Shown here piece by piece: positions 1 to 64,000 of a DNA stretch of 64,000 nt. Location: NCBI GenBank assembly GCA_021397835.1, contig JAJFZO010000165.1:1550001-1614000 (forward strand), in the 5' to 3' direction. Origin of the DNA: Moringa oleifera (Eukaryota > Streptophyta > Magnoliopsida > Brassicales > Moringaceae). The position numbers and the translations under genes are program-made. The notes beneath the pieces are model-generated. The model did not search any database, had not been told where the DNA came from, and saw nothing but the letters and a program-made list of their open reading frames with translations. Every line of letters begins with the position of its first letter. Within the stretch, counting starts at the first letter, position 1.

Positions 1-1716
1 GTATAGACACCTTCAAGCCATATTTATCGCCCTAGGCTTACCATTATTTCATTTCATTCTATTTATGGCCAACAAATATATACATGGAGCTATGTTGACT
101 TACATACGTTTCGCTGACCAAATGATTAGGTATACCATGCTACGTATCATTCCCTCTTTCTAAAAAAAAAAGGAAAGATATAATCATCATGCCATAAGAC
201 CTTGTTCGTTTCTACTTGATATTATTTTCTTCATTTTTTTTTTTTACATTACATGAGGTAATTTGTTTACTTAGCACTTGCGCTAAGGATCTAATCAGGG
301 TTAAACTGAAATTTAGAATGAAAATAACCTTTCCTTTATTATCTAGAGTACAAGTATACTCCTTGATCTTTATAAAGGCGAATTAAGCCAAAAAAAACTT
401 TTTTTGAAAGTATCAATGTCCTTATTAAGATTCTACAACATCTGGTGGTGCCCTCATGGGTACGTTCCTTTCTCGATCGCTTTTGTCTAATCGAAGTCAA
501 TTGACTCGTATGGAATACGGGGTGAGTTTCCACCAAGTTGATCGCTTGAGTCTACAAGCTACCTTTCCTATTCGCTTCTCTACAAGATCTACTTTTTTCT
601 TCCTTCAGATCAGACCAAGTCTTTAGTTTTAGTAGGTTAGAGATAGGTCATTGTGATCCTACTTGCCATCTCTTAGTAAAGTAAGTTGATGGCAAGCCCT
701 CTTTCTTTGTAATGGTGTAAGGCATTGGAGGCTGTTACCCTGTGGCTAATTCGAAGGAGTTGAAGTTTGACTTAGAGCTTTTTGGTTGTTAAGTTGTAGC
801 AGCACTAAGCAACATCCAACAGCTTTAGTCCTACTGGTTTGCAGTAAAGTGCCTTAAATAGCTCTCAAGGAGTCTATTTATTCTCTCCATCTGAGCTTTC
901 AATAATGTACTGATCATAGGTATCTTACCATTAGATACCGATTGTCATCTTCGAACCTTATTGACCTATAAATATTGTGTTTTCATTAATTTCACATAAC
1001 ATAAGAAAAAAGCTTTTTTCATCATTGAAAAAAACTATTATCTAACCACTTCCATTGCATTACCATAATAAGGGAGAAAAAAGAAAGATTACTCTTGGGA
1101 TTCAGAAATAACCTTTCTTTGTGGAGGAAAGGAATAGGGATAAACTCCTATAAAGCATCCAAGAATAAGAAGATTTAATTAAATGATGAATTCTTACGTG
1201 GTCCAAGGAAATCAAAGGTTGGCTTCCACGATTTCATCTATATTAAACCTTAATATCAAAATAGCTTATATAGTCATGATTCAATTCAGGTCCACTGACT
1301 TTTGATTTCTTTCTCATTTTTTGAATCTGATTGGAGCAATAAAGAAGTAAGAAGACTTTATCGATTCATAGTGTGTATCTAGAATATCTATGTCCTAAAA
1401 CATAAAATATGAACAATAAAACATGAGTATACCCTAAAGTGACAAAATAGTTCTCCTAATCCACCACTTATCATCATAATGAACATTTTACTTAAAAACT
1501 AAAAAAAATTTACTCGCCAAGCACTTTTTCTTTTCATATCTATGTTCACTGCTGAAAAAGAAAATGAAAACTAAGAGAGGACTTTCATATAAAATACATA
1601 AGTCCTTTATCAGTGATGACTGAGTCCTCTTTCTTAGGGCCTTCAGAGCGTGACTGTACCGCTTAGTTAAAGAGCCCATTTTATTCAAGTCATGAATTAG
1701 GCCACTATGAGTTTAC

Positions 1717-1718
<2 letters not shown>

Positions 1719-1757
<39 letters not shown>
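1719..1757. repeat. TA/CA microsatellite
   Basis: A run of TA dinucleotides that passes into CA repeats. The matching position in copy B (about 40,386) is a much shorter TA run, so the length changed after the two copies separated. Confidence 0.9.
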
Positions 1758-1758
<1 letters not shown>

Positions 1759-1874
1759 AAGAAAGTATATCATTCGTGTCTTTGTTTCAAGATGATGAAA
1801 CTAAATGGTTCAAATGAAATCCAACAAGAAAAATGAAATAATAATTTTATAACTGTATACCTCCTTTCGAGCTT

Positions 1875-1948
1875 GGGATTGAAGTTCAATTGGTTAGAGC
1901 ATTGCACTATCAAGGTGAAAGCTATGGGTTTGAGCCCCGTCAATCCTA
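1875..1948 (+). pseudogene. trnD-GUC: tRNA-Asp pseudogene of plastid type (copy A)
   Basis: The tract has the layout of plastid trnD-GUC: a 5' acceptor strand GGGATTG pairing with CAATCCT at 1,941-1,947, a near-perfect D arm, and a T arm ending in GAGCCCCGT. Decay is visible: the anticodon-stem pairs CCGCC/GGCGG are broken (now TTGCA/GGTGA) and the anticodon GTC reads ATC, so it could not decode Asp. Plastid-type trnD is a frequent resident of angiosperm mitochondrial genomes, which fits mitochondrial rather than direct plastid origin. The neighbouring sequence is not the plastid trnY/trnE cluster. It has a second decayed copy at 40,526. Confidence 0.87.
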
Positions 1949-4053
1949 ATCTAGGTACCGTAGGTTTTGATCAGTTCATCTCTTCATTTTCTGTGAATAA
2001 GAGAGATAAAGAGTAAGATCAAATTCCTAGCATGAGGATTCGTTTCACATTTCTCATTGGGAAAAGTGAAGTCCAAATGATAATAACTAATACCGATTGA
2101 TGAAGGAGAGACATATGTAGGTTAATATAATTGAGGGTGTCACTATATTCAGGATTCAAAGAGACAGCATATTGGTCTAGCTTTTTTGATTGTTCCTGAT
2201 CCATCAAATAGAGTAGTACAATTTTTTTTTTCTCAGGAGCATGTAAACTTAATAAAGTTTCCTCAATATAATACTTATTAGATTCAACCTACCAATTTTT
2301 CTAGCAAAGATTTTGTGTAACCTACCTGAGTGATTGGTGGCCATCTATCTGTCTTAGAAAAATGAATTGCACATTCGTCCTAGTCTAAGGAAATGGAATA
2401 CTAATAAAAGATCAATGATCAGCTCTAACTTCTTATGATTTGAGAATAGGAAAGGATGTAGAATGAAAAAAAAGAAAAAGAAAAACAAGATGATGAGATT
2501 ATATTATGGAAGTGCCGAGCATTTATTACTACCATATTGTTTATTCTAGTTTCTTTTGCTTTTTATTATTTAAAATATGAGTATAGTATAAACCTTAAGT
2601 AAAAATGATTCATTTGAATTAAACTTAAGTTTTTCCTTAGTTCTTTATATGAAATCCTAAATATAGGATTTAAAACCTATGTTTCCAACAATGACTAGCA
2701 AAAGAATGATGTGGAAAAGAGGGAATAGGATGCACTTAACTAATGTACTGACCAAACAAAGAAAGAGTTAAACCACTATCTGCCATTATAACTCTTAATT
2801 CTTACTTTTCTTGTTCTATGCTCGGGATCCTTCCCTCCCTAGGTACTAAAATTAGAATGGAAATTCTTTTGTAAATCCCCATTCATACCATCACCTTTAA
2901 CATTTTCCTTTTTTATTTCGTTTATAGGCATGAATATTAGGTTTATTATCAACAGTTTCTCTATATGAAAGCATGTAAGCATGCCTTCTTGGCTCCAAAA
3001 GAGGGCATATAATCAAAGTTATCCCAACTCAGCTGAGATATCAAATAAAAGTGGATTTATGTGTAACTACTTCTAGCTCTAGGAATCTATAAATGGATTT
3101 TTACGATAAAAATGTAGGCGAATGAATCGATGCCACCTATGCCAATGATAGAGTATGACATATGAGCTTAAACCCTTATGTGAGCTTACCTGCGCTAGCC
3201 TCCCTACACGTGCCGATGTTCGCTTCCCTCCCTCTTTTTTTTTTTTTGGCATACTTCACTAATTCCTTGTTTTAAGCAAGATTTCATTCCAGTTTCAGTT
3301 TCTATGAAATAACACATCTTTTCGCATGTAGCTCTACCTCTCGTCTTAGATCTATAATTTTTATTGCTTTAACACTTCCCCTTACTAAAGAAATATGACC
3401 AACAATTAGACAGATATGAGATGATCGATAGGGGTTCCTTATCTTGGAAAGTTTACAGGGGAAGTCTCTATTTAGATAACATAAAGGATGAAAATAAAGA
3501 ACGAACGCCCGACCCATGCATCTTGAGCAAAGAGCTAACTTAGAATGGAATGTATTTGAATAAAAGAACGAACTCAATTGAAGAATTACAATAGAAAAAA
3601 GACTTGTTTGAAAGAAAAGCAATAAAATCAAAAAGAAAATGGGAACCGAGAACAACAAAAAAGCAAAATAAAGATAAAAATCTTAAAAGCGAAAAATGGT
3701 AATGTAGTTGACTTGCTAATATGCTTATTCTAAGAATTCCTTACTACTTTTTATGTTCTCTATGGATTCTAGGTTAGGTACCTAAGTTAGTAATTCATAG
3801 GTAGGGAAGCCTAAGATAAAGAGTATTGAACCTTAATAAAAGCATAAGTCCCCCTGAAGCCTCATGCTCCTTTGGTGCGTTCTTTATTTCGTTCTTTCAT
3901 GTGCTTTCTGGAATAATAATTCTTCTTATACCATCGCTCAAAATGCGGACTTGCAGAGCTACTATAACTATAACATATAACAAGTAAGAAAAAAAAGTCT
4001 AGTTTGAGCACATGGACTAGAAGACTAGTAAAACATTTGAAACTGTAAACTTG

Positions 4054-4056
<3 letters not shown>

Positions 4057-4096
<40 letters not shown>
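4057..4096. repeat. TA microsatellite
   Basis: About 20 TA units. The matching place in copy B (about 42,735) has only a few units, so this is an expansion in copy A or a contraction in copy B. Any ORF reading through it as an Ile/Tyr run is not a gene. Confidence 0.9.
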
Positions 4097-4099
<3 letters not shown>

Positions 4100-6604
4100 A
4101 TATTGAGATGGAATATGAATGAAGGATTAAAGCATTTAATCGGGCTCAGGAGATGAATATCGAAAGAGCTTACCAAATGAAAACCATCGACCTCAGATAG
4201 CTTAACCAGGCGGGGGAAGAACTTAAAAGAAAAAAATGCAGTGGGTAAGCAAAAAGCAAATACCAATGAAGACCAAACCTAAAATTTCAAATAAGAAAAC
4301 ATAATAGCCTAACTAGGGAGAAAGATTCTTTAGCTCCTCTCCTTGTCATATATATAGTTAAAAATAAAGTGGAAAACTATGCTTTAAAATCAAGCCCAAA
4401 AAAGATCCTTTTTCAATATTGACCCATTTAAGCCATGAAAATGACCTTTTGGATTATAAAAAATGGCCTTGAGACCCTTTCTTGGGTTGATTAAAGAGCT
4501 GCCAACAAAAAAGCGAAGGCATAGATCATTAAAAAAAAAAAGCTGTGGATGGATGAAAAAACCGGAGACTAAAGATGAAAAGAAAGCATCTATTTTTTTT
4601 TTTTGAAAAGATGAAATGAACGTGGACATATTAAGTCAATGTTTTAAAAAATTCCAATACCATAAGCGGATTCAACTTCTGTTTTGTATAGATTTTTTAC
4701 CTTTATAAAACTCTAGAAGGGACGATATATTGAATTACAAAAATTGATGAATGTGTTTTTTTTTTGCTATTGCAAGACAAGAAAGATAGGAACTAATTGG
4801 AGATAGTCATTTGTTGACAGGATAAGTACAACATATTCTTAGGGATTGATCTATCTCATTTAAAGGATTTTGTGGACAGAGCACAGACCTTACATTAGTA
4901 AATTAAACCAATTATTATAGACTTTCCCTGGGAAGTATTGAACTAAAGTAATTCATGTGTACTGATTTCTTTATGGTTGACTTAAAAATTGGGATATTTT
5001 TTTCACCATACTTATAATTCATATTTTCATTATATGTTAATTTCAGTCTATTAGTTCATAGCAAAGCTCAGCTAGAAGGACAGTCTTAACTTAACATACA
5101 TAATATGTAGGGCTTATATGCCTTTAGTAGTTCCCTCTGAAACCCTTATCTTCTGCTTATAAATGGGAGAAATAGCTTATTGGATGGATAGAGTGAATGC
5201 AAGAATGGCATACAAGAATAGAATACCACTTAAGAAAAGCCAGAAACCAAGCCTACGTAACCCGTGGTTGACATAAAAAGTACTTACTCTCTTTGTTAAG
5301 AGGCAATGTCTATAAGTCATAGAGTCTAGGCTAATAAGAGAAGTTGGTATACTAACACCAGTGGAGCTTAATTATTGATGATAGACTAAAGGAATAGTTT
5401 TCATGTGAACAACATTCATTCACAAGCCCTTTGCTTACCGATCATAATTAACTTCTCTTTCTAGCCCCTCTACTCTTACCAATGCCTACATTCCTTTGAC
5501 TACTTGTTATACTCCTTATGCCTACCATATTCCTTTATCTTTGCACCTTAACCCCGGTTGGATCGACCTATAATAAGTCTTTTCTTTATTGGCTTGACTA
5601 TAAAACTAGTAAAAGAAAGAAGTGATGATCGATCTATCCTATTAAATGTAATCTGATTAGCTAATGAAATGACTACCTTTCTTGGACGGTGAGCAACCAC
5701 ACCATGTCAGAGCTAAGCGAGAGATGAGAAATGCAATGACACTGGTTTCTAACAACTCGATTTATAAGTTTTGCCTAAGTTTTAGTCTTGAATGGAATAT
5801 CTTGGTTTAAAGTCTTATTTACTTTTGCCTTTTTTTGCTTGTTCTCTTTTCTTAGTTAGGCCCAAGAAAGTACAAGATATAATATAGCTTTAAAACTACT
5901 ACAGATGATAATTAGAAGACTAGAGATAAGAATGCATGATCTAGATTGGTAACAAATATTCTACTTTGCTTATGGAAGTTGTTATGTACCAAAACAAAAA
6001 AAGGATATTACTTCATTCATGCACCATCGTTTAAGCCTTTACCAATAGTAAATCTAACAGCCTAATAAAAAGGGCTTACTTTTGCAAGCAACAAACTATT
6101 CTATTTTCATTGACCATTGAGACTTAGGGAAGGTATATTGATTTACAGAAATCAATAAATGTGTCTTGACCAAGCAACTAAGAAGCGCTAGCAGATGAGA
6201 TTGGACCTATAGAAATGAAAAGAAAGGGAAAGATAGTGAAGAGGGGTCCTCAAAAGAGAGTGAGAACTAAAATAGGGGAATTTGCTTTTACTATTTGAAA
6301 AAGGTGATGAATAGGTGGAGTAAAACAAGGACCTTCCTTGCACTCAAAGCTTTTCACTCCACTTGTGCCATTTGCTCCTTCAAATCTAGATTGGAAAATT
6401 GCATAAATTGAGATGAAGTTCTTTAATCTCCACTTATATCAATAGTTCGAGTCATTTTTTAAGACCTTGAAGTAGCTCTTGTTGGGAAATGGGAGGTTCG
6501 GTGGCTGGAGCTGGGTCATTTTATTTCATTTCGGCTATCTCTTATTAACCATTCCTTTTCATTCAGCAGAAGGATTAGTGGAAAATACTTCCCTTCTTCA
6601 TTAT

Positions 6605-6855
6605 GAAATGATAAAAATGAGGTTTCTTCCCCATATAAGGGGTGCACTAGGGGTCAAGTTAGATAAAGATCATGTCATGGTTTTGGACCATTTATCATAC
6701 TGCTTGCTTGGATTACTACCTCCGCATTAGATCACTTGCCAAATCGCTATAAAGAGCCCTCTTTTGGCATCGAATCAAGCCTACAGGGTATCTGGTAGGA
6801 GAGATAAAGAGAGTTCATCTTAAACTTCTTGTTAGAATGTACCTAAATCAATAGT
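6605..6855 (+). repeat. Short repeat unit R246, copy A member
   Basis: This segment matches 45,246-45,491 (its equivalent in copy B) and also 47,518-47,763 (an extra copy). All three can be read in a similar frame with words such as DKDHVMVLDHLS and LLGLLP, which suggests a former mitochondrial open frame, but I do not recognise the product. Copy A has a stop after residue 83 of the local ORF (6,479-6,730) and is not expected to be functional. Confidence 0.75.
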
Positions 6856-9296
6856 GAGTTTGATCTCTTAAGGTAAGGTACCTAGGTCGATGTCTACGCA
6901 TATAGGACGTATAGCAGCTTTGATCTTATCTCAGTAATATCATCCATTTTCAACGGTTCCTTATGCATCTTGTTATTGTAAAAAAAAAAAAAAATTGACT
7001 TGCACATTTTTTCCATTTTATTGTAGGATTTTCCAAGTCTAATTTGAAGCTCTAATACCATTTTGAAAGATTAATTGACAAAAACTCACTCTTCCAAGAG
7101 GAACTAGAAAGAACAAAAGAGAGACCATGCACAGATTTGAATGAAAAAAAAAATGATAGTGAGTATTGAGAAGGGCTACTGAGTGCTCTACCTTCCTACA
7201 GAGCTTGGTAAACATTCCTACGCAACCAAACTTCAAGTCTGCCAAGCTTTCTTGATATAGGGATGTAGATATCTAAATGTGCAACCTCTTTTGTTTGATC
7301 CTTGAATGGGGACAGGGAATGAAGGTTAAGTAGAGGTAAAGGAATAAAGAATGAGATACGATCCTAATGCTTAGGCAAAGGGTTTGGTAGTTCCTAGCTT
7401 AAAGAGGAGGAGTTAGGAGGATAGAGGTTTGAGAATCTCAAGTTGAGCTTATAGATGACAATAGGATGAAAGAGGTCGAAATAAGACTCAAAGAAAAAGG
7501 ATGCATGCAATTATAGGTATAAAGGAAAGGGAGGTTGGAAATGATTGCACTAAAAAAAAGGCCTACCAGATATAATATTTCCTTGATTGATAAAAGCTTG
7601 AGGAATAAGAGGGAAGCAAAGGATTCAAGAGAAAAATGATTTGAAAGGACTACCATTGTTGGCATGGGAAAAGATCTGGTGAGGGGAAATTTTTCATTTA
7701 AAAATATGATTGAGTATTAAAAAAACTTAGTTTCCTTTTCCACTATGTTACTCTACTAAAGCAATGAAGGAAAAAAAAACCAATACTAAAGCTTTAAAAT
7801 CGAAGTTAAAGCTAAGCTAATGTTAAAGCCATAGCCTAAGCAATAAATAGTTGTTTAGTATTGATAAATCTTGAACTCTAAAAGCCAAAGTCAGTCCTAA
7901 GTACTAGCCCTTAACCTACCAGTGGTTTCTCTTTTTCTTTAAGCCATTGGTACCTAAAAGGTGTAGTTTTTGCACGAGTTCCTAAGCAAAGCAAAATCCC
8001 TTTACCTTAAAATGTGATGTTGAAAGTCATATAAGGATCATTCACCCATTATTGATTATCCTTTTTTTCTTAGCTTAAACAGCTTTCAGGCCCTAGCCAT
8101 TTTGGAAATGCAAATAGGGAATTATACGTGGCTGAGCTAGACTTTGTGGAAGTTATAAGACATGAGAATCATTACATGTTCCGAAGGAGTAAAAAAGAAG
8201 GATGATGCTCTCAGAATGGTAATCAGTGGCCCCTAGATTAGCAGTTTGATTAATGGTTCCTAGATGTGAATTGGCATACCTTGAGTCAAGTAAACAAAGT
8301 AATACATTAGCAAAAGGGAGGCAGCATGTTGAATAAAGGAAGATGCTCATCCTTTTGATTTTGGACTAGCCTTCCTTACCCTCAGCTTAGCTGCCTTGTC
8401 TTATCTAGCCCTTTTAGACTAGTATTTTAAAGCTTTCTTGCTTCCCCTTAATGGGGGACACCAGGTAAGGCACTAATAAGAGTAATAACTAATACCTTTC
8501 CTCTCTTATCTCAACATCCGTCTTCAGACTTGCCTTGCTTTGTTGCCCGAATAGGGGTTAAGCGCTATAAGAAGAAATAGTATGAACAAATCCTTTCTTG
8601 TTTCCAAATTGAAGAATATAAATTCATTATATAAACTATGCCATCCTTAATGTCACCTCATCCTTGCTATAGTAAAAAAGGTGGGAATAGGCAGAGAAAA
8701 TTTGGGAGAGGAGTAGGATGCAAGAAGTATAGTGAATAGTTGAGCAAGTGGGTAAACTGTTGATGACTAGTACAAGCTTAGGTAGGTCTATTGTAGCTCA
8801 TTCCTCGTCTTCTCTATTATGAAGTGATTAATCCTTAAAATTGGAAGAAGTCTTCCAATTGGAGGAAATTTTTACCCTCTAATGATCCATTCCATCCTTT
8901 CGTATAGCTAGAAAGATATTCCACCTTATGGATTAATTTAAGTAGTTCTTCCACCCCCTTCCTTTTCCACCTACCCCTTCACTCCCCAGGGATTTTGTGT
9001 AGCTAAAAAATCACGGTTCATCGCTCAAAAGGAGGGAATAAAAGCAAGCATTTCCCATTCAGTCGATAATGAATCAATATGCAGGGAAAATTTCTTCCAT
9101 AGGAATGGCAAGTCTTGAAATTTATTGAGTTGGCCTCTTACCTTTTTTCAAAGCTAGCACCTTTGCTCTTTTTATGTGTTGGCTGCTTTATTGTATGCTA
9201 TCTTTCTCTTCACATATAGTTTCCCCTAGTAAAGTTCCTTTATGCTTTTTTTTTTTTACTATAAGATTAGCCTATTTGGTGTGGTTTGTTATTATC

Positions 9297-9532
9297 CTAT
9301 ACCCACGCCTCAAAATTTCCTTACCAAGCTATATGAAAAAGATTTTCAAAAATCCATAAAAAAATTATCGCTAATTGCCTAAAATGAGAAGTAAAAATAT
9401 TCTGATGAAGATTCTCCTCAGTAATATCATCATGACTATCAAAATCATGTTCGATAGTAATATCAAACCAAAGACGATGAGTAGTGGCTCTTAAGCTAAG
9501 TGTTGGCTAAACCTTGGAAATCTTAATGTCAT
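9297..9532 (-). pseudogene. psaB: psaB 5' fragment (photosystem I P700 apoprotein A2), plastid-derived
   Basis: Read on the minus strand from 9,532, the tract starts [14 protein letters not shown] (plastid psaB begins [10 protein letters not shown]), then gives words matching [33 protein letters not shown] and GNFEAWVQD, broken by stops where Gln or Gly codons have mutated. Homology ends near 9,297, about 80 codons into a protein of roughly 734 residues. It lies 25 bp downstream of the psaA stop, the plastid psaA-psaB spacing, so both came across as one piece. The gene is dead: truncated, with several in-frame stops. Copy B has lost this part entirely. Confidence 0.9.
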
Positions 9533-9557
9533 AATGCCTTTCAAATTGTCCTAGCCA

Positions 9558-11118
9558 TTATCCTACTGCAACAATTCTTGTATGGCCATTCCACCTAGAA
9601 GGTGATGGGTTACTTTTACAACAAATCCTAGTACAATGCTTAAGGCCTAGGCTAGATAATAGGAGCAATTTTAATTTATTATGAGCCCAAATAATGGATT
9701 TAATAAGTTCTTGCCCATAACCACGCCTACTAAATAGAAACATTAAACTAAAAGCCCATAGAAAATGAGCACCTAAGAAAAAATGACCATATGCAGATAA
9801 TACAGAACCATAAGACTAAATTACTTAGGATGTTTGTGCCCATAAGAAATCACAGAGCCACCCATTAATAGTAATGGAACTCTGTGCAAAGTTTCCTCTC
9901 ATGATATGAGTTACCACCCCTTGATCACTTATATTACCTCAAACATCTGATTGCATTTTCCAACTGAAATGAAATATTACTATTGAAATTACATTATACA
10001 TCCAAAATACTCCTAAGAAGACATGATCCCAAGCTGATACTTGACATGTCCCCCTTCTTTTGGGCCCATCATAAAGGAAATGAAATCCAAGATTTGCTTT
10101 ATCCATTATTAAATGCGAGCTACCAGCAAATAGAGCACCTTTCAAGAGTATCAATACCGTCACATGAATCATAATTGCATGAATGTGATGTACTAAAAAA
10201 ATGTGGTTCCTAATGGAACAAGTAATAAAGGAACTTTGCCAACCATTGTATTAAATCATTGCCCGCCTAAGTCAAACTGTTGACTTCTTATTTCAACCAC
10301 TATTATTGCAACAAGCGCCAAAACATGGGTATTTTGTATCCATTAAGCAAAGGTAGGCTGTAATTGTATAGTAGTATCTAAAAACGTATCTTATAGATGC
10401 CTTAAAATACTCATGATATCATTACAAATATACAAAGCAAAACTATGAAAGCCTAGAATATATATACCTAATTGAGATGAGATATGATTGCATCACGATG
10501 CCTAAGGAATTGAACTAATAGATCATTGTATCAATTAGTTGCATCATAGTCTCTTACCATTAAAATGGCTGAAGCAGCACCAACTATGAGTAATCCACTA
10601 GTTCATAGGTGACATGTGAATAATGAGAATGGTGCACCATAGTTAGTAGCTAAATAATGGTGAGCTACAATAATGTTTAAAGAGCCTAATATAGCTAGGT
10701 TAAGAGATATATGAGCATGCCATGATGTTTTTAGGATTTCATATAGTCCTTTATGGGCTTGACCGTAAATGGACCTTTATACGCCTTTAAAATATCTTTT
10801 AAACCATGACCAAGACCACAATTGGTCCTATACATGTGACCTACTATCAGGAAAAGAAACACAATAGCTAAATAGTGGTGTGCAATATCGATTAGCCATA
10901 GACCCCTAGTTATTAGAACTAATCCTCTAAAAAAGTAAAAAATTCCCCATATTTTTACCAATTCAAAGGAAAAAAGAAAAAGGTTGCTCCCTTAACAAAA
11001 CTTGGATAAAGTTAAGCTAAAAGATCTCGATCAAGATAAATTCATGAGGAAGTGGGATTTCTTCAAGATCTACCCCAGTATTTAGAAATTGATTAATCGA
11101 TAAAGATGCATTCATTCA
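9558..11118 (-). pseudogene. psaA: psaA remnant, C-terminal two thirds (photosystem I P700 apoprotein A1), copy A
   Basis: In plastids psaA encodes a thylakoid protein that binds the P700 chlorophylls. Here only residues from about 218 to the C-terminus (about 750) can be followed on the minus strand: INQFLN and [10 protein letters not shown] near 11,050-11,110, [13 protein letters not shown] and GHMYRTN near 10,800-10,900, then ISHLNW, a region like [21 protein letters not shown] near 9,900, and the terminal IIAVG followed by the stop at 9,558. Stops, frameshifts and many transitions are present, and a deletion of about 26 bp relative to copy B lies near 10,650. The N-terminal third is absent. 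The psaB 5' end follows at 9,532. It is a plastid-to-mitochondrion transfer later moved to the nucleus; direct plastid-to-nucleus origin is less likely because nad3/cox2 sequence lies in the same block. Confidence 0.93.
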
Positions 11119-11457
11119 TTAAACAACGCGTAGAGTTAGGCCAACCAAAATATAGCCCAAGTTTTGCCTAAAAATCTCTATGTACCAACAATACCTTTGT
11201 AAATGCAGGATATTTAAGAAATTGGTTTGCTAATCCTTTTTTTCCATCAGAGGGGCACTTAGTAGAAAAATATGAGCACTATCGCTTTCTTTTTTTCGTT
11301 TGGAAATTTCCATAGTCACTTCATAAGAAGGGCTGGTTTGGTTGAAGTCCACCTCTTTTGTTAAGGTGATTAAAAAATCCAAACCATAGCATATCTTTCA
11401 TTTTTTGTATGGAATATTAGTAAGGATGAACATGACGAGGTCTTATTGCATTACTTT

Positions 11458-14400
11458 CTTTTTATTTTTTAATTGAAATTGAAACATATCTATCATGTGG
11501 GAATATGGTAGGGTCAAATCACATCAAGATGAACTTTGGAGGAGTAAGGAAGGCTACTCTAGGAATTTGAATTATGGTAGGGTCATAAAAGACGGCAATG
11601 GTGCTATCATGTGGAATTGAACAGTCCTTCCTGGGGATTAAAAATGCAACCTTTGCAAAAGTAGAAACTCTCGTGCATGGCCATTGTTTTGTCCAAAGTA
11701 TTGATTCTTTTCAAGACATCACATTAAACAAAAAAAGGTTCTCTTAACATGATTAGATGGGCGAATGGTAATAATCAAGAACCTTGACGCGTATGCTTTA
11801 TCTTGAGAAAAAAATTTTCAAAATATATTGAGTTAAAATTCATCATGTGAAGAAGGAAGTGACTCATTTAGTTGACCATTAGCTAACTTGGGTGTTAGAC
11901 TGCAGTCTTATACTCAATGAATGGAGAGTCTTTTATTCCAAAAGAGATTACAAATTCACTTTTTCCCTCACTCATCATCTTTTTGTGGGACTTCTTTCCT
12001 ATTCAACTCAGCATTTTATAGATATGCATTTTATTGAGAATGCTTCAAGGTTCCACTTTACGTTTCAAGAAAAAAAAAGGTATTTGAGTCGAAGGAACTC
12101 TCACAAATAAAATTTTATCCCACAAAGAAAAGCTAGTTGGATAAACTTCAGAGGGATCACACGCTTGGCAATGCTACCTTATGAGGTAAAACACTTGAAT
12201 ATAACAAAAAAAAAAAAAATCTTTTAAAAGCTTTTTTGATATATGAACAAGATTACTATGGAAGAGTTGGTGAACATTATCTTGACTCATAGCTCTAAAA
12301 TGATTAGCATGAATAAGCCAGCTTCAACACCACTTCAACCCTTAATCATAAACAGACTTGCACTAACCTCAACATAAAAGGATGAAATTGGTCTGTCTAT
12401 TTGTATGCATTGTTTTAACTCACTTCTAACCTACCTAGACATAACAAAGAACACATAATGAAAACTACCTAGTAAAGGTTGTACAAGGGAATGAGAAAGG
12501 AATTTTATAAGAAAGAGTTTAGGAATATCCCGCTTAGTTAACAAACATCGAGTTTGAAGTCGGGGCAGCATGGATACGAGACTATTAAAGTGAAGTTTGG
12601 AATCATTGAGGTTTTTTGTCTTCAGATTAATAATTGGAGAATCACTAAGGCCTTTCAGCAATTTGAGATGCCTCTTGAGCGTCACGCTTGACTTACGTAA
12701 CCTTAAAGAGAATAGAATGAGTTGCCTTAGCTTTTATTAAGAGTTTGAATTGCTCTATAGGATAGTAAGGCGAATGAATTGCATTAGTTCGATTTGGCTA
12801 GTTGAATCACTCAACAAACAGATCGCCTCCTTGCTCCTTATCTAAGATTGAACTAAAAGTACCAAAGTAGGCATCTTTTTTTTCTTTTTTTTTTTTGGCT
12901 AAGAAACTCATACCTTTTATGCCAGCCATACGTAGCTTGAATTGTGATGGCCGCAATGCTTAGCTATTGCCAATCCCTAAGATGGCTTTAGTGGAACATT
13001 CACAATTGATCCACCATCTACATTTCTTATAATTATTTTTAGAAATCTAAATAAGAAAATGGGAATTATGACCTCCCACTTTATTATAATCAGTCTCACG
13101 GTCTGCCTCTTTGGCGAGTTTGCCATCTTCACGGCTTTCCTATTTGCGAGCTACTTCTCAAGCCTCTCAGTGCCAATTTTTGCTTGGACCAGCTTTGAGG
13201 CTCTACTTTAGTAATGCATTTATTCCTCCTTAGGACCTTTTATCATTTCATGCGCACATCTTCAAGTAGTCTTGGCGGACATCAAATACATAGATAAGGT
13301 GACCCCGAGAATGGAAGGCCATTTCCTCATGTTCTAGAACTCCTTAACTTTGGTTGAACGAAAAAAGGCACAACGCTCATGAATTTGTAGGATTGGCAAA
13401 ACTTAACAACCCGTCAAGGCCTAGAGTTTGACCTTTATTGGCCCTAAAAGGAAACCCCACTTTCTTTCTTTCCTTCCCCTAGTAAGCAACAACACTACAA
13501 GAAAGACGATGAGGATCTCACACGTGGCAAATGTTGAAGCAAACTCCGAATCCAAAAGGTACCCACTTTTTAAAAAAAAAGAAAAAAGGAAACTCACCAC
13601 TCATTAGCAAAAAAAGAAAAGAGAAATGACCAATTAAAGGCCTTGGGGCTGAAATGCAATAGGATCTTCAAGCTCTATGCTCGATTCTCAAGATTCATGG
13701 GCCATCTCGCAAAGATCTTTGATCCTTTTCCATCGCATGAATATAGCGATCCTAAAGCTATCACTCAATTGCTTTATGTATTATGAAAATTATATTGCCC
13801 GAAAGGGGCATACTGTAAGAGCATAGGTGAGCGGTAAGCGTAAAAGGCATGCTTGAAGGCTCGTGGTAGCAGTGTGGTTCTAGGTGCCATCTTTAGATTA
13901 AGATCTCTAGGGTAGTTCGGACTTTGACTACTTTATATCAAGTGAAGAAAAGGGTTGGTAGGCTTATAGGGCTCGAATACACAATATAACTGTTATTAGC
14001 GATACGTTTCAACTAATTAAACTATAAGCCTTGTAGATTTCTACATGCAATTTGCTCACTACGGGAAAAGCGGACAAAAAGTGGGAGCCTTTGTTCTATC
14101 TACTTCTTCCTCTTCCTTGGAATAAATAATTAGAAAAATAAAAATGATTTTCTTATTGTTTATAGTTAGATATATATATATATATGTATATATTATAATA
14201 ATAATATAAAGCAAGCGACCTTTTTGTGACTCAAACAGTCGGTACACTTTTTGACCTGTAACGACTCAAATAGGCAAGGGTTCTTTATTTGCTTGCAATG
14301 TCGACTATTCATGTTTATTTAAAAGTATAAGTAGAGGGCACCTTTTGCGCCACACTTCAGAAAAAGTAAAAAGTCTAAAGTACATAAAAAGTAAGAAAGA

Positions 14401-16500
14401 AAAACTTAGTTATAAGAACCAAAGGTTAGGCTAACTACTTACTTTAGTATAGTTAAACCTAAAATAATGTATTCCTACCCCTTTTTCTTCTCCTTTCTGC
14501 CAATATTGCCAATTTTTAGAATACTAATGTACCCTCATGCATACAATTGCCTAACTACTTTCTTCTTTTGACTTTTTTAGCCATTTCTGCATCTATCTTA
14601 TTTAAGAGAGCTTGTGTCGGAGCATTTAGCAATGCCAGTAGCCTAGTGACGGCTGGCTGCTTGACGCTAGCTTAAGACGGTTTGTTGGGCTTACTTCTCA
14701 TGAAATTGAGTGGGGGAATTAGAAAAAGGCTCATAACTAAGTGGGTGGGCTTTTAGCACATGAAAAAAGGAAAATGGATGGAGGCAGCTGCTCAGCTAAA
14801 GTTGGGAGCAGGATCATTAGGAAAGCACTTTATAAGTAAAATGTGTTAAAGCAAGCAAAGTTCAAAAGGCAATGAAGAGACAATCACTTTAAGAGTTAGA
14901 ACGAAAATCTTGACTTTATTAAATTTTTCATGATTCTATCAAAAATGACATATACGGATGATCCTCCTTTCAATAAGGTAAAAGACTAAGGTAAATGAAG
15001 TGGAAAAAGCATCCTTAATAAAGGAAGGACCTAGTCTTTTCACAATAGAAAAGGTAAAAGACTATGATAAATGAAGTTTCTTTAGAAAAGAGGGCTTTCC
15101 ATTTCTGTGGTCCATCTTAATCCTTTATTCCATAAGGCCCTCGCATGATCCTCTATATGATAGGAGGCAGGAGAGAAGTGAATATTAACATTTTTTTTCA
15201 AGCCATAAAGAAGATTCATTGAGAGCAAGAAGATGAAAAAAGCAAAACATATTCGATGATAACGAGAGAGAGTACCAAGACTAGTTAGAGGTAATTGTTC
15301 GAGGTGTGCAATTTAAACAATAAGGAACTTATATACAAAATAAAGAGAAGAAAGAAGTGAAGAATCACTACTCATAGTCTTTAATGCACCCAAAGCAAAA
15401 AAGCAACCCCTATATTGGTTGCTTAAAAAGGAGAAAATACCTGTAGTAGAAGAGGAAGAGATATGACAAGATGGATTTAACCTTTGAATCTGCTTTCAAT
15501 TTTGTAGGGTAAAACTCTCTATGTGAGGCATGGGAGTGGTCCTCAGATCATAGAAGTAATGCTTTCAATGGCCCTATTCTGTACGAGAATTGGTAAGTTT
15601 TTGATTCAATAGGCATTTATGGGGGAGCAGCAAGATGAGCTATGTTTGACTGTCAATAAAAGTTTGTATTCCATTGTTAACATGTGTCTGCAATAATGTG
15701 ACACGACATCATTCAATAGTTATGATCTTAGACATGTCTCATTCACCTGAAGCACTAACAGAGCTTCTAGATTAAAGATTCTAATCATAGGGTCCATGTC
15801 TAAAAGCATGTTTAGCTAGTCCTATAATAGCTTAAGGCTTCGGTAATAAATAGTATAGCAAACTTCTTTCTTCTTTTGATCTATGAGCTAAGGCATGTTC
15901 TTCATGTTATAACTGATAGAAAGGTGGAAATCAATATTACTTCTTTAATCTTTAGCCGTTGAAAAAGAGGTGATGGTGTATATGAGGTTCAAAGGAAGTA
16001 AACAAGTCATCCCATTTAAAGCTAAGCAGTTTTCATCTTTTGTACAAAAATCCTATTCTTTTTCTTTAGCTTGGAAATTAAGCAATCCATCCATGTACGC
16101 ACAAAAATTTTTCCTAAGCAAATCATTCTTCATCGCATAAGCCCATGACAATTCATTTCTAAATGCTTCTTTCGTAAGATCACAAGCAAAGGTTGTGGAA
16201 TCTGTTGTATTAAGACCCAAAAAATCATTCTAAGACTGAAAATTGAGACTCAAAACTAGTCAAGAAGGCTTAACTCAAGAAATCACTCAAGAGTTGAAAG
16301 GATTTTTGCTTGCCAAATTCATGAAATAGAAAGAAGAAGAAGCCATCCTTTTAGGGCAATAAATGGGCTTAAATTAAATTACAGAGCTAGGGTGGCAGTA
16401 AGAGTATCTCACAAACTTGAGTTTAAGACCTTCCATTCAAATCTAATCAACTAGATCTGATCACATGATCAAAGAACTATTCATGAAATAGAAGTCCCTT
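11458..16500. other. NUMT spacer, no recognised gene
   Basis: AT-rich sequence with poly-A and poly-T tracts and a TA run at about 14,167-14,190. Short open frames (for example 11,892-12,110 plus, 12,431-12,685 minus) show no family I recognise. I searched by eye for mitochondrial rRNA cores, group II intron domain V and common ribosomal protein genes and found none. Confidence 0.55.
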
Positions 16501-16559
16501 TCTTGCTAATTTTATTTTTAAAGAAAAAAGAAGCACTTGATTTGAGCCTTAGAAAGGCA

Positions 16560-17070
16560 TAAAATCAAGGAGATCTTGAGATTAAAGTGGATATTCTCAA
16601 TTTCCATGGCCAATTGCATCCCAAAGACTTCCTTAATTGGCTAAGTAGCATGGAAATGTCCTTTGATTGGAAAGAACTATTCAAGTTATGTGAAGGTGAA
16701 TTCCAAAACATGAGTTGTGCTTCAATTTGGTGGAATCAAGCCCAAACAAGGCGTAAACGGAAAGGTAAAGAGAAGTACATGGGACAAGATGTGATCGAGG
16801 TCGCAAGAGAAATTATTATCCTTCAGCTAGACCTAAAGCTTGTTCCAAAGGTTTCACTTCACTTTAAAGGATAGAAAAGGAAGAAACATACAAGAAAGCC
16901 CCTAAACCTAACCAGTTTCAGAGTTTTACTAACTATTTATTCGCAATGGCTTGAATGAATCAGACGAAGAGTCCAAGCTTGAGATCAAAAATCCAAGATG
17001 AATCTTGATGCATCAGATGTGGAAAGTGGCTTATCAAATCGCCTTAAAGGTTGGGAAAAGCTAAAGAGAA
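16560..17070 (+). pseudogene. Ty3/gypsy-type gag fragment
   Basis: The plus-strand frame from 16,587 reads like the plant Ty3/gypsy gag (retrotrans_gag) core: VDI.NFHG.L.P.DFLNWLS.ME, FDWKE, then CASIWWNQAQTRRKRKGK, the well-known WWN.....R...G pattern. A shifted frame just after it gives words like YYPSARPKACSKG. Further on, near 16,995-17,040, a degenerate zinc-knuckle start (C..CGK) can be read. There is no protease, RT or integrase and I see no LTR around it. Gag forms the retroelement particle in its host. The fragment either entered the mitochondrial genome from the nucleus before transfer or inserted into the NUMT and was later truncated; the sequence alone does not decide. Confidence 0.8.
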
Positions 17071-17099
17071 GGACTCTCAACTCATATTTTGCAAAAGAA

Positions 17100-20000
17100 A
17101 AAATAAGAAAGAGGTAAACACACTAATAATACTACTAAATAGAAGGTAGAGGGGGAACAAAAAATCTTCCTTTAACATTCATCCAGCTAAATAATAAAAC
17201 AAAAAGGAAACCAAGGTGTTTCATCGCCAAAAAATTTTTTTCCTCTTTTTTCAAAGAATAAAAGCATTATGTTCACTTCAAGAAATACACTCATCCTTTT
17301 AGGGTCATTGTAGGTTGTAAAAGAAGTACCACGTGGATGTAGTAGTTAATCTACCTTAAGAAAATAAAAATCATAATGTGCTTATAATATTTTTCTTTCT
17401 TATCAAGATTTGTCTTCAGTTTGGCTTACTTAAGTCGAGTAAGCAACTGAAGAAATTTTGTATACATGATTTCTTTTAGTATTAGAAAGATCAGGGTGAT
17501 CTTAGTATACTGGAACCTGCACTTAGGTCAGTTTGGGCAGCAGCACCACAATTGTGAGTTATCATCAATAGCAAGACCATATAGATGGCATCACAAATCC
17601 CCTAAATGACTACTTCTTGATCTGTTCTTCCCAGCTTCAAGAAGAGTTACTTGATTTGAGGAGAAATCTTTTCTTAAACATAATGTTATTTGATTGATGA
17701 TCATTGGAAGCTGATAGGCTTACTGTGAATGGTTTCTTTTTACGAAATCTTAATACTATGGCTCAAGAAGAGCAACGGGACAGTCAAAGACTATCTTAAC
17801 ATTCACTAATCTGTGACTCCTTAAACGTCAATTAGTATATCTTCTTCTATTAACCTCTATCTAAATAAGTCATTGAGGAAGTTAGGTAGGTTCAAGGTAA
17901 GCACTTCAATGCGAAGCACACTCCTCGAACATAAGATGAGAAAAACTAACCAAGCGCAAGGAAAGCTTTACTACTTTCCTCCAACTTAAGCTCACAAACC
18001 TCTGTGAGTCAATTACTCTTTTTCTTAATTTCAAACTAGATGACCATTCTGTCATCCCTAACAATCGAGCCTAATATAACATCCTATATTCTTGCTTCTA
18101 TTCCAAGACTAGTCGCAATCTATACCTTTTTTGATTTAGATGCTTTTGAAACAGCTTATTCTTCTATGGACTTGGATACCGATATAGCGATATTCTTTTA
18201 AACAATTGATATTACATTTGGCCTTACTATGCTAGGCCAGCTTGGTTAAGAATGCACTTAAAGCTCTAGGGTTGGTGAGGACCATTATTGCCCTCTCATA
18301 TTGTTCCTTAAAACCTTATGTCAAACCAAAGCACAGGGCTTTACTACGTCATATTTGGAATAACTTTTAATCTTATCCCTACCTACTGCTTTTGTATTTT
18401 CTTTCTTTCGTAAATGAATCCATCTTCTTATATGTGACTGTCACTATTAGATCGTGATTGGGATCGTAACGACGAGCGAGATAACTATGCCTTATATCAA
18501 TGTTCAACGTTTGCCACACCCAAAACAAACAACTTCATGTGCCCACTCATGCACACGGGATAGAACATTTGTTCTAGATGTTTCATTTTCAATTCAACAT
18601 CGGCGTGGACTTGGGTAATTGATCACTAAATATAATTTAATATCATGTGAAACTCATTGATCTAATGTGGTTATTTTCAATAAAAATGTTGAGATATGCA
18701 ATCTGGACTTTCAAATGTATTAGATTTCCTATATTGTAGCAATAAAAAAAGAAAAGAATGGAGTTTGGTATACAGTAAAGATATGGCTTTGGAGCACATT
18801 TGAAGCTTTAAAGCAAATAAGGCAAGGATCGCACATGGAAAAAGTATGCCTCTAAAAAAAGAAAGAGAGGCCTAAGAAGTTAATGAGGAAGGAAGAGTGG
18901 GTAACGGGCTTCCTTCACCTTCTTTCATTTTTAAAGGTGGATCGAGGAGAGTAAGTAGTGGGCTTCTTTCATTTTTTTACTTTTTTTAAGGAAAAAAAAG
19001 TAATAGACTCTTCTTTACCAAATCAAGATCCTAGGATGATTTCATCCTTCCATAGTATAATGATTTATAGGAAGGATGAGAAGGCTGATATGTTTGGTTA
19101 ATCTTTCTATTTCATTCCTTTCTTTTCTTTAGCAAATATGGTTAACCTTGCCAAGAAAGTTTCGAAAGAGACCTTCTCCTCTATTATTACACCCTGGACT
19201 AATTGTGATCAGGTTATTAAACAAGTCGAGAGAATTAAGGAAAAGTTAACATCCTTTCTTATTCAATACCTACCTTAGTTAACCACCATTCCCCTGAACC
19301 AAGGAATGACATGGTCTCCTACCTAGAAGATGCATCCGACTCATGTGATCACTAGTTAAATCCTCAAGCTTAAAGTATGCCCAAAGCATAAAAGCTTACC
19401 ATATTTACGATCAGTCTTTACATCTTCGACATATGAGTTAAGTGGCTTTCAGTTCCTTATGATTTTTGTACATTCACAAGGAACATAATGTTCTCAAGGG
19501 TGTCTATGGCCACCTCGGGTTTGATTTGTGATGAAAGTAAGCAATAAGATGTTCACTGGGATTAACTTAGATATATATGAAAAGACAGTCAGTCCTTACC
19601 TTCCATCCCCTTAGGATCTAGGTTGCCCACCATTAGTAGATGAGGTCAGGTGGTTGAGGGAGGGGAAAAGAGGAGGATATTTGCCATTGGTAACTAAATC
19701 AATCAAAGGTTGCAAAAACAAATAGCCCAATCACTACGATGTAAGAAAGCATCCATAGGATTGCATTCTTTCTTTACACATACTTTAAAGGGGAAAAAAT
19801 GGCATAAGCCCTAGCATTAATTCTTTTGCTGGCTCGTTGATGAAACGACTAAAGGGTACAATCTAAAATGATTCCACATGAAAAAGGACTAAATAATTGC
19901 CCTTCTTGAATAGTAAAAAATGGGATAGTCCTCATAAATGCTCGGTCATTGAAATTAAGGTGACAAATAAAGTTCATGGTTCTCATCTTTCATTACTAGT

Positions 20001-23000
20001 AGGTCACAAGTAGACCAAGGGTGGCAACGGAGTCAGATTAAAGCTCATAGGCATAATTTTAAAAATCGAATGCGTACTAGGAAAGACTTTTGGTGTGGGA
20101 GGGGTGGCTTAGACTGTCTCACCATTTATAATTGTTGTTGCCTCATTCAAAGTGCAACCATCACTATACGCTCATTCCTATTTTCTTCTTACATCGATTT
20201 AGAACATCCTATGATTAACTCTACAGATGTATATACGTTTATTTGTATCTCTTAAATCATCATTTTCCTTTCTTTGTCTATTACAAATTGACACATAGGG
20301 CTTTCTTTTTATGGCTTCCTAGGTTCCTTAAGGTTAGCGAAAAGAAAACTGTGGATTGTACCTTTCTTCCTACTACAAGGTTAGAGGAAAAAAGATATGA
20401 TTATAACACATTAGCTTTATCTTCTCTTAGTGAGTCCAATCCTATTAGCTTGTTAACAATCCTTCCTTATGGCTAGTCTATTAGCTAGCAGTCTATGGTT
20501 GGTAGCTTTGCATTCGTTGCTATCTTTGTAATGTATATGAGGTATATATGCATTATTTTCTCACGTCTTTTCTTTTTTCTTTATTTAAATTCCTCTTGTA
20601 TCATTTATTGGTAGGGTTAGATCTAACTAGTTATCTCCTTAATCATATTCTCTGTGCTTCAGTGAAAGGTTTACTTCTTCTTTTGTTTTAGCTTCTGGTG
20701 TTAGTGAGGAACTATGTATGTAGGCCCATTAGTGAGTGTCTTTGAAAGTCATAGACCTTGCACCTTGTATTGAGCAGCCATAACTTATGTTGGTCTATCA
20801 GGCTCCATTGTCCTATTCGAGCAAGGCTAAGGGTTTTTCTTTCTTTATTGAGGCCCAACCCAACCTTCTTGCGTGACTTAAGGCTTGAAATGCTCGTTCC
20901 ACTTTCTTTTTGTTTCCTGAGCTTGAGGTGAGAGCTTGCTTTACTGAGAGCTAGGATTTTACTTCAATAGATGCTATAGACGAGACTGTTGATCTCATTT
21001 AATTATCTACCTTAAAGGATGCACCTTTTGTGTTTGCCGTAGAATCAAATTTATTAGAGTATAATACTGATTTAGTTGAGTAGTTTCATCTAGAGTGGAA
21101 GACTAAGCAAGGGAAAAAGGTTCAATGGTGGAAGAGGTTTGATAATCTCTAGCAAAGTCCACGACACCAATCAAAAAGGAATGCAGTCTAGGAAAAGATC
21201 TTTCTTACTTGTCGACAATTACTCTATAGTAATGTATAGGTCTCCTGCCTTACCTTGACCCAAAAAGGTGGCAACCAGTTTTGAGATAGTGGACTCCCCT
21301 TTTTCAACCTTAAATCCAACTTGAAGCAAAAGCAGACTTTTTTTGACTAAATGTTTAGGATATAGCATCTCATCTGGGTTTAGCTGCTGTTGTTAGATTG
21401 ATTTGATTTGTTTAAGCATCTTTTTTTTTCAAAATATAAATACAGAAAGGGATTCAATATATCAATGCCACTTCCTTCTTATTTGAGGATCCCCTTTTCT
21501 ATTCTCTAGGCCAAAATTGCCATTACGATTTTAGGAGAAATTTTCTAGGCATCGTTCCTAGCTAGGTTAACTCTTATAGATGGAAAGATAAAACGTAAAC
21601 GGGTACCAAACTCTTAAATAGTAGAATTTTTCTAATGCGAATCTTTATTTGAGTCAAGTATCTCTTTCTTATTAAAGGAAGCTTACGATTGGCAGCTTCA
21701 AAGCTTCAAAAATGTTATCTGAAAAAGGTAGTATCAATGAATTTCATATGAAAGGGTTAGGACTTCTAAAGGGTATTGCTGCGGGTTCTTCTTTGGCAAC
21801 GAGTCAAAAATGGGATCTTGTCTAATTCCACTAGATCAAAAACCACAAAACCTAACTTTGAGCAAAAATGGTCTTATTTACAAAAAACTATTAAGCTACA
21901 CTAAAAAATTGGGAGATAACAGAAGATCTCGTGATAACAAACCTTCTTTCACCAAAAGATGCAACAGCATCAATCATCAAAGATGCTTCTTCGTTACTAA
22001 AATTAAACAATGAAAGGGCACACAATCTAGAATTTCATTCAAAATCCCAGGGTTCAGTTCAACTAAAATCTACCCTAAGTTATGGTAATTTATGTAATAA
22101 ATTATCGATTTTGAACATCGTATGACTAGGAGACATCATACTATTCAATAAAATTAAGTAATTAAGCAGCAAACCTTATTGTCTAATTATCTCTTTCTTT
22201 ATCAGCAAACTCAAAAGGAATGAGTCTCATGTTGCTTCCTATTTGAAAAGTGATGGAAAAATCTTTAGTATGATGAAAACCTTTTGCTCTTCGTCTTCCC
22301 AATATAATATAACCTAAAAGTGGATTTCTCTCCACCTTTGGTTCGTCCAGAAAGATCATTCTCATTGGTCTATCTTTCTCATTTGCCAATTTTCTACTTA
22401 AAAATGTATTGTACTAGAGCAAAATGCACCTTTTAAAAGGATGGATCAAGTTTTTTAGTTTCTTTCTTAGCCTTCTTTTTATTTTCGGGTCTTCCGCAAT
22501 ACTAACTAGTCCAGCAAGACTAACATGTCATCTTGGTAGCAATCACAAAACCAATAGAAAAAAAAATAAGCTCTTTTTTATGGATTAGTATCTCGAGGTT
22601 CTTTGATGGGTAAAAAGACTAAGATTTGATTTCATGTCATAAGCCCCTATTCTCAGCCCAGACTTTATAGAAATGAATGAAAGTCTTTAATGCTTACTTT
22701 GATTCGATAATTGATCCCTATTTTATTTCCTTTATGAAAAGGGGATGAGCAAAGCTTTAAAAAGAGCACAAGAAGCTTCCTTATTCTTTATTAAATAGAT
22801 CATCATTTCTGATGAAAGAGGGACCTCCAAGTGGGCATTCAGCCTACTTCGCTTACTATTCTCTCTGATCTTTAGGCCTCTTCTCGCACCCTTGCACTCT
22901 TCCCAATGCTCGCTAACTTTTTCATCCGTGATAATTGACTAAACTCTTTTAGGTACTATCTACAAAGACCAAAAGCTGTGGCTATCTTTAGAAGGAATGC

Positions 23001-23626
23001 ATCCGATGGAGAGACACACCCTTCAGTGACATCTATTACCTATCTTATTCATTTAACTTCCCTGCCTAGTGAAGCAAAAAAGCCTAGTTTAGTTTTCTAT
23101 TTCTCTTCGGAGAAAGTATCTAATTTAGCATTAAGTGGCAAAACCCCTCGGACGATCCTTTTATATATACAAACTTTATGCCATGTAAATGAAAGAATAT
23201 TTGACTTCTCAGTAAAACCTCTTCATCCTCCTAAGATAGGGAACCTGGTTGAAGGGTTAACTTTCCTTCGGAAGCTTCTACTAGCTAATCTAACTCCGAT
23301 GGGTAGGCTGGCTCTAATAATGGAAAGAGAAAGACCTGTGTCACATCTCTTTCGATAGGTTAAGTTTTCATTTCTAATTTCTAGGTTTTATTCTTATCTA
23401 AACTAATCAACCTCTACCAAATAATAAAGCCTTCAGCTCTAGGAATGAAAAAGCAACTACCTTACCATATCCTATCCTTATAGCGAAAAGTTGAGTCCTC
23501 TGTTTTTCTTCGAAGACATCATCGGACTTAATGGCAAATCTTTAGATCAAACTCTTTAAAATGGCAAGAAGAATCCCTAAGTTCAATAATGCCTTAAACT
23601 TCAATTAGAGTATGTGGTATATATAC

Positions 23627-23664
<38 letters not shown>

Positions 23665-25119
23665 TAGAACACTCTTAACTATTCACTATTTGAAGTGCTA
23701 TCTCTGAACCCAAGAGTTATCTATAGATGGAGTTATATCTGCACTTGAAAGCCAATACATGGAAGACTTACATACGATTCTATGCCAAAAGTTGTTGATG
23801 ATGATGAGGGGATACTAACATCAAACGACGAAGCAGCCTCAATTACCATACGTATGAATGAAGTGATAGCAAGCCTACCTACTAAAGTACCTAAGTGTCT
23901 ACTAAGGTAGTGACATTTCTTATAATAGAATGGATGAAAGGTACCCAAGTAAAAATCTCGTTCAAAAGATGTGGGTGGGTTCATAACGTATTCTAGAATA
24001 AGAGTGGGTCAAAACTTTCACTTTTAAAATTGTAGTGTAATACTTGAAAACTCCCTGCTATGCATACCTTCCATTATGTCCTTGCTCATTATCCTCCTTC
24101 AACATCATGGGATAGGTCCATTTTATTCCCTTATGCCTATCTAATCGAAAGATGCCTCTCATGCTTATAACAATGTTCAAAATTTTTGTCCACGTCTTTA
24201 ATAGTTCCTTTCCTCTTTCAAACAATCTGTTTTCTTCGATCTCCAATATTCAAATCATATTAAAGGGCCTAGTGGGATAGTTATCTTATTGACTGAAAAT
24301 GAACTCTCAAGGTGTGATATTCCCAACAATGCCATACTTCACTTGTGCACTGCTCGAAAAAGGTTTATTTAACTCAAGCTAATCCCTTTGGACATGCACA
24401 TTACACATAGGCAGCAGAAACAAAACCTGGGCCCTACGACTTCTAGATTGTTAGCAGAATGATTAGGATGTGAAGATTGATGGCTTTCATATATTTTTTT
24501 ATATTTTCTTTCACCATGAGAATAAAGTACTATCTTATGCTGGACAAAAATAGATCTATTTATTATAATAAATGGATCAAATCTTGTGTACGAAGCATCT
24601 CACTATTCACTCAAATTAGCATGATAAGGAAAAAGGAAGCAAAGCAAGAACTCCTACGTACTCCTAGGATTTCGAGTGAGATAGGCACATAACCTTCCTT
24701 TTCTATCTATTCTTTGATTCCCTTTATTTCATGTACCATAAATAGACTCAGTTACAATAAAGACACCTTCTGTAACTACTAGCTAGGGAAAGAGAGGAAT
24801 GACGAGATTCCAAAAGATGGGCATTATCTTAGATTATGACACAGATCTATTTGCACAACAAACACTCCGCATATCTACCTTTCCCCTTGCATTTATGAAA
24901 CTTTCACATTATTTTTGTCTTTCTTGATGCGAAGAATAACTATCCGGATAGCAAAACTACAATCATTTGTGACTTTCTTCACATTTGTTTGAATCTAAGT
25001 TTTCTTCATCCTCGAGCACTCTTCCAACTTCAAGGAAACGATTTGATGTCTATATTCTTAAGACAATAGATTATACAGCTTTCCTTGGCTAGAATAGTTA
25101 ATAGGTGGGTAGATTGGTT
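17100..25119. other. NUMT spacer with unrecognised short ORFs
   Basis: No known gene was recognised in these 8 kb. The longest open frame is 22,978-23,358 plus (126 codons, MAIFRRNAS...), which has no motif I can place and no detectable duplicate in the window. Others at 21,810-22,125 plus and 22,183-22,389 minus are likewise unplaced. A TA microsatellite lies at 23,628-23,661. The compositional style (short purine and pyrimidine tracts) is the same as in the flanking mitochondrial-type sequence. Confidence 0.5.
23628..23661. repeat. AT microsatellite
   Basis: About 17 AT dinucleotides in a row in the single-copy part of the NUMT. A typical slippage-prone tract. Confidence 0.9.
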
Positions 25120-25124
25120 GTCAT

Positions 25125-25489
25125 TGTTAATAGGATGCCTTATTTGCCGCACAAAAGACTTATTCTTCTACTTTATCAAGTAGTTTGGATTTTGGATAAT
25201 AATAATCTTTTAGTTTGAATTTTGAATTTAGATTTTACGATATCTAAATAAGTACAATTTTAAATTTTGGTTATTTATTTTTTTCTTATAAATAGGACCT
25301 CTATAACAAAGTGACCTTTTGCAAGGCAATGCAAGCTATTACAAGCCATTGAAGGCTAGAATCAATTTCAAGCTTCAAGGGTTTTATAGTATTTTTCCTC
25401 TCCTATCGAAATCAATTCTGAGCATCAATCTATATTATTCTTCCTTTCCTATCAAAAACCCAATAAGATCATATCAAAAACAAACAAAG
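25125..25489 (+). repeat. 5' LTR of the copia element
   Basis: Starts TGTTAATAGGATGCC and ends just before the primer-binding site at 25,490. It is about 45 bp longer than the 3' LTR because of extra sequence near 25,400-25,450 that repeats the motif CTTTCCTATC / CTCTCCTATC, so this is probably a small local duplication. Divergence from the 3' LTR is substantial, so the insertion is old. Confidence 0.87.
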
Positions 25490-25593
25490 TGGAATCAAAG
25501 CCATTATCTTGAAGGACTCATATGATTGAAAATGCCCATCCATAATTTCTAGACACTTCCTACCTATATCCTAAAAACAAAAACATGTACATA

Positions 25594-27160
25594 ATGAATT
25601 TAGAAAATTCAATCACAGTAATTACACCTCTAGTTTTTGATGGAGCAAACTATCAAATGTGGACTGTTAAAATGGAAGCCAATCTTAATGCAAATGATTT
25701 ATGGGAAGTTGTTAAACAAGTATATGAAGTTCCAAAATTTTTAAATAGTCCAACTCTTGCATAATTGAAGAGCGAGAAAGAGAGGAAGCGAAGAAAAATC
25801 AAAAGTAAGAGAAATATTATTTTCAACTCTCATCCACCATATTTTTTACTAAAATTATGAAATTGAAAATAGCCAAAAAAAAATTGAGATTTTTTAAAGC
25901 AAGAATACTAAAATAATGAACGAATCAAAAAAATGGAAGTGTTAAATTTAATCCGAGAATTTGAGATGCAAAAGATGAAAGACTTAGAAACAATCGAGGA
26001 ACATTCCAACAGACTTATCTATATAGTTAATAAAGTACGATTTCTTGGTACTGATTGTTTTGATTTAGAATTTTTAAAAGATCTTAATAATAATTCTTGA
26101 AAATTTTTGAGGTTGCAATTTCATCTTTAGAAAACACTAAATATCTATTAAGTATTATCTTAACAGAACTATTGCATGCACTATACTCATAAGAACAAAA
26201 GAGGCTTATGAGTAAGAAGAATTTGTGGAAGGTGTGCTTCAAGCTAAATTACATAACAACAATGTTAGCAAAAACAACAAAAATTGGCAAAATGAAAACA
26301 AGTTTGAAAGTTCGTCAAGCAACAACAAAAATGGTCAAGTCTTTTCACCTTATCCCTATTGCAAAAAAATTAATCATGCACAGAACAAGTATTGGTGGAG
26401 GTGAAATGCAAAATATTATAAGTGCGGTCAGTTAGGACACGTAGAGAAAATATGCAAACCCCAACAACAATAAAGAGAATCTAAGAATGCTATTGAACAA
26501 CCTAAGGAGGAGGAACTATTCATAGCATCATGCTTTGCTACTAGTAACTCCCTAAAAAGTTGACTTATAAATAGTGATTGTACAAATCACATGACTTTTA
26601 ATCAAGAGCTCTTCAAAAAACTAGACAAAACTACAATTTTTAAAGTTAAAATTGGGAATGGAACATATCTTACAGTAAAAGGTAAAGGAACAACAGGAAT
26701 CAAAGACCGCACAAGTTTGAAATTAATTTTCAATGTTTTATATGTTCTTGAAATTAATCAAAATCTTTTGAGTGTTGATCAGCTCCTAAAAAGGATACTA
26801 TTTGAAGAAAATCATTGCATGATTACTGATGCATAAGGTAAAGAAATGTTTGAAGTCTAAATGAAAAGTTAAAAATTTACCTTAAATATGATAGAAGAGA
26901 AGAAAGTTGAAGTATATAAAAAAGATAACAATGCATGGCACTTTCATCATAAGGCCTTATTTTTTATGAAGAATAATAATGTTAGAGACAACTTGCCTAA
27001 ATTAAAAGAGGAGCTTCTTAAAGATGCCAGTTTTCAATATTGGAAGCAAATCAAACTTCCTTTTTAACAGAACAAAACTTGGAGGGTTAAACAAAACTAC
27101 AGCTGGTTCACACAGATATCAAAGGATTAATGAGAACATTAACAAATGCTTTGCAATAAA
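25594..27160 (+). pseudogene. copia gag-protease-preintegrase remnant
   Basis: From 25,594 a plus-strand frame starts MNLENSITVITPLVFDGANYQMW, the usual copia gag opening (FDG.NY..W), and continues with a DLWEVV motif. After several stops and shifts come a degenerate zinc knuckle (pieces equivalent to C..CG..GHVEK near 26,420-26,450) and the protease region DCTNHMTFN (26,575-26,600), where the usual catalytic D-[ST]-G has become DCT. An open stretch at 26,591-26,836 includes NVLYVLEINQNLLSVDQL, typical of the region after the protease. The GAG-pre-integrase AW..H start lies near 26,935, and a decayed W(R)..Q..L.HTD start of integrase near 27,075-27,120. The polyprotein then stops. Frame breaks occur throughout. 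Confidence 0.85.
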
Positions 27161-27374
27161 ATGCTTTATTTGAATATGGTTATAAATCAAAAAGGAAAAA
27201 TATCAAAGTACTTCAAGTTCAAGCTTCAAAGAGAAGTACAAAAAAGAGAAGAAATATAACAACTCTACAAGAAAATATAATACTAAAAATGATGACATCC
27301 CAATGAAGACTCTTTCAAAGATTAAATTCTTGAAGAAAGAAGTTGATGTATAAAGCGAAAACAATAATGAGGAG

Positions 27375-27695
27375 TGTTAGCAAGATGCCTTATTTGCTAC
27401 AGAGAAGACCTATTCTTTTACTTTATCAGGTAGTTCAAATTTTGGATAAGAATAATCTTTTAGTTTAAATTTTGAATTCAAGTTTTAGGATATTGATAAA
27501 AGTGCAAATTTAGATTTTGGTTATTGACTTTTTTCTACAAGTAGGACCTCCATCAATGTAACAAGTAAGGTTTTGCAAGTCAATGCAAGCCATTACAAAC
27601 CATTAAAGGCTATAATCAATTTCAAGCTTCAAGTGTTCTATGTTATTTTTTCTTTCTATAAAAAAAACCCAATAAAATCATATCAAAAACCAGCA
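27375..27695 (+). repeat. 3' LTR of the copia element
   Basis: Begins TGTTAGCAAGATGCC after a short purine stretch (AATGAGGAG) acting as polypurine tract, and ends CAGCA ahead of the proposed target duplication ATCAT. It follows the 5' LTR closely in order, including the shared words ATAATCTTTTAGTTT, TTTTGCAAG and CAATTTCAAGCTTCAAG. Confidence 0.87.
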
Positions 27696-27970
27696 ATCAT
27701 ACCCCTATCTTTCCTCTTTCTAACTTTCAAGTTGGTGAGTCACTCGTTAGTGTCGACAAAAACACTTCCTTGATTATAACAGTCTAACAAATAGCTAATA
27801 GGGTTGCTTTAGTCTTTGCTTGCTATTATCATTTTATAAACTTCCATAAGGTAAGGTTCATCCTTACTTGACCGCCTATGAGGAGGGCAATTGAGGACAT
27901 ATGCGAGATGTACAACAAGCACAGCGAAGCGAGAATAAAGATTCCCTAAGTTGATGGAAGACTCTTAAGG

Positions 27971-28399
27971 CTAGGGTACACCCGTAAGGTTCTGTAAAGT
28001 TTGTCTTCCTAAACTAAGGAAGGAAGTGCAGGCAAGTGGTAAGGAAGAAGGGCACTTTGTACATATGAAAAAATAATCAATTTTAATGTGTAACCAATCC
28101 CCCTCTAAGTGATTCTGTACATAACTATGACAAGCATACCATGCCAAGAACTGAGTACTAGTGGAAGGGGAACCTAGGCATACTTTGATACTAAAGAACA
28201 AGGTTTTAAGTATATCAATGTAAGGAAAATCGATTCCCTGCTTGTACGTGGAACTAGACCTGAAAGTAGGGAAAAGTATGCACATATCCCACCTCATAGC
28301 CTTGAGAATGGAGAAACTACTATGAAGGGAATAGATGTTTAAGACACCTACAGTCGAGAGGCTGAAAAAGGATAACGGGCATGAGATGACCCTCTCCAC
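27971..28399 (-). other. Unrecognised open reading frame, 142 codons
   Basis: An uninterrupted minus-strand frame from an ATG at 28,399 to a stop at 27,971. The translation is rich in Ser, Leu and Phe with a mildly hydrophobic N-terminal part, and I recognise no domain. It lies in NUMT spacer just right of the copia element. It may be a former mitochondrial open frame that has by chance kept no stop, or a random frame; its length is on the edge of what chance allows in this AT-rich DNA. Confidence 0.25.
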
Positions 28400-29700
28400 A
28401 CATATTAGAGGATCATAGGAATACTTTACCTAGTTGTTAAGTGGAGGTTAGGTTCTTAACGTACATTTGAGGGTATGAAGGGACATAGGCTACGTAACCC
28501 AAAAGGGGCACTTAAAATACTATTTTTCAAGGTTTAGGTGGTTGTACTAAGTGCTCTCATAGGACTACTTTACCGTTGGTTTATTATTCCAAAAGTTATG
28601 AAAAAAAGAAAGCAATTTCTATATTCAGGAACCAATGGCCACTTAGATGCTAGCTTGTTGTGAATCATTTACAAGTAGCATGTCGATATTGACTGGTTGG
28701 TCCGAAGCTTAGTTGCTCGGGTGGATGTATATATTTTCCTTTTAGCCAAGTGCTAGTATATAGGCCAGTCATGGAATCCGAAACCGATTTACTAGCATAC
28801 TAAGAATAAAGAATTAGTTTTAGCAAACCTGGTGGTTTGATTGATTAGCACTCTTATAGGCTCATCTTTCACACAAATTCTTAGGGTCCCAAGTCCTGCA
28901 TCCACTAAGAACATTCTTTCCTTTAAGGGTAAAACTTTATAGTATTAGATGTTTCCACTACAAAAGAAAAAACTTGAATTAGATCTTGGAAATTGTCAAC
29001 TCAAATTGATGTTCATCAAAAGCATTTTTTTTCTTCCTTTTCTTATTGATCAAAAGCATCAAACAATGCTACATTAGTAGAAGTGATTTACCGCTTTCGC
29101 CTCACTAGGCTTCACCCCCCTTATATATAATAAAAAATGAGTCTTCTCCCCTCCCACTCCCTCTACTATAAGAAATCTGAAAAGAAAAATGAGTCTTTTG
29201 CCTCCCGTCCCCTTTATCAACTTTTTTTCCCTCATGGTTGTTTATCTTCACGTAATTTTTGAAGTTCTCAAAAAAAGGAAGAATTCTCATTAATTGTGAC
29301 AACCATTTACTGAAAGTTTTTGGGCAGTATTCCCAATTTTTTTTGGCTAAAATAGAGTCTGCCATTAGATGGTTTTAGCTTTACTCCTCTAACCAAAAAT
29401 GGCATGGGTTAAGTTCGACCATATGGGAAATAACCTGACTCTTTAGGGTGATCAAAGTTTTGATCTTATCGATGGGGGGTTACCACCTCATCTTTTTCCC
29501 AGCCACAAAGAAAAGTCTTGTATTGATTTTTTTAAAAGATTTTGTCCCTAATTTCTGATAGCAAAAAGAAGACCTCAAAAAGCGCAGCCCCTTCTTAAAC
29601 TTAGCCAGGCCTAAACAAGCCTATATATAAAGTTAAGTCCTCTAGGGGATTCTCTTTCATCGTAAAGACTAGCGTTTGATTCAAACAAATGAAGAGAAAA
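28400..29700. other. NUMT spacer, no recognised gene
   Basis: Sequence between the 142-codon frame and the nad3-cox2 chimera. A minus-strand frame at 29,105-29,365 (86 codons) has no recognisable motif. Nothing else is seen. Confidence 0.5.
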
Positions 29701-29712
29701 CATATAATAGTA

Positions 29713-30016
29713 AAGAAAGCTAAAATAAAGGTCTAATTTAAATGACCAGGTATAACATCACATTGACACCTGAGGAAGGTACAACCCAACTATGAGGTAC
29801 ATTAACAACTGTTACAATAATACGTAGATGAATGTTGGCTGGTATAACTACTATATTCTTTACTTCTAATAAATGTGATTGACCCAATTTACAGACTGAT
29901 AATTTTTTTTGGATAGGTCGAATTATTTCTAAAACATAGAAAAGAAAGACTAGAAGGATTAAAGAAACTAGTAGGCTGACCACTAAATAAATACAAATAG
30001 GTGCAAGTTTTGACAT
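29713..30016 (-). pseudogene. Chimera of nad3 5' end and internal cox2 segment
   Basis: Read on the minus strand, the ATG at 30,014-30,016 begins [20 protein letters not shown], matching the conserved start of mitochondrial nad3 (complex I subunit 3, inner membrane). One lost base then shifts the frame; the next frame gives NNSTYP, the following nad3 words, up to about codon 40. At about 29,889 the sequence switches to an internal piece of cox2 (complex IV subunit II): LGQ..LLEV, VV.PA..HLRIIVT and HSW.VPSSGV, ending after a degenerate NQTF near 29,713. The copper-binding motif region further downstream in cox2 is absent. Both original frames have mutated, although one 92-codon frame happens to run through both parts. 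Partial gene fusions of this kind are frequent in plant mitochondrial genomes and some cause male sterility; no such role is implied here. Confidence 0.88.
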
Positions 30017-30635
30017 TATAATTGCTTACTTTACTCTCTCGCTCCTTGCTAGTGAAAGTGGCATACCTAAAAAAGGAAACCCTTATCCTTCTTGCAGACA
30101 TAGGCAGGATGTAGGGAAAGTTAATGATCGAATCTTAATCCAAAATTTGGTCATGTCAGCCATGAAGTGATGAGTTTGGAGTAGCACTTCAATCAATATG
30201 GGATAGCAGAAGACCCAAAGTGGATAGTAGAAACTCCTTGTGTGAAGCAGAAGTAAGTACTACAGAGGCTACGAGAAAGACTTGAGGGTGATCTTGCATT
30301 ATTGCCTCACAAAGCCCTTTTGACTTTTTATATTTAATACTTTGTCTAGCCTCGGTCTTCTATAGAAGGAAAGCTTGTATCAAGTAAGTCAAAAGGAAAG
30401 ATCTCCAAAGATTCTTATCTTATTCCATTCTAGTGGCTAGACTAGCAGAGAGAATTAATGACACTTTTCCAGCTTGATAAACGAAGCTGAACACACTCAA
30501 TCACCTTATTTGCTTATCTTTTTCTTTCAACACTCGTTGATGGATCACAAGAAAGGATCCAAAAGTGAACTTCATTGCCCTAGGTCCTAGAGCTAGAATT
30601 GTGCACCAACCTGTAAAAAAAATTAGATCTCTTCT

Positions 30636-31112
30636 TTACACCGAAAAAGATGAAGATGGAATTCCTATGCACGAAGAAGACGAGCCAAGGTAATTGAATA
30701 CAAGAGGGACACCATTTTTAATAGTGCAATTCTCGATGGTTGAAAAAGAAGTAATGACATAGGCAGTTCCATAGTTGGTTGACTCCTTAACATGAGTAGG
30801 AGTTAATCCCACTTGGGAGCTCTGGATGTGCCCACAACTAATCAATGCATAAGGATCCATAGCACCTGAAGATGGGGAAGATGACCACAAAAGGTTAGGA
30901 CTTAACCCAACAATGAAGGAAGTATAAGTAGTTGAAGCATCCAGGTAGCTTGAAGAAAGCCCCAAAATAGTTCCATGAGTAGTAGCTTCGAAAGCATGTC
31001 TGTCAAAGAACAAGGGGCTTACACCTACCATAGAGGTTAAGTGGCAGGTCGAGGGTTTAAACCCTATAAGAGCAATGAATAAAAAGCCCATGGCTTTAGG
31101 AATTAAATTCAT
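30636..31112 (-). other. Unrecognised open reading frame, 158 codons
   Basis: An uninterrupted minus-strand frame of 158 codons, the longest outside the transposon. It begins MNLIPKAMGFLFIALIG, which looks like a short hydrophobic segment or signal-like start, followed by a Ser/Thr/Gly-rich part without charge clusters (for example GLSSSYLDAST and GLSPNLLWSSSPSSG). I recognise no family. It lies about 0.6 kb upstream of the nad3-cox2 chimera on the same strand. In a block where every known gene is broken, an intact frame of this length deserves note, but it may be chance, or a mitochondrial orf of lineage-specific type. Confidence 0.35.
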
Positions 31113-31119
31113 TTCCTAA

Positions 31120-34100
31120 ATAAAGGTGAGACTTTTAAAGTCACACTTTGACATGAAAGAACTAAAACAACCTTCACTTAAGGCAGAGAATAAAGATAGG
31201 TGGCCAAGCACTACTTTCATTCAAGCTATGCAGGTAAAGATCCAAAAAGGATTTTATCATTAATAGCCACTTTTAGTTAGACATGAGTGGGGAACTAAAA
31301 ATGAAGATAGCTTTTTACCTACAACTGATTACCTGTTGGATGCTTCGCAAAGAGCCCTTTAATAGAAGAGGGTGGCTCAAGTGATATGGCTTACAAGTTG
31401 CATGTCTAAGAGAAATATGAAAGAGGGCTAGTTTCAAGGATAAAAAATGAGCAGAATGGTAGCTTATTATTAATACTCAAAAAGCCACTCGTGCTAGTCT
31501 TTCAACTACTAGGTCAAAAAAGAAAGAATGTCTCCCTCTTTTGACGAATAAGCAAGCATCGACTTCTTTGACTTAATAAAAATGGAGTCCAAAGATGAGA
31601 TGATGCATTTTCTATATTCCCCCAATAATAGAGAATATTCCTTATTCTAATGCACTTAGGACTATTGTGATTTCATCAGAAAAAGTTGAAATCGATAGCA
31701 AGGGCGAACAGCTACTAAACAGCGAGACAAGAGAAAAAAAAAAAGATGGTCAAGGTCCTTAAGAAAGGAATGTGCTAGTACAATTAGGGAAGTCAAGTGT
31801 GACCAAAGATTGTATGATTTAGCCCCAAGAGCAATGCTGATTGAGGGGGAAAAAAAAGGAAAATTCCTCTTTTCTAAACTGATGACATCAAAAAAATAAG
31901 CTATTTTTACTTTTGTGTGAAGTAATTACGTAGGAGGTACCGCCCAAGCCCCATATTTTTTCTTTATAAAGTTTTAATGAGAACCAAAAGAAGAACCTGT
32001 TTCTTTGTTAGGTAAGTTAGGCCAAACCCCACTTTATTTAAGCATTGAGCTGGCAGAAAGCCTTATTCAATAATGGGAGTCGTCAAAGCCTTAAGCTTCT
32101 GAGCTGAGGAAAAGCCTAATCTTATGGCGTAAAAAGAAAGAGCTACTATTAGAGGAGCCAACATTGTCTTCTTAAAAATGCCATTAGTTCTGGCCTTAAT
32201 CTTGCTAGGTAACTAAATAATCGATTTAGGAATGGTAAAAAGAACCATAAAAGGGAATTCCTTTACTGGATCAAAGTGCCAATTGAAGAACTTTACAAAT
32301 TGGACGTTAATGACCAAGATCAAGCAATTCGACTATAGCATCACTTACCACATCTTATGGGATCATCATCCATTCGAATGTCTTTTTTATTAGTAATCCT
32401 CGATACAAATTTTATGCATAGGAAAAAAAAAGAGATCTTTTTTATACAAGAGCAGAGTATCTCAAAAAAAGAAAACTTTATTTGCTTATTTAGCGTCTAG
32501 GGGACCATATTAGAATGAATAAAGCCTTAGAGGATAGTCTTGTAAGCAACTCTTTCAATCCACTAGGAGTTGAGACTTATTAATGCTGGATTACAAAGCC
32601 TTTCAGTAGCAAAACCCTTCACTAAGTACCTCACATAAAGTCTATGTTTCTAACACATACCAAGTCAAATTTTGTAAGTAAACGACTGAGTTAGAGGCAG
32701 GATAGCCCAAGCGCTTTCCTTTTCTAAGCTTTTAACTCTGATTTCATTCGACTAAAGCCTAACTTTCATTAACTAAATCTACCTATTTTCATACTTGAGC
32801 CTGACTTAAGTTAATTACTTAATCAACCATGTTAGAAGGAAGAGAAAGCTAAGTGCATTTGGAAAAAAGAGAATGTCTCTTTATTTGACCTCATTCTAAT
32901 TCATTTATTTTCTAACTTGATACTTGAAGGGAAAACTACTATTTTAGGTGGAAACTCCGTCAAAATGGAAGAAAGAGAATGAAATTCCTATCTTACTTAT
33001 TTTCCCTTAGACTAGAGTGTTGTTCAATCAACTAAGTCCCTCTAAGGGCAAGTTCGGGATTCAAAAGACTAGAAAGATCTTACCACAAGCAATCAATATT
33101 GTGACCAAATCAAAAGACATTATCATAAATTCAACATGGAATTAGAAAGACTAGTTAAGTTGAGCAAATAAAATGTTACAACACAGCACTGAGGAAGAAC
33201 TGTACGAATAGGGGAATCTATTTTAGCTTCTTTAAAACTGTATTTTTGGTTAAAACTCATTATGTAGATAAAGCTCCTAAAAACGATAGGTATCTCTTCT
33301 CTTAACATAATTTTATACAAGGAAAAATGTAATTCAAATTGATTTTACGATTGTTTGCTTCCATTTCATCTATTCAAATATAGCTGCTTTGTTTATTTAT
33401 TAAAGTTATAAAGATTTTAGCATTTCGGTTGGTACTTTTTTTTTTATTTGTTGGAATCAATTGTGCAAACGAACTCAGTGTTGACATCATCTTAGGACAC
33501 CATTGTGACGATGTAGGTAGAAATGTTAGCATGTGCTCCCTTACTATTTAAAAACTTCTTCTTTCTCCTATCTTTTGCTTGACTCTTAATGCTGGAAGGC
33601 AAGATGAACCTATGAAATTCACTTCTAATAAACATACAGCATTCTACTTCGAAGGTTTGTAATGAATGGAAAGCATACTACAAATGAATATATAAGCATT
33701 CCACCTATAACAATACAATAAAGGGATGGGAAGATCCCTAGAAAAAAAGTCACACCTTATATCTAAGTCGAGGAGGCATAAAGCAATAAAGAAGCTATAG
33801 TAATGTTGTTTACACAACTAGAAAGCTAGTCCTGCCCCCCCACCCCCCCCCCCCTTTGAAGATGAGTGAACAATTGATCTGTCTTGGGAAAAAACTTTGG
33901 CTATGATTCAATCTCAAAAGCCCAGACTTCATAAAATGTGACTAACTTTTCCATTGCTACTTGAACCATCCGCTCCTTTTCCAATGCTGCTTTTGTATAA
34001 GTGAATCAATCTTTGTGATTCAATCAATTTGATTCTCGTTCTCACCTCGAGTTAAGAGATACCTTAAGAATAATGAACAGTGAAAGTAGAATCTTTTTTA

Positions 34101-37100
34101 ATTTAGAAGAAGGCTTTATCTATCCTTTTCCCATGATAGGCTAAGTAAAAAAAAAAAAAGAGCAGCCATCACTTTCAAGCTCTAAGTCAAGAAGTCAAGC
34201 TGCAAAGACTGCTACTAATAAGATAAAAAAGAGCTGCCACTTTTTCACCCTCGATAAACTTTCCTTTAAAGATAGACAGAAGCGCATTTAACCCCATTCT
34301 TTTGGCAGCAAGTCAGATTCATTTCCACAAGGATATCCTAGAATGTGCCACTTACTTTTAGGGGAGTCAATCTTTTTTGCTTACAAGGCCAAGGAAGAAA
34401 TGGGCCTTAAACTAGGAACACTAAACAAAAAAAAAAATTGATGATTCATTATTGGGCCCCTAAATTAGGAGTTTTGGTTTTTTCCTTTTTGGGCTAATTC
34501 TTGTAAAAGCAGTAAATCTTTATCTAAGTATGGAAGTAGTTAGTTAAGGCCTACCATTAGATAGTTCTTTCTTTACATTGACAAGCTAATAACTCTTCCT
34601 CCTATTAGTTACCGCTCTATGGGAATCTTATTTATATAGGAGAACCCTTATTTTATGACATTAGAATAAAGTTCATCCCTTGGCTTATGTATGAGCAATT
34701 CATTTTTTTTTTTTTTTGCCCTTGGCTGAACTCGCTTAATCTGCATATTTGGAACTCTTTGATTTAAAGTACTCTAAATTCGATGATGAACTCACATTTC
34801 GCCTTAAAGGACTCCTGCTTTTGTCTTCCTCTTTTAGGCATTTAGTGGAAATGTTATCTCGATTGATTAGTTTCTTATACTCTATACCTATTAAAAACAT
34901 AACCATGCCCTACCACCAAGAATAGATTCTCCTCATCTATTTAGCGGAAGAACTTCTTCACCAAAAGAAATTGCAGCTCTTAGTTGATAGTTCGCTCTGC
35001 ACCTTAAGAGAAAAAGTTTTGGCATACTACTCTATTATGATACCAAACCGTTGGGGAACTTCACAACTTTGAAAGTAGAGTTATGCCTTTTATTTTGTTG
35101 TATTTGGGCATGAGTAGACTACTTTCCTTATCTATATTCTATACATTTTCTTATCTAAGATAAAAGGTCTCCCTTTATCACCTATCCCATTTAAAACTTC
35201 TAATAGTCAATGAGCAGGAAGAGGTTTAAGAAGTTGATTCAAGAAAGAAAGGTAAGTTCATTGACTTGGCTATAATGAGGCCATGATTCCAATCAAGAAA
35301 GAAGAATTTACAACTGCCAGCACCGATTCAAGCTAATAAGAGCTACCTCACCACTACTTACTAGTAGTCCTTCCTCTAATTAATTCATTAGAAGGGCTTC
35401 TTCCTCCAGCAATAAGGCTATTGCCGACTCTGATGTTTCCTTTGCTTTTCTTAAGTTGAATGTGGGATTAATCCTTTTTATAGTATGACTATCTTAGCGA
35501 TTTAACAAACAAAGATGGACTCCCTTATTTGAATCAATAGTTATTTGGAATCAAGCTTGAGAAAAGATAGCTTTTTGCCTTGTTCACTTAGAGTTCTTTC
35601 TGAAACAGAATAAAATTCCCTATACTAACCTAACCCAGCAAGATTGAAAAAGCAACTAAATCAACTTCTAACAAAAAGAAAGGAAACTAGGGAAGCAAAA
35701 AGGAAAGCAGGACAGAGAAGGCCGTCAATGCCTTTACTCCCAACTCTTAGAATATAAAGAAAGTTAACCAATGCCTTACCTTTGCCTTAAAGCTTAAAGA
35801 GTGAAGCTTAGTAAAATCTTGGACGGGAGAAGCAACTAACAAGAGGATAACAACCCTTATCAATAGCGACGCAATCATTCACAAAAATTGCCTATTCTAT
35901 CTTATATTTTATAACTAGAAAGCGAGAAAGAGAAGTCCTTTCATTAAGCAGAAGTTATTAACAAGGACCTAAAAGTGGATGGCAAATCCTTTATCTCTTT
36001 GATTGCAGGTTTTGTAAAAATGGAAATTTGTCACCCTTTTCAACTATTATTTCTAATTTATGGAAGAGAATAGAATCTCCCTCCACCATGGCTTTCGTGG
36101 AAGAAGATCAAATGTCTTCAGGTGGGTGATGTGGACCACATTTAATTTCTAGATAGGCTTTTATATTTGATTAGGTATATGAATTAGAGCAAGCAATTCT
36201 CCAAAGACTAATTTAGGTTCTTTAATTACCTTACTTTAGTATGTTCTGTGTAAGGAAGGGTTGTGTCTTTAAGTTTGTTGTAGTCTTCATCATCATCAAC
36301 TGATCGATTGAGATCTAGCTTTTCTTGGTTCCAAGCATCTTGAATTAATACCTTATGTATCATAACTTCTTTATCTTCCAACCTTCTACAAATGACTTGG
36401 TATCACTACCAAAATATAAAGGCCTATCTTTCTAGTTTACTTTCTTCTTCTGTGGAGACTAGGCAAGATTCTGACTCAATTGACTTTAAGGAACCTATGA
36501 ACATAAAGGCAGGATGAAGAGCTGGGTCAGTTGTTATTAAATCAAAATTAGTTCTTTTAAAGTAAAGAAGAAGGACTAAGCCTTCAAGTGCATATCTAAT
36601 GACAAGGGAGTTCGCTTTTCAGTCAAACTTAATAAGGCTTTCTCGGGATAGAACTCTTAGGATGAATGCAAGGGCACTTGGTCGAGATTTAAGATGATTA
36701 CATTTATTTTACTCCTGCTTATGACCATTAGGTGCCTTTATATTTTGTTCTACAATGTCATAAGAGGAAGGTTAAATAGTGTAATAAGGTCTGCTGGTTA
36801 AGTTCTTAGAGTGATCAAAAGACAGAGGGAATGGATCTTCAAAACGATTATAAGTCTTACCCGAGTTCCTCCTTTCAAGGAGAGGGCCTTAACCCTTATT
36901 GAAGGTAAGACCAAAGAGTCGTTGGTCAAACAAGAAAAGATGCTATAAGTACTTAATTATTGAATAGTTCACCTATCCGAGCTCACCTTTCTCGGGCAAG
37001 TCAAACTTCCTTTTTAAGCTCAATGATAAGCGATCAATGACTAGGTGCCCCTTCTAGACCTCAATTAAGTGAGTATGCCCTACCTCTTTCTTATGCCTCT

Positions 37101-38514
37101 TTCTACTGCCTATCTGATGAACAATTCGGTATGCTCAATGACCTACCTTACTTTTCAAATGATAAGTGGTTGCCTTCCCCTCCTTCATCTTCTATCCTTG
37201 CTGACTAAAAAGCATTCGTTCCCCCCCTTCTAATTGCTAGAATAAGTGGAGGATTTACACCCTCCTAGTCTTCCATAGTTGATTGGCCACATTAAAAAAT
37301 CGAAAGGAAGAGCAAGGCAAGGTGTCCATCCAAGGCTTTATTCCTTTATGAGAATCGCTTCACTAGGAACATATGGCAAAAGCAATCCTTAATGATCCGA
37401 GGCAAGCGGGATTAGTTCATTTGTCATCTAGAGCCAAGTATACTAGAGATAGGTCACCCTCAGGTATCTTGATTTCACTAAATTAAATTTTAAGGAGTTG
37501 GTGTAGTATAGCTGTTGGTGAGGCATTGAGTAACAGTATCTAAGACTTTTCTTCTCTTCTTTCTTTTATGCTTTCACCTGACTTTTCATTCTATTTTATA
37601 GAGAGCCGAGGTAATTTTAATAAGCATTTTGGTAGAAAGGTAAGGTTTCCCTGGCATACGATAAAGACATCAAGGATGACAACTTTTAAAAGATGAGTAA
37701 GAGATAGGAGGGGGAAGGGAGGCTTTCAAAACCAAGAGAGACTAGACGAAACATAAGAATTAGCACCATTCCTATGAGTACTTTTGTCTTAAAGAGTCAA
37801 CAAAGGGATAATCCTCCTTCTATATCTCAGTCTCGATTTAGCATTATCATATATCCATCTGGAGAAAATTATGATTGGTTGTAACGTGGATTAAGGATTT
37901 TAAAAACCTCCAAGCTATAACTATGGGGTAGGGGGCTACCGTTACCTGATAGAGGAAGAAGCTGAGGCCACCAGAGTGGAGTAATCTACGTCAAGCATGT
38001 CGATTGAAAGGGGAGGGGAGATAACTTAAATGCTAGCACAAAAATAAAAAGAGCCATGATGTTTAAAGTGGAATTCTTTCAAGATCCAATCATTGCTTGA
38101 TTTTGCATGCTTTACTCCTAAAATGTAGAGTGACTTATGAGGGTAAATCCGAGTTGATTGGTCTAAAAAGTCATAGGAGAGGCAAGCTAAGTGAAATAAA
38201 ATAATGAATTAGCGCTGCTATATAATCTTATGAATCACGCATGGCACACTTTCTATATCTCCTTCATCTTCAAGGTGAATAGCTTGGCTTACAGCAAAGT
38301 GTGTTCGCCACAACATTACCTAACTAGTGCATTGGCCCTACTGCAATAAGGCCAAAAGGTACCCTTCAATTAAAACACCCTATATCTAATGACACGTGAA
38401 GTGTGGCATTTCTTTTTACAAAATCTATATTACGTCTAACAAAAAGATTCATTCTTTGTGAACAAGTACCCAAAAAAAGAGTGCATTGCCTCTTTAAATG
38501 AAAAAGAGAATGCT
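31120..38514. other. NUMT spacer, no recognised gene
   Basis: AT-rich sequence full of stops in all frames; the one listed open frame (33,123-33,320 minus) is short and without motif. A near-pure C tract lies at 33,835-33,854. No mitochondrial gene, rRNA or tRNA was recognised by eye. It ends where copy B of the long repeat begins. Confidence 0.5.
33835..33854. repeat. Poly-C tract
   Basis: Twenty positions of C broken by a single A (7 C, A, 12 C), striking in otherwise AT-rich DNA. A homopolymer of this sort is slippage-prone and its exact length may be a sequencing estimate. Confidence 0.85.
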
Positions 38515-40525
38515 TTGTCAAGACACCCTTGAGCCATATTCATTGCCCTAGGCTTACCATTATTTCATTTCATTCTATTTATGGCCAAAGAACATATGCA
38601 AGGAGCTACATCGACTTACTTATGTCTCATTGACCAAATGATTAGGTATACTATGCCATATATCATTCCCTCTTTCCATAAAGAAAAAAAAAGATATAAT
38701 GATTATGCAGTAAGACCTTATTCGTTTTTACTTAAAGTTATTTTCCTTAATTTTTTTTTTACATTGCATAAGGTAGCTTGCTTACTTATCGCTTGCTTGA
38801 GGATCTTATCAGAGTCAAATTGAAATTTAAAATGACAAAAAAACCTTTCCTTTATTAGCCAAAAGTACAACTATACTCCTTAATCTTTAGTAAAGAAGGA
38901 TTAAACCAATTTTTTTTTTTTTTAAAGTGTTAATGTCCTTGTTGAGAGTTGCTTTGCAAAAGGTCAATTAATCTCTGACTTGGTCTTCAAATTGTAAGTT
39001 TTAGCCATTCCAGCTTGTCTCACTCTCAAGTTGGCCCTTCCACTTCACTAAGTAGTGTTTCTCTCACGTAGTATGTGTAGGGGCTAGGCCATCGCAATGC
39101 CTGCTATGATATAGTTAACTTCTTCTTTAGTAGGTTCATCTATAACATTTGATGGTGCGCTCATGGGCAAGTTCCTCTTTGTGTTGGTCTAGTCTAATCG
39201 AAGTCAATTGACTCACATGGAATGCTAGGTGAGTTTTCACCAAGTTGATCACTTAAGACTATAGGCTACCTCTCCTACTTCTTTACAAAATCTGCTTTCT
39301 TCTTCGTTCAAATCGGGCAAGCCTTTAATTTAAGTAAGTTTGGGATAAGTCGTGCGATCCCATCTGTCACTTCTTGGTGAAGTAGGCTAATGGGTGGGCC
39401 CTCTCTTTTTGCAATGGTGTAGAGCATTAGAGCTTTTTGGTTGTTAAGTTAGAGCAACACTAAGCAACATCCAACATTTCTAGTCCTTGTGCTTTGCATT
39501 AAAGTGCCTTAAGTAGCCCTCGAGGAGTTTGTTTATTCTCTTTATCTAAGCTTTCAAAGATATACCGATTGTAGGTATTTTACCATTAGATATCGACGGT
39601 CGTCTTCTAACATTATCGACCTTTAAATATCGCATTTTCATTAATTTCATATAACATTTTAAAAACAAGCTCTTTTCATCATTAGAAACAATCAGATTTT
39701 GATCTCTTGCATTGCATTAACATATCCCAAAAAAAGAAAAAAAGATTACTCTTGTGATTTGGAATGAACCTTTCTCAGTAAAGAAAAGGAATAGCAAGAA
39801 ATTCCCATGGAACATCCAAGAAGAAGAAGATTCAATCAAACGAGGAATTCTCACGTGGTCCAAGGAAATTAAAGGTCGGCTTCCACGATTTCATTTATAT
39901 TGAATCTTATTAACAAAATAGCTTATATAGTCATGATTCAGTTCATGTCCACTGAATTTTGATTTCTTTCTCATTTTTCAAATTTGATTGGATCATGGGA
40001 GAAGTAAAAAGACTTTATCGATTCATAATGGGTATCTACAATATCTATGTCTTAAAACATGAAATATGAATAATGATACATGAGGAGGAGTATACCTTGA
40101 AGTGACACATCAGTTCTCCTAATTGACTGCTTATCATCATAATGAATATTCTACTTAAAAATTAAAAACCACTACTCACTAAGCATTTTTTTTTTCATAT
40201 CTATATTCTCTATTGAAAAATATAATGAAGATTAAGATAGGAATTTCGTATAAGATATATGAGTCCTTTATCGACGATGACTAAAGCCTCTTTCTTAGGG
40301 CCTTTAAAAAGCGTGATTGTACCGCTTAGTTAAAGAGCCCATTTTTATTCAATTCATGAATTAGCCTACTATGAGTTTATTACATTTATATATATATATA
40401 TATAATAACAAAAAATTATATCATTTATGTCTTTGTTATAAGACAGTGAAACTAAATGGTTCAAATGAAATCTAATAAGAAATAAGAAATAAGAATTTTA
40501 TGGCTGTACACCTCCTTCAGAGCTT

Positions 40526-40597
40526 GGGATTGTAGTTCAATTAGTTAAAGCACTGCCCTTCAATGTGAAGTAGTGGGTTCGAGCCTCGTCAATCTTG
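40526..40597 (+). pseudogene. trnD-GUC: tRNA-Asp pseudogene of plastid type (copy B)
   Basis: The equivalent of the copy A gene at 1,875. It starts GGGATTG and has an almost intact D arm and T arm (GGGTTCGAGCC, better kept than in copy A), but bases are lost in the anticodon arm (CTGCCCTTCAATGTGAAG where CCGCCCTGTCAAGGCGGAAG is expected), so the anticodon loop cannot form. Copies A and B carry different damage, so they decayed separately. Confidence 0.86.
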
Positions 40598-43500
40598 ACC
40601 TAGGTACCATAGGTTTCGATCAATTCATCTTTCCTTTTTTTATGAAGAAGAGAGACAAATAGTAGGATCTAATTCCCAACGGGAGGATCCTTCTTTCGTT
40701 CCTCATTTCTCATTAGGAAAAATCAAATCGAAATGAAAGACATATGTAAGTTAGTACAATTGGGGGTATTACCATATTCAGAATTCAAATCGATAGCCTA
40801 CTGGTCTGGCTTTTTCGATTGTTCCTGATCCATCAAATAGAGTAGCACAATTTCTTTCCTGAAGCACATAATTTTTTTTTATGATATGCAATTAACTTAA
40901 AAGAGTTTTCCCAACGAAATACTTATCAAATTTAACCTAACCTCTTTTTTTCTAGCAAAGATTCTGTGCAACATATATGGTTAATTGGGGACAATTTATC
41001 TATTTAAGAAAAATGAATTGCACACTGGGTCCTCGATGTATTCGTCCTAGTGTAAGGAAGTGGAATACTAATAAAAGATCAAACATCCATTCTAACTTCT
41101 TGTGATTCGAGATTGGGAAGGGATATCAATGAATACGAAAAAAGACGATGAGATTATATTATGGAAGTACTAAGGATTTATTGCTGCTGCATTGTTTATT
41201 TTAGTTTCCACTACTTTTTATTATTTAAAATATAAGTATAGTATAAACCTTAAGTAAAAATGATTCATTTGAATTAAACTTGAGTTCTTTGTTAGTTCTT
41301 TATATGAAATCCTAAACATCAATTTAAAACCTATGTTCCCAACAATAACTAGCAAAAGAATGATGTGAAAAAGAGGAAACAGGAAGCGCTTTGCTGATGT
41401 ACTGACCAAACGAAGAAAGGTTTAAACCATACATGCCAATATAACTATTAATTCTTACTTTCCTTCTTCTAGCTTGGGATCTTTCCCTCCTTAGGTACTA
41501 AAATTAGAATGAAAATTCTTTTTAAATCACCATTCAAATCATCATCCTCTAACTTCTTCTTTTTCTTTTTTTTTGTATTTTTTCTATAGGTATAAAATTA
41601 GATTTATTATCAAGGGCTCCTTTATATGAAAGCATGCAAACATGCCTTCTTGGCTCAAAAAGAGGGCATATAATCCAAGTTATCCTAGCTCGACTGGGAT
41701 ATTGAATAAAAGTGGATTTGTATGTAACTAGCTCTAACTCCAAGAATCCATAGATGGATGTTTAAGAGAAAAATGTAAACAAATGAATTGATGCTGCCTA
41801 TGCCAATGATAGAGTACGACATATGAGCTCAAACCTTTATGTGAGCTTACTTGCGCTAGCCTTCCCACACGTGCCAATGTCCCCTTCACTCTTTTATCTG
41901 TTTCTCATATATTTCAATAATTCCTTATTTTAAGTAAGGTATCATTCCAGTTTTAGTTTCTACGAAAGAACACATCCTTTTCGCACATGGATGCACCTCT
42001 TGTCTAAGATCTATGATATTTATTACTTTAACATGTGCTCTTACTAAAAAGATGTAACCGATGATACAGATAAATGTAATATGATCGATAGAGGTTCCCT
42101 ATAATGGAAAGTTATAGGGGAAGTCTCTATTTTAATATCATAAAGGATGGAAATAAGGAACGGGCACCCAGCCCATGAATCCCAAGCAGAGAGCTAACCT
42201 AGAATGAGATGCATTTGAATAAAAGAACAAACTTAACCGAAGAGCTACAATAAAAAGAAGACCTAGATTTAGAAGAAAAGAAGCAAAATCAAAAAGAAAA
42301 TGGGAACCAAAAACAACAAAAAGCGAAATAAAGGTAGAAATCTTGAAAGCAAAAAAGGGTAACGTAGCTGATTTGCTGATATGCTTATTCTAATAATTCC
42401 TTACTATCTTTTATATTCTTTGTGGGTTTTGGGCTAGGAACCTAAGTTAGTCAATCGTAAGGGGGGGTGAGGGGAGAGGGGCAGGGGGGAAGCCAAAGAC
42501 AAAAAGTATTCAACCTTAATAAAAGCTTAAGTCCCATCGAAGCCTTATGCTCCTTAGCTACGTTCTTTATTTCATTCTTTCATGTGCTTTTTGGAATAAC
42601 AATTCTTTTTATACCATAAGGCAGATCCATAGAGCTACTACAACTATAAGATATAACAAGTAAAAAAAGAAAAAGCCTATTTTAAGCATGTAGAAGGGAA
42701 GACTAGTAAAACATTCAAAGTTGTAAACTCACAATATATATAAGATATTAAGATGGAATATGAACGAAGGATTGAAGCATCTGATAGGGCTCTTGAGATG
42801 AATACCAAAAGGGCTTATAGGATGCACCATCGACCTTAGATAGGTTGACCAGGTAGGGAAAGAACTTAAAAGAAGTAAATGTAGTAGGTCTGTAAAAAGT
42901 AAATACCAATGAAGACCAGACTTGGAATTTCAAACAAGAAAACATAGTAGCCTAGTCGGGGAGGGAGATTATCTAGCTTCCTCCTTGTTTTATATATATA
43001 GTTGAAAATAAAGTGGAAAACTAAGCTTTAAAATCAAGCCCAAAAAATGATCCTTTTTCAATCTTGACCCATTCAAGCCATGAAAGTGACCTTTCAAATT
43101 ATAAAAGGTGGCCCTTGAGACCCTTCCTTGGGTTGATCAAAGAGCTACCAACAAAAAGGTGAAGGCATGGTTCAAAAAAAAAAGCTATGGATAGTTGGAA
43201 AAATTAGAGACTAAAGATTAAAACAAAACATCCATTTTTTTTTTTTTGAAAAGACAGAAATGAATGTGGATGAATGGAACCAATGTTTTGAAAAATTCCA
43301 ATACCATAAGTGAATTCAACTTCTATTTTGTATGGATTTTTTTACCTTCACAAAAAATCTAAAAGGGAATGTATATTGAATTATAGAAATTAATGAAGAT
43401 GTACTTTTTTCTGCTGCAAGGCAAGAAAGATAGGAACTAATTCAAGACAATCATTTGTGGATGAGATAAGTATGACATATTCCAGGGATCGATCTATCTC

Positions 43501-45245
43501 ATGAAAGGATTTTGTAGATAGCGTAAAAACCTCAGATCGATCAATTAAACCAATTATTGCAGAGTTTCCCAAGGAAATATTGAATTAAAGTCATTCATGT
43601 GTGCCGATTTACTTATAATCTATCTTTCATTATATGCTAATTTTAGTCTATTAGTTCATAGCGAAGCTCAACTAGTAGGACAACCTTAACTTAACATACA
43701 TAGCATGCAAGGCTTATACACACCTTTAATAGTTCCCTCCAAACCCCGTCTCTTCTGCCTACTAATAAGTGAGAGAGTTTGTTGGACAAATAAAGTGAAT
43801 GTAGGAATGGCATACAAGAATAGAGTACTACTTAAACAAAAGCTAGAAATCGAGCCTAACAAACTCGTGGTTGATATAAAAAGTACTTACTATTTTTGGT
43901 TGAAAGGTAATGTCTACAAGTCGTAGGGTCTAGGCTAATAAGCAAAATTAAGATGATAATACTAGTAGAGCTTAGTTGCTGAGGATAAACTAAAGGAATA
44001 GTTTTCATGTGAACATCATTTGTTCCTAAGCCTTTTGCCTACCGACCTTAACTTCTCTTTCTAGCCCCTCTATGCTTACCAATGCTTGCATTCCTTTGCT
44101 TGCTTGTTATACTTCTTATATTTACCATATTCCTTTGTTTTTGCACCTCAGCCTCGATCAAATTGACCTATAATATGTCTTTTCTTTGCTGGCTTGACTC
44201 TAAAACTAGTAGAAGAAAGAAGCGATGATCGGTCTATCTCATAAGCATAAACCCATTAGTCGATGAAAAGACTACCTTTCTTGGATTATGAGTGACGACA
44301 CTAGATCAGAGCTAAGCAAAAGACGAGAAATGTTATGAAACTGCTTTTCAACAGCTCGATTGATAAGTCTTGGCTAAGTCTTAGACTTTAATGAAGCATC
44401 TTGGCAATCTTATTTGCTTTTGCCTTTGTTCTCTTATTCTCTTTTCTTAGTTAGGCCCAAGAAAGTACAAGATATAATATAGCTTTATGATAACTAAAGG
44501 ATTAAAGATGAGAGTGCAGGATCTAGATTTGTAACAAATATTCTACTTTGCTTATGCAAGTTGTTATGTACCAAGACTAAAGAATATTTTCGATAAAATT
44601 AAAAAAAAAACATATTACTTTGTTCATGCACTATCGTTTACTTTACCACTGGTAAAGCTAGCAACCTATTAAAAAAGGCTTACCTCTGCAGGCAGCACAC
44701 TAGTACATTTTCATTGACCATTAAGACTTAGGGAAGGTATATTGAATTATAGAAATCGATAGATGTGTCTCGACCAAGCAACTAAGAAGCACTATTAGAT
44801 GAGATTAGACCTATAAAAATGAAAAGAAAGGGAAAGATAGTGAAGATAGGTCCCTAAAACAGAGTGACAACTAGAACAGGGGAATTACTTTCACTATTTG
44901 AAAAGAGAAATGAATAGGCAGAGCTAAACAAGGACCTTCTTTCCACTCAAAGCATTTCACTCCACTTGCGTCATCTTCTCTTTCAAATGTAGATTGGAAA
45001 ATTGCGTAAATTGATATGAAGTTCTTTGATCCCCACTTGGGTCAGCAGTTCAACTTATTTTTGAAGACCTTGAAGTAGCTTTTGCTAACTTCCTTCTTAT
45101 GAGACCTTCCCTCATTAACTAGGGAAATAGAAGCATCGAAGCCTAAAGTTGGTTTGTTATCTTTTATTTTGACTATCTCTTGTCAGCCATTCAATTTCGT
45201 TTGACTCAAGGATCAGTGGAAGATACTTCCCCTCTTCATTATGAA

Positions 45246-45491
45246 ATGGCAAAAGTGAGGTTTCTTCCCTATATAAGGGGTGCATAAGGGCCCAAGATAG
45301 ATAAAGATCATGTCATGGTTTTGGACCATTCATCCTATTGCTTGTTAGGTTTATTGCCTCTAAATTAGATCATTCGACTGCCAACCGACTATAAAAAGCC
45401 CCTCCTTTGGCATCGAATTGAGCCTACAGGGCCTTTGGTAAGAGAGGTAGGAAGGGTTCATCTTGAACTTCTTACTAGAATGTACTTAAAT
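45246..45491 (+). repeat. Repeat unit R246, in-place copy B member (donor-like)
   Basis: Occupies the position in copy B equivalent to 6,605-6,855 in copy A. The same segment is present again at 47,518-47,763. It carries the words DKDHVMVLDHLS and LLGLLP in a degraded frame; the product is unknown. Confidence 0.8.
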
Positions 45492-47517
45492 CAGTAGTGA
45501 TTTTGATCTCTTAAGGTAAGGTACTTAGATCGATGTCTACGCAAATAGGGCATATAGTAGCTTCGATCTTATCTTAGTAATGTCATCCATTTTTAGTAGG
45601 TTCTTTATGCCCTTTGTTATTGCAAAAAGAATTTTTCACATCCATATTTTTTCAGTTTTATTGTAAGATCTTCGAAGTCTATTTTGAAGCTGTGATATCA
45701 CCTTCACAACTTGATTGAAAAGCGCTTAATCTTCCAAGGGGAACTAGAAAGAACAAGAGAAACCTTGCTTAGATTTGAAATAGAAAAAAAGGGAGTGATT
45801 ATTGACCAAGGTTACTAAGTGCTCCACCTTTCTATAGAGCTTGACATTGGCCAACATCCATTCTACTTAAGGTTGTTTTCTAATGAACTTTCCTACTCAA
45901 TAAAGCTTCAAGCCTACCAAGCTTTTTTTATATAGGATGTAGAGATCCAAATGTGTACCCATTTTTGTTTAATCCTTAAATGAGGCAAGGAATGAATGCT
46001 GAGTAGAGGAAGAGGAGTTAGGAATGAGATGCGATCCTAATGCTTAGCCAAAAAATTGGTAGTTCCTTGCTTGGAAGGGAGGATTTGGAAGGATGAAGGT
46101 TTGAGAATCCCAGGTTGAGCTTACAAATAGGAATAGGATGAAAGGGGTTGAAATAAAAGTCAGAGGAAAAGGATGCATGCAACTGAAGATAGGTAGGGAG
46201 GAACGGAGGTTGGTGAGGATTCCATTAAAAAGAAAGCATGCCATATATAATCTTTCCTTGATTGATAGGAGCTTGAAGAATAAAAAAAAGGAAAGGAACC
46301 AAGAAAGGGATGGTTTTAAGAGACTACCATTGTTGGCATAAGAAAAGACCTAATGAGGGGAAATTTTTCATTGAAAAACTTGATTGAGTATTAAAAAAAC
46401 CTTAGTTTCCTCTTCCATCATGTCACTCGACTAAAGAGATGAAGGAAGAGAAAACCAATATCACAACTTCAAAGTTGAAGTTAAAGCTAAAGCTGATGTT
46501 AAAGCTATAACTTATGCAACAAATAGTTGTTTAGTATTGATAAATCTTGAACTGTAGAAGACAAAGTTAGTCCTACCTACTAGCCCTTGACCAACTAGTG
46601 GGTTACCCAAAGGATGTAGTTTTTGTACATGACTTAAAATGTAATCCTAAAAGTCTTATAAGGACCATTCACCCTATTATTGATTATCCTTTCTTTCTTA
46701 GCTTAAGTAGCTCTCAGACTTTACCGCTTAGAAAATCAGACAGGGAATCATATATGGTTGAGATAGACATTGTGGAAGCTACAAGACTTGAGAATCACTG
46801 CATATCCCAAAGGGGTAGAAGAAAGATCCTACTCTTAGAATGGCAATCAATGGCCCCTATATTAATAGTTTGATTAACAGTTCCTAGATGTGAATCTGCA
46901 TACCTTGAGCTAGGTTAATAAAGTAATACATTAGGGGAAAGGAGGCAGTGTATTAACCAAAGGAGGATGTTAATTCTTTTTGCTTTTAGATTAACCTTAC
47001 CTTGTCTCATTTATCCCTTTCAGGTTAGCCTTTTAAAGCTTTCTCACTTCCCGTTAAAAGGAAACACCAGCTAAGTCACTATAAGAGCAACAGTTAATAC
47101 CTTTCCTCCTATATCTCAACATCTACCTTTAGACTTGCCTTGTTTTCTTGCCCGAGGAAGGGCAAAACACTATAAGAAGAAAAAATGTAAGCAAACCCTT
47201 TCTTGTTTCAAGACTAAAGGATATAAATTCATTATATAAAGATTCTATGCCATTCTCACTCTAATACAAAGGCTGGTGATAGGCAGAAAGAAGTAGGGAA
47301 AGGAGTGGGATATAAGAAGTGTAGTGAATAGTTAAGTGGCTATCCAACCATTTAATCGATATAGAGGCAAGTTTCAGTAAGCGGGTAAGCTGATAATGAC
47401 TAATACAAACTTAGGTAGGTCAATTGTCGCTTATCCCTCGTATTCTTTCTTGTGAAGTGACTAATCCTTAAAATTGGAAAAAATCTTCCAATTGGAGGAA
47501 ATTTCCACCCTCTGATG

Positions 47518-47763
47518 ATGGCAAAAGTGAGGTTTCTTCCCTATATAAGGGGTGCATAAGGGCCCAAGATAGATAAAGATCATGTCACGGTTTTGGACCA
47601 TTTATCCTCTTGCTTATTAGGATTATTGCCACTACATTATATCATTCGGCTACCAACCCACTATAAAAAGCCCTTCCTTTGGCATCGAATTGAGCCTACA
47701 GGGTGTCTGGTAAGAGAGGTAGGAAGGGTTCATATTGAACTTTTTACTAGAATGTACCTAAAT
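47518..47763 (+). repeat. Extra copy of R246 filling a deletion in copy B
   Basis: About 246 bp matching 45,246-45,491 lies exactly where copy B lacks the equivalent of 8,895-9,785. On the left the join reads GATGATGGCAAAAG, sharing ATGG with the donor edge; on the right it reads CTAAATGACCATA, sharing AAAT. A frame open from 47,593 to 47,793 shows that this copy is less interrupted than the other two. It looks like filler DNA copied during break repair, or a recombinant junction already present in the mitochondrial source. Confidence 0.8.
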
Positions 47764-48980
47764 GACCATACGCAGATAATGAAGAACCATTAAAGTGAAA
47801 TACTTCTGCAAAGTTTCCTCCCGTGATATGAGTTACCACCCCTTGATCACTTATACTACCCCAAAGATCTGATTGCATTTTCCAACTAAAATAAAAATTA
47901 CTGTTGAAATTGCATTGCACATCCAAAATAGTCCTAAGAAGACATGACTCCAAGTGAATACTTAACATGTTCCCCCTTTTCGGGCCTATCATAGGGGAAA
48001 CAGAAACCAAGATTTTGCTTTATCCATTATCAAAAGTGAGCTATGAGCAAATAGAACATCTTTTAAGAGTATCAATACCGTCACATGAATCGTAAATGCA
48101 TGAATGTGATGTACCAAAAAAATCTTTGGTTCCTAGGTAACAAAGTAACTTTGCCAAAGCATAGGTATTTTGTATCCATTGAGCAAAGGCAGGTTGTAAT
48201 TGTATAGTAGTATCTGAAAACACATCTTGTGGACTCTATAAAGCACTCATGGTATCATTATGAATATATAAAGTAAAACTATGAAAGCCTAAAAATACAC
48301 ATACCCAGTTAAGATGTGATATGATTGCATCACGATACCTAAGGACATAATCTAATAGATCATTGTATCGATTAGTTAGATCATAGTCTCTTACCATAAA
48401 AATGGCTGCAGTGGCACTAACTATGAGAAATCCACCAATCCACATGTGTTGTGTGAACAATCACAATTGTGTATCTTAATTAGTAGCTAGATATGGATAA
48501 AGGGGCATGGAATACATATGGTGAGCTACAACAGTGGTTAAAGAGCCTAACATAACTAGGTTAAGAGATAATTGAGCATGCTGTGATGTTCTTAGGATTT
48601 CATATAGTCCTTTATGGCCTTGACCTATAAATGGACTTTCATGCACCTTGAAAATATCTTTTAGACCAAGGCCAATACATTAGTTTGTCATATGCATGTG
48701 ACCCGCTATCTGAAAAAGAAGCATAATAGCTAAATGATGATGTGCAATATCAGTCAGCCATAGACCCTCGATCACTAGTCAATCCTCCACGAAAACTAAG
48801 ACATTTTGTACATTTTTACCAATTCAAGGTAAAAAAAAAAAAAAAAAAGGTGTTGCTCCCTTAATAAAACTTGGATAAAGTCGATTCAAAAAAATCCTGA
48901 TTCAAGATAAATTCTAAGGAAATGGGATTTCTTTAGGATATACCCTAGCATTTAGAAATCGATTAATCAGTAAAGATACA
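47764..48980 (-). pseudogene. psaA: psaA remnant, copy B, lacking its 3' end
   Basis: The minus-strand remnant of psaA runs from INQFL and EGATPF (48,850-48,975) through the FRGGL region (48,770-48,800), HMWIGGFLI and [10 protein letters not shown] (48,390-48,450), YNDLLD and ISHLNWVC (48,300-48,370), [12 protein letters not shown] sequence, [10 protein letters not shown] (47,880) and [15 protein letters not shown] (47,820-47,870), and stops near 47,764 at the repeat-filled junction. The last 75 or so codons and psaB, both still present in copy A, are gone. The plastid T7 tract in the codons for ATPFFT has become a run of about 18 A on the plus strand (48,832-48,849). Stops and frameshifts make it non-functional. 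Confidence 0.92.
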
Positions 48981-49331
48981 TTCATTCATTCATTGGATAA
49001 CACGTAAAGCTAGGCCAACCAAAGTGTAGCCCAAATTTTTCTTGAAAGTCTTTTTGCACCAAATAATACCTTTCTAAATGCAACATATTTAAGATGAGGG
49101 TTGGTCAATCCATTTTTGCTATTAGAGAGGCATTTAAAAGAAAAATATGAGCACCATGGCTTTCTTTTTTGCTTTAGAAATCTCCATAGCCATTTCGTAA
49201 GAAGGATTGGCTTGGTTGAAGTGCACTCCTTCGTTAAGGTGATTAAAAAAATCTAGACCTTAAAAAATCTTTTAATTTTTGTATGGAATGTTACTAGGGA
49301 TGAACATGATGAGGTCTTATTGCATTACTTT

Positions 49332-49346
49332 CAGTACAACAAAATA
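49332..49346 (-). repeat. CACTA terminal inverted repeat (one end)
   Basis: CAGTACAACAAAATA directly follows TGCATTACTTT of NUMT copy B. The expected 3-bp target duplication would be TTT at 49,329-49,331; its partner cannot be seen because the other terminus is absent from the window. Confidence 0.75.
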
Positions 49347-49351
49347 ACCTT

Positions 49352-49856
49352 TTATTCACAAACTTTTAATGGCTTTTGTTCACAGTTGTAAAACTGTGGA
49401 CTATGTCGATGTGAACAAAAGTCAGTAAGAATAGTTCATAGTTCTAAAACTGTGAATAAATCCGAATTTAGTTCAAAATTCATTAATGTTTTTTTCACAA
49501 TTATAGAATTGTGAATAAAACTATATTAGTTCACAGTTTATTAAGGTTTTTTTCACAGTTATAGAACTGTGAATAAAAGTTTGAATACCACACTTTAATT
49601 CACAGTTCATTAAATTTATGTTCATAATTCTAAACTGTGAATAAAACCTCATTAGTTCACAGTTCACTAAAGTTTTATTCACAGTTCTAAAACTGTGAAT
49701 AAAACCCTTACTTCACAGTTCATTTAATTTTTATTCACAGTTTTTAAACTGTGAATAAAACAACATTAGTTTGCAGTTCATTAATGTTTTATTCACAGTT
49801 CTAGAACTGTGAATAAAACCTAAGTAGTTCACAGTTCGAAAACTGTGAATAAAACT
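49352..49856. repeat. CACTA subterminal palindromic repeats
   Basis: About eight copies of a small inverted repeat of the form TTCACAGTT-(C/A)TA(A/G)-AACTGTGAATAAAA, spaced roughly 55-65 bp apart, often with a half-unit TTCACAGTTCATTAA between them. En/Spm elements have subterminal arrays of short motifs bound by the TNPA-type protein; this array fits that role by position and structure. Individual units differ by one or two bases; the last ends near 49,855. Each palindrome can fold as a hairpin of about 12 pairs. Confidence 0.88.
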
Positions 49857-50647
49857 ATTATTTTTAATTTATTTATTTTTTAAAAATAAAAAATATCAAA
49901 AATTAAATTAATAAATAATTAAAAATTTGAATTACTATTTAATTTTTTGTTTTTAACGTATAATAATTTAAAATTGAATCATTATTTAATTTTTAATAAT
50001 CTTAATTCTTAATTATAATTCATATTTTTAATTATTATTTGATTACTTTTTTTTTTCAAAATCAAAATTTTTTGCTTACGAATTCACATTTTTTTATTTA
50101 TCTAAAATTAAAATTTGAAAATATACAAAAAATATTGCATATAATTAAAAAGTAAACCATCACAAATGATTTTAATACTATTAGCACACATCAATAAAAT
50201 GTAATACATCACTGCCACTTTTTTAACCAAAAAGCACTTCAATAGTACTAACACACTTTATTGCAATCAAATGCACCACCACCACCACTTTTTTTATGAC
50301 AATACTCTCTAGAGTAATGCAACATACCTCAATACAATCTAACACCACCATCATACCTTAATACAATCTGACACCACCATTACTTCATTAATTCATAATA
50401 TATTTTAATCCAATGTAGCACACATTCATGTTTACTTCTTTTATCATAATACACTTCAATATAACACATATTGATTACCATTTCGAAACTATAGTGAATC
50501 ATAATTCTCATCTATATAACCTTCCAGCTATGTATGAAACACATGGAGGAAAATTAATTTACAAATTAAAAGTTTGAAAGGCAAATACTTACAATTCCTA
50601 ACAACTATATAATGTATTTCAAAATTTAAAATATAAGTCCTACACTT
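49857..50647. other. CACTA 3' untranslated and AT-rich spacer
   Basis: Very AT-rich sequence between the subterminal repeats and the ORF2 stop, with a run of short ACACC/ACCACC words near 50,270-50,400. No coding sequence is seen. As ORF2 is on the minus strand, its 3' UTR and polyadenylation region would lie here. Confidence 0.55.
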
Positions 50648-53600
50648 TTACTTGAATCCTAATATAATGTTCCATATGTATTGCGCAAACTCTTGTCTGA
50701 TATCATCAAGCTCAGACTGACTGTAGGTATCAATATCCATTAGCTATATATGTGAAAAATATAAAAGTTAGTACACTTATAATTTCAATATTATACACAA
50801 CATTTTATAAAAACAAATTATTTAAAAACTTACTATTTTCGAGTATGGTGCATTATTGTTGTGTCTGTTAATGATATCCCTCATGTATTTCATCACATAA
50901 TATCCACACCCATGGTTAGAAGGTTGACGTGGACACTACATTAGCATAATTTAAATGTTACATTTTGTGACTAAAGATAATGAAATTTAATATAACATAT
51001 GGTCCATAACATACATACCTTAGCAACAATACTTTAGCAATTTCGTCGGCTAATAGATGGCATGTCTATTGCTAAAAACATTCTAAAAGAGCTAAAACAA
51101 AAAAGTTACTAATCTTGAAACTGCAATTACATATACTAAATATAAGTATAAAATAATTAAACTCACATGGACATGAGCATGTCTAACTCAGTGCGAGAAC
51201 CATGCCCTAGAGGATCAAAAACTGTATATATGAATGCCCACGGCTCAACAATCACCAACATTCAATGATGCCTAAATTATTAAGCAAATTAAATTATTAG
51301 TTATTTAACTAATGCTAATTAAAAAAATTAAGTTTATACTTACGCGATGTTATATGGGAAGATCACTACTCCTTTGTCACATGGTTGAGCTAATTTAGTT
51401 GCAATATGACGAGCTTGATCTTTTATCTTTATATCGCTCATAACTAATACCATTGATGGATAAGCAAATACAATATTTTGATTGAAGTCCAGTGCAACCA
51501 AATCTTTGTAAAGTTTACGAAAAATATAAAAAACATATATAAATATGAATATGACATAATTGTAAGATCAATAAACTAATAAAAAAATAAAATACGTGCA
51601 CAATGTAAGCTTGAATGATAGTAACACTTATCTCTTCCATGTGACAAAATTATATTATATCTTCTCGCATCACATATATAAAGCCCCCATTAGCAAATAC
51701 CTCTTTTTGCAAAGGAATGTTGATGACTCCATCATGATCCATTACCTTTGTGACATGCTCATGCAATATCTTCAGTGATAATGGCAACCCAATAGAAGAC
51801 AATTGCTGCAATGATGGTTGTTTCATCAATGTTGATGCTCGTTTAACTTGCAACTTTTGCATCTTTCCTCTATTCATTGACTAGAAATAAAATAGTTAAG
51901 AAGTCATGTCCAATAAATAAACTAAAAAAAAATTCAACTTTTGACATAAAATACCTCACATTCACGTGTGATGACCCAATCTCGTGGCCAAGCAACATGT
52001 CTGCCAACTGCTTCAAATACAGTAAAAATTTTTGCTTCTATTATTGGGCGAGGCAAATGAGCATCACCCCGAATAGCTACATCCACTATCACCCTAACAT
52101 CTCCATCAAGCAGAGGATGCCCATGGATAGGTTGATTCATGGTAGTATCTATGTAAACTGATCCATGGGCCACGATATCCTCCAAAGAACCAATGTACAA
52201 ATCGCATTGTACACATTACAATGAATAATCAAAGCATAATTTAATGTCTCAAAACTTTAATTCTTTTCTTTAATAGAAATATAACATGTGACATACCTTA
52301 CTACTGGACGATGTAGGCTTTGACAGACCAACTGGTGAAGGTTGAAGAGGTAATGTCAGACTATTTTCATTATCATCTATTCCAGCCATGTTATTGTTAG
52401 CTCTACTTGAACGAAATGGTATTTGAATGATGTTTAGTTGGGTAGTAACTCTGTCTAACACAATGTCATCTAAAACATCTTTATGTTGAGAGAACCACTT
52501 CATCATGTTCATAAAACCTTGTTTATCATATAGTGCTTCACTTACTGGTACGATATATGTTTTCATCCTCCCAAAATACAAGGTTATAGTTACCGCAGAT
52601 CCCTGACCTCTAACATGACTAGGATGTTTAGGTGTGCCTAAAGCTTTTGTGAGGACATCATTCACATGTACTGGTTTAAATGTACCATGACTCTCCTGTG
52701 TCATCAACTTATCCTATAAATTCGGAGTGCAATTGTTACATTAATGCGACATTTGAATAAATACAAATCAAATGGAAGTAAAGACTCATCAAATACATAC
52801 AATCCTTTCAGCACACTCTTTGGTCGCTTCATTTATGTATCGTCCTTATTTGTTACATCATGCTGCTTTCCATAACGTAGCATGATCAATTTCTTCCTCA
52901 GTACCCAATGACTTCTTCTACAAGTAATCATACAAAATCATTTAATGTAGTTAATTGAAGTAAACAAAATGGATCCATCACATGTTCAAAAATTTTTGCA
53001 AAAAAAGAAAAAAACCAAAACATAATTGACTTACAAGTTCGATCTTTAACCCTGCAAATCCTTTTCAAGCAAGACGATGATCATATATATTTTTCTTTCT
53101 TCTCTCTATTGCAACAATTCTCTTTCGCTATAATATAAACGAATATCAATCTTTAGTGAAAGTTTCACAAATAAATATCTCTATTTGGTTAATGTAATAC
53201 TTGAAACTCCTCTGAAACGCGAGAGTTCACAAATGCATGCCAAACATCCAAATCTATGAAAATCCTATATTCTACTGGTGGCAGCCTCAAGTATTCTAGG
53301 TCATCCATAAAAGGCAAGATGTATTTCCTCATAAGGACGGTTTTGAAGCTCCTTCATTTTTGTGCAGCAGATTGGAGTACATACCTTTTCAAAGTTACAT
53401 CAATGTCATATGTCCCCTATAAAACACATTTACATAAATCAATGAAAACAAATCATGAGCATATAATTCAATTTTAAATATAAGCACTTGCATATTTTAT
53501 AACACGTACTGAAATTGTTTCCCAAATCTTATTCTTTAACTCCTCTGGGACAGCATGCTAATTATTAAGTGTAATAGGTATTGTATGTTGTACAATGACA

Positions 53601-53785
53601 CCAATGTAACTGTTCATCATTGCACCATGCTTTCCGATTGGCTATTCTTTCTCATTTAATTGGATTGATATCTTCTGTCCCATTGATCTACACTTAATAA
53701 CATCAGGCATAGTGGTAATGCCTCATTTTTTGCATTTTTGTGAGGCACGATCGGGTTGATCTGATGGACCCATTAAATTTGCAAA
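50648..53785 (-). pseudogene. CACTA ORF2: plant transposase, DUF8039-like and Ulp1 protease regions, multi-exon
   Basis: A minus-strand gene in several exons with GT-AG-like borders. The N-terminal exon (53,530-53,785) reads MGPSDQPD..., then IGKHGAMMNSYIGVIVQ and WH.VPEELKNKIWE, as in the plant transposase (Transposase_24) family; the next (53,210-53,420) has GTYDID.TLK..VLQSAAQKWR.FK. An exon at 52,800-52,920 gives WKAA, GRYINE and T.ECAERI. An exon at 52,285-52,707 is open, with GTPKHPSHVRGQG. The exon at 51,950-52,200 (HG.VYID, HPLLDGDVRVIVD, WP.DWVI) matches DUF8039. The C-terminal exons resemble Ulp1 peptidase: H(stop)MLVIVEPWAF and DPLGHGSRTEL (51,180-51,280; the Trp after His is now a stop) and QPSNHGCGYYVMKYM (50,840-50,935), where the catalytic Cys is kept. 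The end is YIWNIILGFK and a stop at 50,648. The ORF2 product is thought to act with ORF1; the role of the protease is unknown. Confidence 0.82.
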
Positions 53786-53932
53786 TTAAATACCAGCAAA
53801 TTAACAATACATATTCATAAAAACATATAAAGTTAAAAGTCAATAAAAACTAACATGTAAAAACTTACTTCATAAAAAAAATAGAATAAAAAAATTATAA
53901 GGCATATGTAAAGTTTAACATTACCTATCATA

Positions 53933-55681
53933 TTAGTCAAACCCATAATCCTTCATCGTCTTCCTTAGCATATGTAAGAGTTCAACAGATGGTAAATTAT
54001 TACAAAAAGTCATATGATCCAGACTAATGTCACCAAAATCATCTTCTTCATCAAAGTCTTTTCGAGTTGTTGACATTACAAGCGACCATTTTCTATCGAT
54101 TGGATCTTCAACATAACTTGTGAAGCTAATATAAATTTATCATTTTTATGCCCAATCTGATTAAGATTAACGAAGATAACTCCTAGATCATGAACTTTAA
54201 CACCATGATAATTCTCAATCCAATCACATTTAAAAACTGGGACTCTAAATAAAGTGTAATCCAGCTCCCATATCTCTTGTATTACCCCATAAAATACCAT
54301 GTCACGACATACTGGATTTTTATCTTTTGCACTCGAAATTTGCATGGTATTAGCAATTAAAGTGACTCCACTGTTTTGGTGCACTCTTGAGTTCTCTCTT
54401 TCTTTTGTATAAAAATGACAACCATTAATGATGAATCCAGGATACTTGATTATTGTGACTTGAGGTCCATGAGCAATGCATCGTGAAGTTGATGAGATAT
54501 TATGATTAGACGATGAAAGTTGATACCCAACCTACAATAAATAATTTATTAGATCAACCATTATGGACACATATAACTTAATGGTGGACTTGTAAAGATT
54601 CTTACCCATGTGCGCAACCAATTGATGAAGGTAGGATTATGCTCATCATGCAACCACTTTTGTCTTTTTGACTTCATGGGATTGTCAACAGTTAATTGGT
54701 TTAAATGCTCGCTGCATAATAAGAACAATTCATTTAAACAATTGAAATTGTCTTTGATGTGGTATAATAAATGGGTTATAAATATTACCTTATGTAAGGT
54801 TGAACTTCACTTGTATTCGTTAAAACATATAAATAAGCTTGTTGAAGAAGATCATGGTGAACTTGTTCAATCCATCCACCAGCTAATGGTCTTCCATTTT
54901 GAGTTGAATAATCAAATAGATTCTTCCTTAGAGGAATCCCAATAGAATTTGTATTCGATAAATAATCTGCATAAAATTTTAGTGCCTCTTCTGTAATGTA
55001 TGATTCAGCGATACATCCCTCAGGCCTGTTACGATTTCGAACATAACCCTTTAACACCTTCATGTATCTTTCAAATGGGTACATCCACCTCAAATATACA
55101 GGACCACATAGTTTTACTTCTCTAACTAGGTGAACAGTTAAATGAACCATAACATCAAAGAAGCTGAGAGGAAAGTACATTTCTAATACACATAGTGTTG
55201 TCATAAGTTCACGTTGGATGTCATCTAACTTAGAAATATCTACCACCTTTTGGCATAACGAATTGAAGAACATGCAAAGTCTAATTAAAGCATATCTGAC
55301 ATGTTTTGGTAACACTGCTCGTAACATAATAGGTAATAGTTGTTGCACTAAAGTGTGACAATCATGCGACTTTAACCCATATAGCTTCAAGTCATCCATA
55401 GAAACAAGATTTCTGATGTTTGAAGAATACCCATTTGGCACCTTAATCTCACTGAGCACTTTATAAATCTTCTTTTTTAATCTCTCGACAATGTATAGCA
55501 TGCAGGTGGTAAAAATGTATGATTGTTGTAATGTTGTGGTATCAATTCATACTTTAATCCCATTTCTTACAAATCCATTCTAGCTGCTACCCCATCTTTT
55601 GATTTTCCCGCAATATTAAGTAATGTGCCTACAAGACTATCACATACGTTCTTTTCTATATGCATAACATCAAGCACATGT
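53933..55681 (-). pseudogene. CACTA ORF1 3' part: TNP2 C-terminus, DUF4218, DUF4216
   Basis: This is a minus-strand piece of the CACTA transposase, which cuts and joins the element ends. The exon at 54,791-55,681 follows a good acceptor (TTTTACATGTCAG) and begins with HVLDVMHIEKNVCDSLVGTLL, the well-conserved TNP2 end, then LPPACYTLS, GYSSNI.NLVS, LKSHDCHTL.QQLLP, and the DUF4218 core (YFPLSFFDVMVHLTVHLV, CGPVYLRWMYPFERYM..LKGYVRN, RPEG.IAE.Y). One in-frame stop lies near 55,567 (DL-stop-EMG, probably a lost Val). Introns with clear borders lie at about 54,713-54,790 and 54,540-54,606. Then DUF4216 is read (54,076-54,384: NSGVTLIA, KNPV, YG.IQEIWELDY, PVFKCDWI, GVKVHDLG) up to FILASQV, where one base is missing; the next frame reads YVEDP and RKW to a stop at 53,933. 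The upstream catalytic region is absent. Confidence 0.88.
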
Positions 55682-55699
55682 CTGACATGTAAAAATAGG

Positions 55700-56620
55700 T
55701 ATGAATGAGATAAGTATAACATGACAAAAAAAAAAAAAATTGTCATACTCCTCCCCTACGCACTGAATGCATAGCCTACTATTTCCTATTGCACACCTAG
55801 ACTCAGTCGATGGTGTGTGAGCTATAGTATCTCGAGGGATGGTGTATGCTTTGATGATGATGGTCGAGGCAATGGTGCATGACATGCACGTGATGGTATA
55901 TGAGCTAAAGGGGATGAAGCATTAACTAAGGATGACATTCTATGACTTGGGGCTAACGGTGCGTCAATTGAAGGTGATTATGTTTAAGTGGATGGTGATG
56001 GAGCCCAGGCTGTAAAAGAGATGTTAACATGTAAGATCATCTGCCATTGCCTTTAATACCATGAGTGCCATATGCCTTTCTCTATGACATCTAAAGAAAG
56101 TATATGTAGTGAGAGAGATAAAAAATTAGCATAAAGCTAATTTGTAATGCATGCAATCCCGAACCTTAATAATCAATCACCATTAATAACGTAATTCACA
56201 GAAGTATTATCTTCACTATCAAACTCCCCATTATCGAATGATACTTCATCTTCATCTACATCTACCAATTGAACTAAATCTTCCTCAATTTGAATATCTT
56301 CACCTTGATCATTTATATCTCTAAAATTGTCTACAATTTCATCGTAAAAAAAGACTACAGTTAACTGATGTGTCATATCATCTTAGAATTAATCATTCAA
56401 AGCACACCAATCTTTCTTTCATGGAGTGGCATTAGGATGCGGTGCAAAATATACTTGTTTTGTTTGATATGCCTAAAAATGAATGTATCATTCCCCTTGT
56501 ATCTCATATTAGTTGTAACCTCAATGGTTCCATACTTAGGCAGATCCTTGTACCAACCTTTTTTCTTCCTCAAAAATATATCTCTACAACATGAATAAAA
56601 CCATTCAGCTGCACTTCTTT
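55700..56620 (-). pseudogene. Piece of a second CACTA element: DUF4216 tail, acidic tail and Pro/Ser-rich start
   Basis: Reading the minus strand from 56,620: WFYSCCRDIFLRKKKGW, DLPKYGTIEVTTN, RYKGND.FIF and, after a frame shift, AYQTKQVYFAPHPNATP and KKDW, which match the end of a DUF4216 domain (the usual pattern is DPFILA.QA.QV.Y...P....WW) from a subfamily unlike the one at 54.1 kb. An Asp/Glu-rich stretch follows (56,173-56,340: DEIVDNFRDINDQGEDIQIEED and on). Then, after an acceptor-like TTTTACAG, comes a Pro/Ser/Ala-rich stretch (55,800-56,000: APSPST, SPSIDAPLAPS, PLPRPSSS) resembling the low-complexity start of ORF2 proteins. The order is what the ORF1-ORF2 junction of a CACTA element would show, yet it stands upstream of TNP2, the wrong place for a single element. 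It is probably a second CACTA remnant joined by nesting or recombination. Confidence 0.65.
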
Positions 56621-57430
56621 TATATAAAAATTAATGGAAAGAAAAACCAATAAAGAAGAAAATTAGAGGAAAAATAAGAGAAGCTACTTGATGAATTGAG
56701 TTAAAGTGATTCAGATTAACTTTGAGGTAAGTAAAATAAGCTAAGGTTTTATGATTATGTTTTTTTTTTCATCTTACTGTGTGCCTATATAATCTATATA
56801 ATGAGTGAAGACATGATATTCAAGCTATATATGAAGATCAAGGTTAGATATCCGTTAAAGAACATAAGAGAACTCTATTTAAGTAGTAACTTGAGCCATG
56901 ACTTCATGAGTTTGAAGTTAGAATTTGGTCAAATATAAAACCTGAAACTTGTAGATAAGAACTGAACTAAATAATTGCAAAAGGACTCAACTACATAAGA
57001 AGAAATGAAAGATTTATGGCTTTTGTACTAAGACTGAAAAGAAGGGACATTTTATAAAAAATGAAATTTAGCAAGGTGTTAATTTAGTAGGTTTAAAGAG
57101 CAAATTAAGTTTCAATCTAAAAGATTATATTAAGTATATGGAATATAAAGTGATGAATCAATTTCACTTCAAAAGAAATAAACTTAAGCATTAGAATGAG
57201 AGCTAAGTAAAGTAAGGTGAAATTTAGTCAGGAAACAATAATTCAACTTAGGCTCTCATTTTTCCTGCATGATTATACTTGTAAATTTCATAACAGTATG
57301 TCTGACATAGTTATAAGATAATTACAAGCTAAGAAAGGGTAAGAAGGAGAAAGTTTACATAGAGACTAAAATTTTAAAGCTACAACAAGTAAGTATAAAA
57401 GAGGTCATATGTTTGAGTTACATACATGTT
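56621..57430. other. AT-rich intergenic spacer
   Basis: No gene or element end recognised. The boundary with the CACTA pieces on the left is uncertain, and no CACTA terminus (TTTTGTTGTAGTG on this strand) was found by eye. Confidence 0.5.
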
Positions 57431-57439
57431 TTCACATTA

Positions 57440-58104
57440 AAGCCAACTATGTCATTCACATTTATGTCATGGACCTCCAACTCAAATAATAAGTTAATAG
57501 GTACAATATTGTATTATACAGATTATGATGCTCTATAATAAATCTAGTGCTCAACCCATTTAATGAAGTATGTGGTCATCTCAACAACTTTTTAACTCCT
57601 CTCAAACAACCAGGTGGTAAACTTTGGAGGTACTCAACCAAGCTTGCAATGGGTAATTCTCTAACATTTTTCTATATACCATTAAAACACTTAACAATAT
57701 GTAGTCGTGATGTAATATCGCCTACCATTAGATTATGCATGAGCCCATTTTGTAACCCCTATATCTCTAAGATATTATGCATAGTACTATTGATATGTTC
57801 CATCAAGTATTGAAATTCCAATATGCAATAAGTTTTGGCTACAATATAGAATATGGTAATATAGCATGATGCATAAGTCTTGCTTTTAAATTCTAGCTCA
57901 AATGGTATATACACATCCCTTGAACAGTTATAGGGAACACATTCTCAATAGATTTTTCAATACCTATATTACCATCAAAAACAAGTTCAAATGGTTCAGG
58001 ATTACCTAGAACTCCCTTGAGCTTAATAAGAAACCATTCTTAAGAAGCATTACTTTTTAAATCATCAACACCAATGGCTATTGGGTATATTATTGGCCCT
58101 ACGG
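57440..58104 (-). pseudogene. Mutator-like (MULE) transposase remnant
   Basis: On the minus strand the sequence gives IIYPIAIGVDD, EWFLIKLKGVLG, ELVFDGN..IEKSIENVFP and GMCIYHLS-stop-NLK, the central MULE transposase region (usually IYP.AFGIVD...EWF, ISDR..SI..AI..VFP.A.H..C..HL..N). A shifted frame then gives EFQYLMEHI, a degraded W(A)..Y..GRRY..TT, IVKCFNGI and KNVRELPIASLVEYL, the conserved C-terminal motif of these proteins. Stops and shifts are common. The catalytic DDE residues cannot be confirmed, and the N-terminal part is cut off at 58,104 by an LTR. It is a dead copy. Confidence 0.85.
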
Positions 58105-58105
58105 T

Positions 58106-59486
58106 TGGCAACCCAAGACGAGGTGAATTGGGTTATTTAAATTTCATTGCTTGCTTAGCAAGATTATCAACTTTGTATTTTCTCTATCAATTACAAGTAT
58201 GCAAATAATAAATATAATGCAACAGTTAAAGATAAAAGGGTCAGAGAAAGTAAAAATAGTAATTTTTATGTGTTCAGCTATCCCAAACTATATCCATGTC
58301 TCCAAGTAACCTACTTGATTATTTTTCACTACTCTACCAACTGAGTACACATTTGGCCATCATTAACCAAGATTTCACACCAAGATGGATCCTCTCACTT
58401 TATAACCTAATCCTCATAACATAGAAGATTATAAGATTAAAAAAAACTCTCTCACAAGAGTAGATATATACAATGAATAACTCTTTCTCACTAGATTGCT
58501 TAAAGAGCATGAAAGTGTATGAAAATAAGGAAGTTTGGAGGAAAGTGAATGTTTTCTTTAATAGGACATCTTGCAAATGGAATTCATTACCAAGAAATCT
58601 AATTGAAAAGTTATTTACACTTTATTTCAAATTTGTGGACATTACTCATAAACAAGGGAATTTAGACTCATTTTAAAAACATTTGGTTGATCGAATTTCA
58701 TAGCTGTTAGAGGCAAAAATTCAAAATCTTAAAAATTTAGTTGATCATTTCCTATAATTTGACTAACTAAATGAAACAAAAAGTTTTATCCTTATCTTTT
58801 TTTTTTCTTTGCTTGATTTAGACTCATTATTTGATTCAAACTCATAATTTAGTCAATCATTGGAGACAGAACCTATATCTTATTTTTAACATACTATTCA
58901 AACATTGTTATAGTATTTGGCATATAAATTTTTTGTTCAACCTCCAATTGAGGTGATTCAAGAGGCATTAAAAAGCTAAGAAATAGAGCTACAACTTTCA
59001 TTTCAAGTGCTTTTGGAGATTTAGTATAAGGAAGAAGCCACTCGCTATGCCAATAGCCTAACTTTTATATGTGTAAGTATGTTTTGAAAATCTAAGTTTC
59101 TATATATGTCATATTTTAAAAGGTTGCTTTATGAAATATTTTGGCCCAAAGACTTTTCAAGAACTATTGAATATTTTCTTGGTTGAAACATTATGCACAT
59201 TTATGTTTTTCAAAAGATTTTCTTTGAGCAAAACTAGAGAGAGCTACATGAAAACTTATAAAGACTATCTCTAAGTCTTCATTTGTCCTTGTTTTGATGA
59301 ACTTCTTTTTATTGATGTGCTCATTCCTTTGAATTACACATTTATAATCCTTAGTACTTTGCTCATGATTTTGCTACTCAAACACTTAAGCACTATAAAC
59401 TTAGCAAATACATTATATTAAACATAATTTATTTGTTATTACTAAAACCAAGTTGTTACTTATTTAATGGCACTATAGGGCTAACA
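58106..59486 (-). repeat. LTR of a Ty1/copia (SIRE-like) retrotransposon
   Basis: On the minus strand the tract starts TGTTAGCCCTATAG at 59,486, immediately after a polypurine tract (AAAGGGGAGA at 59,487-59,496), and ends TTGCCA at 58,106, so the ends are TG...CA. It contains the word pattern GAGGTGAATTGGG (plus strand, 58,120) and a TATCCCAAACTAT tract, features I associate with LTRs of SIRE-type copia elements. The 1.38-kb length is in the range of that group. It cuts the MULE transposase at its left edge; the 5-bp target duplication would be ACGGT (58,101-58,105), whose partner was not found. Confidence 0.75.
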
Positions 59487-62400
59487 ATCTCCCCTTTGTT
59501 GATGATGACAAACACATTATGCTTAAGAGAATGAATAAAGTAAAATAAAGTTCAATTTGGCATTCAACATGTCTATCTAAGGCACATTCAGATTCAATTT
59601 TAGATAGGTAAGAAATTTTGCATATGTGCATTTTACCTTGTTCTAATACCTCTCCCATTTTTCATATTATTCAAGAAGGCATTTAAATAGGCAAACATGT
59701 TGGATAAAAATGCTTTAATTAAGAAAACCATAAATAAATATTGATAACGCCTAAATGAACATGCTTCAAAGCATAGAATAAAAACAAATGATAATGGCTT
59801 TGAAAATTTATGTGTGGTTTCAAAATGGTTTAAAGGTTAGATACTTAAGAGTTCTAAAGCTTGTTGTAGACACCCAATTTTGTTTTTGATAAGATTACTC
59901 TAGTTGCTTAGAAATTTTATTGCCAATATAGATCGGGATTTATATTCATTAGGATTTTTGTTCATTAAGATTTGATTCATCACATCTTTGATTCATTAGG
60001 GCCATAACTCATTGGGGTTAGGCTTCATCAACATTCAAGTCTTAACTAGTTAAGACTTCATTAGTGTTAACAGTCAAGTGACATCATCAAGGCGTACTTC
60101 ATGAAAAAGTCATGTCAAATGGCAAGTGACATATCAGTTAGTCAATTTTTTCATCATGGTAAAGGTCAGTCAAACAAGTATATCTATTCGGGTTAATACT
60201 AAGAAAAGAATTGAAGAATAAGAGATAACATTTCATAACAATTGAAAAATTCAAACGAGAAGATTCCAAAGGCAATACAATTACAAAGGAGGATATATAG
60301 ATCAAACTATATTTGGAGTAGATTTTTGAATAGCTACAATTGGAAAATCTAGAGTGACATGAGGTACTTTAGGCTCAAGAGTTAGAGTAAGTACATATAT
60401 AAGAATTGATTAGTGTGATGTCTCTTTTTCAAGTTTAGGAGCTAGCTTTTAAGTGTTATTAGCTATTGACACCTTAACTTTTTCAAAATGAATCAATGAT
60501 GATGTTGTTGGAGGTGCCACCTACACCCAATGTAAATCGACATTGGAAAGTTTCTTTTTGATCTTTTCTATAGGTCTTTTTTGAATGGGCAAGTACAGGT
60601 GAGCTACTTGCTCCCTCATCTTTTCTTTTAGATGCTTTAAAGTTAGCTTAGACATTATCAACTCTAGCATCAATGTTAGCATGAACTTGAGCTAGTTAAA
60701 TCTTGAAGCTGTCTAGATCTAGTTCGATCTTAGGCAAAATGTTTTTCAATTGTTCTACTTTAGTAGCATAAATATGAACGTTGTTTATAACACCTTCAAC
60801 TGATTCATAAGTAGATTTAGCACTCTTCATGTAGTAATGAAGGCCAATACTAGTATTATTGTTTTTACTAGTAAGTGTAGCCAAATGTTTGATAAACTAT
60901 AACAGAAGAAGACTAAGAGAAGTTAGTTAGATCGAGAAAGCAAAATGGTAGATGTAAAATTCAAATGACTAAAGAAACAAAATTAGATCGAACAAAGATA
61001 CTAACATCTCTAACACTTATCATTATGTTATCTAGAAATGTATCAGTTTTTTTAGCTTCATATGTCTTCATATTAGTGGTAGGAATAAACTTGTAAAGCC
61101 ACTCATGCATGAGATTTGGAGGTTCAAACTACCAGCTACTAGTAGGTTCTAGTCTAGAAAAAATCGATCTTCTTCCTTGAGGTGAGGAGGACCATAAATG
61201 GCATGAAAAGTGCATCCATTGCACCTTGATCTTTTGGATGATTTCTGGCCTTCTTTTTCCTTTTAACTAGTTGCTTTCTTGGAGGAATAATCGTGCTATG
61301 TTTCGAGACTAAAAGAGAAAAAGGGGCATCAACACCATGTTTATGAGCCCTTCTCTTTTGAGTAGTTTTAGATAATTGCCTTTTGCTTTGAACTGATGGT
61401 GTCGTCGATTGGGTAGAGGAGTAGGAGTAATTCTACCCATTACATTTTTCATCACTTCTTAAAGTTGAACTTTGATTAATTGAGGAACATTCTAAAGGGC
61501 CATCTTAGGAAGATCTACAAACCAAAAGAAAAAATAATTAAGCACAAGACTCAAAAAATGAAATTAAAATGTGTAGAAAAAGTTGAATGCAAAATTTATT
61601 GAAGAAGTATGACTTATCCTAGAGTTCACACCAAGAGAATATTAATCGAGATTGGGTGAGAAGCTAGGATTAAGAATGGGAGAAGGTATAAAGTTCATAT
61701 ATTTATGAGCTTGTTTGAGAATTGGAGTAAGATAATGTTGATCAAGAATAGAAGTAGGGGTTTAAATAGGAGTTTGGTTTTGAATGGGGTTGGGTTCTTG
61801 ATCAAAATCTAGAAGAAAAGGTGGTAAATGCAAAAACTACTCATACTCTTTAGAACTTAAACTAGATTAAGACTTAGATTGATATAGATTTATCGAAGGG
61901 AATAACCTTATACCAAGGTCGAGTGCACCTAACAGTGGTTCTTCAAGTATCATTTATGTGAGCTCTAGAACTATCTTCACCTTGATGTTCAAAAAAATAT
62001 TCATAGAAGGGTTTTACAAACTTTCTTCCTATGAACTTTCTTAGTAGGCTTCTTCCAAGCATTCAAATCAGAGTAAATTTCAGACCACAAAGTCTATAAA
62101 TATTTATCAAACCAACCTTTGTTATTCAAAAGTAAGCATTTTAAAAAAGGTTTGAATCTAGAACTACTAAAATTGTGAAAGTATTTTCTAATTCCTTATC
62201 ATTTTTATTGGCTTTTAATTTGAAGAATTTTCCAAAAAGAGGAATAAAAAGATTTGTACAATTAAAGTGAAAAACGTAAATGAAAGCAATCATGCATATC
62301 TAGGCATTGCGGAGTAATTAGGAAGGTAATATATTAAACTGCCTATAGACATTCTAAAAAAGAAAAAGAATAGTAAGTCTTGGCCGCCTTTCAAAGAATC

Positions 62401-62600
62401 TTTGAAGATGATGACCCAGCTTCATGGTGAGTCCATGGTCATAAGAAGAGGGTAACTCTAATAAAATATATTTAAGAATGGGGAAGTTATTCTTAACCCA
62501 TTTGAAATCATCCTTGATGTAGGAAGAATGCTCTAAATTTCTAACCATGGGAAAAAAATAAAAAAATAAAGAGTCAAAGTAGAAAGACTTATCATAAAAA
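59487..62600 (-). mobile_element. Probable internal region of the SIRE-like element, decayed
   Basis: The polypurine tract and a preceding minus-strand word like FVIINKG (GTTTGTCATCATCAACAAAGG, 59,492-59,512) mark the 3' end of the internal region of the element whose LTR ends at 59,486. Upstream, minus-strand frames carry pieces such as FEPPNLMHEWLYKFIPTTNMKTYEAKKTDTFL (61,010-61,130), a 62-codon piece with a coiled-coil-like heptad look (60,696-60,884) and a Lys/Arg-rich stretch (KQLVKRKKKARNHPKDQG, 61,220-61,275). SIRE elements have an env-like ORF between pol and the 3' LTR, and these pieces may be that ORF, but I recognise no conserved domain and no RT or integrase. A different element starting TGTAGACACCC at 59,874 may interrupt it. 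Confidence 0.4.
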
Positions 62601-64000
62601 GAAGATGAATGAGGGTGGAGGTTGATTATTGAAAGTTATAAAAAAGAGAAAAAGTTTATTAAAGAAGATAAAAGAAAGGAAAGAGAAAGTAAAGTGACAA
62701 TGAAAAGTGCTTTTAAAGGTGTACAGAAAAATGAAATGGTACATGCCAAAAGGTGTAGCACGTGATCTAAGAAACAGCTCTAAATTCTTAGGTTGTAGGT
62801 TAATGATGAGCTATAAATTAACCATTAATATATTAAAGAGAACAATTGTTATGATCACCTTGTGGAATGCCAAACTAGTAATAAAAATCTCAATCTTGGT
62901 AAATCTTAACCTTCATAAGCCTAAATCAAGGAAAATCCCAATTAAGATCCAAGATAATACAATTAGAACCTAGGCATGATAAATCTTAAATAATATAAAG
63001 AATAAATAAGATAATGATCTCAATGTTGAAGAAAAGACTAAACTAGATGGGTTTAGTAACAAATAAGTAAAACCCAAACATTGAGATTCCTGATCTAATA
63101 ACCTTCATCTAAAATGAAGGGATAAGAAATCCTAATCTTAAAAATTATCTCAATGTTTCATCGTAAGAGTGCAAGAACTTGGTGATGATGAATCTCAATT
63201 TATGATAATTTAAGTTAAGTTCTACATCTGAGAGAAGGATGTTAATTCGAAGATATAATCTTCCATAAGCAACCAAAAGAAATAAAAAGAATGTAAATAA
63301 CCAAAGAAAAGGTGTGTAGGATACAAGAATCACACACTTGTGCATCATAGAGGAATGTCGGATGCATGTGATCCCTTTTGAGCACCCAACAATTTGACTA
63401 TGAAAGAACCTAACATTGAAGAAGAAAAGGATTTTGGCATTCATAGAGCAAAATATATTAAGACTACTTTGAAAGCTTTTGAGTGAGTGATGTTTGGAGC
63501 ACTTGAGAATTTTTAGATTTCTCTTTTGCTATTAATGAAGGAATAGTGAAAAATGAGACATATAAAGCAATAAATATATATAAATTCTTGTTTTAATTAT
63601 AATTCTTGTAATTCCTTGATATATTTATGAACATAATTGATCAATTAATCAAAATCTCCATTTTCTTGTTATCTTGATTTTTTTTTTGGTATTTCTTGGT
63701 TTCTTTATGTTTATTCTTGGCATTATTATTAGGTTCATATTTTCGTGATTTTTTCATAAAATGGATTTTAGAATAATATGGCTCAGTGATGGTTCTTTCA
63801 CTGATTTCTAAATAAAACTATATCTCATCTTAGAAAATAGGGCATGAAGATATTCATATTCTTATTTTTCACCTAAATTGCATCATCTTAATTGTTCTTT
63901 AATTACTTTAAGAAAGCAAGATCCTTTCAACGCATGTCTTTGAGATTTGGAGATAAAGCAACAGCCGACACTCTTGACCTTAACTAAATTTGAAAGCAAA
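62601..64000. other. AT-rich sequence, no recognised gene
   Basis: Low-complexity AT-rich DNA with purine-rich runs. Short frames (62,707-62,973 plus, 63,145-63,444 minus) show no motif I can place. It may still be part of a decayed retrotransposon whose other end is beyond the window. Confidence 0.45.

Follow-up and report, generated by a model that had tools for sequence, protein, structure and literature searches.

Introduction

Cytoplasmic male-sterility genes usually carry part of a respiratory gene and encode a membrane segment, two features that are not sufficient to make them what they are. In rice, the mitochondrial protein WA352 is given as the cause of pollen abortion in passages of three reports (PMC13326993, PMC11182578, PMC8073397); according to these passages it binds COX11 (PMC13326993), and taking it out with a mitochondria-targeted nuclease brought back pollen viability and seed set, though to differing degrees (PMC11182578). 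In a passage of PMC8073397, WA314, WA352 and ORF314 are said to have C-terminal parts that go back to a single ancestor, ORF284b, which contains COX11-interaction regions; as ORF314 is from a non-sterile rice variety, possession of the WA352-type domain is not enough for a gene to cause sterility. In a passage of a review table (PMC11312923), the nearest layout to that described here is Petunia Pcf (orf402: atp9, cox2, urfS), which likewise has a respiratory 5' end, a cox2 part and a third, unidentified frame; its head is atp9 whereas that of the Moringa chimera is nad3, and the likeness is one of layout. Among the titles, abstract openings and passages of the literature matches listed, we found no published nad3-cox2 chimera.

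Here we describe a chimera of Moringa oleifera whose third part is related to the C-terminal domain of the rice group formed by WA352 (WA352c), ORF284b, ORF312 and orf352. The rice proteins have a head of rice orf segments, whereas the Moringa head is nad3 plus cox2; and while WA352 has a described partner and effect, the Moringa chimera is known here from its sequence. We propose, with a probability of roughly 0.85, that the locus is a decayed nuclear copy of mitochondrial DNA (NUMT) of a three-part chimeric gene that is still intact in the mitochondrial genome. The proposal is built on the joint, on an intact ORF beside undecayed mitochondrial genes, on decayed nuclear copies, and on a profile match that links the tail to WA352 and with which its predicted fold may agree.

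Results

The window, that is, the whole stretch of 64,000 nucleotides analysed (C519:1550001-1614000, in an assembly of 279.5 Mb and 669 contigs), has a GC content of 28-38% in 2-kb blocks. The chimera lies on its minus strand, with its ATG at 30016. The nad3-derived leader 5' of the ATG (30017-30074, minus) was mapped from the copy on contig C537, in which homology with the nad3 leader reaches back about 59 bp from the ATG. Codons 1-43 of nad3 (29887-30016, minus), which specify the first membrane helix and the start of the next loop, overlap at the joint word (29887-29890, minus) with an internal cox2 piece (29722-29890, minus) recognized by Pfam COX2 and by comparison with the parent. This piece covers part of the copper-domain fold; the cysteine ligands of that domain presumably lie beyond its end. 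The third part (29232-29721, minus), equivalent to codons 99-261 of the intact gene, is broken by indels and stops. The window reading frame itself meets a stop at 29738-29740, and altogether 5 single-base indels and 7 stops separate this copy from the intact gene. The segment at 28824-30359 (minus) is colinear with C537:196876-198561 at 84.1% identity over ungapped columns, and 70% of the differences from C537 are C>T/G>A changes. The window feature is a NUMT, mitochondrial DNA copied to a place outside the organelle and showing nuclear-type decay.

On one side, the neighbouring segment at 28300-28823 (no strand given) matches a cox2-bearing contig at C527:103991-104509. On the other, the order common to the window and C537 breaks at 30359/30360. 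A preliminary description of this DNA had raised the prospect that a 158-codon ORF (30636-31115, minus) lies beside the same junction in the mitochondrion; it belongs to a different segment, past that break, and is rejected as a partner of the chimera. With the best candidates scored, the stretch 30370-31200 gave no match in the searched, partly masked C537, while its first 76 bp match C527 and longer matches lie on C518, C519 and C41. The 26 scored candidates yielded 51 matching pieces, the longer ones mostly 69-83% identical, and the stretch perhaps stems from mitochondrial DNA since lost, or present in masked or unscored parts. Elsewhere in the window, 196-3813 and 38712-42470 both match C537 at 207.2-211.0 kb with about 85% identity and represent two copies of one segment. 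An Rfam tRNA match of 44.7 bits was recorded at 1875-1948, where ARAGORN called none.

An intact 261-codon chimeric ORF is present at C537:197318-198103. It passes from nad3 (codons 1-43) through cox2 (to about codon 98) into a third part of 163 codons (99-261), composed of a hydrophobic segment, a Pro-rich linker and a WA352-type helical domain. It is a chimeric plant mitochondrial ORF made of nad3, cox2 and a tail. The preliminary description had recognized the nad3-cox2 joint correctly but had missed the 163 open codons that follow cox2. Neither parental domain is complete, as a working COX2 or NAD3 would require, the ORF covering Pfam COX2 positions 32-91 of 120 and only codons 1-43 of nad3; Pfam and NCBIfam detect COX2 alone in it, and PF26057, precomputed for some relatives, was absent from the Pfam scan run here. 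The computed mass of the protein is 29.3 kDa. Hydrophobic stretches occur at residues 1-31, the strongest, and 93-119, with 19-residue hydropathy windows of at least 1.6 starting at residues 1-13 and 93-101. The chimera has both a membrane segment, by hydropathy, and a respiratory-gene part, from nad3 and cox2.

We take C537 to be mitochondrial because of its GC content and its undecayed mitochondrial genes. From this contig 197,500 bases were fetched, 45,000 of them masked, the first 110 kb lying outside, and 20 kb of C527 were read. GC was 43.5-45.7% in the 10 of the 20 fetched blocks without masked bases, and C537 carries undecayed rps7, nad3, rps12, cox3 and cob frames, which suggests that it is the organelle's own DNA. 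The preliminary description had viewed the chimera as the possible fossil of a gene no longer present in the mitochondrion. The window copy, being old and broken, agrees with a gene that was lost from the organelle and survives only in the nucleus; the undecayed, intact copy on C537, whose mitochondrial genes are likewise undecayed, contradicts it, and such a loss appears very improbable.

Three other features of C537 may be mentioned. A second chimeric ORF (118039-119121, minus) joins a cox1 start to a tail of the same superfamily. At 206297-206881 (minus), a start that looks sdh3-like by eye runs into an unrelated frame, without a Pfam match at E 0.01. Finally, a long inverted duplication at about 237-259 kb and 282-304 kb holds what appear, by eye, to be retrotransposon pol frames.

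Both parents of the joint were identified in the same genome, nad3 at C537:157380-157564 and cox2 at C527:129003-129172, the latter belonging to an undecayed gene of 308 open codons that spans Pfam positions 1-112 of 120. At the joint, nad3 reads TACGAAT/GTGG, cox2 CTAGAAT/TGGG and the chimera TACGAAT/TGGG. The parents thus have exactly 4 bp in common, GAAT, unchanged in the C537 chimera and read as AAAT in the window. In the C537 chimera, the cox2 piece matches the C527 gene at 169 of 170 positions and ends after CTCTATTTT. These data bear out what had been deduced from the window, namely a switch from the nad3 start, put at about codon 40 and here seen to run through codon 43, to an internal piece of cox2 (here 29890-29722), and a GAAT altered by a G-to-A change. 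A common word of at least 4 bp is expected in about 1.6% of random blunt joins, and microhomology at the nad3-cox2 joint seems likely, on the basis of this one event. The earlier proposal of short-homology joining inside the mitochondrion is supported. A joint due to chance or misreading is ruled out, both parents and the intact product having been found.

The contrary case is that two separate insertions were end-joined in the nucleus and that the joint arose there. The nuclear mitochondrial arrays of this region are rearranged, which speaks for such an origin; however, the C537 copy, which is undecayed, has the same joint, as do all 11 aligned nuclear copies and, at the protein level, a ginger protein. 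Two separate insertions do not fit these observations, and nuclear joining has next to no probability. We reject both this origin and survival in the nucleus only, since the undecayed C537 copy bears the same joint, and retain a decayed nuclear copy of an intact mitochondrial gene.

A search of the Moringa genome gave at least 34 matches. At least 13 of them span the joint, namely those of C537 and of the window together with 11 on C518, C519 and C585. Eleven of the 12 nuclear copies were aligned, the window included and C519:1519228 left out. All 11 are broken; the joint is gap-free in every one, and GAAT is kept in 8. Identity to the C537 copy is 83-85% in ten of them and 90.1% in the remaining one, L003, and C>T/G>A changes make up 66-77% of the differences. 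Pooled over the 11 copies, these changes affect 613/1422 CG, 560/1436 CHG and 774/5293 CHH sites, a bias towards CG and CHG. With C>T/G>A and T>C/A>G set aside, the remaining changes amount to 0.035 per site in the window and 0.017 in L003. L003 also lacks several transversions that 8-10 of the ten older copies share. Pairs within the groups L004, L017 and L023, L006 and L019, and L005 and L008 have 28-29 transversions in common, against 0-19 for other pairs; the window copy has 1-6 in common with any other copy. This sharing suggests at least two waves of transfer, followed by duplication in the nucleus.

At about C537 198561, the neighbour changes to C527 103991-104509 in 6 of the 11 copies, including the window, and the other 5 are colinear with C537. 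The two patterns would fit two mitochondrial arrangements around one chimera. The loci L010 and L011, which follow the C527 cox2 region, are nuclear copies of true cox2.

Codon 214 of the intact gene is a stop in all 11 aligned copies. The corresponding column in 13 relatives holds Arg in 6 and a gap in 7; we take the stop as a probable C-to-T hotspot because all six relatives with a residue there have Arg, and for the same reason an older, shorter gene ending at this codon was rejected. At codon 250, the first position is T in all 10 older copies, 5 of which have a stop; the relatives are variable there, with Arg or Lys in 4 of 13, and none ends at that codon. The gene may have been about 12 codons shorter when the older transfers occurred. 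Three ORF differences between C537 and most older copies, the only ones usable for judging selection, are not C>T/G>A (I/M, N/K and one silent).

By profile comparison, the tail is placed in the WA352 family. Tail profiles matched WA352 at 2e-8 (A3), 1.5e-7 (A4), 1.7e-5 (A6) and 0.0075 (A5), with 5ZT3 as the sole match for A3 (E up to 1) and for A5 and A6 (E up to 10). A single-sequence search for this relation was negative. In a structural alignment the tail model has 24% identity with WA352, and the predicted fold may agree with the profile match; a Foldseek search of the model returned 36 matches up to E 10, none of them at 0.001 or below. The likeness to chimeric male-sterility orfs pointed out in the preliminary description is thus stronger than could be known at the time, the third part being WA352-related.

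Discussion

We propose that a nad3 5' end (a leader of about 59 bp and 43 codons) was joined within the mitochondrion at GAAT to an internal piece of cox2, which leads into a hydrophobic segment and a WA352-family C-terminal helical domain. The gene may be transcribed, and its product would be a 29-kDa protein of the inner membrane, which by analogy with WA352 might contact COX11. Mitochondrial DNA with the chimera would then have reached the nucleus, in what were probably two or more waves; there the copies were probably duplicated in part and methylated, and they have decayed by C-to-T change.

What the chimera does is a separate question. Its layout, a respiratory head with a short nad3 leader, a membrane segment and a WA352-type domain, is by analogy that of male-sterility genes, and a role in male sterility can be entertained only tentatively. 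One specific form of it, an active or silenced sterility gene that acts as WA352 does, through contact in the anther with a COX11-type assembly factor, is conceivable but on the doubtful side. It would be consistent with this layout, with the COX11 contact of WA352 in a passage of PMC13326993, and with the variable recovery of rice pollen viability and seed set upon WA352 removal in a passage of PMC11182578; however, the tail has a mere 24% identity to WA352 in the structural alignment, and the case is drawn from sequence. Alternatively, the ORF may be an untranslated, neutral by-product of recombination, its WA352-like tail being an orphan ORF domain that is common in plant mitochondria, a reading to which we give an even chance. 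The segments that WA352-type genes have in common with the non-sterility rice orf314, in a passage of PMC8073397, point that way, as do the further cox1-headed chimera with a related tail on C537 and the fact that 2 of the 3 ORF differences noted above alter an amino acid. Against it stand the intact 261-codon frame on C537 and the occurrence of a related tail in 12 database proteins, at 39-75% identity.

Several proteins resemble the Moringa chimera in part. In ginger (Zingiber officinale), the predicted LOC122037867 (P0009) has the same nad3-cox2 joint at the protein level, SAYE-S-GQ against SAYE-L-GQ in Moringa, and ALF after the cox2 end as in the Moringa chimera; it differs in having an atp1-like start in front. 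Given C-to-U editing, a difference of this kind between L and S is that expected from an unedited codon. The ginger tail was tried as a WA352 relative and discarded, as no match to WA352-type tails was obtained (hhalign E 0.47). On a 446-kb contig, P0003 combines nad3 and cox2 with a related tail but diverges over a stretch at the joint of the first two, and Rhododendron P0036 has cox2 with a C-terminal tail but keeps the cox2 start and has no nad3 head. In both, cox2 ends at about the same residue; a hydrophobic segment comes next, and then a tail that aligns with that of the Moringa chimera. Descent of the joint from a common ancestor appears likely from this protein-level comparison.

The heads found on WA352-type tails are nad3-cox2 and cox1 on C537, and rps12-cox2, an sdh3-like start and the own start of cox2 in other records. 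We speculate, as a possibility less probable than not, that the WA352-type domain is an old module, mobile in the mitochondria of flowering plants, and was repeatedly given new respiratory-gene heads, each resulting chimera being a potential male-sterility gene; recombination would have used the cox2 piece as its hook, and the nuclear arrays would be a dated record of which chimeras existed and how long they were carried. The idea that one domain family lies behind many chimeric orfs becomes testable with a mitochondrial chimera tied to a well-studied rice male-sterility protein. Chimeric orfs are usually available as present-day snapshots only; here one genome holds the gene intact in what appears to be organelle DNA, besides some dozen nuclear copies that differ in age, and persistence could be measured.

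Around the window and beyond it, mitochondrial sequence recurs on two nuclear contigs over about 1 Mb each, at C518 7.93-8.89 Mb and C519 0.97-2.13 Mb, with many diverged segment copies, and these regions are very large arrays of mitochondrial DNA in the nucleus. Many matches of the nad3/ndhC family were also seen at C522 1.96-3.11 Mb, C563 2.59-3.68 Mb, C49 6.2-6.6 Mb and C3 0.69-1.58 Mb. They would correspond, from their untranslated sequences, to plastid ndhC, spread over 0.4-1.2 Mb in each case, and the four regions are probably large plastid-DNA arrays.
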